A stretch of 35,982 nt of DNA from the IMG/VR virus record IMGVR_UViG_3300044715_000695, positions 1-35,982 of that record, one strand, 5' to 3'. Numbering within the stretch: position 1 is the stretch's first letter; each line of letters begins with the position of its first letter. Position numbers and translations under genes: made by a program. Under the pieces are notes generated by a model, which saw only the letters and a program-made list of their open reading frames with translations, was not told the DNA's origin and did no database searches. Positions 1-35,982 of the stretch are shown here, piece by piece. The stretch comes from a virus.

Positions 1-127
1 TTTTCTAGTTATAAGAAATGTTGTTGAAGAATCAAAACGAACAATAGACACAGGAAAAGCAAGATCAGGAGGCGATGTTCTTTCTTTATTTGCAGGCGTT
101 GGTTCTAGGGATGCTGGTGTTTTATCT
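1..127. repeat. Terminal direct repeat, copy 1 (circular contig overlap)
   Basis: Bases 1-127 are identical to 35856-35982. The repeat lies inside a gene that continues in frame across the join, so the window is a linearised circle. A length of exactly 127 is a common assembler k-mer size, so this is most likely an assembly overlap and not a biological terminal repeat. Confidence 0.95.
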
Positions 128-604
128 GCTGCTATATCAACACTTCTTTTATATAAAAAAGGAATCGGAATTACAGGAGGAAGCGGAAATTCATCGCACA
201 CATCAAACTCATGTATTGAAATATTTTATAAAGAAAACTTCCTAAAACTTCAGGAATCATTGAATTTTATTAACTCAGTTACAGATCATCATATGATGCT
301 TTTATCGAGATCTGAAGCATTGTTTCTTCATTATATTTTTAGTGAAATAAACAAAGATAATGCTAATTTGTTTATTGAAAAGGTTATAACTGGAGCATCT
401 ATTGCTATGAATAGTAACGAATATTTATACAGATCAATATTAACAAAGCGTGCATTAAAAACATTGAAAATAACAAAATCAGAGGTAATTTTTACTGGAA
501 TAAAGGCATGGAACAGAAATAAAAAAGGCGGTGTTTATTCATCTGAAGGAAATCTGAAGTTCGGCAGAGATGAAGCACAGTCTGGCTATCCTGTTGCATA
601 TTAA
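2..604 (+). CDS. DGQHR-motif phage protein, 3' part (gene starts at 35611)
   Basis: This is the C-terminal 200 residues of a 282-residue protein whose ATG is at 35611 at the other end of the window. The frame is continuous through the 127-bp overlap, and the stop is TAA at 602-604. This part is largely helical-looking and has no motif I recognise. The informative motif (IDGQHRL) is in the N-terminal half. It is followed 18 bases later by ssb in the same operon, which suggests a role around DNA recombination or replication, but the function is not known. A start at the internal ATG at 260 would be wrong. Confidence 0.8.
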   Translation, partial: FLVIRNVVEESKRTIDTGKARSGGDVLSLFAGVGSRDAGVLSAAISTLLLYKKGIGITGGSGNSSHTSNSCIEIFYKENFLKLQESLNFINSVTDHHMMLLSRSEALFLHYIFSEINKDNANLFIEKVITGASIAMNSNEYLYRSILTKRALKTLKITKSEVIFTGIKAWNRNKKGGVYSSEGNLKFGRDEAQSGYPVAY

Positions 605-622
605 CTAAAAAAGGAAAAATAA

Positions 623-1006
623 ATGAGTAACGTATTTACAGCAGTATGTACAGTCACCAGAGATTGTGAGGTTCGCTATTTGCCCAGTGGTGGTGCAGTT
701 TTAACGGTGAATGTCGCTAATAACCAAGGCTTTGGGGATAAGCAAACCACCATGTTTATTCGTGTGGCATTGTTCGGTAAACGTGCCGAAGGCAACCTGA
801 AAGACTATTTATTGAAAGGCCAGCAAGTCAATATTTCGGGTGAATTACGCACCAATGAGTACCAAGCGAAAGACGGCACGACTAAAACCAGCATGGAGTT
901 GAACGCCAATATTATTGACTTGGTAGGCGGTAGAAAAGAAGGTGCAGCACCAAGACAAGCAGCGCCTAAAGCTGATGCTGCTTATGATGATGACATCCCT
1001 TTCTAG
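623..1006 (+). CDS. ssb: Single-stranded DNA-binding protein
   Basis: 127-residue SSB that coats single-stranded DNA during phage replication and recombination. The N-terminal ~105 residues form an OB-fold of bacterial SSB type, with conserved segments such as TMFIRVALFGKRAE and VNISGELRTNEY. A short linker rich in Ala, Pro and Lys leads to the acidic tail DDDIPF, the standard SSB C-terminus that recruits partner proteins. A good ribosome site (aaaaaggaaaa) precedes the ATG. It lies in the rightward early operon downstream of the ERF annealing protein and exonuclease genes, a usual recombination set. It is shorter than E. coli SSB (178 residues), as phage SSBs often are. Confidence 0.95.
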   Translation: MSNVFTAVCTVTRDCEVRYLPSGGAVLTVNVANNQGFGDKQTTMFIRVALFGKRAEGNLKDYLLKGQQVNISGELRTNEYQAKDGTTKTSMELNANIIDLVGGRKEGAAPRQAAPKADAAYDDDIPF

Positions 1007-1015
1007 GGGTCTGCA

Positions 1016-1372
1016 ATGGATAGATCAAAATTAATTTCAAGACGGGAAATTGGCGAACTGCTAAACGTAACCCAACAACATGTCGGTGTGTTGGATGATC
1101 GGGGTAAATTACCTTGCGCCTCCATCACGCTGGATTTAGGCGTTAATCGAGGCAAACAGCCCAAATACTACGATAGAGAAACAATATTACATTGGATTTA
1201 TGCCAGAGAACGCAAAAAGTTTGGCGCTACGGGGCAAGTTACATTCCAACAGATCTTTGCTGGCAACTTTGAATCCATGTACATGCGCAGGCGTTATGAA
1301 ATGAAACGTATGCGGGCGCGACTCTCTAGGCCAAAGACTCAAATTATAAGAATAAAAGGTGAAGTGGGATGA
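1016..1372 (+). CDS. Helix-turn-helix DNA-binding protein
   Basis: 118-residue basic protein. The N-terminal segment (ISRREIGELLNVTQQHVG) reads as a helix-turn-helix of the excisionase/MerR-like type. The C-terminal third is very Arg/Lys-rich (repeated RRRYEMKRMRARLSR-type residues), fitting DNA binding. It starts 10 bases after ssb with an aggggt ribosome site and its stop overlaps the next gene by four bases. It could be a transcription regulator of the operon, possibly the missing activator of late promoters, but nothing in the sequence proves that. Confidence 0.65.
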   Translation: MDRSKLISRREIGELLNVTQQHVGVLDDRGKLPCASITLDLGVNRGKQPKYYDRETILHWIYARERKKFGATGQVTFQQIFAGNFESMYMRRRYEMKRMRARLSRPKTQIIRIKGEVG

Positions 1373-1602
1373 ATAACTTAAGCAAATTGAATGATGTCTT
1401 ATTCGATCAACTAATAAGGCTTACTGATGACACGGTAGGCGATGACTATTTAAGCACTGAAATTGAACGCAGCAAAGCGGTTAGCTCTATTGCTCGTGAC
1501 ATTATTTCAAACTCTAAACTTGCCCTTGATATTGTCACTGTGCAAAAAAACATGGGTAGCGTTAAAGACTTACCCAAGATGCTTGAAAATGAACGGGCAT
1601 AA
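1369..1602 (+). CDS. Small conserved phage protein of early operon
   Basis: 77 residues, ATGA overlap with the preceding HTH gene, so translationally coupled. The pattern of an N-terminal LxxxLFDQLxRL helix followed by EIERSKAVSSIARDII is a layout I recognise from small phage proteins that sit next to HNH endonuclease or replication genes. No function is established. Predicted all-helical and soluble. Confidence 0.65.
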   Translation: MNNLSKLNDVLFDQLIRLTDDTVGDDYLSTEIERSKAVSSIARDIISNSKLALDIVTVQKNMGSVKDLPKMLENERA

Positions 1603-2008
1603 GTGGCAAAAAGGCCATGTGCCTTGGAACGCTGGACTGAAAGGCGTTAATGGTAGCAGCTCAACGACCTTTAAAAAGGGTAATCCCTGCCATAATACTC
1701 GCCCAGTAGGTTCAGAGAGAATAACCAAAGACGGTTATTGGGAAATAAAGGTAGCCGAACCGAGGCAGTGGGACGCTAAACACAGAATTGTTTGGGAATC
1801 AGTACACGGCCCCATACCAAAAGGAAGTCTGGTGCTATTTCTCAGTGATGACAAGCTAAACGTCAACATAGAGAACCTGCAAATGGTGACACGGGCCGAA
1901 TTAGCTGTATTGAATCGACATGAGAAGTATAGCAAACAAGCCCCAGAAGTCAGGCGGGCATTAATTAACGTGGTCAGGCTGGAACAAGCCGCAAAGAGGG
2001 CAGCATGA
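1589..2008 (+). CDS. HNH endonuclease
   Basis: 139 residues starting at the ATG at 1589, which overlaps the previous gene by 14 bases. A longer frame opens at 1463, but its first 42 residues are antiparallel to the previous gene's coding and look unlike any family. After a basic N-terminus (GHKWQKGHVPWNAGLKG) comes the HNH core: KHRIVWESVHGPIPKG, then FLSDDKLNVNIENLQMVTR. The first His and the NxENL segment are conserved. The middle His usually found in VxHxDGN is replaced (LFLSDDK), so catalytic competence is uncertain. This type of free-standing HNH protein is common in phage early operons as a selfish nuclease or a DNA-processing factor. Confidence 0.75.
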   Translation: MNGHKWQKGHVPWNAGLKGVNGSSSTTFKKGNPCHNTRPVGSERITKDGYWEIKVAEPRQWDAKHRIVWESVHGPIPKGSLVLFLSDDKLNVNIENLQMVTRAELAVLNRHEKYSKQAPEVRRALINVVRLEQAAKRAA

Positions 2009-2172
2009 AACTCTATAACTTACCCAGAGACACATTTTTTACTATTCAAGGTGATGAATCAAACACGGTTTACTTCTTAGAGAATCTGGATGGTATGTTC
2101 AGTTATTGCAAGAATGAGGCTGGGGATGTCGTACATTTTTCAGCAAGTTTGGAGGTGGATATTTATGTCTAA
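2005..2172 (+). CDS. Small phage protein, 55 aa
   Basis: Overlaps the HNH gene by four bases (GCATGA) and ends inside the next gene's start. The translation begins MKLYNLPRDTFFTIQGDESN and continues with a FLENLDGMFSYCKNEAGDVVHF segment, a compact beta-rich pattern I know from short phage proteins of unknown function. The tight overlap on both sides and the family-like sequence support it although it is only 55 residues. Confidence 0.65.
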   Translation: MKLYNLPRDTFFTIQGDESNTVYFLENLDGMFSYCKNEAGDVVHFSASLEVDIYV

Positions 2173-2530
2173 AGAAAGAGAGTTGTTAGAGAGGATTTTA
2201 GTATCAGGAATATTTGATTCAAATTTATTTGAGGATTGGGAGCAGTATATACAAGAACTACTCGCCCAACCTGAGCAAGAGCCTGTAGCTTATGTTTATG
2301 CTTATGATTACCTCGATAGTCTTTATTATGCAACTGACAAAGATGTAGCGGATTATCCCAGAATATCAAGAGATGGCAAACCTCTCTACGCAGTTTTGCC
2401 AAAACGTGAGCCTTTGAGTGAAGATGAAATAGCAGAGTTATGGGGGGAATCATATTCAGGAACAACGCAGATGGTTCGTGACTTTGCAAGAGCAATAGAA
2501 AAAGCACATGGTATTGGAGGTGGGGAATGA
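2165..2530 (+). CDS. Hypothetical phage protein with C-terminal FARAIEKAHGI motif
   Basis: 121 residues from the ATG at 2165, which has a strong ggaggt ribosome site. The in-frame upstream extension to 2090 lacks one and overlaps the previous gene fully. The C-terminus (LSEDEIAELWGES ... FARAIEKAHGIGGG) is a recurrent module in Ea22-like and other small lambdoid early proteins. The N-terminal part carries an EPVAY motif, also typical of those proteins. Function unknown. Confidence 0.65.
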   Translation: MSKERELLERILVSGIFDSNLFEDWEQYIQELLAQPEQEPVAYVYAYDYLDSLYYATDKDVADYPRISRDGKPLYAVLPKREPLSEDEIAELWGESYSGTTQMVRDFARAIEKAHGIGGGE

Positions 2531-2784
2531 GTAAGAAAGATTTAGAGAAAGAAATAAATATACTAGAGCATGAAATATTTATAGATGAAATATTTATAGA
2601 AAGGGTTTTAACTAGAGCAATGGGTAAAAATACTATATCCCTACGTGACCACTTTGCTGGCTTGGCTATGCAAGCCATGATTGCCGCTGATGTAAGAGAA
2701 GTTTACGCTAATGGCGATGTTGCTGAGATTGCCTACAAACAAGCAGATGCAATGCTGGCGGAGAGGGAGAAAAGAGATGGCTAA
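2527..2784 (+). CDS. Hypothetical phage protein with SLRDHFAGLAMQ motif
   Basis: 85 residues, ATGA-type overlap with the previous gene. An N-terminal charged helix is followed by ISLRDHFAGLAMQAMI and a C-terminal YKQADAMLAEREK helix, a widespread short phage protein of unknown function. Nothing in the sequence hints at an enzyme. Confidence 0.65.
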   Translation: MSKKDLEKEINILEHEIFIDEIFIERVLTRAMGKNTISLRDHFAGLAMQAMIAADVREVYANGDVAEIAYKQADAMLAEREKRDG

Positions 2785-3067
2785 ATGGGTGACTGTCGAT
2801 GCTTTTGAATTGCAAACAGGCATTAGAAGAGGGGAGGCACAACGAAAATGCCGAGCAAATGAATGGCCTGAAGGAATTGCATGGGTATACTATTCTGATA
2901 AGATTCGGTTAATTAATCTGGAATGGTGGGATACAAAATGGCAAGAGATGGCACGGGCATCCGCAAAGCGACTGAAAACTCAATCCAAATCGAGTTCACC
3001 TATCAATCTAAGCGATGCCGCGAACGCATCAAATGTGCGCCAACTGATGCAAACTTTAGAAAGATAG
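2777..3067 (+). CDS. xis: Excisionase-like protein (DUF1233 type)
   Basis: 96 residues starting at ATG 2777. Upstream in-frame sequence to 2711 is noncoding-like and lies within the preceding gene. The N-terminal ~60 residues (MAKWVTVDAFELQTGIRRG, then NEWPEGIAWVYY and a WWDTKW segment) match the winged-helix DUF1233 putative excisionase pattern. It would bend attachment-site DNA and steer the integrase toward excision. The C-terminal ~40 residues are Ser/Ala/Lys-rich and low in complexity. That stretch overlaps the integrase start by 130 bases, so its composition is probably dictated by the integrase frame. Position immediately before int supports the call. Confidence 0.7.
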   Translation: MAKWVTVDAFELQTGIRRGEAQRKCRANEWPEGIAWVYYSDKIRLINLEWWDTKWQEMARASAKRLKTQSKSSSPINLSDAANASNVRQLMQTLER

Positions 3068-4086
3068 CGCTGTTTCGTGAAACCGTTATCAATGAAATTG
3101 AGTCTGGTACATTTGATTATGCAAAAACATTTCCAGACTCAAAACACGCCACTAGATTTATTGAAAAAGTAGATAAGGTTTTATTGGTGTCTGATTGCCT
3201 AAATCGCTGGTTAGATGAAAAAGAAAAGCAGACTAAGGCCAGCAGTTACCAGACTTACAAAAAACGAGTCACAATGCTTGAAAAAGTATTTGGCAACTAT
3301 GCTGCTGAAGCAATAAGAAAAGTCGATGTCAAAGATTGGTGTAAAACACTGACTGTCTGCAATAGATCTATTCGTAGTTATACTCAGCCGCTAAGTTCTG
3401 CAATTCAACTGGCTGTTGATGATGAATTGATTACGACAAACCCCTTAGCAGCATTTAAATACACCATTCTCGAAGAGCTAAAAGATGATTTTGTTGATCC
3501 ACTTGACAGATCGGAAGCAACAAAACTACTGGCAAGCCTGTCGGGATCGTATAAAAACTTGGTGCAGTTTGCCCTATGGACAGGATTGAGAACGAGTGAA
3601 CTGATAGCCGTACAGTGGGGGGATGTTGATTTTAATCGTGGCGCTATTTTAATTAAACGGGCTAAAACACAAGCGTCTAAAAAAGACGAGGTAACAAAAA
3701 CCAGAACTGGAAAACGGGAAGTAAAATTATTAAGCCCTGCTTTATCAGCATTATCAAGTCAAAAGGCTTTTACTTTTTTATCCGGTAAACATATTTTTCT
3801 GAATGAAAAAACAGGAAAACCGTTCACTGGTGATATTCAAATAAGAAAAGCATGGAAACGGGCATTGTTGAGAGCTGGTATCCGCTACCGAAATCCTTAC
3901 CAAACCAGACACACCTATGCGAGCTGGATGTTATCAGCCGGTGAACCTTTGGCTTGGATAAGTAAACAAATGGGTCACGCAAGTATTACAACAACGACTA
4001 AACACTATGCAAGATTTTTAGATGACAGTCAGCCCGACGCTGGCAATAAAGCAGTAGATTTGTTCTCTGAAAAAAACATCCATTAA
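2938..4086 (+). CDS. int: Tyrosine recombinase integrase
   Basis: 382 residues from ATG 2938, chosen because the family N-terminus (MARDGTGIRKATENSIQIEF, the DUF3596 arm-binding domain) begins there. It catalyses site-specific insertion and excision at attP/attB. A core-binding domain spans about 80-170 and the catalytic domain 175-382. Visible catalytic residues are Arg218 in TGLRTSE, Arg324 in the box-II motif, His347 in MGH and Tyr357 in KHYARFL. The usual first His of HxxR is Tyr321 (YQTRHTYAS), a substitution common in this subgroup. A probable attP lies right behind it. Confidence 0.92.
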   Translation: MARDGTGIRKATENSIQIEFTYQSKRCRERIKCAPTDANFRKIALFRETVINEIESGTFDYAKTFPDSKHATRFIEKVDKVLLVSDCLNRWLDEKEKQTKASSYQTYKKRVTMLEKVFGNYAAEAIRKVDVKDWCKTLTVCNRSIRSYTQPLSSAIQLAVDDELITTNPLAAFKYTILEELKDDFVDPLDRSEATKLLASLSGSYKNLVQFALWTGLRTSELIAVQWGDVDFNRGAILIKRAKTQASKKDEVTKTRTGKREVKLLSPALSALSSQKAFTFLSGKHIFLNEKTGKPFTGDIQIRKAWKRALLRAGIRYRNPYQTRHTYASWMLSAGEPLAWISKQMGHASITTTTKHYARFLDDSQPDAGNKAVDLFSEKNIH

Positions 4087-4260
4087 AACGTACATTAATC
4101 CAAAATAAAGGGGTTTTTATGTCCGTTTATAACCGAATTAATGTACGTTTTAACGGTAGACAGCGGCACACATGGCATCATGGGTAATACCGAATTACCC
4201 TTCTGTCATTGATTTATATATGTTTTTTTACAAAACGTACATAAAAACGTACATTAATCC
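4085..4260 (+). other. Probable attP: integrase arm-type repeats flanking a core
   Basis: Immediately 3' of int, the motif AAAACGTACATTAATCC occurs at 4085-4101 and 4244-4260. A shorter AAAACGTACAT lies at 4232-4242 and an inverted copy ATTAATGTACGTTTT at 4137-4151. Two sites lie on one side and two on the other side of a roughly 80-bp centre that contains an inverted repeat, GGGTAAT-N5-ATTACCC, at 4182-4200. Arm sites flanking a core is the classic attP design. The exact crossover cannot be set without attL/attR or attB. Confidence 0.65.
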
Positions 4261-4272
4261 GATTTTGCACCC

Positions 4273-4304
4273 TAAAAAGTCGCATTGCGCGGTAAAAAGT
4301 CGCA
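4273..4304. repeat. Tandem 12-bp direct repeat next to attP
   Basis: TAAAAAGTCGCA occurs at 4273-4284 and again at 4293-4304, exactly 20 bp apart (about two helical turns). The spacing suggests binding of a protein dimer on one DNA face, for example the excisionase. It lies between attP arm sites and the end of the leftward operon. Only two copies are present. Confidence 0.5.
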
Positions 4305-4311
4305 CTATAAA

Positions 4312-4518
4312 TCAATTCACTACTGTTTCTGGCTTTGCCTCTTTGAAAAAGAAGCCTAGCACTCCAAAGCCGAGCGTTGCTACATTAAGCCCATCTTTCA
4401 CTAGCCCAGCGTCAACCTCTACGCCAGCGAGTGCTGAGACGGCCGCAAACGAAGCCATTGTGCTTGGCTCTGATAATCTGGATTTTATATAGATGAATAA
4501 TGATATTATTTTTCCCAT
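4312..4518 (-). CDS. Small membrane protein, possible holin-like
   Basis: 68 residues, last gene of the leftward transcript. An aggaat ribosome site lies at a suitable distance from the ATG. The segment RLSEPSTMASFAAVSALAGV followed by a second hydrophobic stretch (LNVATLGFGVLGFFFKE) matches the layout of short phage membrane proteins with an N-terminal EPST motif, several of which are annotated as holin-like. Two hydrophobic helices are visible. It is far from the lysozyme gene, so a lysis role is only a suggestion. Confidence 0.6.
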   Translation of the reverse strand: MGKIISLFIYIKSRLSEPSTMASFAAVSALAGVEVDAGLVKDGLNVATLGFGVLGFFFKEAKPETVVN

Positions 4519-4551
4519 TTTAATTCCTATTTATTTATTAAGTTATTCAAT

Positions 4552-5007
4552 TTATAAGCCTAATAAAGCCCGCTGTTCCCTACCCCATTGACGGGTAGCC
4601 TCAACAAACTCACCAAATACTGTCATTTCTTGTAATTCTTGAGCCGATGGTACGTAAAGCCCCATTGAAGCGCCTACACCGATTCGGGCAAAATACATTT
4701 CGTCATCAATCGTGTAATTAGAGCGTATTGTTTCAATGATACGTTGGGCGATTAACTGAGTATGCGGGCTAACCAGCTTGATTGCTTCTTTCAATGTGTC
4801 AGTCATTGTTACTTCGGCAATACTGGCACTAATTTCTTCCGGCTGATTAGTCGGTAAGACTTGATCATCAGGAATGCTGACATAAGTCAACCCGTCAATC
4901 GTTGCTAACTCTGTGCCTAAAGGACTATTTGCGTTGCTTTCAGGTAAGCGTAAGGTACGACTGATTAGCGGATCTATATATTTTTGGTAACTGTAAATAG
5001 TCGGCAT
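4552..5007 (-). CDS. Hypothetical protein downstream of receptor-binding protein
   Basis: 151 residues following the tail receptor-binding gene by 70 bases. It has no clear catalytic motif. The C-terminal part (FGEFVEATRQWGREQRALLGL) resembles the conserved tail of small proteins found beside phage tail-fibre genes. It could be a fibre assembly factor, but the position is also where retroelement accessory proteins sit in diversity-generating loci. It lacks the short, basic, four-helix look of an Avd protein. Function unassigned. Confidence 0.6.
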   Translation of the reverse strand: MPTIYSYQKYIDPLISRTLRLPESNANSPLGTELATIDGLTYVSIPDDQVLPTNQPEEISASIAEVTMTDTLKEAIKLVSPHTQLIAQRIIETIRSNYTIDDEMYFARIGVGASMGLYVPSAQELQEMTVFGEFVEATRQWGREQRALLGL

Positions 5008-5077
5008 AAGTTTCTCTTAGTTTGGTTAAAAGGAAGTTCAGGGTATGGGTTTTACGTGCATGCCCCAATATAGCGCC

Positions 5078-5188
5078 TCAAAGATACAAGGCCGAGCGAA
5101 AGCCAACAGAGTCGTTCGAGTCCGTCCGATGGAGGCTCAGAGGGAGCGTCCACACACCCGCATCCGCCCCACCGAGCCAAGAACCACC
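5078..5188 (-). other. Candidate DGR variable region (VR)
   Basis: Covers the last 36 codons and stop of the tail protein. Eleven codons (residues 521, 522, 525, 532, 534, 535, 536, 539, 541, 542, 543) all end in C or T and read CTC, GGT, GAT, CCT, AGC, CTC, CAT, GAC, AAC, GAC, TCT. All are reachable from AAC/AAT. The codons between them are nearly free of adenine and mostly end in G or C (GGG, GCG, GTG, TGG, CTG, CGG, TCG), unlike the rest of the gene. That split is typical of retroelement variable regions. No template copy was found in the window. Confidence 0.65.
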
Positions 5189-6736
5189 AGCAATAGGGCA
5201 CATGTCATTCGGCCGGTAATCATAAAGCACATCATTACCCATTGCGTTAGTGCCACCCGTTGACACGCCGGTTGCCAAAGGTAGGCCTGCGCCAGTGGCT
5301 GCCCACGCACCTGCTCCAGCTACCACTTCGCTAAATACTTGCCCCGTCGAATTAAAATATTTTGCGGTGTTGGAAGCCGTTAAGCCGCCATACGTTGCGC
5401 CCAACAAATCATAATTGGTGGCAATACTGGTAGCACCCCACGCATCGGTACTTAACGTATTTCCACCTGTTAGCGCTTTAATATCCGCATTGGTTTTTAA
5501 TAGATAATAATTACTACCGTTGCTGATCAAGCCGGTATTGATTTCCCACACATTGCCGTTTAAATCAACCACGCCACAGCTTTGACCATTATGCGCTGTC
5601 TTGGCTAAGTTAGAAGATGACCCCGTTTGTCCACAATTCGGATAACCATCAGTGATATAGGTAACGGTGGCATCATTAGCATCTTTCAAGGCGTTATTAT
5701 TATTGCCTTTCGGGAAATTAGTGACTCCAGTTGCATCATACCAAGCACAAGGGGTTGTTGATGTAGCCGCCTGTCCATGCGCTAACGATAACAGTGATAA
5801 CGCACTAAAGATAAAGCGTGAATTACAAAAGAACTTGGTTCCCCTTGTTTTAGCAGCCTTTAAAGCACCTCCTAAGATATTGTCACCCGTAGTTAAGCCT
5901 GTTAAACCGCTAAACGGGTTATGTACTAAAGCTGAGGACAGAGGATTTCCCAGCTTTAGGCTTGAGGCAATGCCGCCATTATTTGAGCATTGATATTTAT
6001 CAACAAAAACCCCTGTTTGTATGGCGCCTGCATTATAAAACGCACGATGAAGCCCATAACCCGCGACATTGGCTGTAGCAACATCTGCGTAATAACTGTA
6101 GTCTTTAATATCAACGATATTGATAGCTAAGCCATTGCTTCCAGTGCCTATCTTGTAATAAAAGGCAGGAACCCAGCACATAACTGAGCCATCTGTGTAT
6201 TGGTAATTTCCATAATTTGCAGAGGCTATATCATCTGTTCCGGTCATTTTAGAAAAACCAGACGGTAGGTTTCGACAAATCCCAACGCCAAAGCCTTGGC
6301 TGCCTGCTATGCCAATAGTGCTACTCATAAAATAATTTGATAAACCGGGAACGGCTACTGATTGCGAAATTGTCCAGCTTGCTATAGCTCCAGAGCCTGA
6401 TACTAAGCTAACATTAGCCGTTAGCACTCCGGTACTTGTGTTGTAACTTGTAACATCACCTAGCATCGAATTAGTAGGATTTACTGTTGAGGCAACTTTA
6501 ATTGTCATACCAATAACGTAGCTTTTTCCAGTTTGCGTTGTTAATGATATATTGCCCAATCCTATCAATAAGCTCGTGGTGCTTGTTGCATTGGTGGCGT
6601 TTAAAGTCATTGCTACCGCTGTTGCATTACACTCAACTGCAAAAGTAGGCAATGCCGTCATAAAGGCATCAGCTCTCGCTGAGAAATTATTAGGGTCTGA
6701 GCGACTAGGAGCCGTTGGTAAGGGTGTTATAGCCAT
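5078..6736 (-). CDS. Tail receptor-binding protein with C-type-lectin (FGE-like) fold; probable DGR variable protein
   Basis: 552 residues. The N-terminus (TPLPTAPSRSDPNNFSARAD) is the tail-attachment type seen in phage tail fibres. From about residue 240 on it carries the hallmarks of a formylglycine-generating-enzyme-like C-type-lectin domain: FVDKYQCSN, an HNPFSGLTG segment, CAWYDATGV, DLNGNVWE near residue 390, then YRPNDMC, GGSW (517-520) and a final VGFRSALYL. This is the architecture of targets of diversity-generating retroelements. Residues 521-543 contain 11 codons that could derive from AAC/AAT by adenine mutagenesis. No reverse transcriptase or template is on this genome. It probably forms the tip that recognises the host surface. 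Confidence 0.85.
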   Translation of the reverse strand: MAITPLPTAPSRSDPNNFSARADAFMTALPTFAVECNATAVAMTLNATNATSTTSLLIGLGNISLTTQTGKSYVIGMTIKVASTVNPTNSMLGDVTSYNTSTGVLTANVSLVSGSGAIASWTISQSVAVPGLSNYFMSSTIGIAGSQGFGVGICRNLPSGFSKMTGTDDIASANYGNYQYTDGSVMCWVPAFYYKIGTGSNGLAINIVDIKDYSYYADVATANVAGYGLHRAFYNAGAIQTGVFVDKYQCSNNGGIASSLKLGNPLSSALVHNPFSGLTGLTTGDNILGGALKAAKTRGTKFFCNSRFIFSALSLLSLAHGQAATSTTPCAWYDATGVTNFPKGNNNNALKDANDATVTYITDGYPNCGQTGSSSNLAKTAHNGQSCGVVDLNGNVWEINTGLISNGSNYYLLKTNADIKALTGGNTLSTDAWGATSIATNYDLLGATYGGLTASNTAKYFNSTGQVFSEVVAGAGAWAATGAGLPLATGVSTGGTNAMGNDVLYDYRPNDMCPIAGGSWLGGADAGVWTLPLSLHRTDSNDSVGFRSALYL

Positions 6737-6737
6737 A

Positions 6738-7640
6738 TTAAGTGAGTCCTTCTATAGTTAAGCTGCAAGAGCTGTAATCGGGGTAAGCAATGTTGACATC
6801 AAAATCTTTATAGAACCCATAGACAATCAAACTGGTGTAAATGCTTTCAGCTCCGACCCATACCAGCGGTGTAGAACGATAACTGGCGAGCAAATTAACA
6901 ACATCATCAACGATATTGTTATTAATCATTAAGTTTGAGTTCATGCGTTTGGCATAAGTACGCTGCACTACTGTTGTATTGCCAAAACTGTCGGTTGTTT
7001 TTACTGAATAATCGACAATGCCAGCGGAAGCACCGTATTGAGTAGCACCCAAGTCGTAATAGTTGCCTACTACGCAATTTCCACAAGTTGCTGTGCTGCT
7101 AATGTTAATAATAGAAACAGTAATAGTGCTATTGCTGTAGGGTGGTATATCCGTCAATACTAAATCACTTTTGTAGGTGATTAATTCAAAAAAGTAGGAA
7201 TACCAGTCAATAACCTGTTCCCCTCCCACCATGTTGATCGTTTTTGAGTAAACATTGGCTCCAGATACAGTTACATTAACTGTAATAGATGTGGCGTCTA
7301 CGTTTAATAAGGCTAGGCTATTAATAATGGCAACAGGCGCTAAGACAAATGTTAGCGGTGTCGCAATGCTAGTCTGCGACCCCCAAGAAGCATCAAACAT
7401 TTTCCATTTATTTGTGCTGCTAATCTCCAGCCATTTAGGCGTTGTTCCTGTTAGATTTACATCAGGGCTAAAATTAGTATTTGCAACCAAACATTCATAA
7501 ATCTTGTGCGTACTGACTAAAATAACGCGAGTGCTAACTGTGTATGCTGTGGCTCCGCTCCATGCCGTGTAATCTGTTTCTGGTACGTTACTGTAAGTTA
7601 AAACGCTATTAGTGACAGTAACGGGTCTGATTAATTTCAT
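6738..7640 (-). CDS. Tail protein with N-terminal carbohydrate-binding-like segment
   Basis: 300 residues, ATGA overlap with the tape measure gene, and one base before the receptor-binding gene. Residues 22-57 (YTAWSGATAYTVSTRV ... YECLVANTN) have the W-x-x-x-x-x-Y...V...Y-x-C pattern of CBM5/12-type carbohydrate-binding modules found in phage tail proteins. The remainder is beta-rich and Thr/Ser/Val-rich with two Cys near 186-189. The position between tape measure and receptor-binding protein implies a distal tail or tip component. The exact homologous tail part is not clear. Confidence 0.7.
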   Translation of the reverse strand: MKLIRPVTVTNSVLTYSNVPETDYTAWSGATAYTVSTRVILVSTHKIYECLVANTNFSPDVNLTGTTPKWLEISSTNKWKMFDASWGSQTSIATPLTFVLAPVAIINSLALLNVDATSITVNVTVSGANVYSKTINMVGGEQVIDWYSYFFELITYKSDLVLTDIPPYSNSTITVSIINISSTATCGNCVVGNYYDLGATQYGASAGIVDYSVKTTDSFGNTTVVQRTYAKRMNSNLMINNNIVDDVVNLLASYRSTPLVWVGAESIYTSLIVYGFYKDFDVNIAYPDYSSCSLTIEGLT

Positions 7641-10600
7641 GCTGCCACCACTGTTGTTATTGCTGTCCCATCTTGCGTAACATCACGCAATATTTTTGCA
7701 GTTCTTAATGTATTATGTGCAATAGCCTGTTGCCCTGCCCTCACATCTGATCTAAGTTGACGTATTTCAACTAGTAGTTCATCCATGTTCAACAATGACT
7801 TACTTTGTCCATTACTGTAAATTCTTGATGCTCCGGTATTTTCAATCTCTGGGCCATTTTCACCAACAATTCGCCAGCCTCCTTCGTGTTGCCCACCTGA
7901 TGCAAAAGCTGGCAGCGCTGCGGCTGTTGCATTGGCGTAGGCTCTTGCTGTCTGATAAGTAACAAGGGCGGCATCTGCTGCGCTCCTGTCAGCATTAGCC
8001 GTATCTGATAATCCGCTTAATAATGCTCCGGCTGCCGCTGCTGATACAACTGCTGCATTCGCATTTACTAGGGCAGTTTGAGCATTTGTTAGATTGTTAC
8101 TAATATTATTATAATTACTTGCCGCTGCATTAAGATTTTTCCTATAAGCATCTCGCGCTTTTCCATCCCAGCCTTGATCTGTATTCATATTCGCCCAATA
8201 CAAATATTTTGCTTTGGCTGCTGGTAGCGCATCGGTGAATTTTGCTATGGCTGCCGTTGAGTCAGTTACAGCGGTATTGGCATTTCTTGTTCTTAGCTCC
8301 CAATCGGCTCTTGCATTTGCGTAGACCAGCGCAGAAGCGGCTGCTTGAGTGTTTGCTTGTATTAAAGCCAGATCAGCTTTTGTTGCCGCTTTATCGGCTT
8401 CTGTTGCAAGCGCAATGGCTTTTGTTGCTGCGTTTTGAGCGTTTAATGAGCCGGCTAACTGATTGATCGCTTCGGAAACAGATATAACCGCCTGATTATT
8501 GCCCAGCATTTTCTCTATTTGTGTTTTTTGATCTTGAACTGTCGCTAGGTTCTTTTGTGCTTCGGTTAAGTTGGCAACTGAATCGGTTATACCTAGTGCC
8601 GAGGTAATTTGCGATGAAGTCAGTGTAATCATTTTGCCATTTACATCAATCACAGCGCTTTTCGTACCATCAGCCGACCCGATTAAATCAACAATCTTAC
8701 CATTTACTTTAGTTACCTCTTGAGTAGTGCCATCGGCTGAAATAGCTTGTGACCGTGTTAATGTAACTAATTGTCCATCAACGTCTATGACGGCACTTTT
8801 AGTGCCATCTGCTGAACCAGTTAAGGTTACTATCGCATTATTAACTCTAATGACTTCTTTCGACACCCCATTAATAGCATCAATCTGCTGTTGTGCCATG
8901 TTAACTTGAGCATCGGCATAGTCAGCAAGCTGGGTTATTGTTCCACTGGTAAGGGCTTGATCTCTTGCGTAGTCTGTAAATGACGAATAAAGTTGCTCGC
9001 TAGGCTTAGAAATATCAGTTAATGCTTTGTCCATGCCAGCAAAGTTATCAATCGAGCCGCCAGCATTAGCCACTTTTAAGGCGGCATTTAATACAGCCTG
9101 AGCATCTGCCCTGTCTTTTCTGGTTGTTGCGTCAGTTGTTACCGTAGTCCCTGTTGCTGCTGCTCTTAATTTTTGGGCTAATGATGATAGATTACTAATT
9201 GCTTTTGATACTTCATTCACGGCTGCTGAGACGGCTTTACTTGCCAGCGCCATTGCATCTGTTACCGCTTTATTCGCTACGGCTGTTGCATCGGCTACGG
9301 CTTTATTGGCATCGGCAAGGATGTACACGCCTTGCTGAGTTATCCTTAAACTTGCGTCCATTGCTGCCAATTCATCTTTGCGCTTTTCAGTCAATGCGCC
9401 TACTGCATTACCTGTTAATTCCATGTATTGAATGTCAAGCGATCTCTGAGTTTTTGCGATTGCCGCTACTTTTTCCGCCCCTGATTCAAGCATTGAGTAA
9501 TAAGTATCGGCTGCTGAACTTAACTCAAGCAATAGACTGTAACGTTGCTGGTCAAGTGGGTTTGTCATATTCAAACCCTCAACCAGTTTTTTATAATTTT
9601 CTCTGGTTGTCGGTAAAATAACATTGGCTTCTGCGAGTGAACCGACCAGCGTTTTTTGCAGGCGTGTTTGTTTTTCTGCGTCTGAGTAAAACTTATCAAA
9701 GAATGCTTCAAATTGCTGTTGAAATTCCTCTAGTCCTCCTGCTGCTTGAACAATCGCATCACTGACTGCAATTACATCTTTTGCTAGTAACTTAAGTCCT
9801 GATTGAGTAAGCGCATCTTTGACAATGACTATTTCAGAGACAATGCGCACTGTTGTCTCAAGCATCCCCTCACCAAGCAACTGATACTGTTTAACAATCG
9901 AACCGAATAGCTTTGAGGACATTTTGTCGAGTGTAGCGGAGATAACGCCATTGATTTTCTTGGCGGCAGCTTCGCCATTCATCCCCATGATATCAATACG
10001 CATAGCTGGAATAGCTGAATTGTAAACAGTCTCTCGAAGATTTGTGCCTAATTCTTTCCCTAGAAACTCACCGACACTGAGCATCGTAGTGCCTATGTTT
10101 TTAAATACCATGTTCAGCGAATCTTGAGTGGCTGCGCTGATCTTTTTTATTTGCGTTGAATACTCGTCCTTGCTGCTTCCAAAAATGCCGCCTGACGTGT
10201 GGGTTTTAATATCCGCAAATTGATAGGCTTTAACATTTCCACCATCGGCAACAGCCCCTAGATTAGTTTTTCTAGTGCCTATGCCTTGAGCCACTATTGA
10301 CTGCGTGACTTTCCCACCAAATAAAAAGTTGCTAATGCCTGATAGTATTGGGCTAAAAAGTGACGGAATCTGACTTATAAGCCCAGTTACTCCAGTCAGC
10401 GTTGCTGCGGCTAGCTGAAAAACCGCCATGCCGCCAGCTTGAAATAGGTTGCTAATCGTTTTTGTAATTCCAGCTTGCAGATTATTAACGCCTCGATTAA
10501 TGCCTCTCAACTCAACATATTCAGACGCATGGATGTTTTTCAGCAATTCATTGGTTTTACCGATTGATTCTGACACCGCTGTTGGGTCGCCTAATACTGT

Positions 10601-12781
10601 TCCTGTCCCATCGTCAGTGGGTGGGGGTGTTCCTCCGCTGCTGCCACTGCCGCCTGAAGCCGCAAAACCTAGCCCTGCCATCAATGCCAACATAGCTGCA
10701 ACACCAGCAAATCCTGCCCAGCCAGATTGAGCAAATAATTTTGATGCGCCCTCTGCGATGTTCTTGGCTGTTGCAACTGCTGACAGTGCCATGCCTTTTA
10801 CTTTCATCGCCATTTCAGCAATGCCTATCGCCACCCCCACAGCGTGAAATGCCTTTGCCCCTGCTGACTTTTCAGCAAACATTTTTGACGATGCCATCGC
10901 CAGCTGCCTTGTTCCTGTCATCTGGTCTTGCACGTTCTTAGCGTTTAACGTGGCTTCTTCTTTGGCGTATTTCTTAAAGTTTGCTGCTCTTTCTTTTGGG
11001 TCTGCAATGCTGTTATTGAGTAACTGATTTTTGTTCAACTCAGCCATTGCTTTTGAGTTTTCAGCTAATGAATCAGTCATTGTGGTTAATGCGCCCGTCA
11101 TTAAGCTGATGCCACCCAATGCCCCATCGAATATAGCGGTAGTGATGCTGCCTAAATCTTGTGTTTTAGTCTTTGTATCGTCCAATGACTTGTTATAAGC
11201 GTCCAATGCTGTCTTGGCATCTTCCTGTGCTTTCTTTTGCGCCTCTGCCCCTGAAGTCTTATCAAACTGATCTAGTAAAGGCGCTTTATCTGCACCGGAC
11301 ATAGGTGATTTAATACCGTCTGGGCTTGTTGTGGTCAGGGTTGAGGAATAGTAATCTCTAGCCGACATAGTAGCTTTGTTATAGCGATCAATCAGCGAGT
11401 CTAGTTGCGACTTTTCTTCCTCGTTGTGTTGCTTTTTTGCTTCCAGCGCTGCCCCTGCATCCCAAAGCGCCATCGCCTGTGCAATCATGGCTTTGTTATA
11501 GCCCTTTGATGCCAGCGTCGCTTCTTCAAGCTGTCTTTTAGTTTTTGATTGCTCGATATTGTTTAACGTCAAAGCCTTCAAAGTGTCATCGAAAGACTTG
11601 GCGAGTGAGGCTTCTGCTCTTGCTGCTTCTTTTGCGGCTTTGTCATGCTCTTTTTTAGATTGTAGTGTTTCCTCTAAGACTTTCTTTTCTTGATGGGTAG
11701 AATTTAACAGCTTATCCGTTGCAGCCGTTTCTTGATTTTTAGCGACAATAACATCATGAGTGGTTTTAATTACTCCCTCTCTTTGCTTGATAAAATCAGA
11801 TAGTCGGTTTTTTTCACCCTCCAATGAGTTACCTGTTAATGCGCCCGCTACTTGCCATGCCGCACCCGAAATGCCACCTTGACTCATGGCGGATATTTTG
11901 GCTTTTGAGCTGACAATCTTATTATTGATTTCCTCTAATGCCAGAAACTCCTTACCAACGCCAGCGATTGAGTCTTTGAAATAATCCAGCCATGCTGTCC
12001 AGTTGCTAACAACTGTTTTTAAGTACCCCTCACTTTTATCATTTAATAAGGTATCTTCAAATGAGTGCCAAGCATCGGATAAACTGCTTATTTTTCCGTT
12101 CAATGTCTCCATTGCATTAGCATTGCTTCCTGCTGCCGCCTCCCCCATTTTGACAATTAACTTGTCGATCATATCAACCGTAATTGTTCCTTTGGCTGAC
12201 ATTTCTGAAAGCTCTGCTGCGTTCTTGCCTGTGATTTCGCCAAGCAATCGCATAACTGGAACACCACGCTCCATTAGCACGACCATATCCTCCATTTGCA
12301 GCTTGCCCTTTGAATGGGCTTGACCTAATTGGAGTGCGATAGATGTTAATGTCTCTTGACTGCCTCCCAGCTTTGACGCTTGATCGGTCAAGGATTGCAT
12401 GACTTGATGGGTGGGTTTTATGCCCATGTTTTGCAGCATGATAAAGGTCTGAGTTAGTCCTTTTATCTCGTACGGTGTATCTTTTGCAAAAGTTAAGATC
12501 GCATTGAAAGCCCCTTTCGCTCCCTGTGCTGAACCCATAACAGACTTTAAACTAGCTCTTAATGATTCCATCTCTCGATTAGTATCAAGTACAGACTTCG
12601 CCAATGCGCCCAAACCAAGGCCAGCAAATAAGCCTGTTAAGCCCTGCATTGATTTCTCAACTGAGGACATAGCCTTGGCAGTCTTACCACCAGCCGTAGA
12701 TAGTTTTTCTAACTCAGCCGAGGCTTTGGTAACGTCTGTTGCATCGACTTTTATGCCGAGTGTTGCCATATCCATCGCCAT
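7637..12781 (-). CDS. Tail tape measure protein
   Basis: 1714 residues, the longest gene. It sets tail length and travels down the tail tube at infection. The N-terminal domain (residues ~1-240, with SLRASLKSVMGSAQGAKGAF, QNMGIKPTH and VLMERGVPVMRLLGEITGK) is the phage tape-measure domain. Long Ala/Lys/Glu/Asn-rich coiled-coil stretches follow, with hydrophobic segments near 650-710 that could be membrane-inserting. Gly/Ser-rich joints occur, and a C-terminal Ala-rich coiled coil (residues ~1400-1640) is visible. A duplicated ~45-residue unit (IVxLxGSADGTKSAVIDV) lies around residues 1290-1385. At roughly 1.5 A per residue this implies a long siphovirus tail. Confidence 0.95.
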   Translation of the reverse strand: MAMDMATLGIKVDATDVTKASAELEKLSTAGGKTAKAMSSVEKSMQGLTGLFAGLGLGALAKSVLDTNREMESLRASLKSVMGSAQGAKGAFNAILTFAKDTPYEIKGLTQTFIMLQNMGIKPTHQVMQSLTDQASKLGGSQETLTSIALQLGQAHSKGKLQMEDMVVLMERGVPVMRLLGEITGKNAAELSEMSAKGTITVDMIDKLIVKMGEAAAGSNANAMETLNGKISSLSDAWHSFEDTLLNDKSEGYLKTVVSNWTAWLDYFKDSIAGVGKEFLALEEINNKIVSSKAKISAMSQGGISGAAWQVAGALTGNSLEGEKNRLSDFIKQREGVIKTTHDVIVAKNQETAATDKLLNSTHQEKKVLEETLQSKKEHDKAAKEAARAEASLAKSFDDTLKALTLNNIEQSKTKRQLEEATLASKGYNKAMIAQAMALWDAGAALEAKKQHNEEEKSQLDSLIDRYNKATMSARDYYSSTLTTTSPDGIKSPMSGADKAPLLDQFDKTSGAEAQKKAQEDAKTALDAYNKSLDDTKTKTQDLGSITTAIFDGALGGISLMTGALTTMTDSLAENSKAMAELNKNQLLNNSIADPKERAANFKKYAKEEATLNAKNVQDQMTGTRQLAMASSKMFAEKSAGAKAFHAVGVAIGIAEMAMKVKGMALSAVATAKNIAEGASKLFAQSGWAGFAGVAAMLALMAGLGFAASGGSGSSGGTPPPTDDGTGTVLGDPTAVSESIGKTNELLKNIHASEYVELRGINRGVNNLQAGITKTISNLFQAGGMAVFQLAAATLTGVTGLISQIPSLFSPILSGISNFLFGGKVTQSIVAQGIGTRKTNLGAVADGGNVKAYQFADIKTHTSGGIFGSSKDEYSTQIKKISAATQDSLNMVFKNIGTTMLSVGEFLGKELGTNLRETVYNSAIPAMRIDIMGMNGEAAAKKINGVISATLDKMSSKLFGSIVKQYQLLGEGMLETTVRIVSEIVIVKDALTQSGLKLLAKDVIAVSDAIVQAAGGLEEFQQQFEAFFDKFYSDAEKQTRLQKTLVGSLAEANVILPTTRENYKKLVEGLNMTNPLDQQRYSLLLELSSAADTYYSMLESGAEKVAAIAKTQRSLDIQYMELTGNAVGALTEKRKDELAAMDASLRITQQGVYILADANKAVADATAVANKAVTDAMALASKAVSAAVNEVSKAISNLSSLAQKLRAAATGTTVTTDATTRKDRADAQAVLNAALKVANAGGSIDNFAGMDKALTDISKPSEQLYSSFTDYARDQALTSGTITQLADYADAQVNMAQQQIDAINGVSKEVIRVNNAIVTLTGSADGTKSAVIDVDGQLVTLTRSQAISADGTTQEVTKVNGKIVDLIGSADGTKSAVIDVNGKMITLTSSQITSALGITDSVANLTEAQKNLATVQDQKTQIEKMLGNNQAVISVSEAINQLAGSLNAQNAATKAIALATEADKAATKADLALIQANTQAAASALVYANARADWELRTRNANTAVTDSTAAIAKFTDALPAAKAKYLYWANMNTDQGWDGKARDAYRKNLNAAASNYNNISNNLTNAQTALVNANAAVVSAAAAGALLSGLSDTANADRSAADAALVTYQTARAYANATAAALPAFASGGQHEGGWRIVGENGPEIENTGASRIYSNGQSKSLLNMDELLVEIRQLRSDVRAGQQAIAHNTLRTAKILRDVTQDGTAITTVVAA
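8633..8870 (-). repeat. Imperfect tandem duplication inside tape measure gene
   Basis: Two adjacent units of about 45 codons encode nearly the same peptide, each centred on GSADGTKSAVIDV followed by an NG/DG and a TLTxSQ motif. DNA of the two units is diverged at third positions, so the duplication is old. Changes in repeat number here would alter tail length. Confidence 0.6.
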
Positions 12782-12782
12782 A

Positions 12783-13148
12783 CTATTTCTCCGCTTGCTG
12801 TTTCTGGTAATGGGTCAAAAAAACACCGTCTAGTTGTTTGATAATGTCTACTTCTTGCGCTGTGACTGACTTATTCGTTAGTCGATTCCATGCGTCAAGT
12901 TCTGTATAGCTGATCGGATTTAATGTGTAGCCGTTACTTGTCCGACCATTATTCAATTCGTGGAAATCACGCCAGATAAATTCTAGTGTCTCCGGAAAAG
13001 GCACTGGCTCAAGTTGCTTTGGCGTTATCCCTGTTTGTCTCTCTACTGATTCAAGGTGATGACGTAATGAACCGCCATCACTTTGCTTTTCACTTAACGC
13101 TAATTCGTTCTCAGCAAACAGCAATAACTCTGCTATTTGCTCTTGATA
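12783..13148 (-). CDS. Tail assembly chaperone, T-frame part of GT fusion
   Basis: Open frame downstream of and overlapping the G-like gene. A TTG-start reading gives 113 residues from 13124, but the coding sense clearly continues upstream (FYQEQIAELLLFAENELAL) to the slippery site at 13148-13154, with no good start codon. It is most likely translated only by a -1 frameshift from the upstream gene, as in lambda G-GT. The fusion would be 252 residues (131 from G, 121 from this frame). It binds the tape measure protein before tail assembly. It ends one base before the tape measure ATG. Confidence 0.75.
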   Translation of the reverse strand, partial: YQEQIAELLLFAENELALSEKQSDGGSLRHHLESVERQTGITPKQLEPVPFPETLEFIWRDFHELNNGRTSNGYTLNPISYTELDAWNRLTNKSVTAQEVDIIKQLDGVFLTHYQKQQAEK

Positions 13149-13540
13149 AAATTTGACATTAAGTCCGATGCAGCCGATACCTGATCTCTGACCTCAGGGT
13201 TCATTCTGCATAATGCCAGTGCCATGTCTTTGGTGTATTCAACGGGCTTTCCAGCATCATTAAGACCTTTCCAGCCGATGATGGTGATTGCCGCCAACTG
13301 AATACCAAAGGCTTCATCTTCTTCCACTTTGCGATAATCATCTTTGCCCTTTTTCAATAGCATACGTTCACGATCTCGCATGTTGTTGACGGCTTTTCGT
13401 GTCCACTCTTTTACGGTGTCAGCATGCTTGCCGAGTACCGTAATGAAGAAGCCCTCACCAATACCTGTGGCTTCTGGAATGAACTCGAACTCATAACCGT
13501 TTTCGGAGGTTGATGATAAATCTAAACTTGATAATTCCAT
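13133..13540 (-). CDS. Tail assembly chaperone (G-like)
   Basis: 135 residues, encoded between tail tube and tape measure genes where lambda G sits. An early beta-rich part (FEFIPEATGIGEGFFITVLG) is followed by charged helices (TRKAVNNMRDRERMLLKKG) and the conserved-looking AAITIIGWKGL segment. The last codons contain A AAT TTT (13154-13148), a canonical -1 slippery heptamer followed by the T frame. A fraction of ribosomes should therefore make the longer GT protein. A ribosome site agag precedes the ATG. Confidence 0.8.
   Translation of the reverse strand: MELSSLDLSSTSENGYEFEFIPEATGIGEGFFITVLGKHADTVKEWTRKAVNNMRDRERMLLKKGKDDYRKVEEDEAFGIQLAAITIIGWKGLNDAGKPVEYTKDMALALCRMNPEVRDQVSAASDLMSNFIKSK
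13148..13154 (-). promoter_or_regulatory. Slippery heptamer for programmed -1 frameshift
   Basis: A AAT TTT in the zero frame of the G-like gene fits X XXY YYZ. After slipping, AAA TTT TAT continues into the T frame. It lies between the last T-frame stop upstream (a TGA about 45 bases before) and the zero-frame TAG at 13135-13133, exactly where a shift must happen. Confidence 0.7.
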
Positions 13541-13566
13541 TTTTAATCTCTGTTGTGCGATAAGGG

Positions 13567-13594
13567 TATCGTGGCTCAGATTTAAGCCACGATA
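13567..13594 (-). other. Strong hairpin between tail tube and chaperone genes
   Basis: TATCGTGGCT and AGCCACGATA form a perfect 10-bp stem with an 8-base loop. No T-run follows on either strand, so it is not a standard terminator. It may stabilise the highly expressed upstream mRNA or partly reduce downstream expression. Confidence 0.65.
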
Positions 13595-13604
13595 ATGTTA
13601 TTTA

Positions 13605-14819
13605 TTAAACAGCCAATGAATCTTGAACGGATAATATAGTTTGGTCGTTAGCCAAAGCCGGGCCACCATTCATATTGATACGAGCAGTAAATGGATAAGT
13701 CCTAACGATTGCCTTGTCGCCATCGTCTTTGCCGTCACCGTCCAACGTGATGTTGGATAGATTGAAAGAAACGAAGTCGGAAGATGCGGTGGTGTTGTCC
13801 TCGATAACCGCTACCAAATTGACTTGTGTTGCTGCATCAAATAAGCCACTCAATACAGCGTCTTGATAGAAAGCTGTGAATGAGCCAGATACTTCGATTG
13901 AACCCCGTTGAATATCGGGTGCTACGTTTGAGCCAACGACTGCGCCCATGCCTGCCGCTTTGCCATCGATAGCCAAAGTCAAGCCAGTGATGTTAGTAAT
14001 TGCTGCACCATTAACAATCAAAATGCCGTTGATAGCTGCCAATGGATTTGATGAAGTTTCAGCAGTTGGGGTGGTTAGTATGCGAGTGGCACCAGTAGTG
14101 CGGTTAAGACCTACGCCCGTGACTGCCAAAGTTGCATTGCCTGTTGACGGCAACCCAATATCCAACTTGCCGAACATCACATCCGAATAGACTTCACTTT
14201 GTGAAATATCCGATTGCCAATCTTCAACTGTCCAATAGTCTTTTGTATGACCTGTTATCGGTACAACTGATTTTTTGCCCGGCAATGCTATGGTGCAAGC
14301 TGTGCCTGAGCCAGCTGTCATTGTGCTGCCGTTAAGGGTTTTAACAGTAATGACAGTATTTGTGATGTTAGTGATTAAAAGGTTTTTGCCGATACAATCA
14401 GCATTTAAACCTGTAGCGACTGAGATACGAATAACATCGCCAATCTTAAAGCCACCTGATGTTAACAAGCCTGTGCCTGTTAGCGTGTAAGCGCCTGCAA
14501 CACCACCAACGGCTAATGCTAAACCAGTTAATGAAGTTGTAGCAGCAAAGTCTTTGCGTAATACTGAAGCGATAACTGTTGCATAAGTACCAGCCGATAA
14601 AACACCGTTTAAGGCCGTATCGACTGAACGTAAGCCGTGAGTCTTACCAGTCGATTGCTGATGACTAGCAATTTCGTTGTTAGCGTAAGTGTCTTTTTTA
14701 AGGTTGTTGTTTGATTGTTCCCGTCTTAAAATCTGACCGCCTGAACCTGATGCCGCTGTTCCGAGTACAGTCTGTTTTTTAATCGAGACTTGTTTGTTGA
14801 TGCCTTGTGCGATTGCCAT
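13605..14819 (-). CDS. Major tail tube protein
   Basis: 404 residues. The start MAIAQGINKQVSIKKQTVLGT and the RREQSNNNLKKDTYANNEI segment are the family pattern of phage tail tube proteins that begin 'MA.A.G....v..k'. The protein is beta-rich and Gly/Thr/Val-heavy. A central insertion (residues ~95-190) with repeated GDVIRI/ITNITNTVITVK patterns looks like an added Ig-like domain. It is longer than lambda V (246). A ribosome site (ttaggatttt) precedes the ATG. It polymerises around the tape measure to form the tail tube. Confidence 0.85.
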   Translation of the reverse strand: MAIAQGINKQVSIKKQTVLGTAASGSGGQILRREQSNNNLKKDTYANNEIASHQQSTGKTHGLRSVDTALNGVLSAGTYATVIASVLRKDFAATTSLTGLALAVGGVAGAYTLTGTGLLTSGGFKIGDVIRISVATGLNADCIGKNLLITNITNTVITVKTLNGSTMTAGSGTACTIALPGKKSVVPITGHTKDYWTVEDWQSDISQSEVYSDVMFGKLDIGLPSTGNATLAVTGVGLNRTTGATRILTTPTAETSSNPLAAINGILIVNGAAITNITGLTLAIDGKAAGMGAVVGSNVAPDIQRGSIEVSGSFTAFYQDAVLSGLFDAATQVNLVAVIEDNTTASSDFVSFNLSNITLDGDGKDDGDKAIVRTYPFTARINMNGGPALANDQTILSVQDSLAV

Positions 14820-14926
14820 TTTAAAATCCTAATGATTTCAAGGTGGCAATAACAAACGAGGCTTTATGCGTGGTTTGTAGCGAGCTTGTAGTTGTTAATT
14901 AAATTATTTTGGGATTACTCCCCGTA

Positions 14927-15025
14927 TTACTTTTTACTATCTTGTAGCCATTTTTCCCAAGCCGATAACATTCCCTTGGCTAACCTTATTATACTCTCAT
15001 GCAGCAAAATTGTTGATGCGCTCAT
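14927..15025 (-). CDS. Tiny conserved-looking phage ORF, 32 aa
   Basis: ATG at 15025, four bases after the stop of the tail terminator gene. The peptide MSASTILLHESIIRLAKGML continues with SAWEKWLQDSKK. The amphipathic 'IIRLxKGxLxAWExWL' pattern recurs in very short ORFs beside phage tail genes. There is no convincing ribosome site, so expression would depend on coupling to the upstream gene. Confidence 0.45.
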   Translation of the reverse strand: MSASTILLHESIIRLAKGMLSAWEKWLQDSKK

Positions 15026-15028
15026 AAT

Positions 15029-15424
15029 TTATATAGAAATGTAAGTGTGAAAACGTATGCGGACAGGAATAACGAACCTATCGCCATCGTTGTATGCTGG
15101 TTTTACTTCGGGCGTGTGTGAAATCAAAATACCGTTAGCGAGTGAAGTGCCACGTTTAAAAGTAGTTCTCAGTAACTCCGCTCTTGCCTCTGCTGTATTA
15201 GCACCCACTGACTGCGGATAACAAAGATCAACTTGCAAAAAGCCTTGCTCTTGAAATCCTGCCCCCTTTTCCTGATTGTCAGGTTCAGCTAATAACAAAC
15301 TTGCCCTTTGGTAAGGCGTACCCACTACTGGTGTGAAGGGTACGTTTTGCCATGCGGTTTGAATTGCTGGTGTCATGCCGTCTAGCGCTGATTCCAGAGT
15401 TGACCTAATAGCCGATATACTCAT
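15029..15424 (-). CDS. Tail terminator / tail completion protein (DUF4128-like)
   Basis: 131 residues, overlapping the previous gene by four bases. The short alpha/beta pattern (SAIRSTLESALDGM, then VPFTPVVGTPYQRASLL and a FLQVDLCYPQ strand, ending with VIPVRIRFHTY) matches phage tail terminator proteins that cap the tube and join it to the head. Its place directly before the tube gene and after the gp10-like gene supports this. Confidence 0.75.
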   Translation of the reverse strand: MSISAIRSTLESALDGMTPAIQTAWQNVPFTPVVGTPYQRASLLLAEPDNQEKGAGFQEQGFLQVDLCYPQSVGANTAEARAELLRTTFKRGTSLANGILISHTPEVKPAYNDGDRFVIPVRIRFHTYISI

Positions 15425-15825
15425 GGATTAACCTCTTGAGCTGCATGCCTGACAATCCCTTGGTATTCTGATATGGTTAAACCCACCATGCCGCTGGGCG
15501 CTTGTGATGACCAACCATTTTCAAGGCGTATTGAGTACGGTAAATTATTCACGAGATAGTGCAGTTTCCCTGCGGCTTCTTTCGGCACTTTGCCCATTAA
15601 ATGCACCTGTGTACCTTTTCCGCTTTCGTCATAAATATCTAATTGACCTGTTGGCATTTCCCCAACGCCATACTGCCAGTTGCCTTTAAATAGTCCGGTA
15701 TCTACTGGCGACTTTTTAATGACTGAGCGCATCAGATCAAAGACTATCTTGCGTGTCACAAGATCAACATTAGAGTGAGTCTTATTAATAAACTTTGATA
15801 TATCCAATGCGAAGCTGCCAGCCAT
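15421..15825 (-). CDS. HK97 gp10-like neck / tail-completion protein
   Basis: 134 residues from ATG 15825, whose TAATG overlaps the preceding stop. A start at 15846 would overlap further and adds no family sequence. It contains KKSPVDTGLFKGNW, the signature of HK97 gp10-like proteins, and the typical LPYSIRLENGWSSQAPSGMV segment with a final aromatic region. It helps join head and tail. Confidence 0.82.
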   Translation of the reverse strand: MAGSFALDISKFINKTHSNVDLVTRKIVFDLMRSVIKKSPVDTGLFKGNWQYGVGEMPTGQLDIYDESGKGTQVHLMGKVPKEAAGKLHYLVNNLPYSIRLENGWSSQAPSGMVGLTISEYQGIVRHAAQEVNP

Positions 15826-16184
15826 TAGATGCCCCTGATATAACACTCACACAGGACGTTTACACCTGACGGAGTGAGTAACTTAATGAAAGTGATTGTG
15901 TAGCTGGTAGCGCCTATAGTGACCGTATCGCCTACATGTGGCGGTGTTGCCCCAACCATAGACAGCAATAGTTTCTGGTCGCCCTGATGAATCAATGTGC
16001 CGTCAATGTCTTTTGCGCCTACTGGAAACACTACGCCCTTAACTTGCTGAGTCGATACCGTGACAGACGCATTGCCTGTGGCTGGGTTATAAGCACCAAT
16101 CGACTTTGCCGAGATCGTGACTGTTTGCCCGTACTCACTCAGTGAGTCGTTAGCAACCATCGCCATATCAGCATAAAAGCTCAC
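15825..16184 (-). CDS. Head-tail joining / head closure protein
   Basis: 119 residues with a GTG start overlapping the previous stop (GTGA). Beta-rich, with GQTVTISAKS at the N-terminus, KGVVFPVGAKDIDGTLI in the middle and GDTVTIGATSYTI toward the end, which is the SPP1 gp16-like head closure pattern. It lies in a coupled neck-gene cluster. Confidence 0.78.
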   Translation of the reverse strand: MSFYADMAMVANDSLSEYGQTVTISAKSIGAYNPATGNASVTVSTQQVKGVVFPVGAKDIDGTLIHQGDQKLLLSMVGATPPHVGDTVTIGATSYTITFIKLLTPSGVNVLCECYIRGI

Positions 16185-16678
16185 CTAACCACCTTTACTT
16201 CAACGCCTGAGCCTGACTCAAAGTAAGGCGCTAATAGTGCCGTGATCGCTAAATACTGCGTAGATTGAGGCGAGTATTTATCAAACTCAACCTCTAGCAC
16301 ATCAACTTTGGTTCGGGTCTTTTGCTGGGTTGAATCGCTGAGCAATTCCCCTGCTGCTGCTCTCAATGCTAACTCTGAACAAGCATTAATAACGGCTCTA
16401 GGCACTGACGAACTTAACGTCACAAAGCCATTTACAAAGACGTTGTAACGAGGCCATGAAAGGGCTTGAACTGAAGTCGTGCGAGTGCCTGCCCATCTTT
16501 GCGAATAGACTGCTTCCATGTAGTCGGTGGCACGTCTCAAGGCTTGTTCTTGCTGTGTCGTGGTAATGGTTGCCCATGTCGCATTGCCTCTAGCTGCATG
16601 ATAAGCCAATGAGTCTGCCACGCTGCAAAAACTCTCGCCTGTTGCGCTACCCGTTCCCGTTTCGACAATTAAAGCCAT
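16181..16678 (-). CDS. Head-tail connector / DnaT-like domain protein
   Basis: 165 residues. It opens with ETGTGSATGESFCSVADSLAYHAARG and continues with RATDYMEAVY and LSWPR segments, the pattern of the family annotated as 'DnaT-like ssDNA-binding' in phages. In structural cassettes that family corresponds to a head-completion adaptor. The placement directly after the major capsid gene favours an adaptor role over DNA replication. Confidence 0.75.
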   Translation of the reverse strand: MALIVETGTGSATGESFCSVADSLAYHAARGNATWATITTTQQEQALRRATDYMEAVYSQRWAGTRTTSVQALSWPRYNVFVNGFVTLSSSVPRAVINACSELALRAAAGELLSDSTQQKTRTKVDVLEVEFDKYSPQSTQYLAITALLAPYFESGSGVEVKVVR

Positions 16679-16721
16679 TATGGATAACCTCTATTTCAAT
16701 TCCCAGTTAGTGTTTTAAGGA

Positions 16722-16745
16722 GTGCGCCCTTGTGAAAAGACGCAC
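16722..16745 (-). other. Hairpin after major capsid gene
   Basis: GTGCG and CGCAC (16722-16726, 16741-16745) frame a 14-base loop in the 82-bp gap between the capsid and connector genes. There is no U-tract, so it is more likely an mRNA-stabilising or attenuating structure than a full terminator. Confidence 0.4.
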
Positions 16746-16760
16746 CGTTTAACCAACTAA

Positions 16761-17699
16761 TTAGTTGTTGATTGAAGTCAATCTTGCCATACCTTTGCGG
16801 TTGAACAATGCAAAGTTTGAGTAAGATTTAACACGAGTGATGATCTCGTCTTTGGTCTCAGCCACGCCCACTGTTTCGATTGCAATACCAGCTGGAACAG
16901 CGATTGGGTGAATCATTGACACGCCCACTTTGTTTGAACCATCATCCCAGCAACCAGCGAACACTGAAGCCAAAGCGCCACCTGTTAAAGCCGCACCATT
17001 AGCAGTTTCCGCTACTGATAAGTAATCGTTTTGAAAGATCGGGATACCCTCGTAAACAGACACAGTACGAGTAGTGCCGTTTGGCATGGTGTAGGCCATT
17101 GTTTCAGTAATACCACCCAAGCTACGAACTAACGCTTTATAGTTGCGTAAAGTACGAGCAGGCATCATTATCCAATCGACTTGACCATCTTTAGATTTAA
17201 CTAGGTCTAAAAGTTGATCCATCAGCACTAAACTGATCGCTTGACCTGCTGAAGCAGTTGTATATTGAGCTGCATCGCATAAAGTGTGCAATGAGTTCAG
17301 TTGTGGCGATACGCCTGTGCCTGAAGCGATACCAGTTTGAAGTAAACGACCCACTGATTTTGCTTTAGATGAAATTTCAATGGCTAACTGGTCAACACCC
17401 GCACCCGAAGATTGAGCAGCAACCAAACCATTGATCTCAGCATCACCGATTGTAGTTGTTGCGCTGAAAGTGATTTGCGTAAATGTTGCAGCGGCTTTTG
17501 CTGTGATAGCACTACCAACGGCTAAATGTTGAGCGTCACCTAATGCGTTTTCACGGTTGACAAGGATAGCTTGACCCTCGTAACCCGTCCACGGCATTGC
17601 AGCCCACATAGGGTTAGTGGTGATAATGTCCTCAGCTACGCCTTGAACGATTTGGTTGTTGATTAACTTTGCTGCTTCTGCGAGTGTTTGAGTTGCCAT
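16761..17699 (-). CDS. Major capsid protein (HK97 fold)
   Basis: 312 residues. The sequence pattern QTLAEAAKLINNQIVQGVAE, TTNPMWAAMPW, a central LRNYKALVRSLGG and PIFQNDYL region and the C-terminal FALFNRKGMARL fit phage major capsid proteins of HK97 fold. The gene follows the scaffold by 15 bases, and the two would be co-translated from the promoter at 18369-18397. No N-terminal delta-domain is visible, consistent with a separate scaffold. Confidence 0.85.
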   Translation of the reverse strand: MATQTLAEAAKLINNQIVQGVAEDIITTNPMWAAMPWTGYEGQAILVNRENALGDAQHLAVGSAITAKAAATFTQITFSATTTIGDAEINGLVAAQSSGAGVDQLAIEISSKAKSVGRLLQTGIASGTGVSPQLNSLHTLCDAAQYTTASAGQAISLVLMDQLLDLVKSKDGQVDWIMMPARTLRNYKALVRSLGGITETMAYTMPNGTTRTVSVYEGIPIFQNDYLSVAETANGAALTGGALASVFAGCWDDGSNKVGVSMIHPIAVPAGIAIETVGVAETKDEIITRVKSYSNFALFNRKGMARLTSINN

Positions 17700-17714
17700 T
17701 GTGATTCCTAAGTT

Positions 17715-18302
17715 TTAGGTTTGTTTAGCCAACCCCGCTGCTATCTTTTGCGTTGAGGTTAGCGGTATTTGATTCGTTGTTCCGTTGCCGCTACCTTGCG
17801 ACCCACCGCCACTATTTTCCGGTGCTTTTACAAAATGTTTGCCATCGTCCGAGGCTGCCCACTCTTTCACAAAGTCTGATACTGACTTATCACCTATTTT
17901 GGCTGTCCGTGTATCACCCTCCGCTACGATCTGTGCTTGCCCTGCAAACATGGCTTTTGTAGCTGCCAAAAACTGTGGTGCTACGCCATTTTTAACCAGT
18001 TCATCCGTTAAGCCGTTGTCGATTAAAAGCTTCTGCGTGAACCCAGTTTCTGCTTTTAACTGTGTCTGCAAAGTCTCCAGGCTTTTACCTGTTTCTTTTG
18101 CCGACTTCTGACTTGTAACTAACTCAGCCTGTAATTTATCAACTTGTGCCTCAAGATCGACCACCGTTTGCGGATCAATCTCTTGACCCTTCATAAGCTT
18201 CTTGTTTTTATCAAGAAGTTCTTGGTTCTTCGTCTTTAAACCACCTGTTGCTGCCTCAACTGCTGCATCAATAGCCGCTTGAATCTCTGGTGTAATTTCC
18301 AT
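17715..18302 (-). CDS. Scaffolding protein
   Basis: 195 residues from ATG 18302, which has a clear aaggggaa ribosome site. The longer frame to 18386 runs through the promoter and is rejected. Acidic N-terminus (EITPEIQAAIDAAVEAATGG), a long central coiled coil (about residues 25-100) and a Gly/Ser-rich C-terminal linker before a short basic helix are typical of phage scaffolds that guide capsid assembly. First gene after a late promoter. Confidence 0.8.
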   Translation of the reverse strand: MEITPEIQAAIDAAVEAATGGLKTKNQELLDKNKKLMKGQEIDPQTVVDLEAQVDKLQAELVTSQKSAKETGKSLETLQTQLKAETGFTQKLLIDNGLTDELVKNGVAPQFLAATKAMFAGQAQIVAEGDTRTAKIGDKSVSDFVKEWAASDDGKHFVKAPENSGGGSQGSGNGTTNQIPLTSTQKIAAGLAKQT

Positions 18303-18368
18303 TGCTTCCCCTTGGGATGTGTGGAATGTGAAAGGCTTAGCCCGTGAATCGCCTAACGATTTGGCTTC

Positions 18369-18397
18369 ATTATACCATATATTCAATTATTGCAATA
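18369..18397 (-). promoter_or_regulatory. Late promoter A (scaffold, capsid, tail)
   Basis: On the minus strand TATTGCAA, nine bases, then ATATGGTATAAT, followed by rAGCCAAA. The -10 is a perfect TATAAT with an extended TG. A second copy with the same spacing lies at 24522-24550 before the lysozyme. The 137-bp gap that holds it is otherwise gene-free. Confidence 0.75.
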
Positions 18398-18439
18398 TAT
18401 TCTGTTTTAATATCACTTTATTAGATATAGTGTTGAATT

Positions 18440-19498
18440 TCAGGTTGTTTTGCCGTACTTCTTATTCAGTTCTGCCAACGATAACGGCTTTCCACCGCTT
18501 ATCATCTGATCCATCGTAATCTTGCCAGACTTCCATAACTCAGCCCTGCCCTTACCAAGAGTACGATCAGCAAACGTGGGATCTGTTTCCGTCTTGCGTT
18601 TTAGCCAGTCAGCAAAGCTTTTATCATTCACCTGACCCTCCATGCTTGCGCGTGTACCGTCGGGCAGTTCGTCCATGTTAATACCTAGCTCCTTCCAAGT
18701 TTTCAGCACCGGAATCATTGAGCAGCGGCATTTAAAATGCTTGGGTGGTATTTGATAAACCATGCTATGGTTAATTTTCTTACCGTCAGTCGTCCAGCGC
18801 TTACCGTCTAATGCTCCGCACGTTGGGCATGTTCTACGATCTAAGGCGCTGCTCCACTCCTTGCCCGACATAACGTCGTCATTATCAGCAAATATTTTCT
18901 CTCGCGTGGTATTAGCGACCGACTGAACCGAAGTATGCACCAGCGTTTCCGCATTACGCTTGGATATGTCCAGCACACCACGCACACGCTTAACGATTTG
19001 TGGCGTAGTCTCAGCACCGACTAAACCTTGACGAACAGCCGACTGGAATTTAAACGCGGTATCTTCTGATTGACGACTCCACCATGCAGATTGCACAGCC
19101 CCTTGGATTATTGTGTTACCCGCTAATGTTTCAAGGTATGAGGCAGTCGGTATAGCCGCCATTGCAACTTGATTGCCTACCGCCATTAATAACGAGTCAG
19201 TGGTTGCACTTGCTGATACTTGCGCCACGCTGGTTGTCGTGTCTTTGGCTATGCCTGCCGCTTCATCATAATATTGCTTGATGACGGTACTGGCTTCCTT
19301 GAGCTGCTTATCAATCCGCGCCTTGCTCCAATCGGTTACGCCATTGGCTACTTTTGCAATGAGTTCTTTCTCAAGATTCTCTAATAGCTTGACGATAATA
19401 GCCCGTGACTGTATCGCTACGCGCTCCATATCGAGATGAAGCTCAACCGTTGAATCAAAAAGAACCTTATTGAGCGGCACTTGGTACAACCGGAGCAA
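18440..19498 (-). CDS. Phage head morphogenesis protein (Mu F / SPP1 gp7-like)
   Basis: 352 residues with an apparent TTG start that overlaps the portal gene by 32 bases. The next ATG would remove 23 residues. The C-terminal domain holds the family motif CPTCGALDGKRW followed by PPKHFKCRC, with four Cys and a His that probably bind zinc. The N-terminal two thirds are helical. This minor capsid protein joins the procapsid with the portal. Confidence 0.87.
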   Translation of the reverse strand: MLRLYQVPLNKVLFDSTVELHLDMERVAIQSRAIIVKLLENLEKELIAKVANGVTDWSKARIDKQLKEASTVIKQYYDEAAGIAKDTTTSVAQVSASATTDSLLMAVGNQVAMAAIPTASYLETLAGNTIIQGAVQSAWWSRQSEDTAFKFQSAVRQGLVGAETTPQIVKRVRGVLDISKRNAETLVHTSVQSVANTTREKIFADNDDVMSGKEWSSALDRRTCPTCGALDGKRWTTDGKKINHSMVYQIPPKHFKCRCSMIPVLKTWKELGINMDELPDGTRASMEGQVNDKSFADWLKRKTETDPTFADRTLGKGRAELWKSGKITMDQMISGGKPLSLAELNKKYGKTT

Positions 19499-20852
19499 CT
19501 AATACAGGCGCTTGTTCGGCTATCTGTGCTTGTTCATCCTCAAACGTCACTTCTGCCGCTATCAACTCGCCTTGTTGTAAGTTATTGAACAACGTCATGC
19601 TTGAGATACCTCCCGCTTGCCACGCTCCGACTAACGCCGTTAATTCTAAGGATGACATCTTACTTGGTAGATAATCAGTATTCAATTTAACAGTTACTGG
19701 CTGTAATCCTGCCCATAAGTGCATAAATGAACAAGCCCTTGATAATACCTTACCCACTCTGTCAGATAGTTGAGCTAATACGCTAAACTCGCCCGTACTG
19801 CGTAGGCTTGCCCCTGTTGCTGTCTCTGCGGTTACGCTGTCACTCAGCATCTTTGCGCCTAACGCTGCCATTTGTTTCTCTTTCAACTCCAGCCGCTTTT
19901 CTAATGCGCTTAAGCCTTGACCGCTAAACTCAAGATATTGTGCTTTAGCTTGTGGATCAGGAAATACCCACGCATTAACACCACCGACTGATAAAGTCAC
20001 ACCATCTGGCAACTGAACACCAGCCAGCCAAGGTTGCGGTATGCCCGTATAATGACAACCGTTTTCGAGATCGGCTGTCGTCATGTAGTGACTGATATTT
20101 AGATCAACCAAGTCTATCAACAACGGCAATTCGTCCGCATCACCCAGAAAGTAAAATGGTATTTCCTTTAAGTAAGCACCATTCATTAGCGGATAAATAT
20201 CATCGCCCACTTGCACAAAGTATTTATCTTTTTCAATAAACTTACGCTGTCTGTAATTACCTAATTCATCTAAATCGAGAACCCGATAGAAGCATTGCTC
20301 CTCTCCTTCAAACTCGGATTTGGCAATGTATTCTTCCTCTTCCAATATTAACTGAGTGATGCGCTTACCATCTAAACGCCAATTAATAACTGAATCAGCA
20401 TCAAATAACGCTAGATAAGGTCTTGCTCCTGCTGCTTGAGCCTGTGCTAGTGTGACTGCTTGTGCCATCGGTGAGTGTTCAACGAGTATTCCACCAAATC
20501 CTGTCACTAAGACTTCTTCTAATACCTCTCCGGTAAACTCTGAAAGGCTGCAATCATGACCTGTCACATCGTCTAAGTAAGGTGATGGATTATCAACACT
20601 CGGAGGCACTCGCATAATCATACCGGCGAAAGCATCAACGGTTCGACTCATTGCCCCATAAAATACCGCCCGTCTTTTGTAGGCTTGGTATTCTGGATTA
20701 CTTTGCCCTGATAGCACGGGAAGATAAACATTCCCCGCTTCATGCACCGCTGTCTGCCCCTCTCTTACGTCCTCGCATTTCTCCCAGATAGCCAACATTT
20801 CTCCGCTGTCGGGGTGTCTTTTACTGATATTTTTAGCTGTATCACCGTTCAT
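19467..20852 (-). CDS. Portal protein (DUF4055 type)
   Basis: 461 residues from ATG 20852, two bases after the terminase stop with an aggact site. The in-frame extension to 20930 lies inside terminase. It shows features of the DUF4055 portal family: AVFYGAMSRTVDAFAGMI near the N-terminus, LVTGFGGILVEHSP, PYLALFDADSVINWR and a C-terminal SATLRS/GEFSVLA-like helical stretch (TGASLRSTGEFSVLAQLSDRV). Twelve copies form the DNA entry ring of the head. Confidence 0.85.
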   Translation of the reverse strand: MNGDTAKNISKRHPDSGEMLAIWEKCEDVREGQTAVHEAGNVYLPVLSGQSNPEYQAYKRRAVFYGAMSRTVDAFAGMIMRVPPSVDNPSPYLDDVTGHDCSLSEFTGEVLEEVLVTGFGGILVEHSPMAQAVTLAQAQAAGARPYLALFDADSVINWRLDGKRITQLILEEEEYIAKSEFEGEEQCFYRVLDLDELGNYRQRKFIEKDKYFVQVGDDIYPLMNGAYLKEIPFYFLGDADELPLLIDLVDLNISHYMTTADLENGCHYTGIPQPWLAGVQLPDGVTLSVGGVNAWVFPDPQAKAQYLEFSGQGLSALEKRLELKEKQMAALGAKMLSDSVTAETATGASLRSTGEFSVLAQLSDRVGKVLSRACSFMHLWAGLQPVTVKLNTDYLPSKMSSLELTALVGAWQAGGISSMTLFNNLQQGELIAAEVTFEDEQAQIAEQAPVLVAPVVPSAAQ

Positions 20853-20854
20853 TA

Positions 20855-22087
20855 TTAGAGTCCTAGTATTTGTGCTGTTTGCATAACCCGAATAACTGGG
20901 TATTTGTAGGCGATAAAATAACCGGAGCAATCTGTCCAGTCGTCAATCGCAGGATGATTACTCCATTTTTCTGGATCGCCTTTATCGTCATAACCTTGAG
21001 TTTCTAAAGCGTTGGTTAAGTTTGGGCAAGTGTCGGTATTGATTAGCAACCTGTCGTGGCTTAATAGCCCGTTATAGGCGTTAATCCTGTCTCTCACCGC
21101 TGGATTGCTGGGCTTGTACTGTAATTGATAACCCGCTTGGGCGATCATGCTTATATCTGACTGACTTGAGTTTGTTTTGTTGGCCTTACCACTAGCATCT
21201 GGATAAATAACGCAAGTCTTACCAGCATAACGGGTTAGGTTGTTGATGAAATCCTGTGTGTCATGACTGATAAACTCATCGACTGCTATCGGGTTATTGT
21301 TTTCAATGACGAAAACTACAGCACAACAGCCACCGATATTGAAATCAAGGCCGATATGAATAACGCTATCATTAGGCGTAAGAGATCGAGCAACATGGTG
21401 TTTAGTCCTATTGAAGAAGTGATAAACCTTATTTTGATTGAGCGAAACGAACTCACCCTCAAGGTATAACTGAGCCAATATCGGATCGTAGTTAGCGAGG
21501 ATCTGATCGGTATAGCCTGCGGGCAAGTGTTTATTCTTGAAGGTACTGGCTTTATATAGCACATAACCGGCTTGCTGTTTCTTCACCCATTTCTCATACA
21601 CAAAGCCATTTAAACCTTGGTCGGGCGTAGTCACCGCGCCTATCGTGTTGGGTATCTCGCGCTTTTGTCTGTTACGTTCTGAAATCTTGCGCCAGACTAA
21701 AGCCGCTTTATCTTTCGTGAGCGTGTCTATTTCGTCAACGATGGAATGAGCCACTTCATAAGCGATAATACGTTCTGGCCTATCGTATGATCTGAAAATG
21801 ATGGTGCCATAGTTGATGACTTCAATCGTGTAATTCGATTTGTTGCTTTTGAACTCAATATTTAATAGTGCTAAGTCCGCTTCAACGCCAGGCATTGCTC
21901 GCAAATTAATCAAGTCATAAGTCGGCATGTAATACGCGCCATTACTGCCCGGATCTTCAAGCATCAATGTAACCAGTCGAATTGTACCGGCCCGACTCTT
22001 ACCCGAACCAAGGCCACCGACGATAGCAGGATATAGCGCTTTGCTAAATGCGAAGTCATATTGTGAGCTGAGCAACTCATAATCCAT
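20855..22087 (-). CDS. Terminase large subunit
   Basis: 410 residues. ATPase/nuclease motor that packages DNA. Walker A GGLGSGKS at 24-31, Walker B IVDEID at about 116-121, and the coupling motif near TTPDQGLNG. The C-terminal nuclease domain shows HIGLDFNIGG (first acidic residue), VIYPDASG and AIDDWTDC (last acidic residues). The stop-start overlap with the small subunit gene is one base (ATTAGTC context). Confidence 0.93.
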   Translation of the reverse strand: MDYELLSSQYDFAFSKALYPAIVGGLGSGKSRAGTIRLVTLMLEDPGSNGAYYMPTYDLINLRAMPGVEADLALLNIEFKSNKSNYTIEVINYGTIIFRSYDRPERIIAYEVAHSIVDEIDTLTKDKAALVWRKISERNRQKREIPNTIGAVTTPDQGLNGFVYEKWVKKQQAGYVLYKASTFKNKHLPAGYTDQILANYDPILAQLYLEGEFVSLNQNKVYHFFNRTKHHVARSLTPNDSVIHIGLDFNIGGCCAVVFVIENNNPIAVDEFISHDTQDFINNLTRYAGKTCVIYPDASGKANKTNSSQSDISMIAQAGYQLQYKPSNPAVRDRINAYNGLLSHDRLLINTDTCPNLTNALETQGYDDKGDPEKWSNHPAIDDWTDCSGYFIAYKYPVIRVMQTAQILGL

Positions 22088-22551
22088 TAGTCAGCTGCTC
22101 GTGTGAATCTTACCGGCTCAATAACGTTTTGTTGGGCGTTAGTGTTGTTGATAACCGCGTTAGGATAATAAGGCACAATGCCCTCCACCTGCATTCCGGT
22201 TTTCATCATCTCCATAACGACTTTAGAGTTTGACGGTGTGTTATCTTTGCTTAACGCAACCATGCCCATTTTGGCTACTTTACGCGCGTTGGTGGCGTAA
22301 AACTCCAATCCTTCGAGTTGCTTACTAACTTCGGTTTGGATCACCTCTTGTACTGCGCCACTTTGTGCGCCAAATTCTGCGCCAACTCTTACTGCGTCTG
22401 TAATTAACCGCGCCACAGAACCTTTGATAATTCCGCGCTCTTTTGCCTTTCTGTTGATAGTGGTGGCAGGTATTCCGGTTAGCTTTTCACATTCACGAGG
22501 ACTCTTACCGGCTGCAAATAAGGCGAGTGCTTCGTCGATGGTTTTAGCCAT
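22087..22551 (-). CDS. Terminase small subunit
   Basis: 154 residues from ATG 22551, preceded by caggtgag. A TTG start at 22575 is possible but weaker. The N-terminal helix-turn-helix (ALALFAAGKSPRECEKLTGIPATTINRKAKERG) would recognise the packaging site. A central helical oligomerisation region follows, and the C-terminus is disordered-looking (Asn-rich). Direct coupling to the large subunit. Confidence 0.82.
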   Translation of the reverse strand: MAKTIDEALALFAAGKSPRECEKLTGIPATTINRKAKERGIIKGSVARLITDAVRVGAEFGAQSGAVQEVIQTEVSKQLEGLEFYATNARKVAKMGMVALSKDNTPSNSKVVMEMMKTGMQVEGIVPYYPNAVINNTNAQQNVIEPVRFTRAAD

Positions 22552-23830
22552 TGAATGACTCACCTGTTGATTCAAGTGTGGCTTGTTTGCCTGTGAAGTC
22601 TTGCCAGCGTTTTACGATTACATCGCAGTATTTTGGGTCGAGTTCCATTAATCTTGCGCATCTTCCAGCATTAACGCATGCCATTAAAGTTGATCCGCTA
22701 CCACCAAACAAATCAAGAACAACATCTTTGGAGACACTACTCCATTCAATCATTCGTTGTACTAAATTAACAGGCTTCATGGTTGGGTGAAGCTCTGACC
22801 TTGATGGTCTATTTTCTCGTAGAGCTGTTGTTTTCTGTTCTGTTCGGTAACTATTTACAAGCTCTTGGAGCTGTGGTTTTGTCATCTTCTTTAAGTCGAT
22901 ATCATCATCTATGATTGTTGTTCTAGTAAAATCACCGCAGAAATAATGAGCAGCTCCTTCTTTCCAACCATAAAGAATAGGCTCATGTTGCCAGTTAAAA
23001 TCTTGACGGCTAAGAGTGCCAGACTGTTTAACCCATATAAGCACCTGACTTAATTTAAGCCCAGATTCTTTGTAGCATTGTGTGAAGTTAGCTCGTTCCG
23101 TGTCGGCATGTGCAACATAAATCACCCCGCCTGCCTTTAACGTCATAAAATAACAGGCATAAACATCAGATAAAAATGTTTTAAATGACTCATTATCCAT
23201 GTCATCGCTCATTATCTTTCCAGCAATGCCATTAATAGCAACATTATAAGGTGGGTCAGTCCAAACCATATCAGCTAAGCCCCCCCCCATTAAATCTTGA
23301 ACCGCATCTATACTGGTACTATCGCCACACATAACGCGATGATTGCCACATAACCACACATCGCCCAGCTTAGTGACAGGCTCAATAGGTAGTTCAGGAA
23401 CAGCATCTTCATCCGTCAAGCCTTCGGGTATTTCTTCCACCTCAAACGCGGCTATTTCTTCCAGACTAAACCCCGTCAATTCCAAATCAAACCCGAAATC
23501 CTCAAGCTCTGCAAGCTCAATGGCAAGCATGGCATCATCCCATCCGCTATTCAGTGCCAGCTTATTGTCTGCGATGATATAGGCTTTCTTCTGCGCTTCG
23601 GATAGATGGCTTAGCTCAATGGTTGGAACTTCTTCCATGCCGATCTTCTTGGCTGCCATTAAGCGACCATGGCCAGCAATAATGCCATTGTCACCGTCTG
23701 TTAGTATGGGATTTGTAAAGCCAAATTCTTTGATGCTGGACGCGATTTGTATTACTTGCGCTTCACTATGAGTGCGTGAGTTATTAACGTATGGGATAAG
23801 CTCTAGGACGTTTCTTTGTATGATTTGCAT
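22544..23830 (-). CDS. ParB-like nuclease domain fused to N4/N6 DNA methyltransferase
   Basis: 428 residues. Residues 1-90 are a ParB/Srx-like domain (ILTDGDNGIIAGHGRLMAAK). Residues ~155-420 are a DNA methyltransferase of beta class, with DPPYNV near 192 as the catalytic motif and DLFGGSGSTLMAC near 378 as the AdoMet site. It would modify adenine or cytosine amino groups, probably protecting phage DNA from host restriction. Its position right before terminase is a frequent phage arrangement. A run of nine C (G on the coding strand) at 23280-23288 encodes part of LMGGGLAD and is a slippage-prone spot. Confidence 0.9.
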   Translation of the reverse strand: MQIIQRNVLELIPYVNNSRTHSEAQVIQIASSIKEFGFTNPILTDGDNGIIAGHGRLMAAKKIGMEEVPTIELSHLSEAQKKAYIIADNKLALNSGWDDAMLAIELAELEDFGFDLELTGFSLEEIAAFEVEEIPEGLTDEDAVPELPIEPVTKLGDVWLCGNHRVMCGDSTSIDAVQDLMGGGLADMVWTDPPYNVAINGIAGKIMSDDMDNESFKTFLSDVYACYFMTLKAGGVIYVAHADTERANFTQCYKESGLKLSQVLIWVKQSGTLSRQDFNWQHEPILYGWKEGAAHYFCGDFTRTTIIDDDIDLKKMTKPQLQELVNSYRTEQKTTALRENRPSRSELHPTMKPVNLVQRMIEWSSVSKDVVLDLFGGSGSTLMACVNAGRCARLMELDPKYCDVIVKRWQDFTGKQATLESTGESFNG

Positions 23831-24034
23831 TTACTTACTTATCTTTGTCTCAACAACCGTGAGTCGATTATCTAGTCTTGATAACTCATGACGTAAGTCT
23901 CTATCTATCGTTGCCAGTGTTTCGTTTATTTCGCCTAGACGTTCGTGGAGCTTGTTACCCATCCAACCAATGACGATAATTAGCACGCTCATTAATCCAC
24001 CCACTATCGGCATTAATATGTCTGCATCACTCAT
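23831..24034 (-). CDS. Membrane plus coiled-coil protein, holin/XhlA-like
   Basis: 67 residues from ATG 24034, overlapping the lysozyme stop (ATGA). One transmembrane helix at about 8-27 (LMPIVGGLMSVLIIVIGWMG) followed by a regular coiled coil (LHERLGEINETLATIDRDLRHEL ...). This N-membrane plus coiled-coil design resembles hemolysin XhlA-like or spanin/holin-accessory proteins. Coupling to lysozyme supports a role in lysis. An upstream start at 24100 is rejected because it lies inside lysozyme. Confidence 0.7.
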   Translation of the reverse strand: MSDADILMPIVGGLMSVLIIVIGWMGNKLHERLGEINETLATIDRDLRHELSRLDNRLTVVETKISK

Positions 24035-24489
24035 GCGTAAACCCCTGACTTCATCTGTGTGGATAGTTCTAACGCCCGATTGCCGACATCCTTTGCCCAC
24101 TTTGAATCAAGCATTTCAATGGAGGCTTTCGTATAGTCTCCGGCTTTAACAAGTAATAATGCTTTCTTGAATTTGAGTAAACCCACTAATCCCATGTTGA
24201 AACACATATTGATTAATATGTCTTGGCGTACCGTGTCGAGTTTATTAATGAAAGGTATGGCTTCTTCGAGTTGATCGACGCATTTAGACACCATGAGTTT
24301 GAGTATCCTTTCGGCTTCAACTTCGTTCACGCCCTTTGTGTGAGCTTGGGCAATCTCTAGGCTACTTAAGTGCAGTGGGTTAGCTTTTAGGTTGTAACCG
24401 TAGCCTATTGTCTCCTTGCCAGCGCTGCAAAGATAAACCCGATTACGAAAACCCTCGTGACGTTTTAGTTGAGCTATCAATTTATCCAT
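24031..24489 (-). CDS. Endolysin, GH24 (T4-type) lysozyme
   Basis: 152 residues. Muramidase that cuts the glycan chain of peptidoglycan. Glu12 in RHEGF and Thr27 in ETIGYGYN align with T4 lysozyme Glu11 and Thr26. The residue aligned to Asp20 is Cys21 (YLCSAG), a replacement seen in many phage GH24 enzymes and known in T4 lysozyme to keep activity. No signal peptide, so it needs a holin. It is the first gene after late promoter B. Confidence 0.9.
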   Translation of the reverse strand: MDKLIAQLKRHEGFRNRVYLCSAGKETIGYGYNLKANPLHLSSLEIAQAHTKGVNEVEAERILKLMVSKCVDQLEEAIPFINKLDTVRQDILINMCFNMGLVGLLKFKKALLLVKAGDYTKASIEMLDSKWAKDVGNRALELSTQMKSGVYA

Positions 24490-24521
24490 AAAACACTATA
24501 GGTAGTGGTAATTTTGGCTCT

Positions 24522-24550
24522 ATTATACCATATCTTGTGTTTTTGCAATA
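24522..24550 (-). promoter_or_regulatory. Late promoter B (lysis, packaging)
   Basis: Minus-strand TATTGCAA, nine bases, ATATGGTATAAT, then RAGCCAAA, the same layout and spacing as promoter A. It lies 33 bases upstream of the lysozyme ATG. No strong ribosome site is visible between it and that ATG. Confidence 0.75.
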
Positions 24551-24570
24551 TTTTCAACTTTGAATGAGCT

Positions 24571-24705
24571 TTAAAAATAACCATCGTCATCATCTGAATC
24601 TAATAATTCACCTATCTTTATCAGTGCATATTTCACTAAGCACATTGTCACGCCTATTACTCCAATGCAGATTGCAACCAATCCCGTAAGCAGTTCCATG
24701 TCCAT
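24571..24705 (-). CDS. Small membrane protein, 44 aa
   Basis: ATG 24705 with an aggtaaagga ribosome site. One transmembrane helix (LVAICIGVIGVTMCLVKYAL) then an acidic tail (ELLDSDDDDGYF). A second in-frame ATG lies two codons in. It starts five bases after the stop of the zinc-ribbon ORF. Role unknown. It could contribute to lysis. Confidence 0.6.
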   Translation of the reverse strand: MDMELLTGLVAICIGVIGVTMCLVKYALIKIGELLDSDDDDGYF

Positions 24706-24709
24706 TCCT

Positions 24710-24868
24710 TTACCTCTGATGTTGAATTTCAATGTCGTATAGCGGTCTTTCTAAGCCACAATCTACACATGTGCGTTTTTTCCAGCTCACATACGTTGCC
24801 CAGTGGGTGTGTTTACAATGTGCTACCCGTACTGGTGCATTAAATAAGTTGATTGGCTGAAAATTCAT
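24710..24868 (-). CDS. Small protein with putative zinc-binding Cys/His, 52 aa
   Basis: ATG 24868. The sequence has HCKHTHW and CVDCGL, four Cys/His ligands spaced as in a small zinc ribbon (His-Cys ... Cys-x-x-Cys). Located between the DUF3310-like gene and the small membrane protein gene. Short zinc-ribbon ORFs like this are common in phage accessory operons. No function proposed. Confidence 0.6.
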   Translation of the reverse strand: MNFQPINLFNAPVRVAHCKHTHWATYVSWKKRTCVDCGLERPLYDIEIQHQR

Positions 24869-24882
24869 TAGAGGCCAGCATG

Positions 24883-25077
24883 TCATATAAAATCATCCAG
24901 CATCGCTAAATAATCGAGTGCCTTAGCGGCATCATCATTACTGCCCTCTTTGCGTCCTGCCCTCAATGAATACTTAATAGCGTTGCCCTTAATGAATCCA
25001 ATGAACTCTTCGGCTGTTAGTAACCTCTCCATCAATGTGAAAGGCTCAATCGGCATATCTTTATAGTGCTGTTTCAT
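24883..25077 (-). CDS. DUF3310-like protein
   Basis: 64 residues, ATGA overlap with the preceding gene. The pattern HYKDMPIEPF, a TAEEFIGFIKGNAIKYSLRAG helix and a final KALDYLAMLD matches DUF3310 (sometimes annotated phage nucleotide kinase). The enzyme function is not established for this family, and no P-loop is visible here. Confidence 0.75.
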   Translation of the reverse strand: MKQHYKDMPIEPFTLMERLLTAEEFIGFIKGNAIKYSLRAGRKEGSNDDAAKALDYLAMLDDFI

Positions 25078-25262
25078 TTGATTACCTTTGCAAATGCTCT
25101 GTAACGAGCTTGGATAGGACTTAAACCTTCTTCTACGACTACTTCCCAGAACTTAGCCTTAAATAGCTCTTCCTCTTCCCCTGTTGGGTTTCGTCTGAAT
25201 GTCTTTCTGCACTCATTGAAAAGAAAGTTGTTGTTTAGATCATCCATGTCATCCATCATCAT
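25074..25262 (-). CDS. Hypothetical phage protein, 62 aa
   Basis: Starts with Met-Met-Met-Asp at 25262 and overlaps the tiny membrane ORF. Acidic N-terminus then RRNPTGEEEELFKAKFWEVV and a GLSPIQARYRAFAK helix. A soluble helical protein with no family I recognise. Coupled to the DUF3310-like gene. Confidence 0.6.
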   Translation of the reverse strand: MMMDDMDDLNNNFLFNECRKTFRRNPTGEEEELFKAKFWEVVVEEGLSPIQARYRAFAKVIK

Positions 25263-25338
25263 TTCCCCAAGCCTTATAAATCACATACATCATAAAAATC
25301 ATCGTTAAATAAAACGGTAAAATAATCCAACTAATCAT
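25249..25338 (-). CDS. Tiny membrane peptide, 29 aa
   Basis: ATG 25338 overlaps the RusA stop. The peptide MISWIILPFYLTMIFMMYVI is followed by YKAWGNDDG: one hydrophobic helix and a short polar tail. It fills the only gap between RusA and the next gene, with overlaps on both sides, which supports translation. Function unknown. Confidence 0.45.
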   Translation of the reverse strand: MISWIILPFYLTMIFMMYVIYKAWGNDDG

Positions 25339-25684
25339 CCGGTCCACCTGTTATTGATACTTTGATATAACCCCCTGTTTCTGTATGCACCCAAGGACGG
25401 GTAATAAATCGGCTATCATCTATGCCAAGTGCGTCAGCTATGCCATCACGCCCACTTTTGAAACTGGCAATCATGTTGTCGTCATCCCTTCGTCTTTTAT
25501 CCGGCGGGTAAAATGTCAACCATAAATACAATTTCCCCTCAATCTCTGGAATGATTAGCTTTGCCGCTTTTGTCATCAATTTACATTGCAAACGATAAGC
25601 TTTAGCTGCTTTGCTTTTCTTCGCCCAATGTACGCGAGCGTTGGGTGATAGTTCTTGTGGAGGCCAAGGTAGGTGTAATTTCAT
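25331..25684 (-). CDS. rusA: RusA-like Holliday junction resolvase
   Basis: 117 residues from ATG 25684, coupled to the previous stop (ATGA). The longer frame to 25714 overlaps the upstream gene. Cuts Holliday junctions formed in phage recombination or replication. Family signatures: LPWPPQELSPNARVHW at the N-terminus, RRRDDDNMIASFK carrying two catalytic Asp, and GIADALGIDD carrying the third. Follows ninB and the YbcO-like gene as in lambdoid nin regions. Confidence 0.92.
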   Translation of the reverse strand: MKLHLPWPPQELSPNARVHWAKKSKAAKAYRLQCKLMTKAAKLIIPEIEGKLYLWLTFYPPDKRRRDDDNMIASFKSGRDGIADALGIDDSRFITRPWVHTETGGYIKVSITGGPDD

Positions 25685-25965
25685 CGTGTTGTTACCATGC
25701 CATTCTCTATCCAATAGTTCTGAGTTCTCTCAACACCCTGTCTATGTGCCAGTTCTGTATAATCTTTTTCAAATACCCAAGTGCGCCTGTCTACTTCGTC
25801 ATGGCAACTGCTACAACAAAATGCACCCTGTAAGTCATGTTTCTTCAATGCCATGCCACCACCACCTAAATGAGCCAGCACAACTGTTTCAGGATTGCGA
25901 TTACATACGCCCGGCAATCTGACTAAACACTCTTGACCGCGTGCGCTTTCTCGTAATTTACTCAT
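25681..25965 (-). CDS. YbcO-like metalloprotein (DUF1364)
   Basis: 94 residues. Starts SKLRESARGQECLVRLPGVC, followed by NPETVVLAHLGGGGM and CCSSCHDEVDRR. The Cys/His set resembles a metal-binding HNH-like fold, and E. coli YbcO in the DLP12 prophage is the closest family I know. It is thought to be a nuclease. Coupled by four bases to the true (unshifted) end of ninB. Confidence 0.87.
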   Translation of the reverse strand: MSKLRESARGQECLVRLPGVCNRNPETVVLAHLGGGGMALKKHDLQGAFCCSSCHDEVDRRTWVFEKDYTELAHRQGVERTQNYWIENGMVTTR

Positions 25966-26388
25966 AAGTTACTCGTAAATCTCACGTCCAACTCAGTCAC
26001 CGCATAAGCGTATAGCCGTTCAAAATAGATACTCATGCCCTTCGTGGTTAGCTTTGTTGTGCTGCCGACCATCTTGAGCGTACCGTCTGGCATTTCTTCC
26101 CATTTCACATAATCTGGCAAGGGTTAATTCGTCACTGGGTACGTCCGGTAAAAACAATCCTTTTAAATGTTCGTGCCAGATTTTAGGTGTGTAGCCTTTG
26201 CCGTCTATTCGCACTTGTCTGGATATGTCACCGAGTATGGCTTTCCACTGGTAACGGTTCTGTCCACTGGTGCGTTTCTTAACGTGCTTTTGAATGACGA
26301 CTTCCATTGATCCGTCAGTCGGTAATTTTCCCAACGCTTTTTGTGCTTCGATCGGGCCACGTTCATCAATGACAAAAGTAAATTTCAT
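25962..26388 (-). pseudogene. ninB: NinB-like recombination protein, frameshifted near 26120
   Basis: The open frame 26020-26388 gives 122 residues. The first ~90 match NinB/Orf (KKRTSGQNRYQWKAILGDIS, WHEHLKGLFLP), while the tail is out of family. Removing one T in ACCCTTGCC at about 26119-26120 restores a family-like C-terminus (PDYVKWEEMPDG, STTKLTTKGMSIYFERLYAY) that stops at 25962 and overlaps the YbcO-like start by ATGA. The restored length is 141 residues, normal for NinB. NinB binds ssDNA and assists RecA-type recombination in place of RecFOR. The shift is a mutation, an assembly error or, less likely, a +1 recoding site. Confidence 0.8.
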
Positions 26389-26401
26389 GCGCTAATTACC
26401 C

Positions 26402-26429
26402 TTGACATTTGTAGCCTATAAGCTACAAT
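26402..26429 (+). promoter_or_regulatory. Promoter and operator of toxin-antitoxin pair
   Basis: TTGACA (26402-26407), 16 bases, TACAAT (26424-26429). An inverted repeat TTGTAGC-N6-GCTACAA (26409-26428) covers the spacer and -10, the usual place for autorepression. The toxin ATG follows six bases after the -10, so the mRNA should start at or next to the ATG with no leader. Confidence 0.7.
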
Positions 26430-26435
26430 AGACTC

Positions 26436-26729
26436 ATGAATTACGAAATACACACTACTGAAGTTTTTGACAAATGGACTGCCAAGTTGAAAGACCGTCA
26501 AGCAGCTATGGCAATAGCGTTGCGTTTGGCTAGGGTTGCTAGTGGTAACTTTGGTGATACTAAAGTCATTGGTGATGGTGTGAGTGAACTGCGTATTTTT
26601 GTTGGCCCAGGCTATCGAATTTATTACACTATCCGTAATAACGAAATTGTTATATTGCTGTGTGGTGGTGATAAATCTTCCCAACAAAACGATATTAAAC
26701 AAGCCAAAGAACTGGCTAAAAACTTGTGA
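26436..26729 (+). CDS. RelE/HigB-family toxin (Gp49-like)
   Basis: 97 residues. YEIHTTEVFDKWTAKLKD, GDTKVIGDGVSELRIF, PGYRIYYTIRNNEIVILLCG and KSSQQNDIKQAKELA are the markers of the RelE/ParE 'addiction module killer protein' group, ribosome-dependent mRNA endonucleases in characterised members. It is followed ten bases later by its antitoxin. The pair lies on the plus strand inside an otherwise leftward operon. Confidence 0.9.
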   Translation: MNYEIHTTEVFDKWTAKLKDRQAAMAIALRLARVASGNFGDTKVIGDGVSELRIFVGPGYRIYYTIRNNEIVILLCGGDKSSQQNDIKQAKELAKNL

Positions 26730-26738
26730 GACTTCCCG

Positions 26739-27020
26739 ATGAAAACTGAAACAAAACTTTATAACCCTTTCGATCACTTGTTGACTCAAGCGGATATGGG
26801 CGACTACTTGACGCAAGCATTTTTGGATGATGACCCTGCTGTTTTTGTTGCTGCACTGGGTCATGCTGCCAAAGCCAAAGGTATTGCCCAACTTGCTACT
26901 GATACCGGGCTTAACCGTGAGAGCCTTTACAAAGCCTTGTCCGGTAAAACACAGCCTAAATGGGATACTGTGCAGCGCATCATCAAGGCTCTGAATATTA
27001 ACTTGCATATTGCCGCTTAA
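26739..27020 (+). CDS. HTH antitoxin of RelE/HigB-type module
   Basis: 93 residues. N-terminal FDHLLTQADMGDYLTQAFLD arm, likely to wrap the toxin, then an XRE-type helix-turn-helix (AQLATDTGLNRESLYKALSG) typical of 'putative addiction module antidote' proteins. It would neutralise the toxin and bind the inverted repeat at 26409-26428. The toxin-first gene order fits this family. Confidence 0.9.
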   Translation: MKTETKLYNPFDHLLTQADMGDYLTQAFLDDDPAVFVAALGHAAKAKGIAQLATDTGLNRESLYKALSGKTQPKWDTVQRIIKALNINLHIAA

Positions 27021-27022
27021 CT

Positions 27023-27166
27023 TCACCCCCACCCCCTGCTCTTTGGTACTGTCATATCTCTAACGCCCTGAAACTTACCTTCATTCATTAATACTTTTCC
27101 CTTGTGTCTCATGGCTTTAGCTTGTATGCCAAACTTACTTTCTAGGCTATCCGTTAATACTTGCAT
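27023..27166 (-). CDS. Small hypothetical ORF, 47 aa
   Basis: ATG 27166, seven bases after the primase stop, ending two bases before the antitoxin stop on the other strand. The sequence has MQVLTDSLESKFGIQAKAMR then HKGKVLMNEGKFQGVRDM: basic and probably soluble. It fills a gap and is collinear with its neighbours. No family recognised. The toxin-antitoxin insertion may have cut its original end. Confidence 0.4.
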   Translation of the reverse strand: MQVLTDSLESKFGIQAKAMRHKGKVLMNEGKFQGVRDMTVPKSRGWG

Positions 27167-27172
27167 TTTCAG

Positions 27173-28123
27173 TCAATTAGCCGCTTTCATAATCACATAG
27201 TCGTTGTAATCGCATTTGCGCCCATAATCCTCAACGGTTTCTTGATTGATTAAAGTAACGACTCGAACGGTTTTGCCCTCTTTTACCTTCAATCTGTTAG
27301 CCAATTCATAGGCTGCCTTTTGTCCGGTAAAACTCTCATCCGCATCAGCATAAATCCACACGACTTTTACGCTTTCAGGAATAACGATGTTGACCATTGC
27401 TTGTGCGGATCCAGCTGCCCAACAATGAATACCTTGATCTTGTCGAACTGATAACGCGGTTTCTATGCCCTCAGTAATAGCCAATACTTCTTCGGCCTCA
27501 AATAATCTAATAGCACTCCCTACCATTGGACGCATAACGGGTAATATCTTTCTAGGTATTTGTACGGGTGCTTTCCCCCCCTGCTTAGTCACATAAGTAA
27601 TGTGATAGGTTGACACTTCGCCTGTTGGTGTTCTAAACACCGATACCATTGCCGGATAACTGCCGGTTTTAACGCCCTCCTCCCAATAATCTAGGCTGGG
27701 GTGTTCATAGCAATCATGATCGGGTAAGACTGTGATGCCGCGTTTAGCTAGGTATAAAAATACCGCTGAATCAGGGGCAATCTGTTTTAACCCTGCATGA
27801 ATCTTGCGTATTCTGGCCTCGGCTTTTTCTGTATCGGCAGGCTTAACGATCTGGAGCGGTGTAGTCATTACGTTTGGCCTAATTAGTTGTGTGGTTTCTT
27901 TAAATGACAATCCGGTATGTTCGATTGCCATGTCTATTGGCTGTTTTTGTCCGCATTGTGAACAGTAATAAAATTCTTTTGCCCTATCCCACCTAGCCCT
28001 ATCTTTACCGCCACAAAAGATACAAGGTTGATGCTTACCGTTAAATAACTGCGCGTTTATGCCCAAATTTGTCAAAATTGGCGCCCAACGGCCTATACAC
28101 TCTTGTTTAATATCAACTCTCAT
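27173..28123 (-). CDS. Phage primase with zinc ribbon and Toprim domain
   Basis: 316 residues from ATG 28123, coupled to the helicase stop by ATGA. The frame to 28207 is an overlap extension. The zinc ribbon has CIFC at 34-37 and CSQC at 54-57. The Toprim domain shows ITEGIETALS with the catalytic Glu and WIYADAD with the Asp motif, about residues 200-260, and ends with CDYNDYV. It makes RNA primers for phage DNA replication, together with the helicase encoded just upstream. Confidence 0.9.
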   Translation of the reverse strand: MRVDIKQECIGRWAPILTNLGINAQLFNGKHQPCIFCGGKDRARWDRAKEFYYCSQCGQKQPIDMAIEHTGLSFKETTQLIRPNVMTTPLQIVKPADTEKAEARIRKIHAGLKQIAPDSAVFLYLAKRGITVLPDHDCYEHPSLDYWEEGVKTGSYPAMVSVFRTPTGEVSTYHITYVTKQGGKAPVQIPRKILPVMRPMVGSAIRLFEAEEVLAITEGIETALSVRQDQGIHCWAAGSAQAMVNIVIPESVKVVWIYADADESFTGQKAAYELANRLKVKEGKTVRVVTLINQETVEDYGRKCDYNDYVIMKAAN

Positions 28124-29583
28124 GCTGCCGCCCTTGATCTTGCAATCTGACGGTGCTGTACAAAACCAATTACTTCTGGGGTTGGATCTGCGGCTATTTT
28201 TCGCCATGCAGGTTGCACTTTGAATTTCTCAATGTACAAATGAAAGGCATAGCCGTCGTTTTTGCTGTTACGTCGACAATAGCCTAATAATTCTTGATAA
28301 AACTTTTCTTTGTATTCACTACTAAACTTTTCAGCTTTAACTAACTCTTTTAAATCGGCTTGGTGGAAGGGTATGGCCTCACCTTGTTGAATCATTGCCA
28401 AGCCGCATGAAGGACATACCCGACTAGCCCGAAACACATAACCACATTTACATTTAATATCTTTCGGTTCTTTAGCCGCTTTTTGTGCCGCTTCTTTGCG
28501 TTCGCGTATCGTTGATTTATCGTCTAGGGTCCACTCAATCGGATCGTCAATGCGCCCCAAGTCATCAAAGTTATCCCCGTGATAAATCACTAAGCAATCT
28601 TTCTTATCTGGATATAAGCGCGAGCCACGCCCAATCATTTGTATCCAGCTTGAAATGTTCCTTGTTACCCTAGCAATAATGACGCAAGAAATAATGGGCC
28701 AGTCAGTACCAAAGGCCATAACCCCTATATTAACGATCACCTTACTTTTACCGGACATAACGCGTGCTTTTATCGCCTCCCGTTCTTCTGTCGGTGTTGA
28801 GCCGTCAATATATTCAGACGATACCCCATGACGCATAAATTCATCATGAATGTGCTGGGCATGTTTGCAGTTGACCGCAAATATCAACGTGGTTCTATCG
28901 CCAGCAATACGCTTGTAATTCGTATAAATGGAACCAATCAATTCAGGCTTGTCGGTAGCTTCTGCAAGTCCTTTTTCTTGATAGTCACCGTCCGCGTTAA
29001 GTTTCACCAAAGCCAAGTCGGGCGCGTCAGCCCCGTAATAACGCATAGGCACTAGATAGCCTTGATCCACCATAGCCGCCATAGATAAACCCTCGACTAT
29101 ATCGGTATAAAATGCGCCCATGCCTTTACCGTTTGCCAGTGCCGGTGTTGCAGTAATGCCAATCACTAACGGATACTTTTTTAATAATTCAAGTCGTGCC
29201 TGACTAAAGCACGCATGAGCTTCGTCAACCATAACCACATCCGCAGCCGGTAACTGCATTGCACCGGACGATACTCGGCTGGTAATGGTGTCAAAACTGC
29301 CCACTTGCAGTAATGGCATACCGAAAGGCCTTTCACCAGCCATGATTAAGCCCGTGTTAATGCCATAATTCGTAAAGGTTTGCACCGCTTGATAGGCCAA
29401 CTGTCTGCGTGGCACTAAAAACAATACTTTCTTGTAACCACTAACCGCTGAACGGGCTATTTCTGCCGCTACTACGGTTTTTCCAGCGCCTACATGCATT
29501 TGTAAGATAATCCGTCTATTGCCCTTGCCATAGGATTGACGGCTGTCTTTTATTATCTGGTTTTGGTAGTCTCTTAAAATCAT
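28120..29583 (-). CDS. Superfamily 2 DEAH-box helicase
   Basis: 487 residues. Walker A HVGAGKT at 30-36, DEAH near residue 118, GITATP motif III-like, a helicase C-terminal domain (FGTDWPIISCV and QMIGRGSRLYP motif VI). A C-terminal zinc finger has CKCGYVF and CPSCG (about residues 385-405). ATP-driven unwinding, probably the replicative or recombination helicase of this phage, in an operon with the primase. Confidence 0.92.
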   Translation of the reverse strand: MILRDYQNQIIKDSRQSYGKGNRRIILQMHVGAGKTVVAAEIARSAVSGYKKVLFLVPRRQLAYQAVQTFTNYGINTGLIMAGERPFGMPLLQVGSFDTITSRVSSGAMQLPAADVVMVDEAHACFSQARLELLKKYPLVIGITATPALANGKGMGAFYTDIVEGLSMAAMVDQGYLVPMRYYGADAPDLALVKLNADGDYQEKGLAEATDKPELIGSIYTNYKRIAGDRTTLIFAVNCKHAQHIHDEFMRHGVSSEYIDGSTPTEEREAIKARVMSGKSKVIVNIGVMAFGTDWPIISCVIIARVTRNISSWIQMIGRGSRLYPDKKDCLVIYHGDNFDDLGRIDDPIEWTLDDKSTIRERKEAAQKAAKEPKDIKCKCGYVFRASRVCPSCGLAMIQQGEAIPFHQADLKELVKAEKFSSEYKEKFYQELLGYCRRNSKNDGYAFHLYIEKFKVQPAWRKIAADPTPEVIGFVQHRQIARSRAAA

Positions 29584-29612
29584 GTATAATTCTCTTGCTG
29601 GTTAAGTTCAGT

Positions 29613-29656
29613 AAAGCCCACGTCTACTTTTGCCGGTTTCAGTGGGCTTTTTCATG
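29613..29656 (+). terminator. Hairpin with T-run between helicase and nuclease genes
   Basis: AAAGCCCAC and GTGGGCTTT (29613-29621 and 29642-29650) form a 9-bp stem around a 20-base loop. On the plus strand the 3' arm is followed by TTC, giving a short T-run, so it reads best as a plus-strand terminator or antisense stop. On the minus strand it may only modulate the operon. Confidence 0.5.
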
Positions 29657-29668
29657 TCTAAAGGTAAG

Positions 29669-30208
29669 CTATGCAGGCCAATGCACTAGCCCGCCCAATT
29701 CTTTTACTGCGTCCTCCATTATTTTTTTTAAATTGAAGTTTGTTTCTTCAAGCTGTTTAATTCTTTTGTTTAAAAAAGTTATATCAACTGGTTTTGCTGG
29801 ATTTTTATCAGCATAGTCATACCAAGCAGCGACAAAGTTGTGCATCCTTTCTGGTGTTGTCTCTGCGTGCTTGTCCATTTTTATATTGTTTTTAAAGCCA
29901 TTAGCACACCAAGTCTTTGCACTCTCTGGCGATAACTTGCCTTCAATAAAAATAATCGTGAAACACCCCAACTTAAAAGCAGACTCAAATGTGTACATCT
30001 GACCTAGTGGAATTGGCACGCCTACGCCTTTGGTTTCGAATAATAAGAAATTACCCTTTCTCTCTATAACGCCGTCAAAATCCATTGGTGTAATTCTTCC
30101 TTTTCCAAGGGCGCCTTGAGTCCATGACCAATCAAAAACACCGTCATAACCAGCCGCCGGTGAATTTAAGAAAGTTTCAGGGTGCTTTATGGTGTCCGGT
30201 AAACTCAT
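29669..30208 (-). CDS. Predicted PD-(D/E)XK-type nuclease
   Basis: 179 residues. The segment PMDFDGVIERKGNFLLFETKG has the Asp...Glu-x-Lys layout (DFDGV ... FETK) of restriction-like nucleases such as VRR-NUC. A Gln-containing segment (PLGQMYTFESAF) follows, then mixed alpha/beta. The C-terminus is a coiled coil (RIKQLEETNFNLKKIME). Overlaps the Dam-type gene by four bases. It probably works in DNA recombination or as a restriction-type protein paired with the methyltransferase. Confidence 0.7.
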   Translation of the reverse strand: MSLPDTIKHPETFLNSPAAGYDGVFDWSWTQGALGKGRITPMDFDGVIERKGNFLLFETKGVGVPIPLGQMYTFESAFKLGCFTIIFIEGKLSPESAKTWCANGFKNNIKMDKHAETTPERMHNFVAAWYDYADKNPAKPVDITFLNKRIKQLEETNFNLKKIMEDAVKELGGLVHWPA

Positions 30209-31203
30209 GCTTTCACCATCACTAATCCATATTGTGAAAATTCTTTGTTAAACCCTTCTGGATTATTGCCAAAGTAAAAAAAAGACTGACCGTTTGTTGG
30301 GCTTGATGTTGATCCATCACGCTTTAAGAAATTAATACGCCCCGCTGTAAAGCAAATAGCAGAGGCTTGTTGTGCTGATTTATGAAACCAAGATGTGTCT
30401 GTATTGTTATTTGTCAGTACAATCGCTTCAGTTACTTCATTGTTTTCAAAATGACTTACCAGTTTTTCAAGGAATACATTAATAATCCTTGCTGTGTAAG
30501 GTGGATTCATCCACACCTTGCCTTTCCATTGCTTTGTTAGCCCATCATCAGCTTGTGTATAATAAATATCTGCATTGACGTTTTTTTGAGCCATTGGGTT
30601 TGATGCTGGATCAAGATCAATACCGCCCATCACCAAACGAGCTGACTCAAGGTATTTTTCAGGCGTGTAACTTTCTTCATCACCTGTGTTTAAAGTTGCC
30701 AAGGTTGCTGAAGTAAATCCTTTTGTTTCATACTCAACATTTTCAATCACTTCACCGGAAGCAATAAAATCATCAACTTTCTTTTGTACGAAAGCGGCGG
30801 TGATTTTTACTTTATTGCCTTGGGAGTCATAAACGACATTTTGCCAAACAGCTATACGTTCAGAGTCAGTCTTTAAACTATCAATTAATGGCCTTAAGTG
30901 AGTCTCAGACGATGGTAAAAAGTGCACTTTTAGTTCACTTTTTGCGTCTTTATCCGTTAGAATTTCATCTTGATAAAAGGCGATTTTTTGCGTTAAATCG
31001 GCTGCATTAATAATTTGATAACCGCGTCTTTTTTGCCCGAACTCCCACCTTGTTTCTAGGTAGTTTTCAAAAGTGATGTATTTTTTTTCATAAAGCCTTT
31101 CATCACGGATTTTCATTAAAATTAATCCGTTTTGATACCAAGCCGCTTTGATGTTTTTATCAATCAGCTTTTCTAGCGTTAGTAGTTTTTTTGAATCACT
31201 CAT
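30205..31203 (-). CDS. Phage DNA N6-adenine methyltransferase (Dam family PF05869-like)
   Basis: 332 residues. The C-terminal domain has GGIDLDPASNP (AdoMet pocket) and VWMNPPYT (catalytic NPPY, near 233), and the TGRINFLKRDG-type segment (AGRINFLKRDG) seen in phage Dam proteins. The N-terminal ~150 residues are helical and resemble the DNA-binding extension of larger phage methyltransferases. It would methylate adenine in phage DNA, a second modification enzyme besides the one at 22544-23830. Confidence 0.9.
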   Translation of the reverse strand: MSDSKKLLTLEKLIDKNIKAAWYQNGLILMKIRDERLYEKKYITFENYLETRWEFGQKRRGYQIINAADLTQKIAFYQDEILTDKDAKSELKVHFLPSSETHLRPLIDSLKTDSERIAVWQNVVYDSQGNKVKITAAFVQKKVDDFIASGEVIENVEYETKGFTSATLATLNTGDEESYTPEKYLESARLVMGGIDLDPASNPMAQKNVNADIYYTQADDGLTKQWKGKVWMNPPYTARIINVFLEKLVSHFENNEVTEAIVLTNNNTDTSWFHKSAQQASAICFTAGRINFLKRDGSTSSPTNGQSFFYFGNNPEGFNKEFSQYGLVMVKA

Positions 31204-31726
31204 TTATTCGTCTCTTAGCCCTAACCATGTGTTAGTAGCTGTTTAAGCTCGTTGTAGCCCGTTTCAAACCAGTGTTTCAGCGAAATTTGCTGTACCTTTC
31301 TTAGGACTCATTTAATACATTCCTATGGTTAGGGCTGAAAAACCAAACCACTGTAAATCTCAGTGTTCGGGGTAAAGATTCCCCTACCCAAATAATCGGG
31401 TAGAACGAATCTACTTAGAGTGTCGCAGCACTCAGGACGGCAATCCTCTAGACATATTTTGTTGCCGCTGACCAGACTTAACACCTATGGCAGATGCCTC
31501 ACTACGGCTCTGGTCGTCCACTTGACTTACTGCCAGACTAAACCGGATCACCTTTAGCTATTAGGCTGAAGTTCCGTTTTTCGTCTCGATTTGCAATAAA
31601 TCATTGGGATGATTCCCACCGTTGAGGGCGTGTGCGTTCTCCCCTCACTTAACAACCAGACCGAACCCGTTTTTAGCCTGAATCTTCCGGTTGCTTTTCA
31701 AACAGCCAAGTCTGAGTTGACGTGTC
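31204..31726 (-). ncRNA. Candidate structured non-coding RNA region
   Basis: 523 bases with no open frame longer than a few dozen codons, inside a leftward operon otherwise packed with overlapping genes. Visible stems: CACTG/CAGTG (31349, 31361), GGGG/CCCC (31369, 31381), CTACCC/GGGTAG (31384, 31398), GTAGA/TCTAC (31400, 31410), GAGTG/CACTC (31418, 31429), CGGCAA/TTGCCG (31438, 31462), GACCAGA/TCTGGTC (31470, 31509). A 12-bp outer pair AGCCCTAACCAT/ATGGTTAGGGCT lies at 31217-31228 and 31325-31336. CCAGAC recurs at 31472, 31533 and 31656. The strand is inferred from the operon. I cannot name a family. Confidence 0.45.
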
Positions 31727-31921
31727 TTAATTCTTACTATTTATAATTGCAATACACTGCTGAATACGATTTCTTTCGCAGTGATCCATGTCGGTAAGTG
31801 CTGGCGTAAACTCAAAGCCTCTACCAAAGCCTCTACCAAACGTGTTCTTCTGTGCAGGACGAGGTTGCAATTTCAAACTTGCCGCCCGCTTATCCCCTGC
31901 TATGTTTCTTTTTTGACTCAT
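31727..31921 (-). CDS. Hypothetical basic protein with GRGFGRG repeat
   Basis: 64 residues from ATG 31921. A start at 31954 would add 11 residues and is equally possible. A basic N-terminus (SQKRNIAGDKRAASLKLQP) leads to a tandem FGRGFGRG (a 12-base DNA duplication), then acidic FEFTPALTDMDHCERNRIQ. The Gly/Arg repeat suggests nucleic-acid binding. No family recognised. It directly precedes the structured non-coding block. Confidence 0.45.
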   Translation of the reverse strand: MSQKRNIAGDKRAASLKLQPRPAQKNTFGRGFGRGFEFTPALTDMDHCERNRIQQCIAIINSKN

Positions 31922-31989
31922 GATTTCCGCTAGACTACTTTTCAAAAAGTTCAATTAACAGTACAAAATTTAATGTTTACTTAGTAAAC

Positions 31990-32190
31990 CTAACTTATCT
32001 TTTTTCCGAGGGCTTCACACAGTAGAATTAACTCAGATTCTTTTTTCTCAACGTGCAATAGAACCAAATCATGAAGATACTCAGACTGACTAACATCATC
32101 GAGCTGACAAAGACCCGCCAAGGCTCTCTTAACCTTGTCAGTAGTCTTAAATCCGATAGTTTCCATGCGTTTTTCTGGATGTTCAGCCAT
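31990..32190 (-). CDS. Small regulator, ribbon-helix-helix-like
   Basis: 66 residues. METIGFKTTDKVKRALAGLCQ, then VSQSEYLHDLVLLHVE: a beta strand followed by two helices in the ribbon-helix-helix (CopG/Arc) order. It starts two bases after the Cro/YdaS-like stop, so the two are co-expressed from the leftward promoter. It probably acts as an early regulator. Confidence 0.65.
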   Translation of the reverse strand: MAEHPEKRMETIGFKTTDKVKRALAGLCQLDDVSQSEYLHDLVLLHVEKKESELILLCEALGKKIS

Positions 32191-32192
32191 GT

Positions 32193-32387
32193 TTATTTAC
32201 CAAAAATGTCGGGGCGGATTTCTTCGCGAGGTATGCCGAAAAGAAGTGCAATTTTTTTAGTGTTTTCAACTGACGGCTTTTTCTGCTCTAAAACCCAAGC
32301 TGAAAACGTAGATGTAGAGACACCAAGCGCTTTACACGCTTTTTCTTGACTGCCATGATTGGCTGAAATCTTCTGGAATATGTTCAT
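32193..32387 (-). CDS. Cro/YdaS-like HTH repressor
   Basis: 64 residues. The helix-turn-helix GSQEKACKALGVSTSTFSAW and the basic EQKKPS, followed by IALLFGIPREEIRPDIF, is the Cro/YdaS ('antitoxin of YdaST') pattern. The ATG lies exactly six bases after the -10 of the leftward promoter, so its mRNA appears leaderless. Divergent from the CI-like gene. It should be the lytic-side switch protein that competes for the same operators. Confidence 0.82.
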   Translation of the reverse strand: MNIFQKISANHGSQEKACKALGVSTSTFSAWVLEQKKPSVENTKKIALLFGIPREEIRPDIFGK

Positions 32388-32393
32388 GATTCA

Positions 32394-32422
32394 ATTATCC
32401 ACCAATAAGGGATATTTTACAA
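32394..32422 (-). promoter_or_regulatory. Leftward early promoter (PL-like)
   Basis: Minus strand TTGTAA (32417-32422), 17 bases, GATAAT (32394-32399). The expected start falls on the A of the Cro/YdaS-like ATG at 32387. Operators at 32397-32413 and 32421-32437 cover the -10, spacer and -35. Confidence 0.65.
32397..32413. promoter_or_regulatory. Repressor operator O1
   Basis: ATCCACCAATAAGGGAT, a 17-bp partly palindromic site (ATCC...GGAT). It matches O2 and the two sites at 33147-33186. Covers the -10 of the leftward promoter. Confidence 0.65.
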
Positions 32423-32437
32423 CCATTAATTGTGGAT
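32421..32437. promoter_or_regulatory. Repressor operator O2
   Basis: AACCATTAATTGTGGAT; the reverse strand reads ATCCACAATTAATGGTT, the same pattern as O1. Centre-to-centre 24 bp from O1. Overlaps the leftward -35 edge and the -35 of the repressor promoter. Confidence 0.6.
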
Positions 32438-32454
32438 TTAATAAAGAATATAAT
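32426..32454 (+). promoter_or_regulatory. Repressor maintenance promoter (PRM-like)
   Basis: A perfect TATAAT at 32449-32454 with a poor -35 (TTAATT, 32426-32431, 17-base spacer) suits a promoter that needs activation by bound repressor at O2. The repressor ATG lies six bases after the -10, predicting a leaderless mRNA as for lambda cI from PRM. Confidence 0.6.
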
Positions 32455-32460
32455 CTTCTA

Positions 32461-32949
32461 ATGGAATATCTAAATTATGCAAAGCGATTAAAGGAATTAC
32501 AGAGCGATAAAGGGATAAAAACACAGATAGAATTATCTGCGTGGATGGGGTTCTCTAAATCTATTGTTAGCGCATGGATGCGAGGCGAAAAAATACCATC
32601 TATGGACACGGCTTTGAAAATAGCTGAGATGTTTGACGTGCGTGTTGAATGGCTATTAACTGGCAAAGGTAGTAAGCGCATAACTGATGCGCCACAATTA
32701 CAAAACTATATCAATGTATCAAACTTAACAAGCGATCAGCGTGCATTGATTAACCAAATGATTAACCAATTTGCACCTAAATCTAGTGAAAATAAAGAAA
32801 ATAAACCCTTGACACCCCGACCGGAAAATGGGGGGGGGGGGGTGAACCTGCCTGATCCTCTAGCCTCGTACCATAGGCGGCAGGGAGACGAACCAGCCGA
32901 TAAGGAATTTATTGAAGCAGTACAGCACGACTACGAAGATTCAAAATAA
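32461..32949 (+). CDS. CI-like phage repressor with poly-G tract
   Basis: 162 residues from ATG 32461. The in-frame extension to 32359 crosses the promoters and is rejected. The N-terminal XRE helix-turn-helix (QIELSAWMGFSKSIVSAWMRG, then AEMFDVRVEWLLTGKG) is the repressor type of lambdoid phages. There is no S24 peptidase domain, so SOS self-cleavage is not expected. The C-terminal half is short, polar and contains a Gly4 encoded by a run of 13 G (32830-32842), a mutation-prone tract. A one-base change there would replace the last ~35 residues. It keeps lysogeny by binding the four operators. Confidence 0.82.
   Translation: MEYLNYAKRLKELQSDKGIKTQIELSAWMGFSKSIVSAWMRGEKIPSMDTALKIAEMFDVRVEWLLTGKGSKRITDAPQLQNYINVSNLTSDQRALINQMINQFAPKSSENKENKPLTPRPENGGGGVNLPDPLASYHRRQGDEPADKEFIEAVQHDYEDSK
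32830..32842 (+). repeat. Homopolymer G13 in the repressor gene
   Basis: Thirteen consecutive G encode Gly-Gly-Gly-Gly plus the first base of Val. Tracts of this length slip during replication and also cause read errors, so both biological phase switching and assembly uncertainty are possible. Confidence 0.8.
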
Positions 32950-33052
32950 GCGGTTTTACAGATGGGAATTGGCACCACACCTATCTGAATGTAATAAACA
33001 CCCCGCAGAATGATAAGAAGAAATAAGTATTAAAACAGCTTTAACCCCACCT

Positions 33053-33076
33053 AAGCCTCTTAACCGCGGCTTTTTA
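33053..33076 (+). terminator. Weak terminator after repressor gene
   Basis: AAGCC and GGCTT form a 5-bp stem (33053-33057, 33068-33072) followed by TTTTATT. About 100 bases after the repressor stop; it would end the repressor transcript before the rightward promoter. Confidence 0.45.
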
Positions 33077-33146
33077 TTGCCTATCGAAAAATAAATCCCG
33101 TCATTAATCAATCACTTGTGGTTTTAGGCGTTATTTTGTTTGAAAT

Positions 33147-33163
33147 ATCCACTATCAGTGCTT
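33147..33163. promoter_or_regulatory. Repressor operator O4 (half-site)
   Basis: ATCCACTATCAGTGCTT has one good half-site (ATCCAC) and a poor second one. Its centre is 23 bp from O3, about the same spacing as the O1-O2 pair. Confidence 0.4.
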
Positions 33164-33189
33164 GCATTAATCCCCTAATGGTGGATAAT
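33162..33189 (+). promoter_or_regulatory. Rightward early promoter (PR-like)
   Basis: TTGCAT (33162-33167), 16 bases, GATAAT (33184-33189). The sequence around the -10 (TGGTGGATAAT) is almost the same as in the leftward promoter, and operator O3 (33170-33186) fills the spacer and the -10. Confidence 0.65.
33170..33186. promoter_or_regulatory. Repressor operator O3
   Basis: ATCCCCTAATGGTGGAT; the reverse strand reads ATCCACCATTAGGGGAT, the best palindrome of the four sites (ATCC....GGAT). It overlaps the rightward promoter. Confidence 0.65.
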
Positions 33190-33513
33190 AACATCCAACG
33201 AAACGGAAAATCCCCGTAGAAGGATTGCAAGGCCGCCTGATAGCGATAGACCTTAGCAGCAACGCTCTTTGTATAAATAGCATTTTAACGAGTGCTATTT
33301 ATACAACGTCCTCATGTTGTGACTCCTACCTGCTCCGTAGCGATACGGGGCTTTTTTGAGGGTTCATAAGACTGTCTATCTCGCGGATTTTTTTGAGAGA
33401 CTTGACGCTTGGTAGGCAGTCTTATGAATACAGCTTAGACAACTGTATTTCACTTGCGTGTAATGTCCGAAACGGTGTGAAGCCGAAACAATAATAATTT
33501 TAAGGGGTACAAA
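33190..33513 (+). ncRNA. Structured leader of the rightward operon
   Basis: 324 bases between the promoter and the first gene, without open frames. It contains a 14-bp perfect hairpin TTGTATAAATAGCA/TGCTATTTATACAA (33269-33306), an intrinsic terminator (33332-33357), a 12-bp long-range pair TTCATAAGACTG/CAGTCTTATGAA (33363-33374 and 33417-33428) and a 7-bp stem AATACAG/CTGTATT (33427-33449). The last pairs overlap, so they are mutually exclusive. Such a leader with a terminator in front of all early genes implies antitermination, by a protein or by the RNA itself. Confidence 0.5.
33332..33357 (+). terminator. Intrinsic terminator in early leader
   Basis: GCTCCGTA and TACGGGGC form an 8-bp stem (one G-T pair) closed by a GCGA tetraloop and followed by TTTTTT. 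This is the strongest terminator in the window and lies 140 bases after the rightward promoter, before any gene. Confidence 0.8.
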
Positions 33514-33771
33514 ATGATTAAGTACGATTACGCATCAAAAGAACGTCAAGACTTCATCAAGTCCGAAGCCAAAAAAGTATTTGTTCCGGTTGTTGAAGAA
33601 TACGAGGAGTTTCATTACGAACCTGAATCTGATAGCAAGTTCTTGATAGTCATGCTTGTGGGCTTTGTTTTACTCATGAGTCTTTATCTAGTCAATACCC
33701 AAGCCAAGGCTGATGACTGTGCTAAACCAATTAGCCCTATGAGTCTTGTTGATTACTGGGGTAAAGAATAA
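33514..33771 (+). CDS. Small membrane protein, first gene of rightward operon
   Basis: 85 residues with a strong aaggggt ribosome site. Charged N-terminus (KYDYASKERQDFIKSEAKK), a transmembrane helix at about 44-62 (FLIVMLVGFVLLMSLYLV) and a short Lys/Asp-containing tail with one Cys. Being first in the early operon it may act on host membrane functions or on superinfection. No family recognised. Confidence 0.65.
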   Translation: MIKYDYASKERQDFIKSEAKKVFVPVVEEYEEFHYEPESDSKFLIVMLVGFVLLMSLYLVNTQAKADDCAKPISPMSLVDYWGKE

Positions 33772-33956
33772 TGGCTGCCGCTTCGCTTTCGATACACCAC
33801 GTTAAAGATATTTCATTCAAGCAAGAAACTTTATTCATGCCGGATGATTCACCTATACGCCTAATGCGCGTTTTAGCGATTGACAAAAACGGTGATGTAA
33901 ACGAGATAACTTTATTTATGACTGAACATTGTCAGATCGAGGAGGTGCTTACATGA
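33771..33956 (+). CDS. Hypothetical protein, 61 aa
   Basis: Starts on the last base of the previous stop (TAATG). A soluble beta-rich peptide (SLSIHHVKDISFKQETLF, then IRLMRVLAIDKNGDVNEI). It overlaps the next ORF by four bases. Function unknown. Confidence 0.6.
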   Translation: MAAASLSIHHVKDISFKQETLFMPDDSPIRLMRVLAIDKNGDVNEITLFMTEHCQIEEVLT

Positions 33957-34099
33957 TTAAGTTTTTATTTGAAAATCTTGCTGACTATGACTTTAGACGG
34001 AACAAGCCAGCAAGACGGATAAACAACCAATTTTACTTGGCTAGATACGGCAATCTTTATGCGATGGCTGAATCTAGCGCACATTATAGCAGAGGCTAA
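33953..34099 (+). CDS. Small basic protein, 48 aa
   Basis: ATG 33953 overlaps the previous stop and has a very good gaggaggt ribosome site. Sequence MIKFLFENLADYDFRRNKPA then RRINNQFYLARYGNLY: basic and aromatic, without a domain I recognise. Ends one base before the ERF gene. Confidence 0.6.
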   Translation: MIKFLFENLADYDFRRNKPARRINNQFYLARYGNLYAMAESSAHYSRG

Positions 34100-34100
34100 C

Positions 34101-34628
34101 ATGACTATTTATAAGAAATTACAGGAAGCGCGGATCCGCTTGCAAGCTACGCCACTTAATAAATCCGGTGTTAATGCTTTTGCTAAATATTCCTATTTTG
34201 AATTGGGCGATTACTTGCCACAGATTCAAGCCATTTTTAATGACGTTGGCTTAACGGGCATTGTGTCGTTTGGTATCGAACTGGCCGAGTTGAACATCTT
34301 TGAACATGAAGGTGATGGCATTATTCGCATTACTTCGCCCATGTCCTCAGCGGCTTTAAAGGGCTGTCATGACGTGCAAAACTTGGGCGCTGTGCAAACT
34401 TACCAAAGGCGTTACTTATGGCAATCAGCGCTTGAGATTGTCGAGCATGACGCTTTAGACGCAACAACCGGACAAGAAAAACAGCCGGACTATAAAGCCT
34501 TGCTGGAAACGGCAAAGAATGTCACGCAATTAGGATCGGCTTGGCAAATGATACCTAAACCCATGCAACATAATTTTGTTGAGATTAAGGACGAAATGAA
34601 ATCTAAATTAACCGAGGTGGCAGCATGA
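34101..34628 (+). CDS. erf: ERF-family single-strand annealing protein
   Basis: 175 residues from ATG 34101. The extension to 34059 lies in the previous gene. It pairs complementary single strands in phage recombination. Family markers: the N-terminal NKSGVNAFAKYSYFELGDYL, a sheet-rich middle and HDVQNLGAVQTYQRRYLWQ with the GAxxTYxxRYL signature, followed by ALEIVEHDALDAT. The C-terminus is a helical tail. Next to a 3'-5' exonuclease and ssb, so together they form a recombination module. Confidence 0.9.
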   Translation: MTIYKKLQEARIRLQATPLNKSGVNAFAKYSYFELGDYLPQIQAIFNDVGLTGIVSFGIELAELNIFEHEGDGIIRITSPMSSAALKGCHDVQNLGAVQTYQRRYLWQSALEIVEHDALDATTGQEKQPDYKALLETAKNVTQLGSAWQMIPKPMQHNFVEIKDEMKSKLTEVAA

Positions 34629-35308
34629 GCATCCTTCATATTGATATTGAGACTATCCCTAGCCAGAAAAAAGGGGTTGTCGAGGCTATCCGCGAAAACA
34701 TTAAACCGCCTGCCACTATGTCAGTGCAAGCCACGATTGATAAATGGTATGCGGAAAAAGCCGATGATGCCGCCAATGAACAGCACCGTAAACAGTCCTT
34801 TGATGGCGCATTGGGCGAGATCATCTCGATAGCGTGGGCGCTGGATGATGGCGAGGTTAATGTCAATTATCGTTATGATGATAATGAAGCTGGCTTATTA
34901 CGCGCGTTCTTTGTGGATATTAACGAGTTGACGGATAAGTACGGACAAAAGGTCCACATCTCTACTTGGTCAGGGCATTACATCACCGGCTTTGATTTGC
35001 GGTTCATCTGGCAACGCTGCGTGATGTTAGGCGTGAGGCCATCCGTTCATATTCCGTATGACGCAAAGCCTTGGGACTCAAAAGTATTCGACACAAAAGT
35101 TGCGTGGACGGGTACAAGTCAATATTCCGGTATTGGTAGCTTGGACGCACTTAGCAAGGCTTTTGGCTTCGAGGGGAAAGGCGATATTGACGGCTCAAAA
35201 GTCTATGACTACTGGCTTGATGGACGTATTGAAGAAATAGCCGAATACAACAAGCAAGATGTTGTTAAGTGCCGCGCTTTGTACAACAAAATGAATTTTA
35301 TCGGGTGA
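34625..35308 (+). CDS. PolB-like 3'-5' exonuclease (DEDDy type)
   Basis: 227 residues, four-base overlap with the ERF gene. Exonuclease motifs in order: HIDIETIPS (ExoI, Asp and Glu), TGFDLRFIW (ExoII, Asp), YNKQDVVKC (ExoIII, Tyr and Asp). Family PF10108-like. It probably trims DNA ends to make single strands for the annealing protein, or proofreads. Confidence 0.9.
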   Translation: MSILHIDIETIPSQKKGVVEAIRENIKPPATMSVQATIDKWYAEKADDAANEQHRKQSFDGALGEIISIAWALDDGEVNVNYRYDDNEAGLLRAFFVDINELTDKYGQKVHISTWSGHYITGFDLRFIWQRCVMLGVRPSVHIPYDAKPWDSKVFDTKVAWTGTSQYSGIGSLDALSKAFGFEGKGDIDGSKVYDYWLDGRIEEIAEYNKQDVVKCRALYNKMNFIG

Positions 35309-35311
35309 TTT

Positions 35312-35614
35312 ATGAATGAATTATTTAACGCAATTATTGCACCTTACGCGCCAACGATTGAAATGGAACAGTTAGTGGCTGACTCATTGATTGCTCAGCA
35401 GCTCGTAGACGCACAGGATCAAGAAATTATCCCTACCGTGTTTAAGCGTGACGACTTTGAAGCCTTTACACGCCCTGCCAGTGAAAGGCCCAGTGATGAT
35501 GAATTGCTATTGGCACTGGTTTTTTACTTTGGCGCGAGCGAGGAAACGACAATCAAGTGGATCGCTGGCATGGATCTGGAATTTTTAATGGAATCAATAA
35601 AGGAACAAGAATGA
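35312..35614 (+). CDS. Hypothetical acidic protein, 100 aa
   Basis: Begins four bases after the exonuclease stop and overlaps the next gene by four bases. Acidic and helical (MEQLVADSLIAQQLVDAQDQ, then RPSDDELLLALVFYFGAS). No motif I recognise. Operon position suggests an accessory role in recombination or replication. Confidence 0.6.
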   Translation: MNELFNAIIAPYAPTIEMEQLVADSLIAQQLVDAQDQEIIPTVFKRDDFEAFTRPASERPSDDELLLALVFYFGASEETTIKWIAGMDLEFLMESIKEQE

Positions 35615-35982
35615 TTTTTCATGGTGAAGTAACCGCACAATTTGAAGATATAGGCCCAAGTTTGGCGCAAAGTTTTTTAGAGAAAAATTTGAATAATAGG
35701 AGACCTGATAAAAATAGAATTGCTAAATATGTTGCTGATATGAAAAGTGGTTACTGGTGCTTTAATGGAGACGCTATAAGATTTGATAAAAGTGGAAGTC
35801 TTATAGACGGTCAACATAGATTGCTATCTATTATAAAAGCAGATAAATCATTCAGTTTTCTAGTTATAAGAAATGTTGTTGAAGAATCAAAACGAACAAT
35901 AGACACAGGAAAAGCAAGATCAGGAGGCGATGTTCTTTCTTTATTTGCAGGCGTTGGTTCTAGGGATGCTGGTGTTTTATCT
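35611..35982 (+). CDS. DGQHR-motif phage protein, 5' part (continues at base 2)
   Basis: First 124 residues of the 282-residue protein that continues at the start of the window. The last 127 bases are the repeat. It has NRRPDKNRIAKYVADMKSGY, then DAIRFDKSGSLIDGQHRLLS. The IDGQHRL core is the motif of DGQHR/ParB-like phage proteins, which in related families touch DNA or nucleotides. No other catalytic residues can be named with confidence. Four-base overlap with the preceding gene and in the same operon as erf, exonuclease and ssb. Confidence 0.8.
   Translation, partial: MIFHGEVTAQFEDIGPSLAQSFLEKNLNNRRPDKNRIAKYVADMKSGYWCFNGDAIRFDKSGSLIDGQHRLLSIIKADKSFSFLVIRNVVEESKRTIDTGKARSGGDVLSLFAGVGSRDAGVLS
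35856..35982. repeat. Terminal direct repeat, copy 2 (circular contig overlap)
   Basis: Identical to bases 1-127. See the entry for copy 1. Confidence 0.95.

Follow-up and report, generated by a model that had tools for sequence, protein, structure and literature searches.

Layout of the early operon and its non-coding gap

The DNA analysed in this study (i.e. the window) corresponds to a 35,982-base IMG/VR virus record. The order of genes in the window is like that of a temperate phage, with a CI repressor on the plus strand, a Cro-like protein on the minus strand, small proteins and a minus-strand early operon that includes a Dam-type methyltransferase, an SF2 helicase and a Toprim primase. 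A non-coding gap is flanked by the Dam-type methyltransferase and by a 64-aa basic protein. The features around this gap were as follows:

27176–28123, minus strand: Toprim/DUF7146 primase, in the same module as the SF2 helicase
28120–29583, minus strand: SF2 helicase (ResIII/Helicase_C), in the replication module that is linked with the RNA described below
30205–31203, minus strand: Dam-type adenine methyltransferase, which adjoins the gap downstream and varies among relatives
31219–31334, minus strand: inverted repeat CCCTAACCAT/ATGGTTAGGG around the remnant of an RMF-like ORF (start codon at 31311)
31730–31921, minus strand: small basic protein of 64 aa (MSQKRNIAGDKRAAS...), of no known family
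32193–32387, minus strand: Cro-like HTH protein, heading the PR operon

The first-pass annotation had described the gap as about 520 hairpin-dense non-coding bases that hold no gene. The absence of a gene was borne out, as the longest ORF within the gap has 51 aa and all frames are broken by stops across the four type A homologues described below. The gap is also non-coding and structured as described, but the structured core covers ~390 nt and the last ~110 nt are a decayed small ORF. This region spans about 31311 to 31204 on the minus strand, with the ORF itself at 31311–31228, and reads 15 aa in the window versus 57 aa in L007 (1535–1708), where the product has weak similarity, short of the family cut-off, to ribosome modulation factor (PF04957, E 0.0011). 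A deletion between CAGCA repeats has shifted the frame of the window ORF, with 15 codons remaining, and the region is accepted here, on sequence comparison, as the remnant of a small coding ORF. The outer 12-bp pair of the annotation is present (31219–31228 with 31325–31334) and brackets this remnant; it was excluded from the RNA core because its arms flank a small ORF that is intact in L007. Both arms are kept in L013 with only ~50 nt between them.

The 64-aa basic protein is highly conserved (pattern QKRNIAGDKRAASL..PR..Q.NTFGRGFE) and mostly adjoins the RNA upstream, being absent before the RNA in L025, L049 and L089. A repeated motif, TAGTCTAGCG, was observed ahead of the slot in L089 (2500–2515), in L055 (around 3405) and in the window (around 31935), and another, TTCTAGCGATACC, was found behind the slot in several phages; these motifs may represent a recombination junction of the module. 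Elsewhere in the window, an HI1420-type addiction module antidote protein is encoded at 26739–27020 on the plus strand (PF21716, E 5e-26). A tRNA/tmRNA search of the window detected none, and scans of species-representative genomes for prophages with protein and DNA patterns produced no true match. Global GC skew was uninformative for placing an origin because the skew tracks gene direction.

A conserved structured RNA on the minus strand

The folding energy of the gap was better than that of 100 out of 100 dinucleotide shuffles on both strands, with z-scores of -3.6 for the minus and -3.7 for the plus strand. Scanning for the methyltransferase, the 64-aa protein and a DNA motif yielded relatives, and four diverged versions (i.e. 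the window, L007, L013 and L025) were aligned as type A, with L025 having 69% identity over 366 nt. RNAalifold predicted a structure of many helices for this four-version alignment, which was assigned as follows:

31340–31726, minus strand: type A RNA core with 14 conserved helices (from the alignment with L007, L013 and L025, RNAalifold and pair counts)
31700–31726, minus strand: helix 1, the 5' hairpin GACACGUCAA/UUGGCUGUUU, with 4 of 10 pairs changed on both sides
31656–31690, minus strand: helices 2 and 3, CCGGA/UCUGG and an inner hairpin, with 3 of 5 pairs of helix 2 changed on both sides
31623–31647, minus strand: helix 4, UGAGGG/CCCUCA
31368–31621, minus strand: helix 5, long-range pairing of CGGUGG (31621–31616) with CCCCG (31372–31368), closing a central multibranch junction
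31517–31609, minus strand: helices 6–8, a long stem of 31609–31565 with 31558–31517, with 11 pairs changed on both sides
31470–31515, minus strand: helices 9–11, GACCAGA/UCUGGUC and two inner hairpins, near-invariant at an overall identity down to 69%
31437–31468, minus strand: helix 12, GCGGCAA/UUGCCGU, with 4 of 7 pairs changed on both sides (GUGUUAG/CUAACAC in L025)
31418–31433, minus strand: helix 13, GAGUG/CACUC, with 3 of 5 pairs changed on both sides
31376–31412, minus strand: helix 14, AGAUUC..CUACCCGA/UUGGGUAG.GAAUCU with the GGGUAGGGG motif

A standard pair was formed in 98.0% of the alignment cells for the 103 explicitly counted pairs. Changes on both sides were present in 28 of these 103 pairs as compared to 11.6±2.3 in shuffles and 1–4 when the partners were slid; derivation of the structure from the same four sequences confers an advantage over the slid controls, and the excess over shuffles is still large. 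One compensatory example is a hairpin in which ACCCGAUUAUUUGGGU is replaced by ACCCGAAAGGGU. Helix 5 is almost without variation in this alignment and is hence a prediction that carries no covariation signal. Consensus folding yielded -100.4 kcal/mol for the minus strand, with a covariation term of -12.9, versus -81.1 kcal/mol and -5.1 for the reverse complement. The RNA strand is therefore the minus strand, in the same direction as the early operon, and the reverse strand was ruled out by its weaker consensus energy and covariation term. A coding remnant was also rejected as an explanation for the core on the basis of stops in every frame and the compensatory changes. With compensatory changes above the controls and the operon strand favoured, the minus strand of the window from 31726 to ~31340 is a non-coding, strongly structured RNA.

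Several specific claims of the first-pass annotation could be compared with this structure. Its series of short stems between 31349 and 31515 was recovered, with helices 9–14 covering 31515–31376 and a CACTG/CAGTG stem at 31365–31349. Three copies of the CCAGAC direct repeat do exist, but only the copy at 31472 (i.e. in helix 9) is conserved and the other two change in relatives. Among the alternative pairings proposed around CTACCC, GGGTAG and TACCC, conservation favours GGGTAG with CTACCC and GAATCT with AGATTC (helix 14), with CCCCG being paired to CGGTGG (helix 5). Absence of covariation and pseudogene-like decay had been named as observations that would speak against an RNA: both-sided changes exceed those of shuffles in the core, and decay is restricted to 31311–31204.

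The suggested scan with covariance models was performed using Rfam 15 and gave no match at the gathering score over the window and none that was plausible at E ≤ 10 in 31150–32000. Type A is an RNA without counterpart in Rfam 15, in agreement with the proposal of a new large RNA. Membership of the GOLLD or ROOL classes, which had been offered as an alternative, was not upheld: neither model matches and the genome place differs. Searches for nucleotide relatives found none for the window RNA in plasmids and none for types A–D in named phages. Pattern matches in L019, L021, L022, L026–L028, L030, L032–L040 and L041–L044 were rejected as chance matches elsewhere.

RNA types and linkage with a replication module

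The same slot (i.e. the part of the PR operon that follows cro and small regulators) is occupied in related phages by RNAs that cannot be aligned with type A. These were assigned to type B (L003 and L008), type C (L009, L010, L011, L012, L049 and L089) and type D (L015 and L017, with near-identical copies only), and lie behind the 64-aa protein or in the equivalent place without that protein. In types B and C the RNA starts with a hairpin, the loop of which can pair with downstream sequence. For type C, this loop pairing was read by eye as UACCA/UGGUA in L047 and UCUGG/CCAGA in L009. Further helices also change in step, as judged by eye (UCGCAA/UUGCGA, AUCGUAA/UUACGAU and GCAUCAAUA/UAUUGAUGC; GCUG/CAGC, CUGC/GCAG and UCGG/CCGA). 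No match was obtained in an Rfam scan of types B, C and D. A short G-rich motif close to the 3' end is common to types A, B and D (GGGUAGGGG.., GGGGUAGGGGG.. and GGGGUUAGGGA.., respectively) and is suggestive of a tie between these types.

An SF2 helicase of the ResIII/DEAD type was present in each of the 17 contigs that carry an RNA and extend as far as the next helicase gene (i.e. the window, L002, L003, L004, L006, L007, L008, L009, L010, L011, L013, L015, L017, L025, L049, L052 and L089), with accessory genes sitting between the RNA and the helicase. A Toprim primase follows wherever the sequence reaches far enough, except in L008, which has the RNA and the SF2 helicase and no match to this primase. 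A scan seeded with the primase only identified further contigs, and those extending far enough upstream hold an RNA or its 3' end; a primase search in 398 genomes of one phylum detected one distant match. Contigs L055, L056, L057 and L059, which were found via the Cro protein, have the order regulator gene, terminator and Prim-Pol (PF09250/PriCT_2/DUF3987) with no space for an RNA; this RNA-less comparison set consists of four contigs only, which are close relatives with the same cro-regulator layout upstream. L089 and L055 share a near-identical RHH gene and differ in everything downstream, with L089 having the RNA and the SF2 module and L055 having neither, and the swap boundary is therefore placed just ahead of the RNA. 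Three kinds of helicase accompany type A, two accompany type B and at least two accompany type C. This independence of RNA type from helicase kind makes the RNA types look allelic. The pattern of linkage between RNA and helicase may, at least in part, reflect one block exchange.

Isolated phages were found via the primase and helicase and exhibit the order cro, small genes in some cases, non-coding slot, SF2 helicase and primase. The slot measures 471 nt in Pseudomonas phage YA3 and 613 nt in PS-1, where it lies directly between cro and the helicase. Slots of roughly 190–430 nt were observed in E. coli phage Fostie, Klebsiella phages ST340-VIM1phi10.1 and KPP5665-2, Fels-1, Providencia phage PSTCR3, Cronobacter phage ENT39118, Yersinia phage YP3, Serratia phage OS31, E. 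coli phage PhiR12_3 and the E. coli D53-1 prophage. Most of the enterobacterial slots are mutually related, with a purine/G tract and CUUUUCCAACA as common blocks. The named-phage slots match the window slot by position; homology of their RNAs to the window RNA, like homology among types A–D, would be hypothetical at the sequence level. Rfam scans of these slots returned nothing relevant. Folding of the YA3 slot was not significantly better than that of shuffles (z -1.0), and no structure is claimed for the enterobacterial slots because the consensus of their alignment was weak (7 of 32 pairs compensatory).

The G skew of the transcript strand, measured over 60 nt, was 0.70–1.00 in the enterobacterial slots and about 0 over the helicase genes, with lower values than in these slots for the window RNA (0.45) and for types B and C (0.2–0.3). 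The slot form of Fostie was detected at ≥80% query coverage in 42 of 5426 complete E. coli genomes and was mostly unannotated. Where CDSs have been annotated in the slot region of named phages, as hypothetical or 'helicase' genes and in several cases on the opposite strand (L101 3456–3842; L103 3488–3844; L104 3611–3733 and 3783–3899; L107 437–934), these are probably dubious gene calls. Fels-1 also contains a full-length match to the STnc100 sRNA (138 bits; L100 9031–9244) downstream of its antitermination Q gene. In Vibrio phage 1.233.A the position of the slot, ahead of a homologous SF2 helicase and primase, is taken by a protein initiator of the RepL family (PF05732) and there is no large RNA.

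Candidate roles of the large RNA

We infer that the large RNA may act as the origin-region RNA of a helicase/primase replicon that has no initiator protein, a function to which a probability of roughly 0.4 is assigned. The observations behind this reading are the conserved structure on the operon strand, the presence of the RNA with SF2-helicase modules, its absence with Prim-Pol and the exchange for RepL in the Vibrio phage. The linkage with the SF2 module is joined by an absence of RepL and lambda-O matches from the other 20 records, these being the only two initiator families searched. Against an origin role are the possible block exchange with its small RNA-less set, the weak G skew of the window RNA and of types B and C, the missing primase match in L008, the accessory genes ahead of the helicase, the lack of demonstrated iterons or of an unwinding element and the restriction of the Vibrio RepL case to one phage group. 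The RNA would be made within the early rightward (PR) transcript as part of the replication module, and would mark and open the replication origin in cis, doing the work of protein initiators like lambda O, RepL or a Prim-Pol. It could do so through an RNA–DNA hybrid, for example by being processed into a primer, or by exposing a strand for loading of the SF2 helicase and the Toprim primase. Each RNA type would be one of several interchangeable alleles with a common function, as types and helicase kinds are shuffled.

The hybrid step is proposed by analogy with ColE1 RNA II and the R-loop origins of T4, and from a G skew seen mainly in the enterobacterial forms, since high skew is expected of sequence prone to RNA–DNA hybrids. 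ColE1 RNA II is a long structured primer transcript for plasmid replication that replaces an initiator protein. The RNA described here would be similar as a transcript that is long and structured, lies at an origin or upstream of it and stands in for an initiator protein. It differs in having no sequence similarity or Rfam match to RNA II, no antisense RNA I that could be found and a hybrid that is hypothetical, and in being encoded by a phage with its own helicase and primase. T4 is a precedent both for R-loop origins and for a helicase that unwinds R-loops, with UvsW removing R-loops late in infection (PMC3016281). The likeness to T4 oriF and oriG would lie in a transcript proposed to open the origin and, in the T4 system, a helicase that acts on R-loops; in contrast, no conserved RNA structure is ascribed to the T4 origin transcript (PMC3016281), and the hybrid postulated for the window is again hypothetical.

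Antitermination has to be weighed together with a second RNA element, which is unrelated to the large RNA and lies at the start of the PL transcript:

33189–33260, plus strand: conserved RNA element of ~70 nt, with a pseudoknot and a hairpin
33332–33351, plus strand: strong intrinsic terminator that separates PL and the downstream element from the first left gene

The PL element consists of a hairpin, ACGG[AAAAUCC]CCGU, whose loop pairs with GGAUU, and an added second hairpin. Three pairs of the pseudoknot are changed on both sides, with compensatory changes in L055 and L059. The element is found in most relatives, including these two, and is lost in L056, L057 and L052 and truncated in L009. 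A long hairpin of ~20 bp was also seen after the PL terminator (33364–33433, plus strand; TTCATAAGACTG...CAGTCTTATGAAT), and relatives have similar hairpins of other sequence. Operator-like inverted repeats overlapping PL vary from phage to phage, as expected of differing repressor specificities.

The put RNA of phage HK022 suppresses termination by binding the zinc-binding domain of the beta' subunit of RNA polymerase. An equivalent proposal for the window is that the large RNA, placed where lambda has nutR, is an antitermination RNA that acts in cis, with a nascent fold that binds RNA polymerase such that terminators before the replication genes are read through, with the PL element as its left counterpart. 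The large RNA does lie behind cro and ahead of terminator-like hairpins in L008, L011, L012, L025 and L049, and the ~70-nt pseudoknot element sits immediately after PL and before a strong terminator. This placement is comparable to that of HK022, a lambdoid phage with structured cis RNAs in both early transcripts, where a putL of ~70 nt closely follows PL and putR comes ~270 nt after the PR start (PMC9378689). The put sites are themselves ~70 nt and putL resembles putR, whereas the right RNA core here is ~390 nt, 4–6 times larger than the left element and unrelated to it; a model of the left element (R1), run at E ≤ 5 against 23 sources, detected no copy on the right side, and the notion that the right RNA is a copy of the left was rejected. 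Furthermore, L055 and L059 retain the left element and the right terminator without the right RNA, and L056 and L057 lack both RNAs. Antitermination by the large RNA is accordingly considered unlikely, and the PL element, which agrees with putL in size and place, is by this analogy more likely than the large RNA to be an antitermination site.

An early non-coding RNA that acts in trans (i.e. a scaffold, decoy or regulator targeting host factors or defence), is housed in an exchangeable slot and is excised by flanking terminators would account for the widely differing RNA types in one slot, which are reminiscent of an arms race, and for the terminator-like hairpins that several phages have after the RNA. 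GOLLD and ROOL are precedents as large, ornate phage RNAs without known function; they differ in often being near tRNA islands (PMC12286853), whereas the window RNA is shorter, lies in an early replication operon and matches neither covariance model. A free accessory element would not be expected to segregate strictly with one replication module or to occupy an equivalent position in distant relatives that also have that module, and this role is likewise held to be improbable. Location upstream of early genes on the same strand would also suit a long structured 5' leader that controls their translation or stability in a riboswitch-like or autoregulatory manner. The next gene, however, varies between a Dam methylase, an MT-A70 methylase, a DUF3102 protein and the helicase, so that such a leader would have no fixed target, making this the case only with very low probability.

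The type A RNA represents a new family of large structured phage RNAs that exhibits strong covariation, and its segregation with one replication module provides a functional lead for a large phage RNA. Extension of the origin-region role to all of these phages is a more tentative proposal: a widespread lambdoid replicon of gammaproteobacteria, with an SF2 helicase and a Toprim primase, might be started by a modular and fast-diversifying large RNA that has been overlooked since its slot is blank or dubiously annotated, possibly including in Fels-1. If true, this would explain how replication starts in lambdoid phages without O-, RepL- or Prim-Pol-type initiators, a question that is approachable in E. 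coli as Fostie, which was isolated on E. coli, has a version of the slot.
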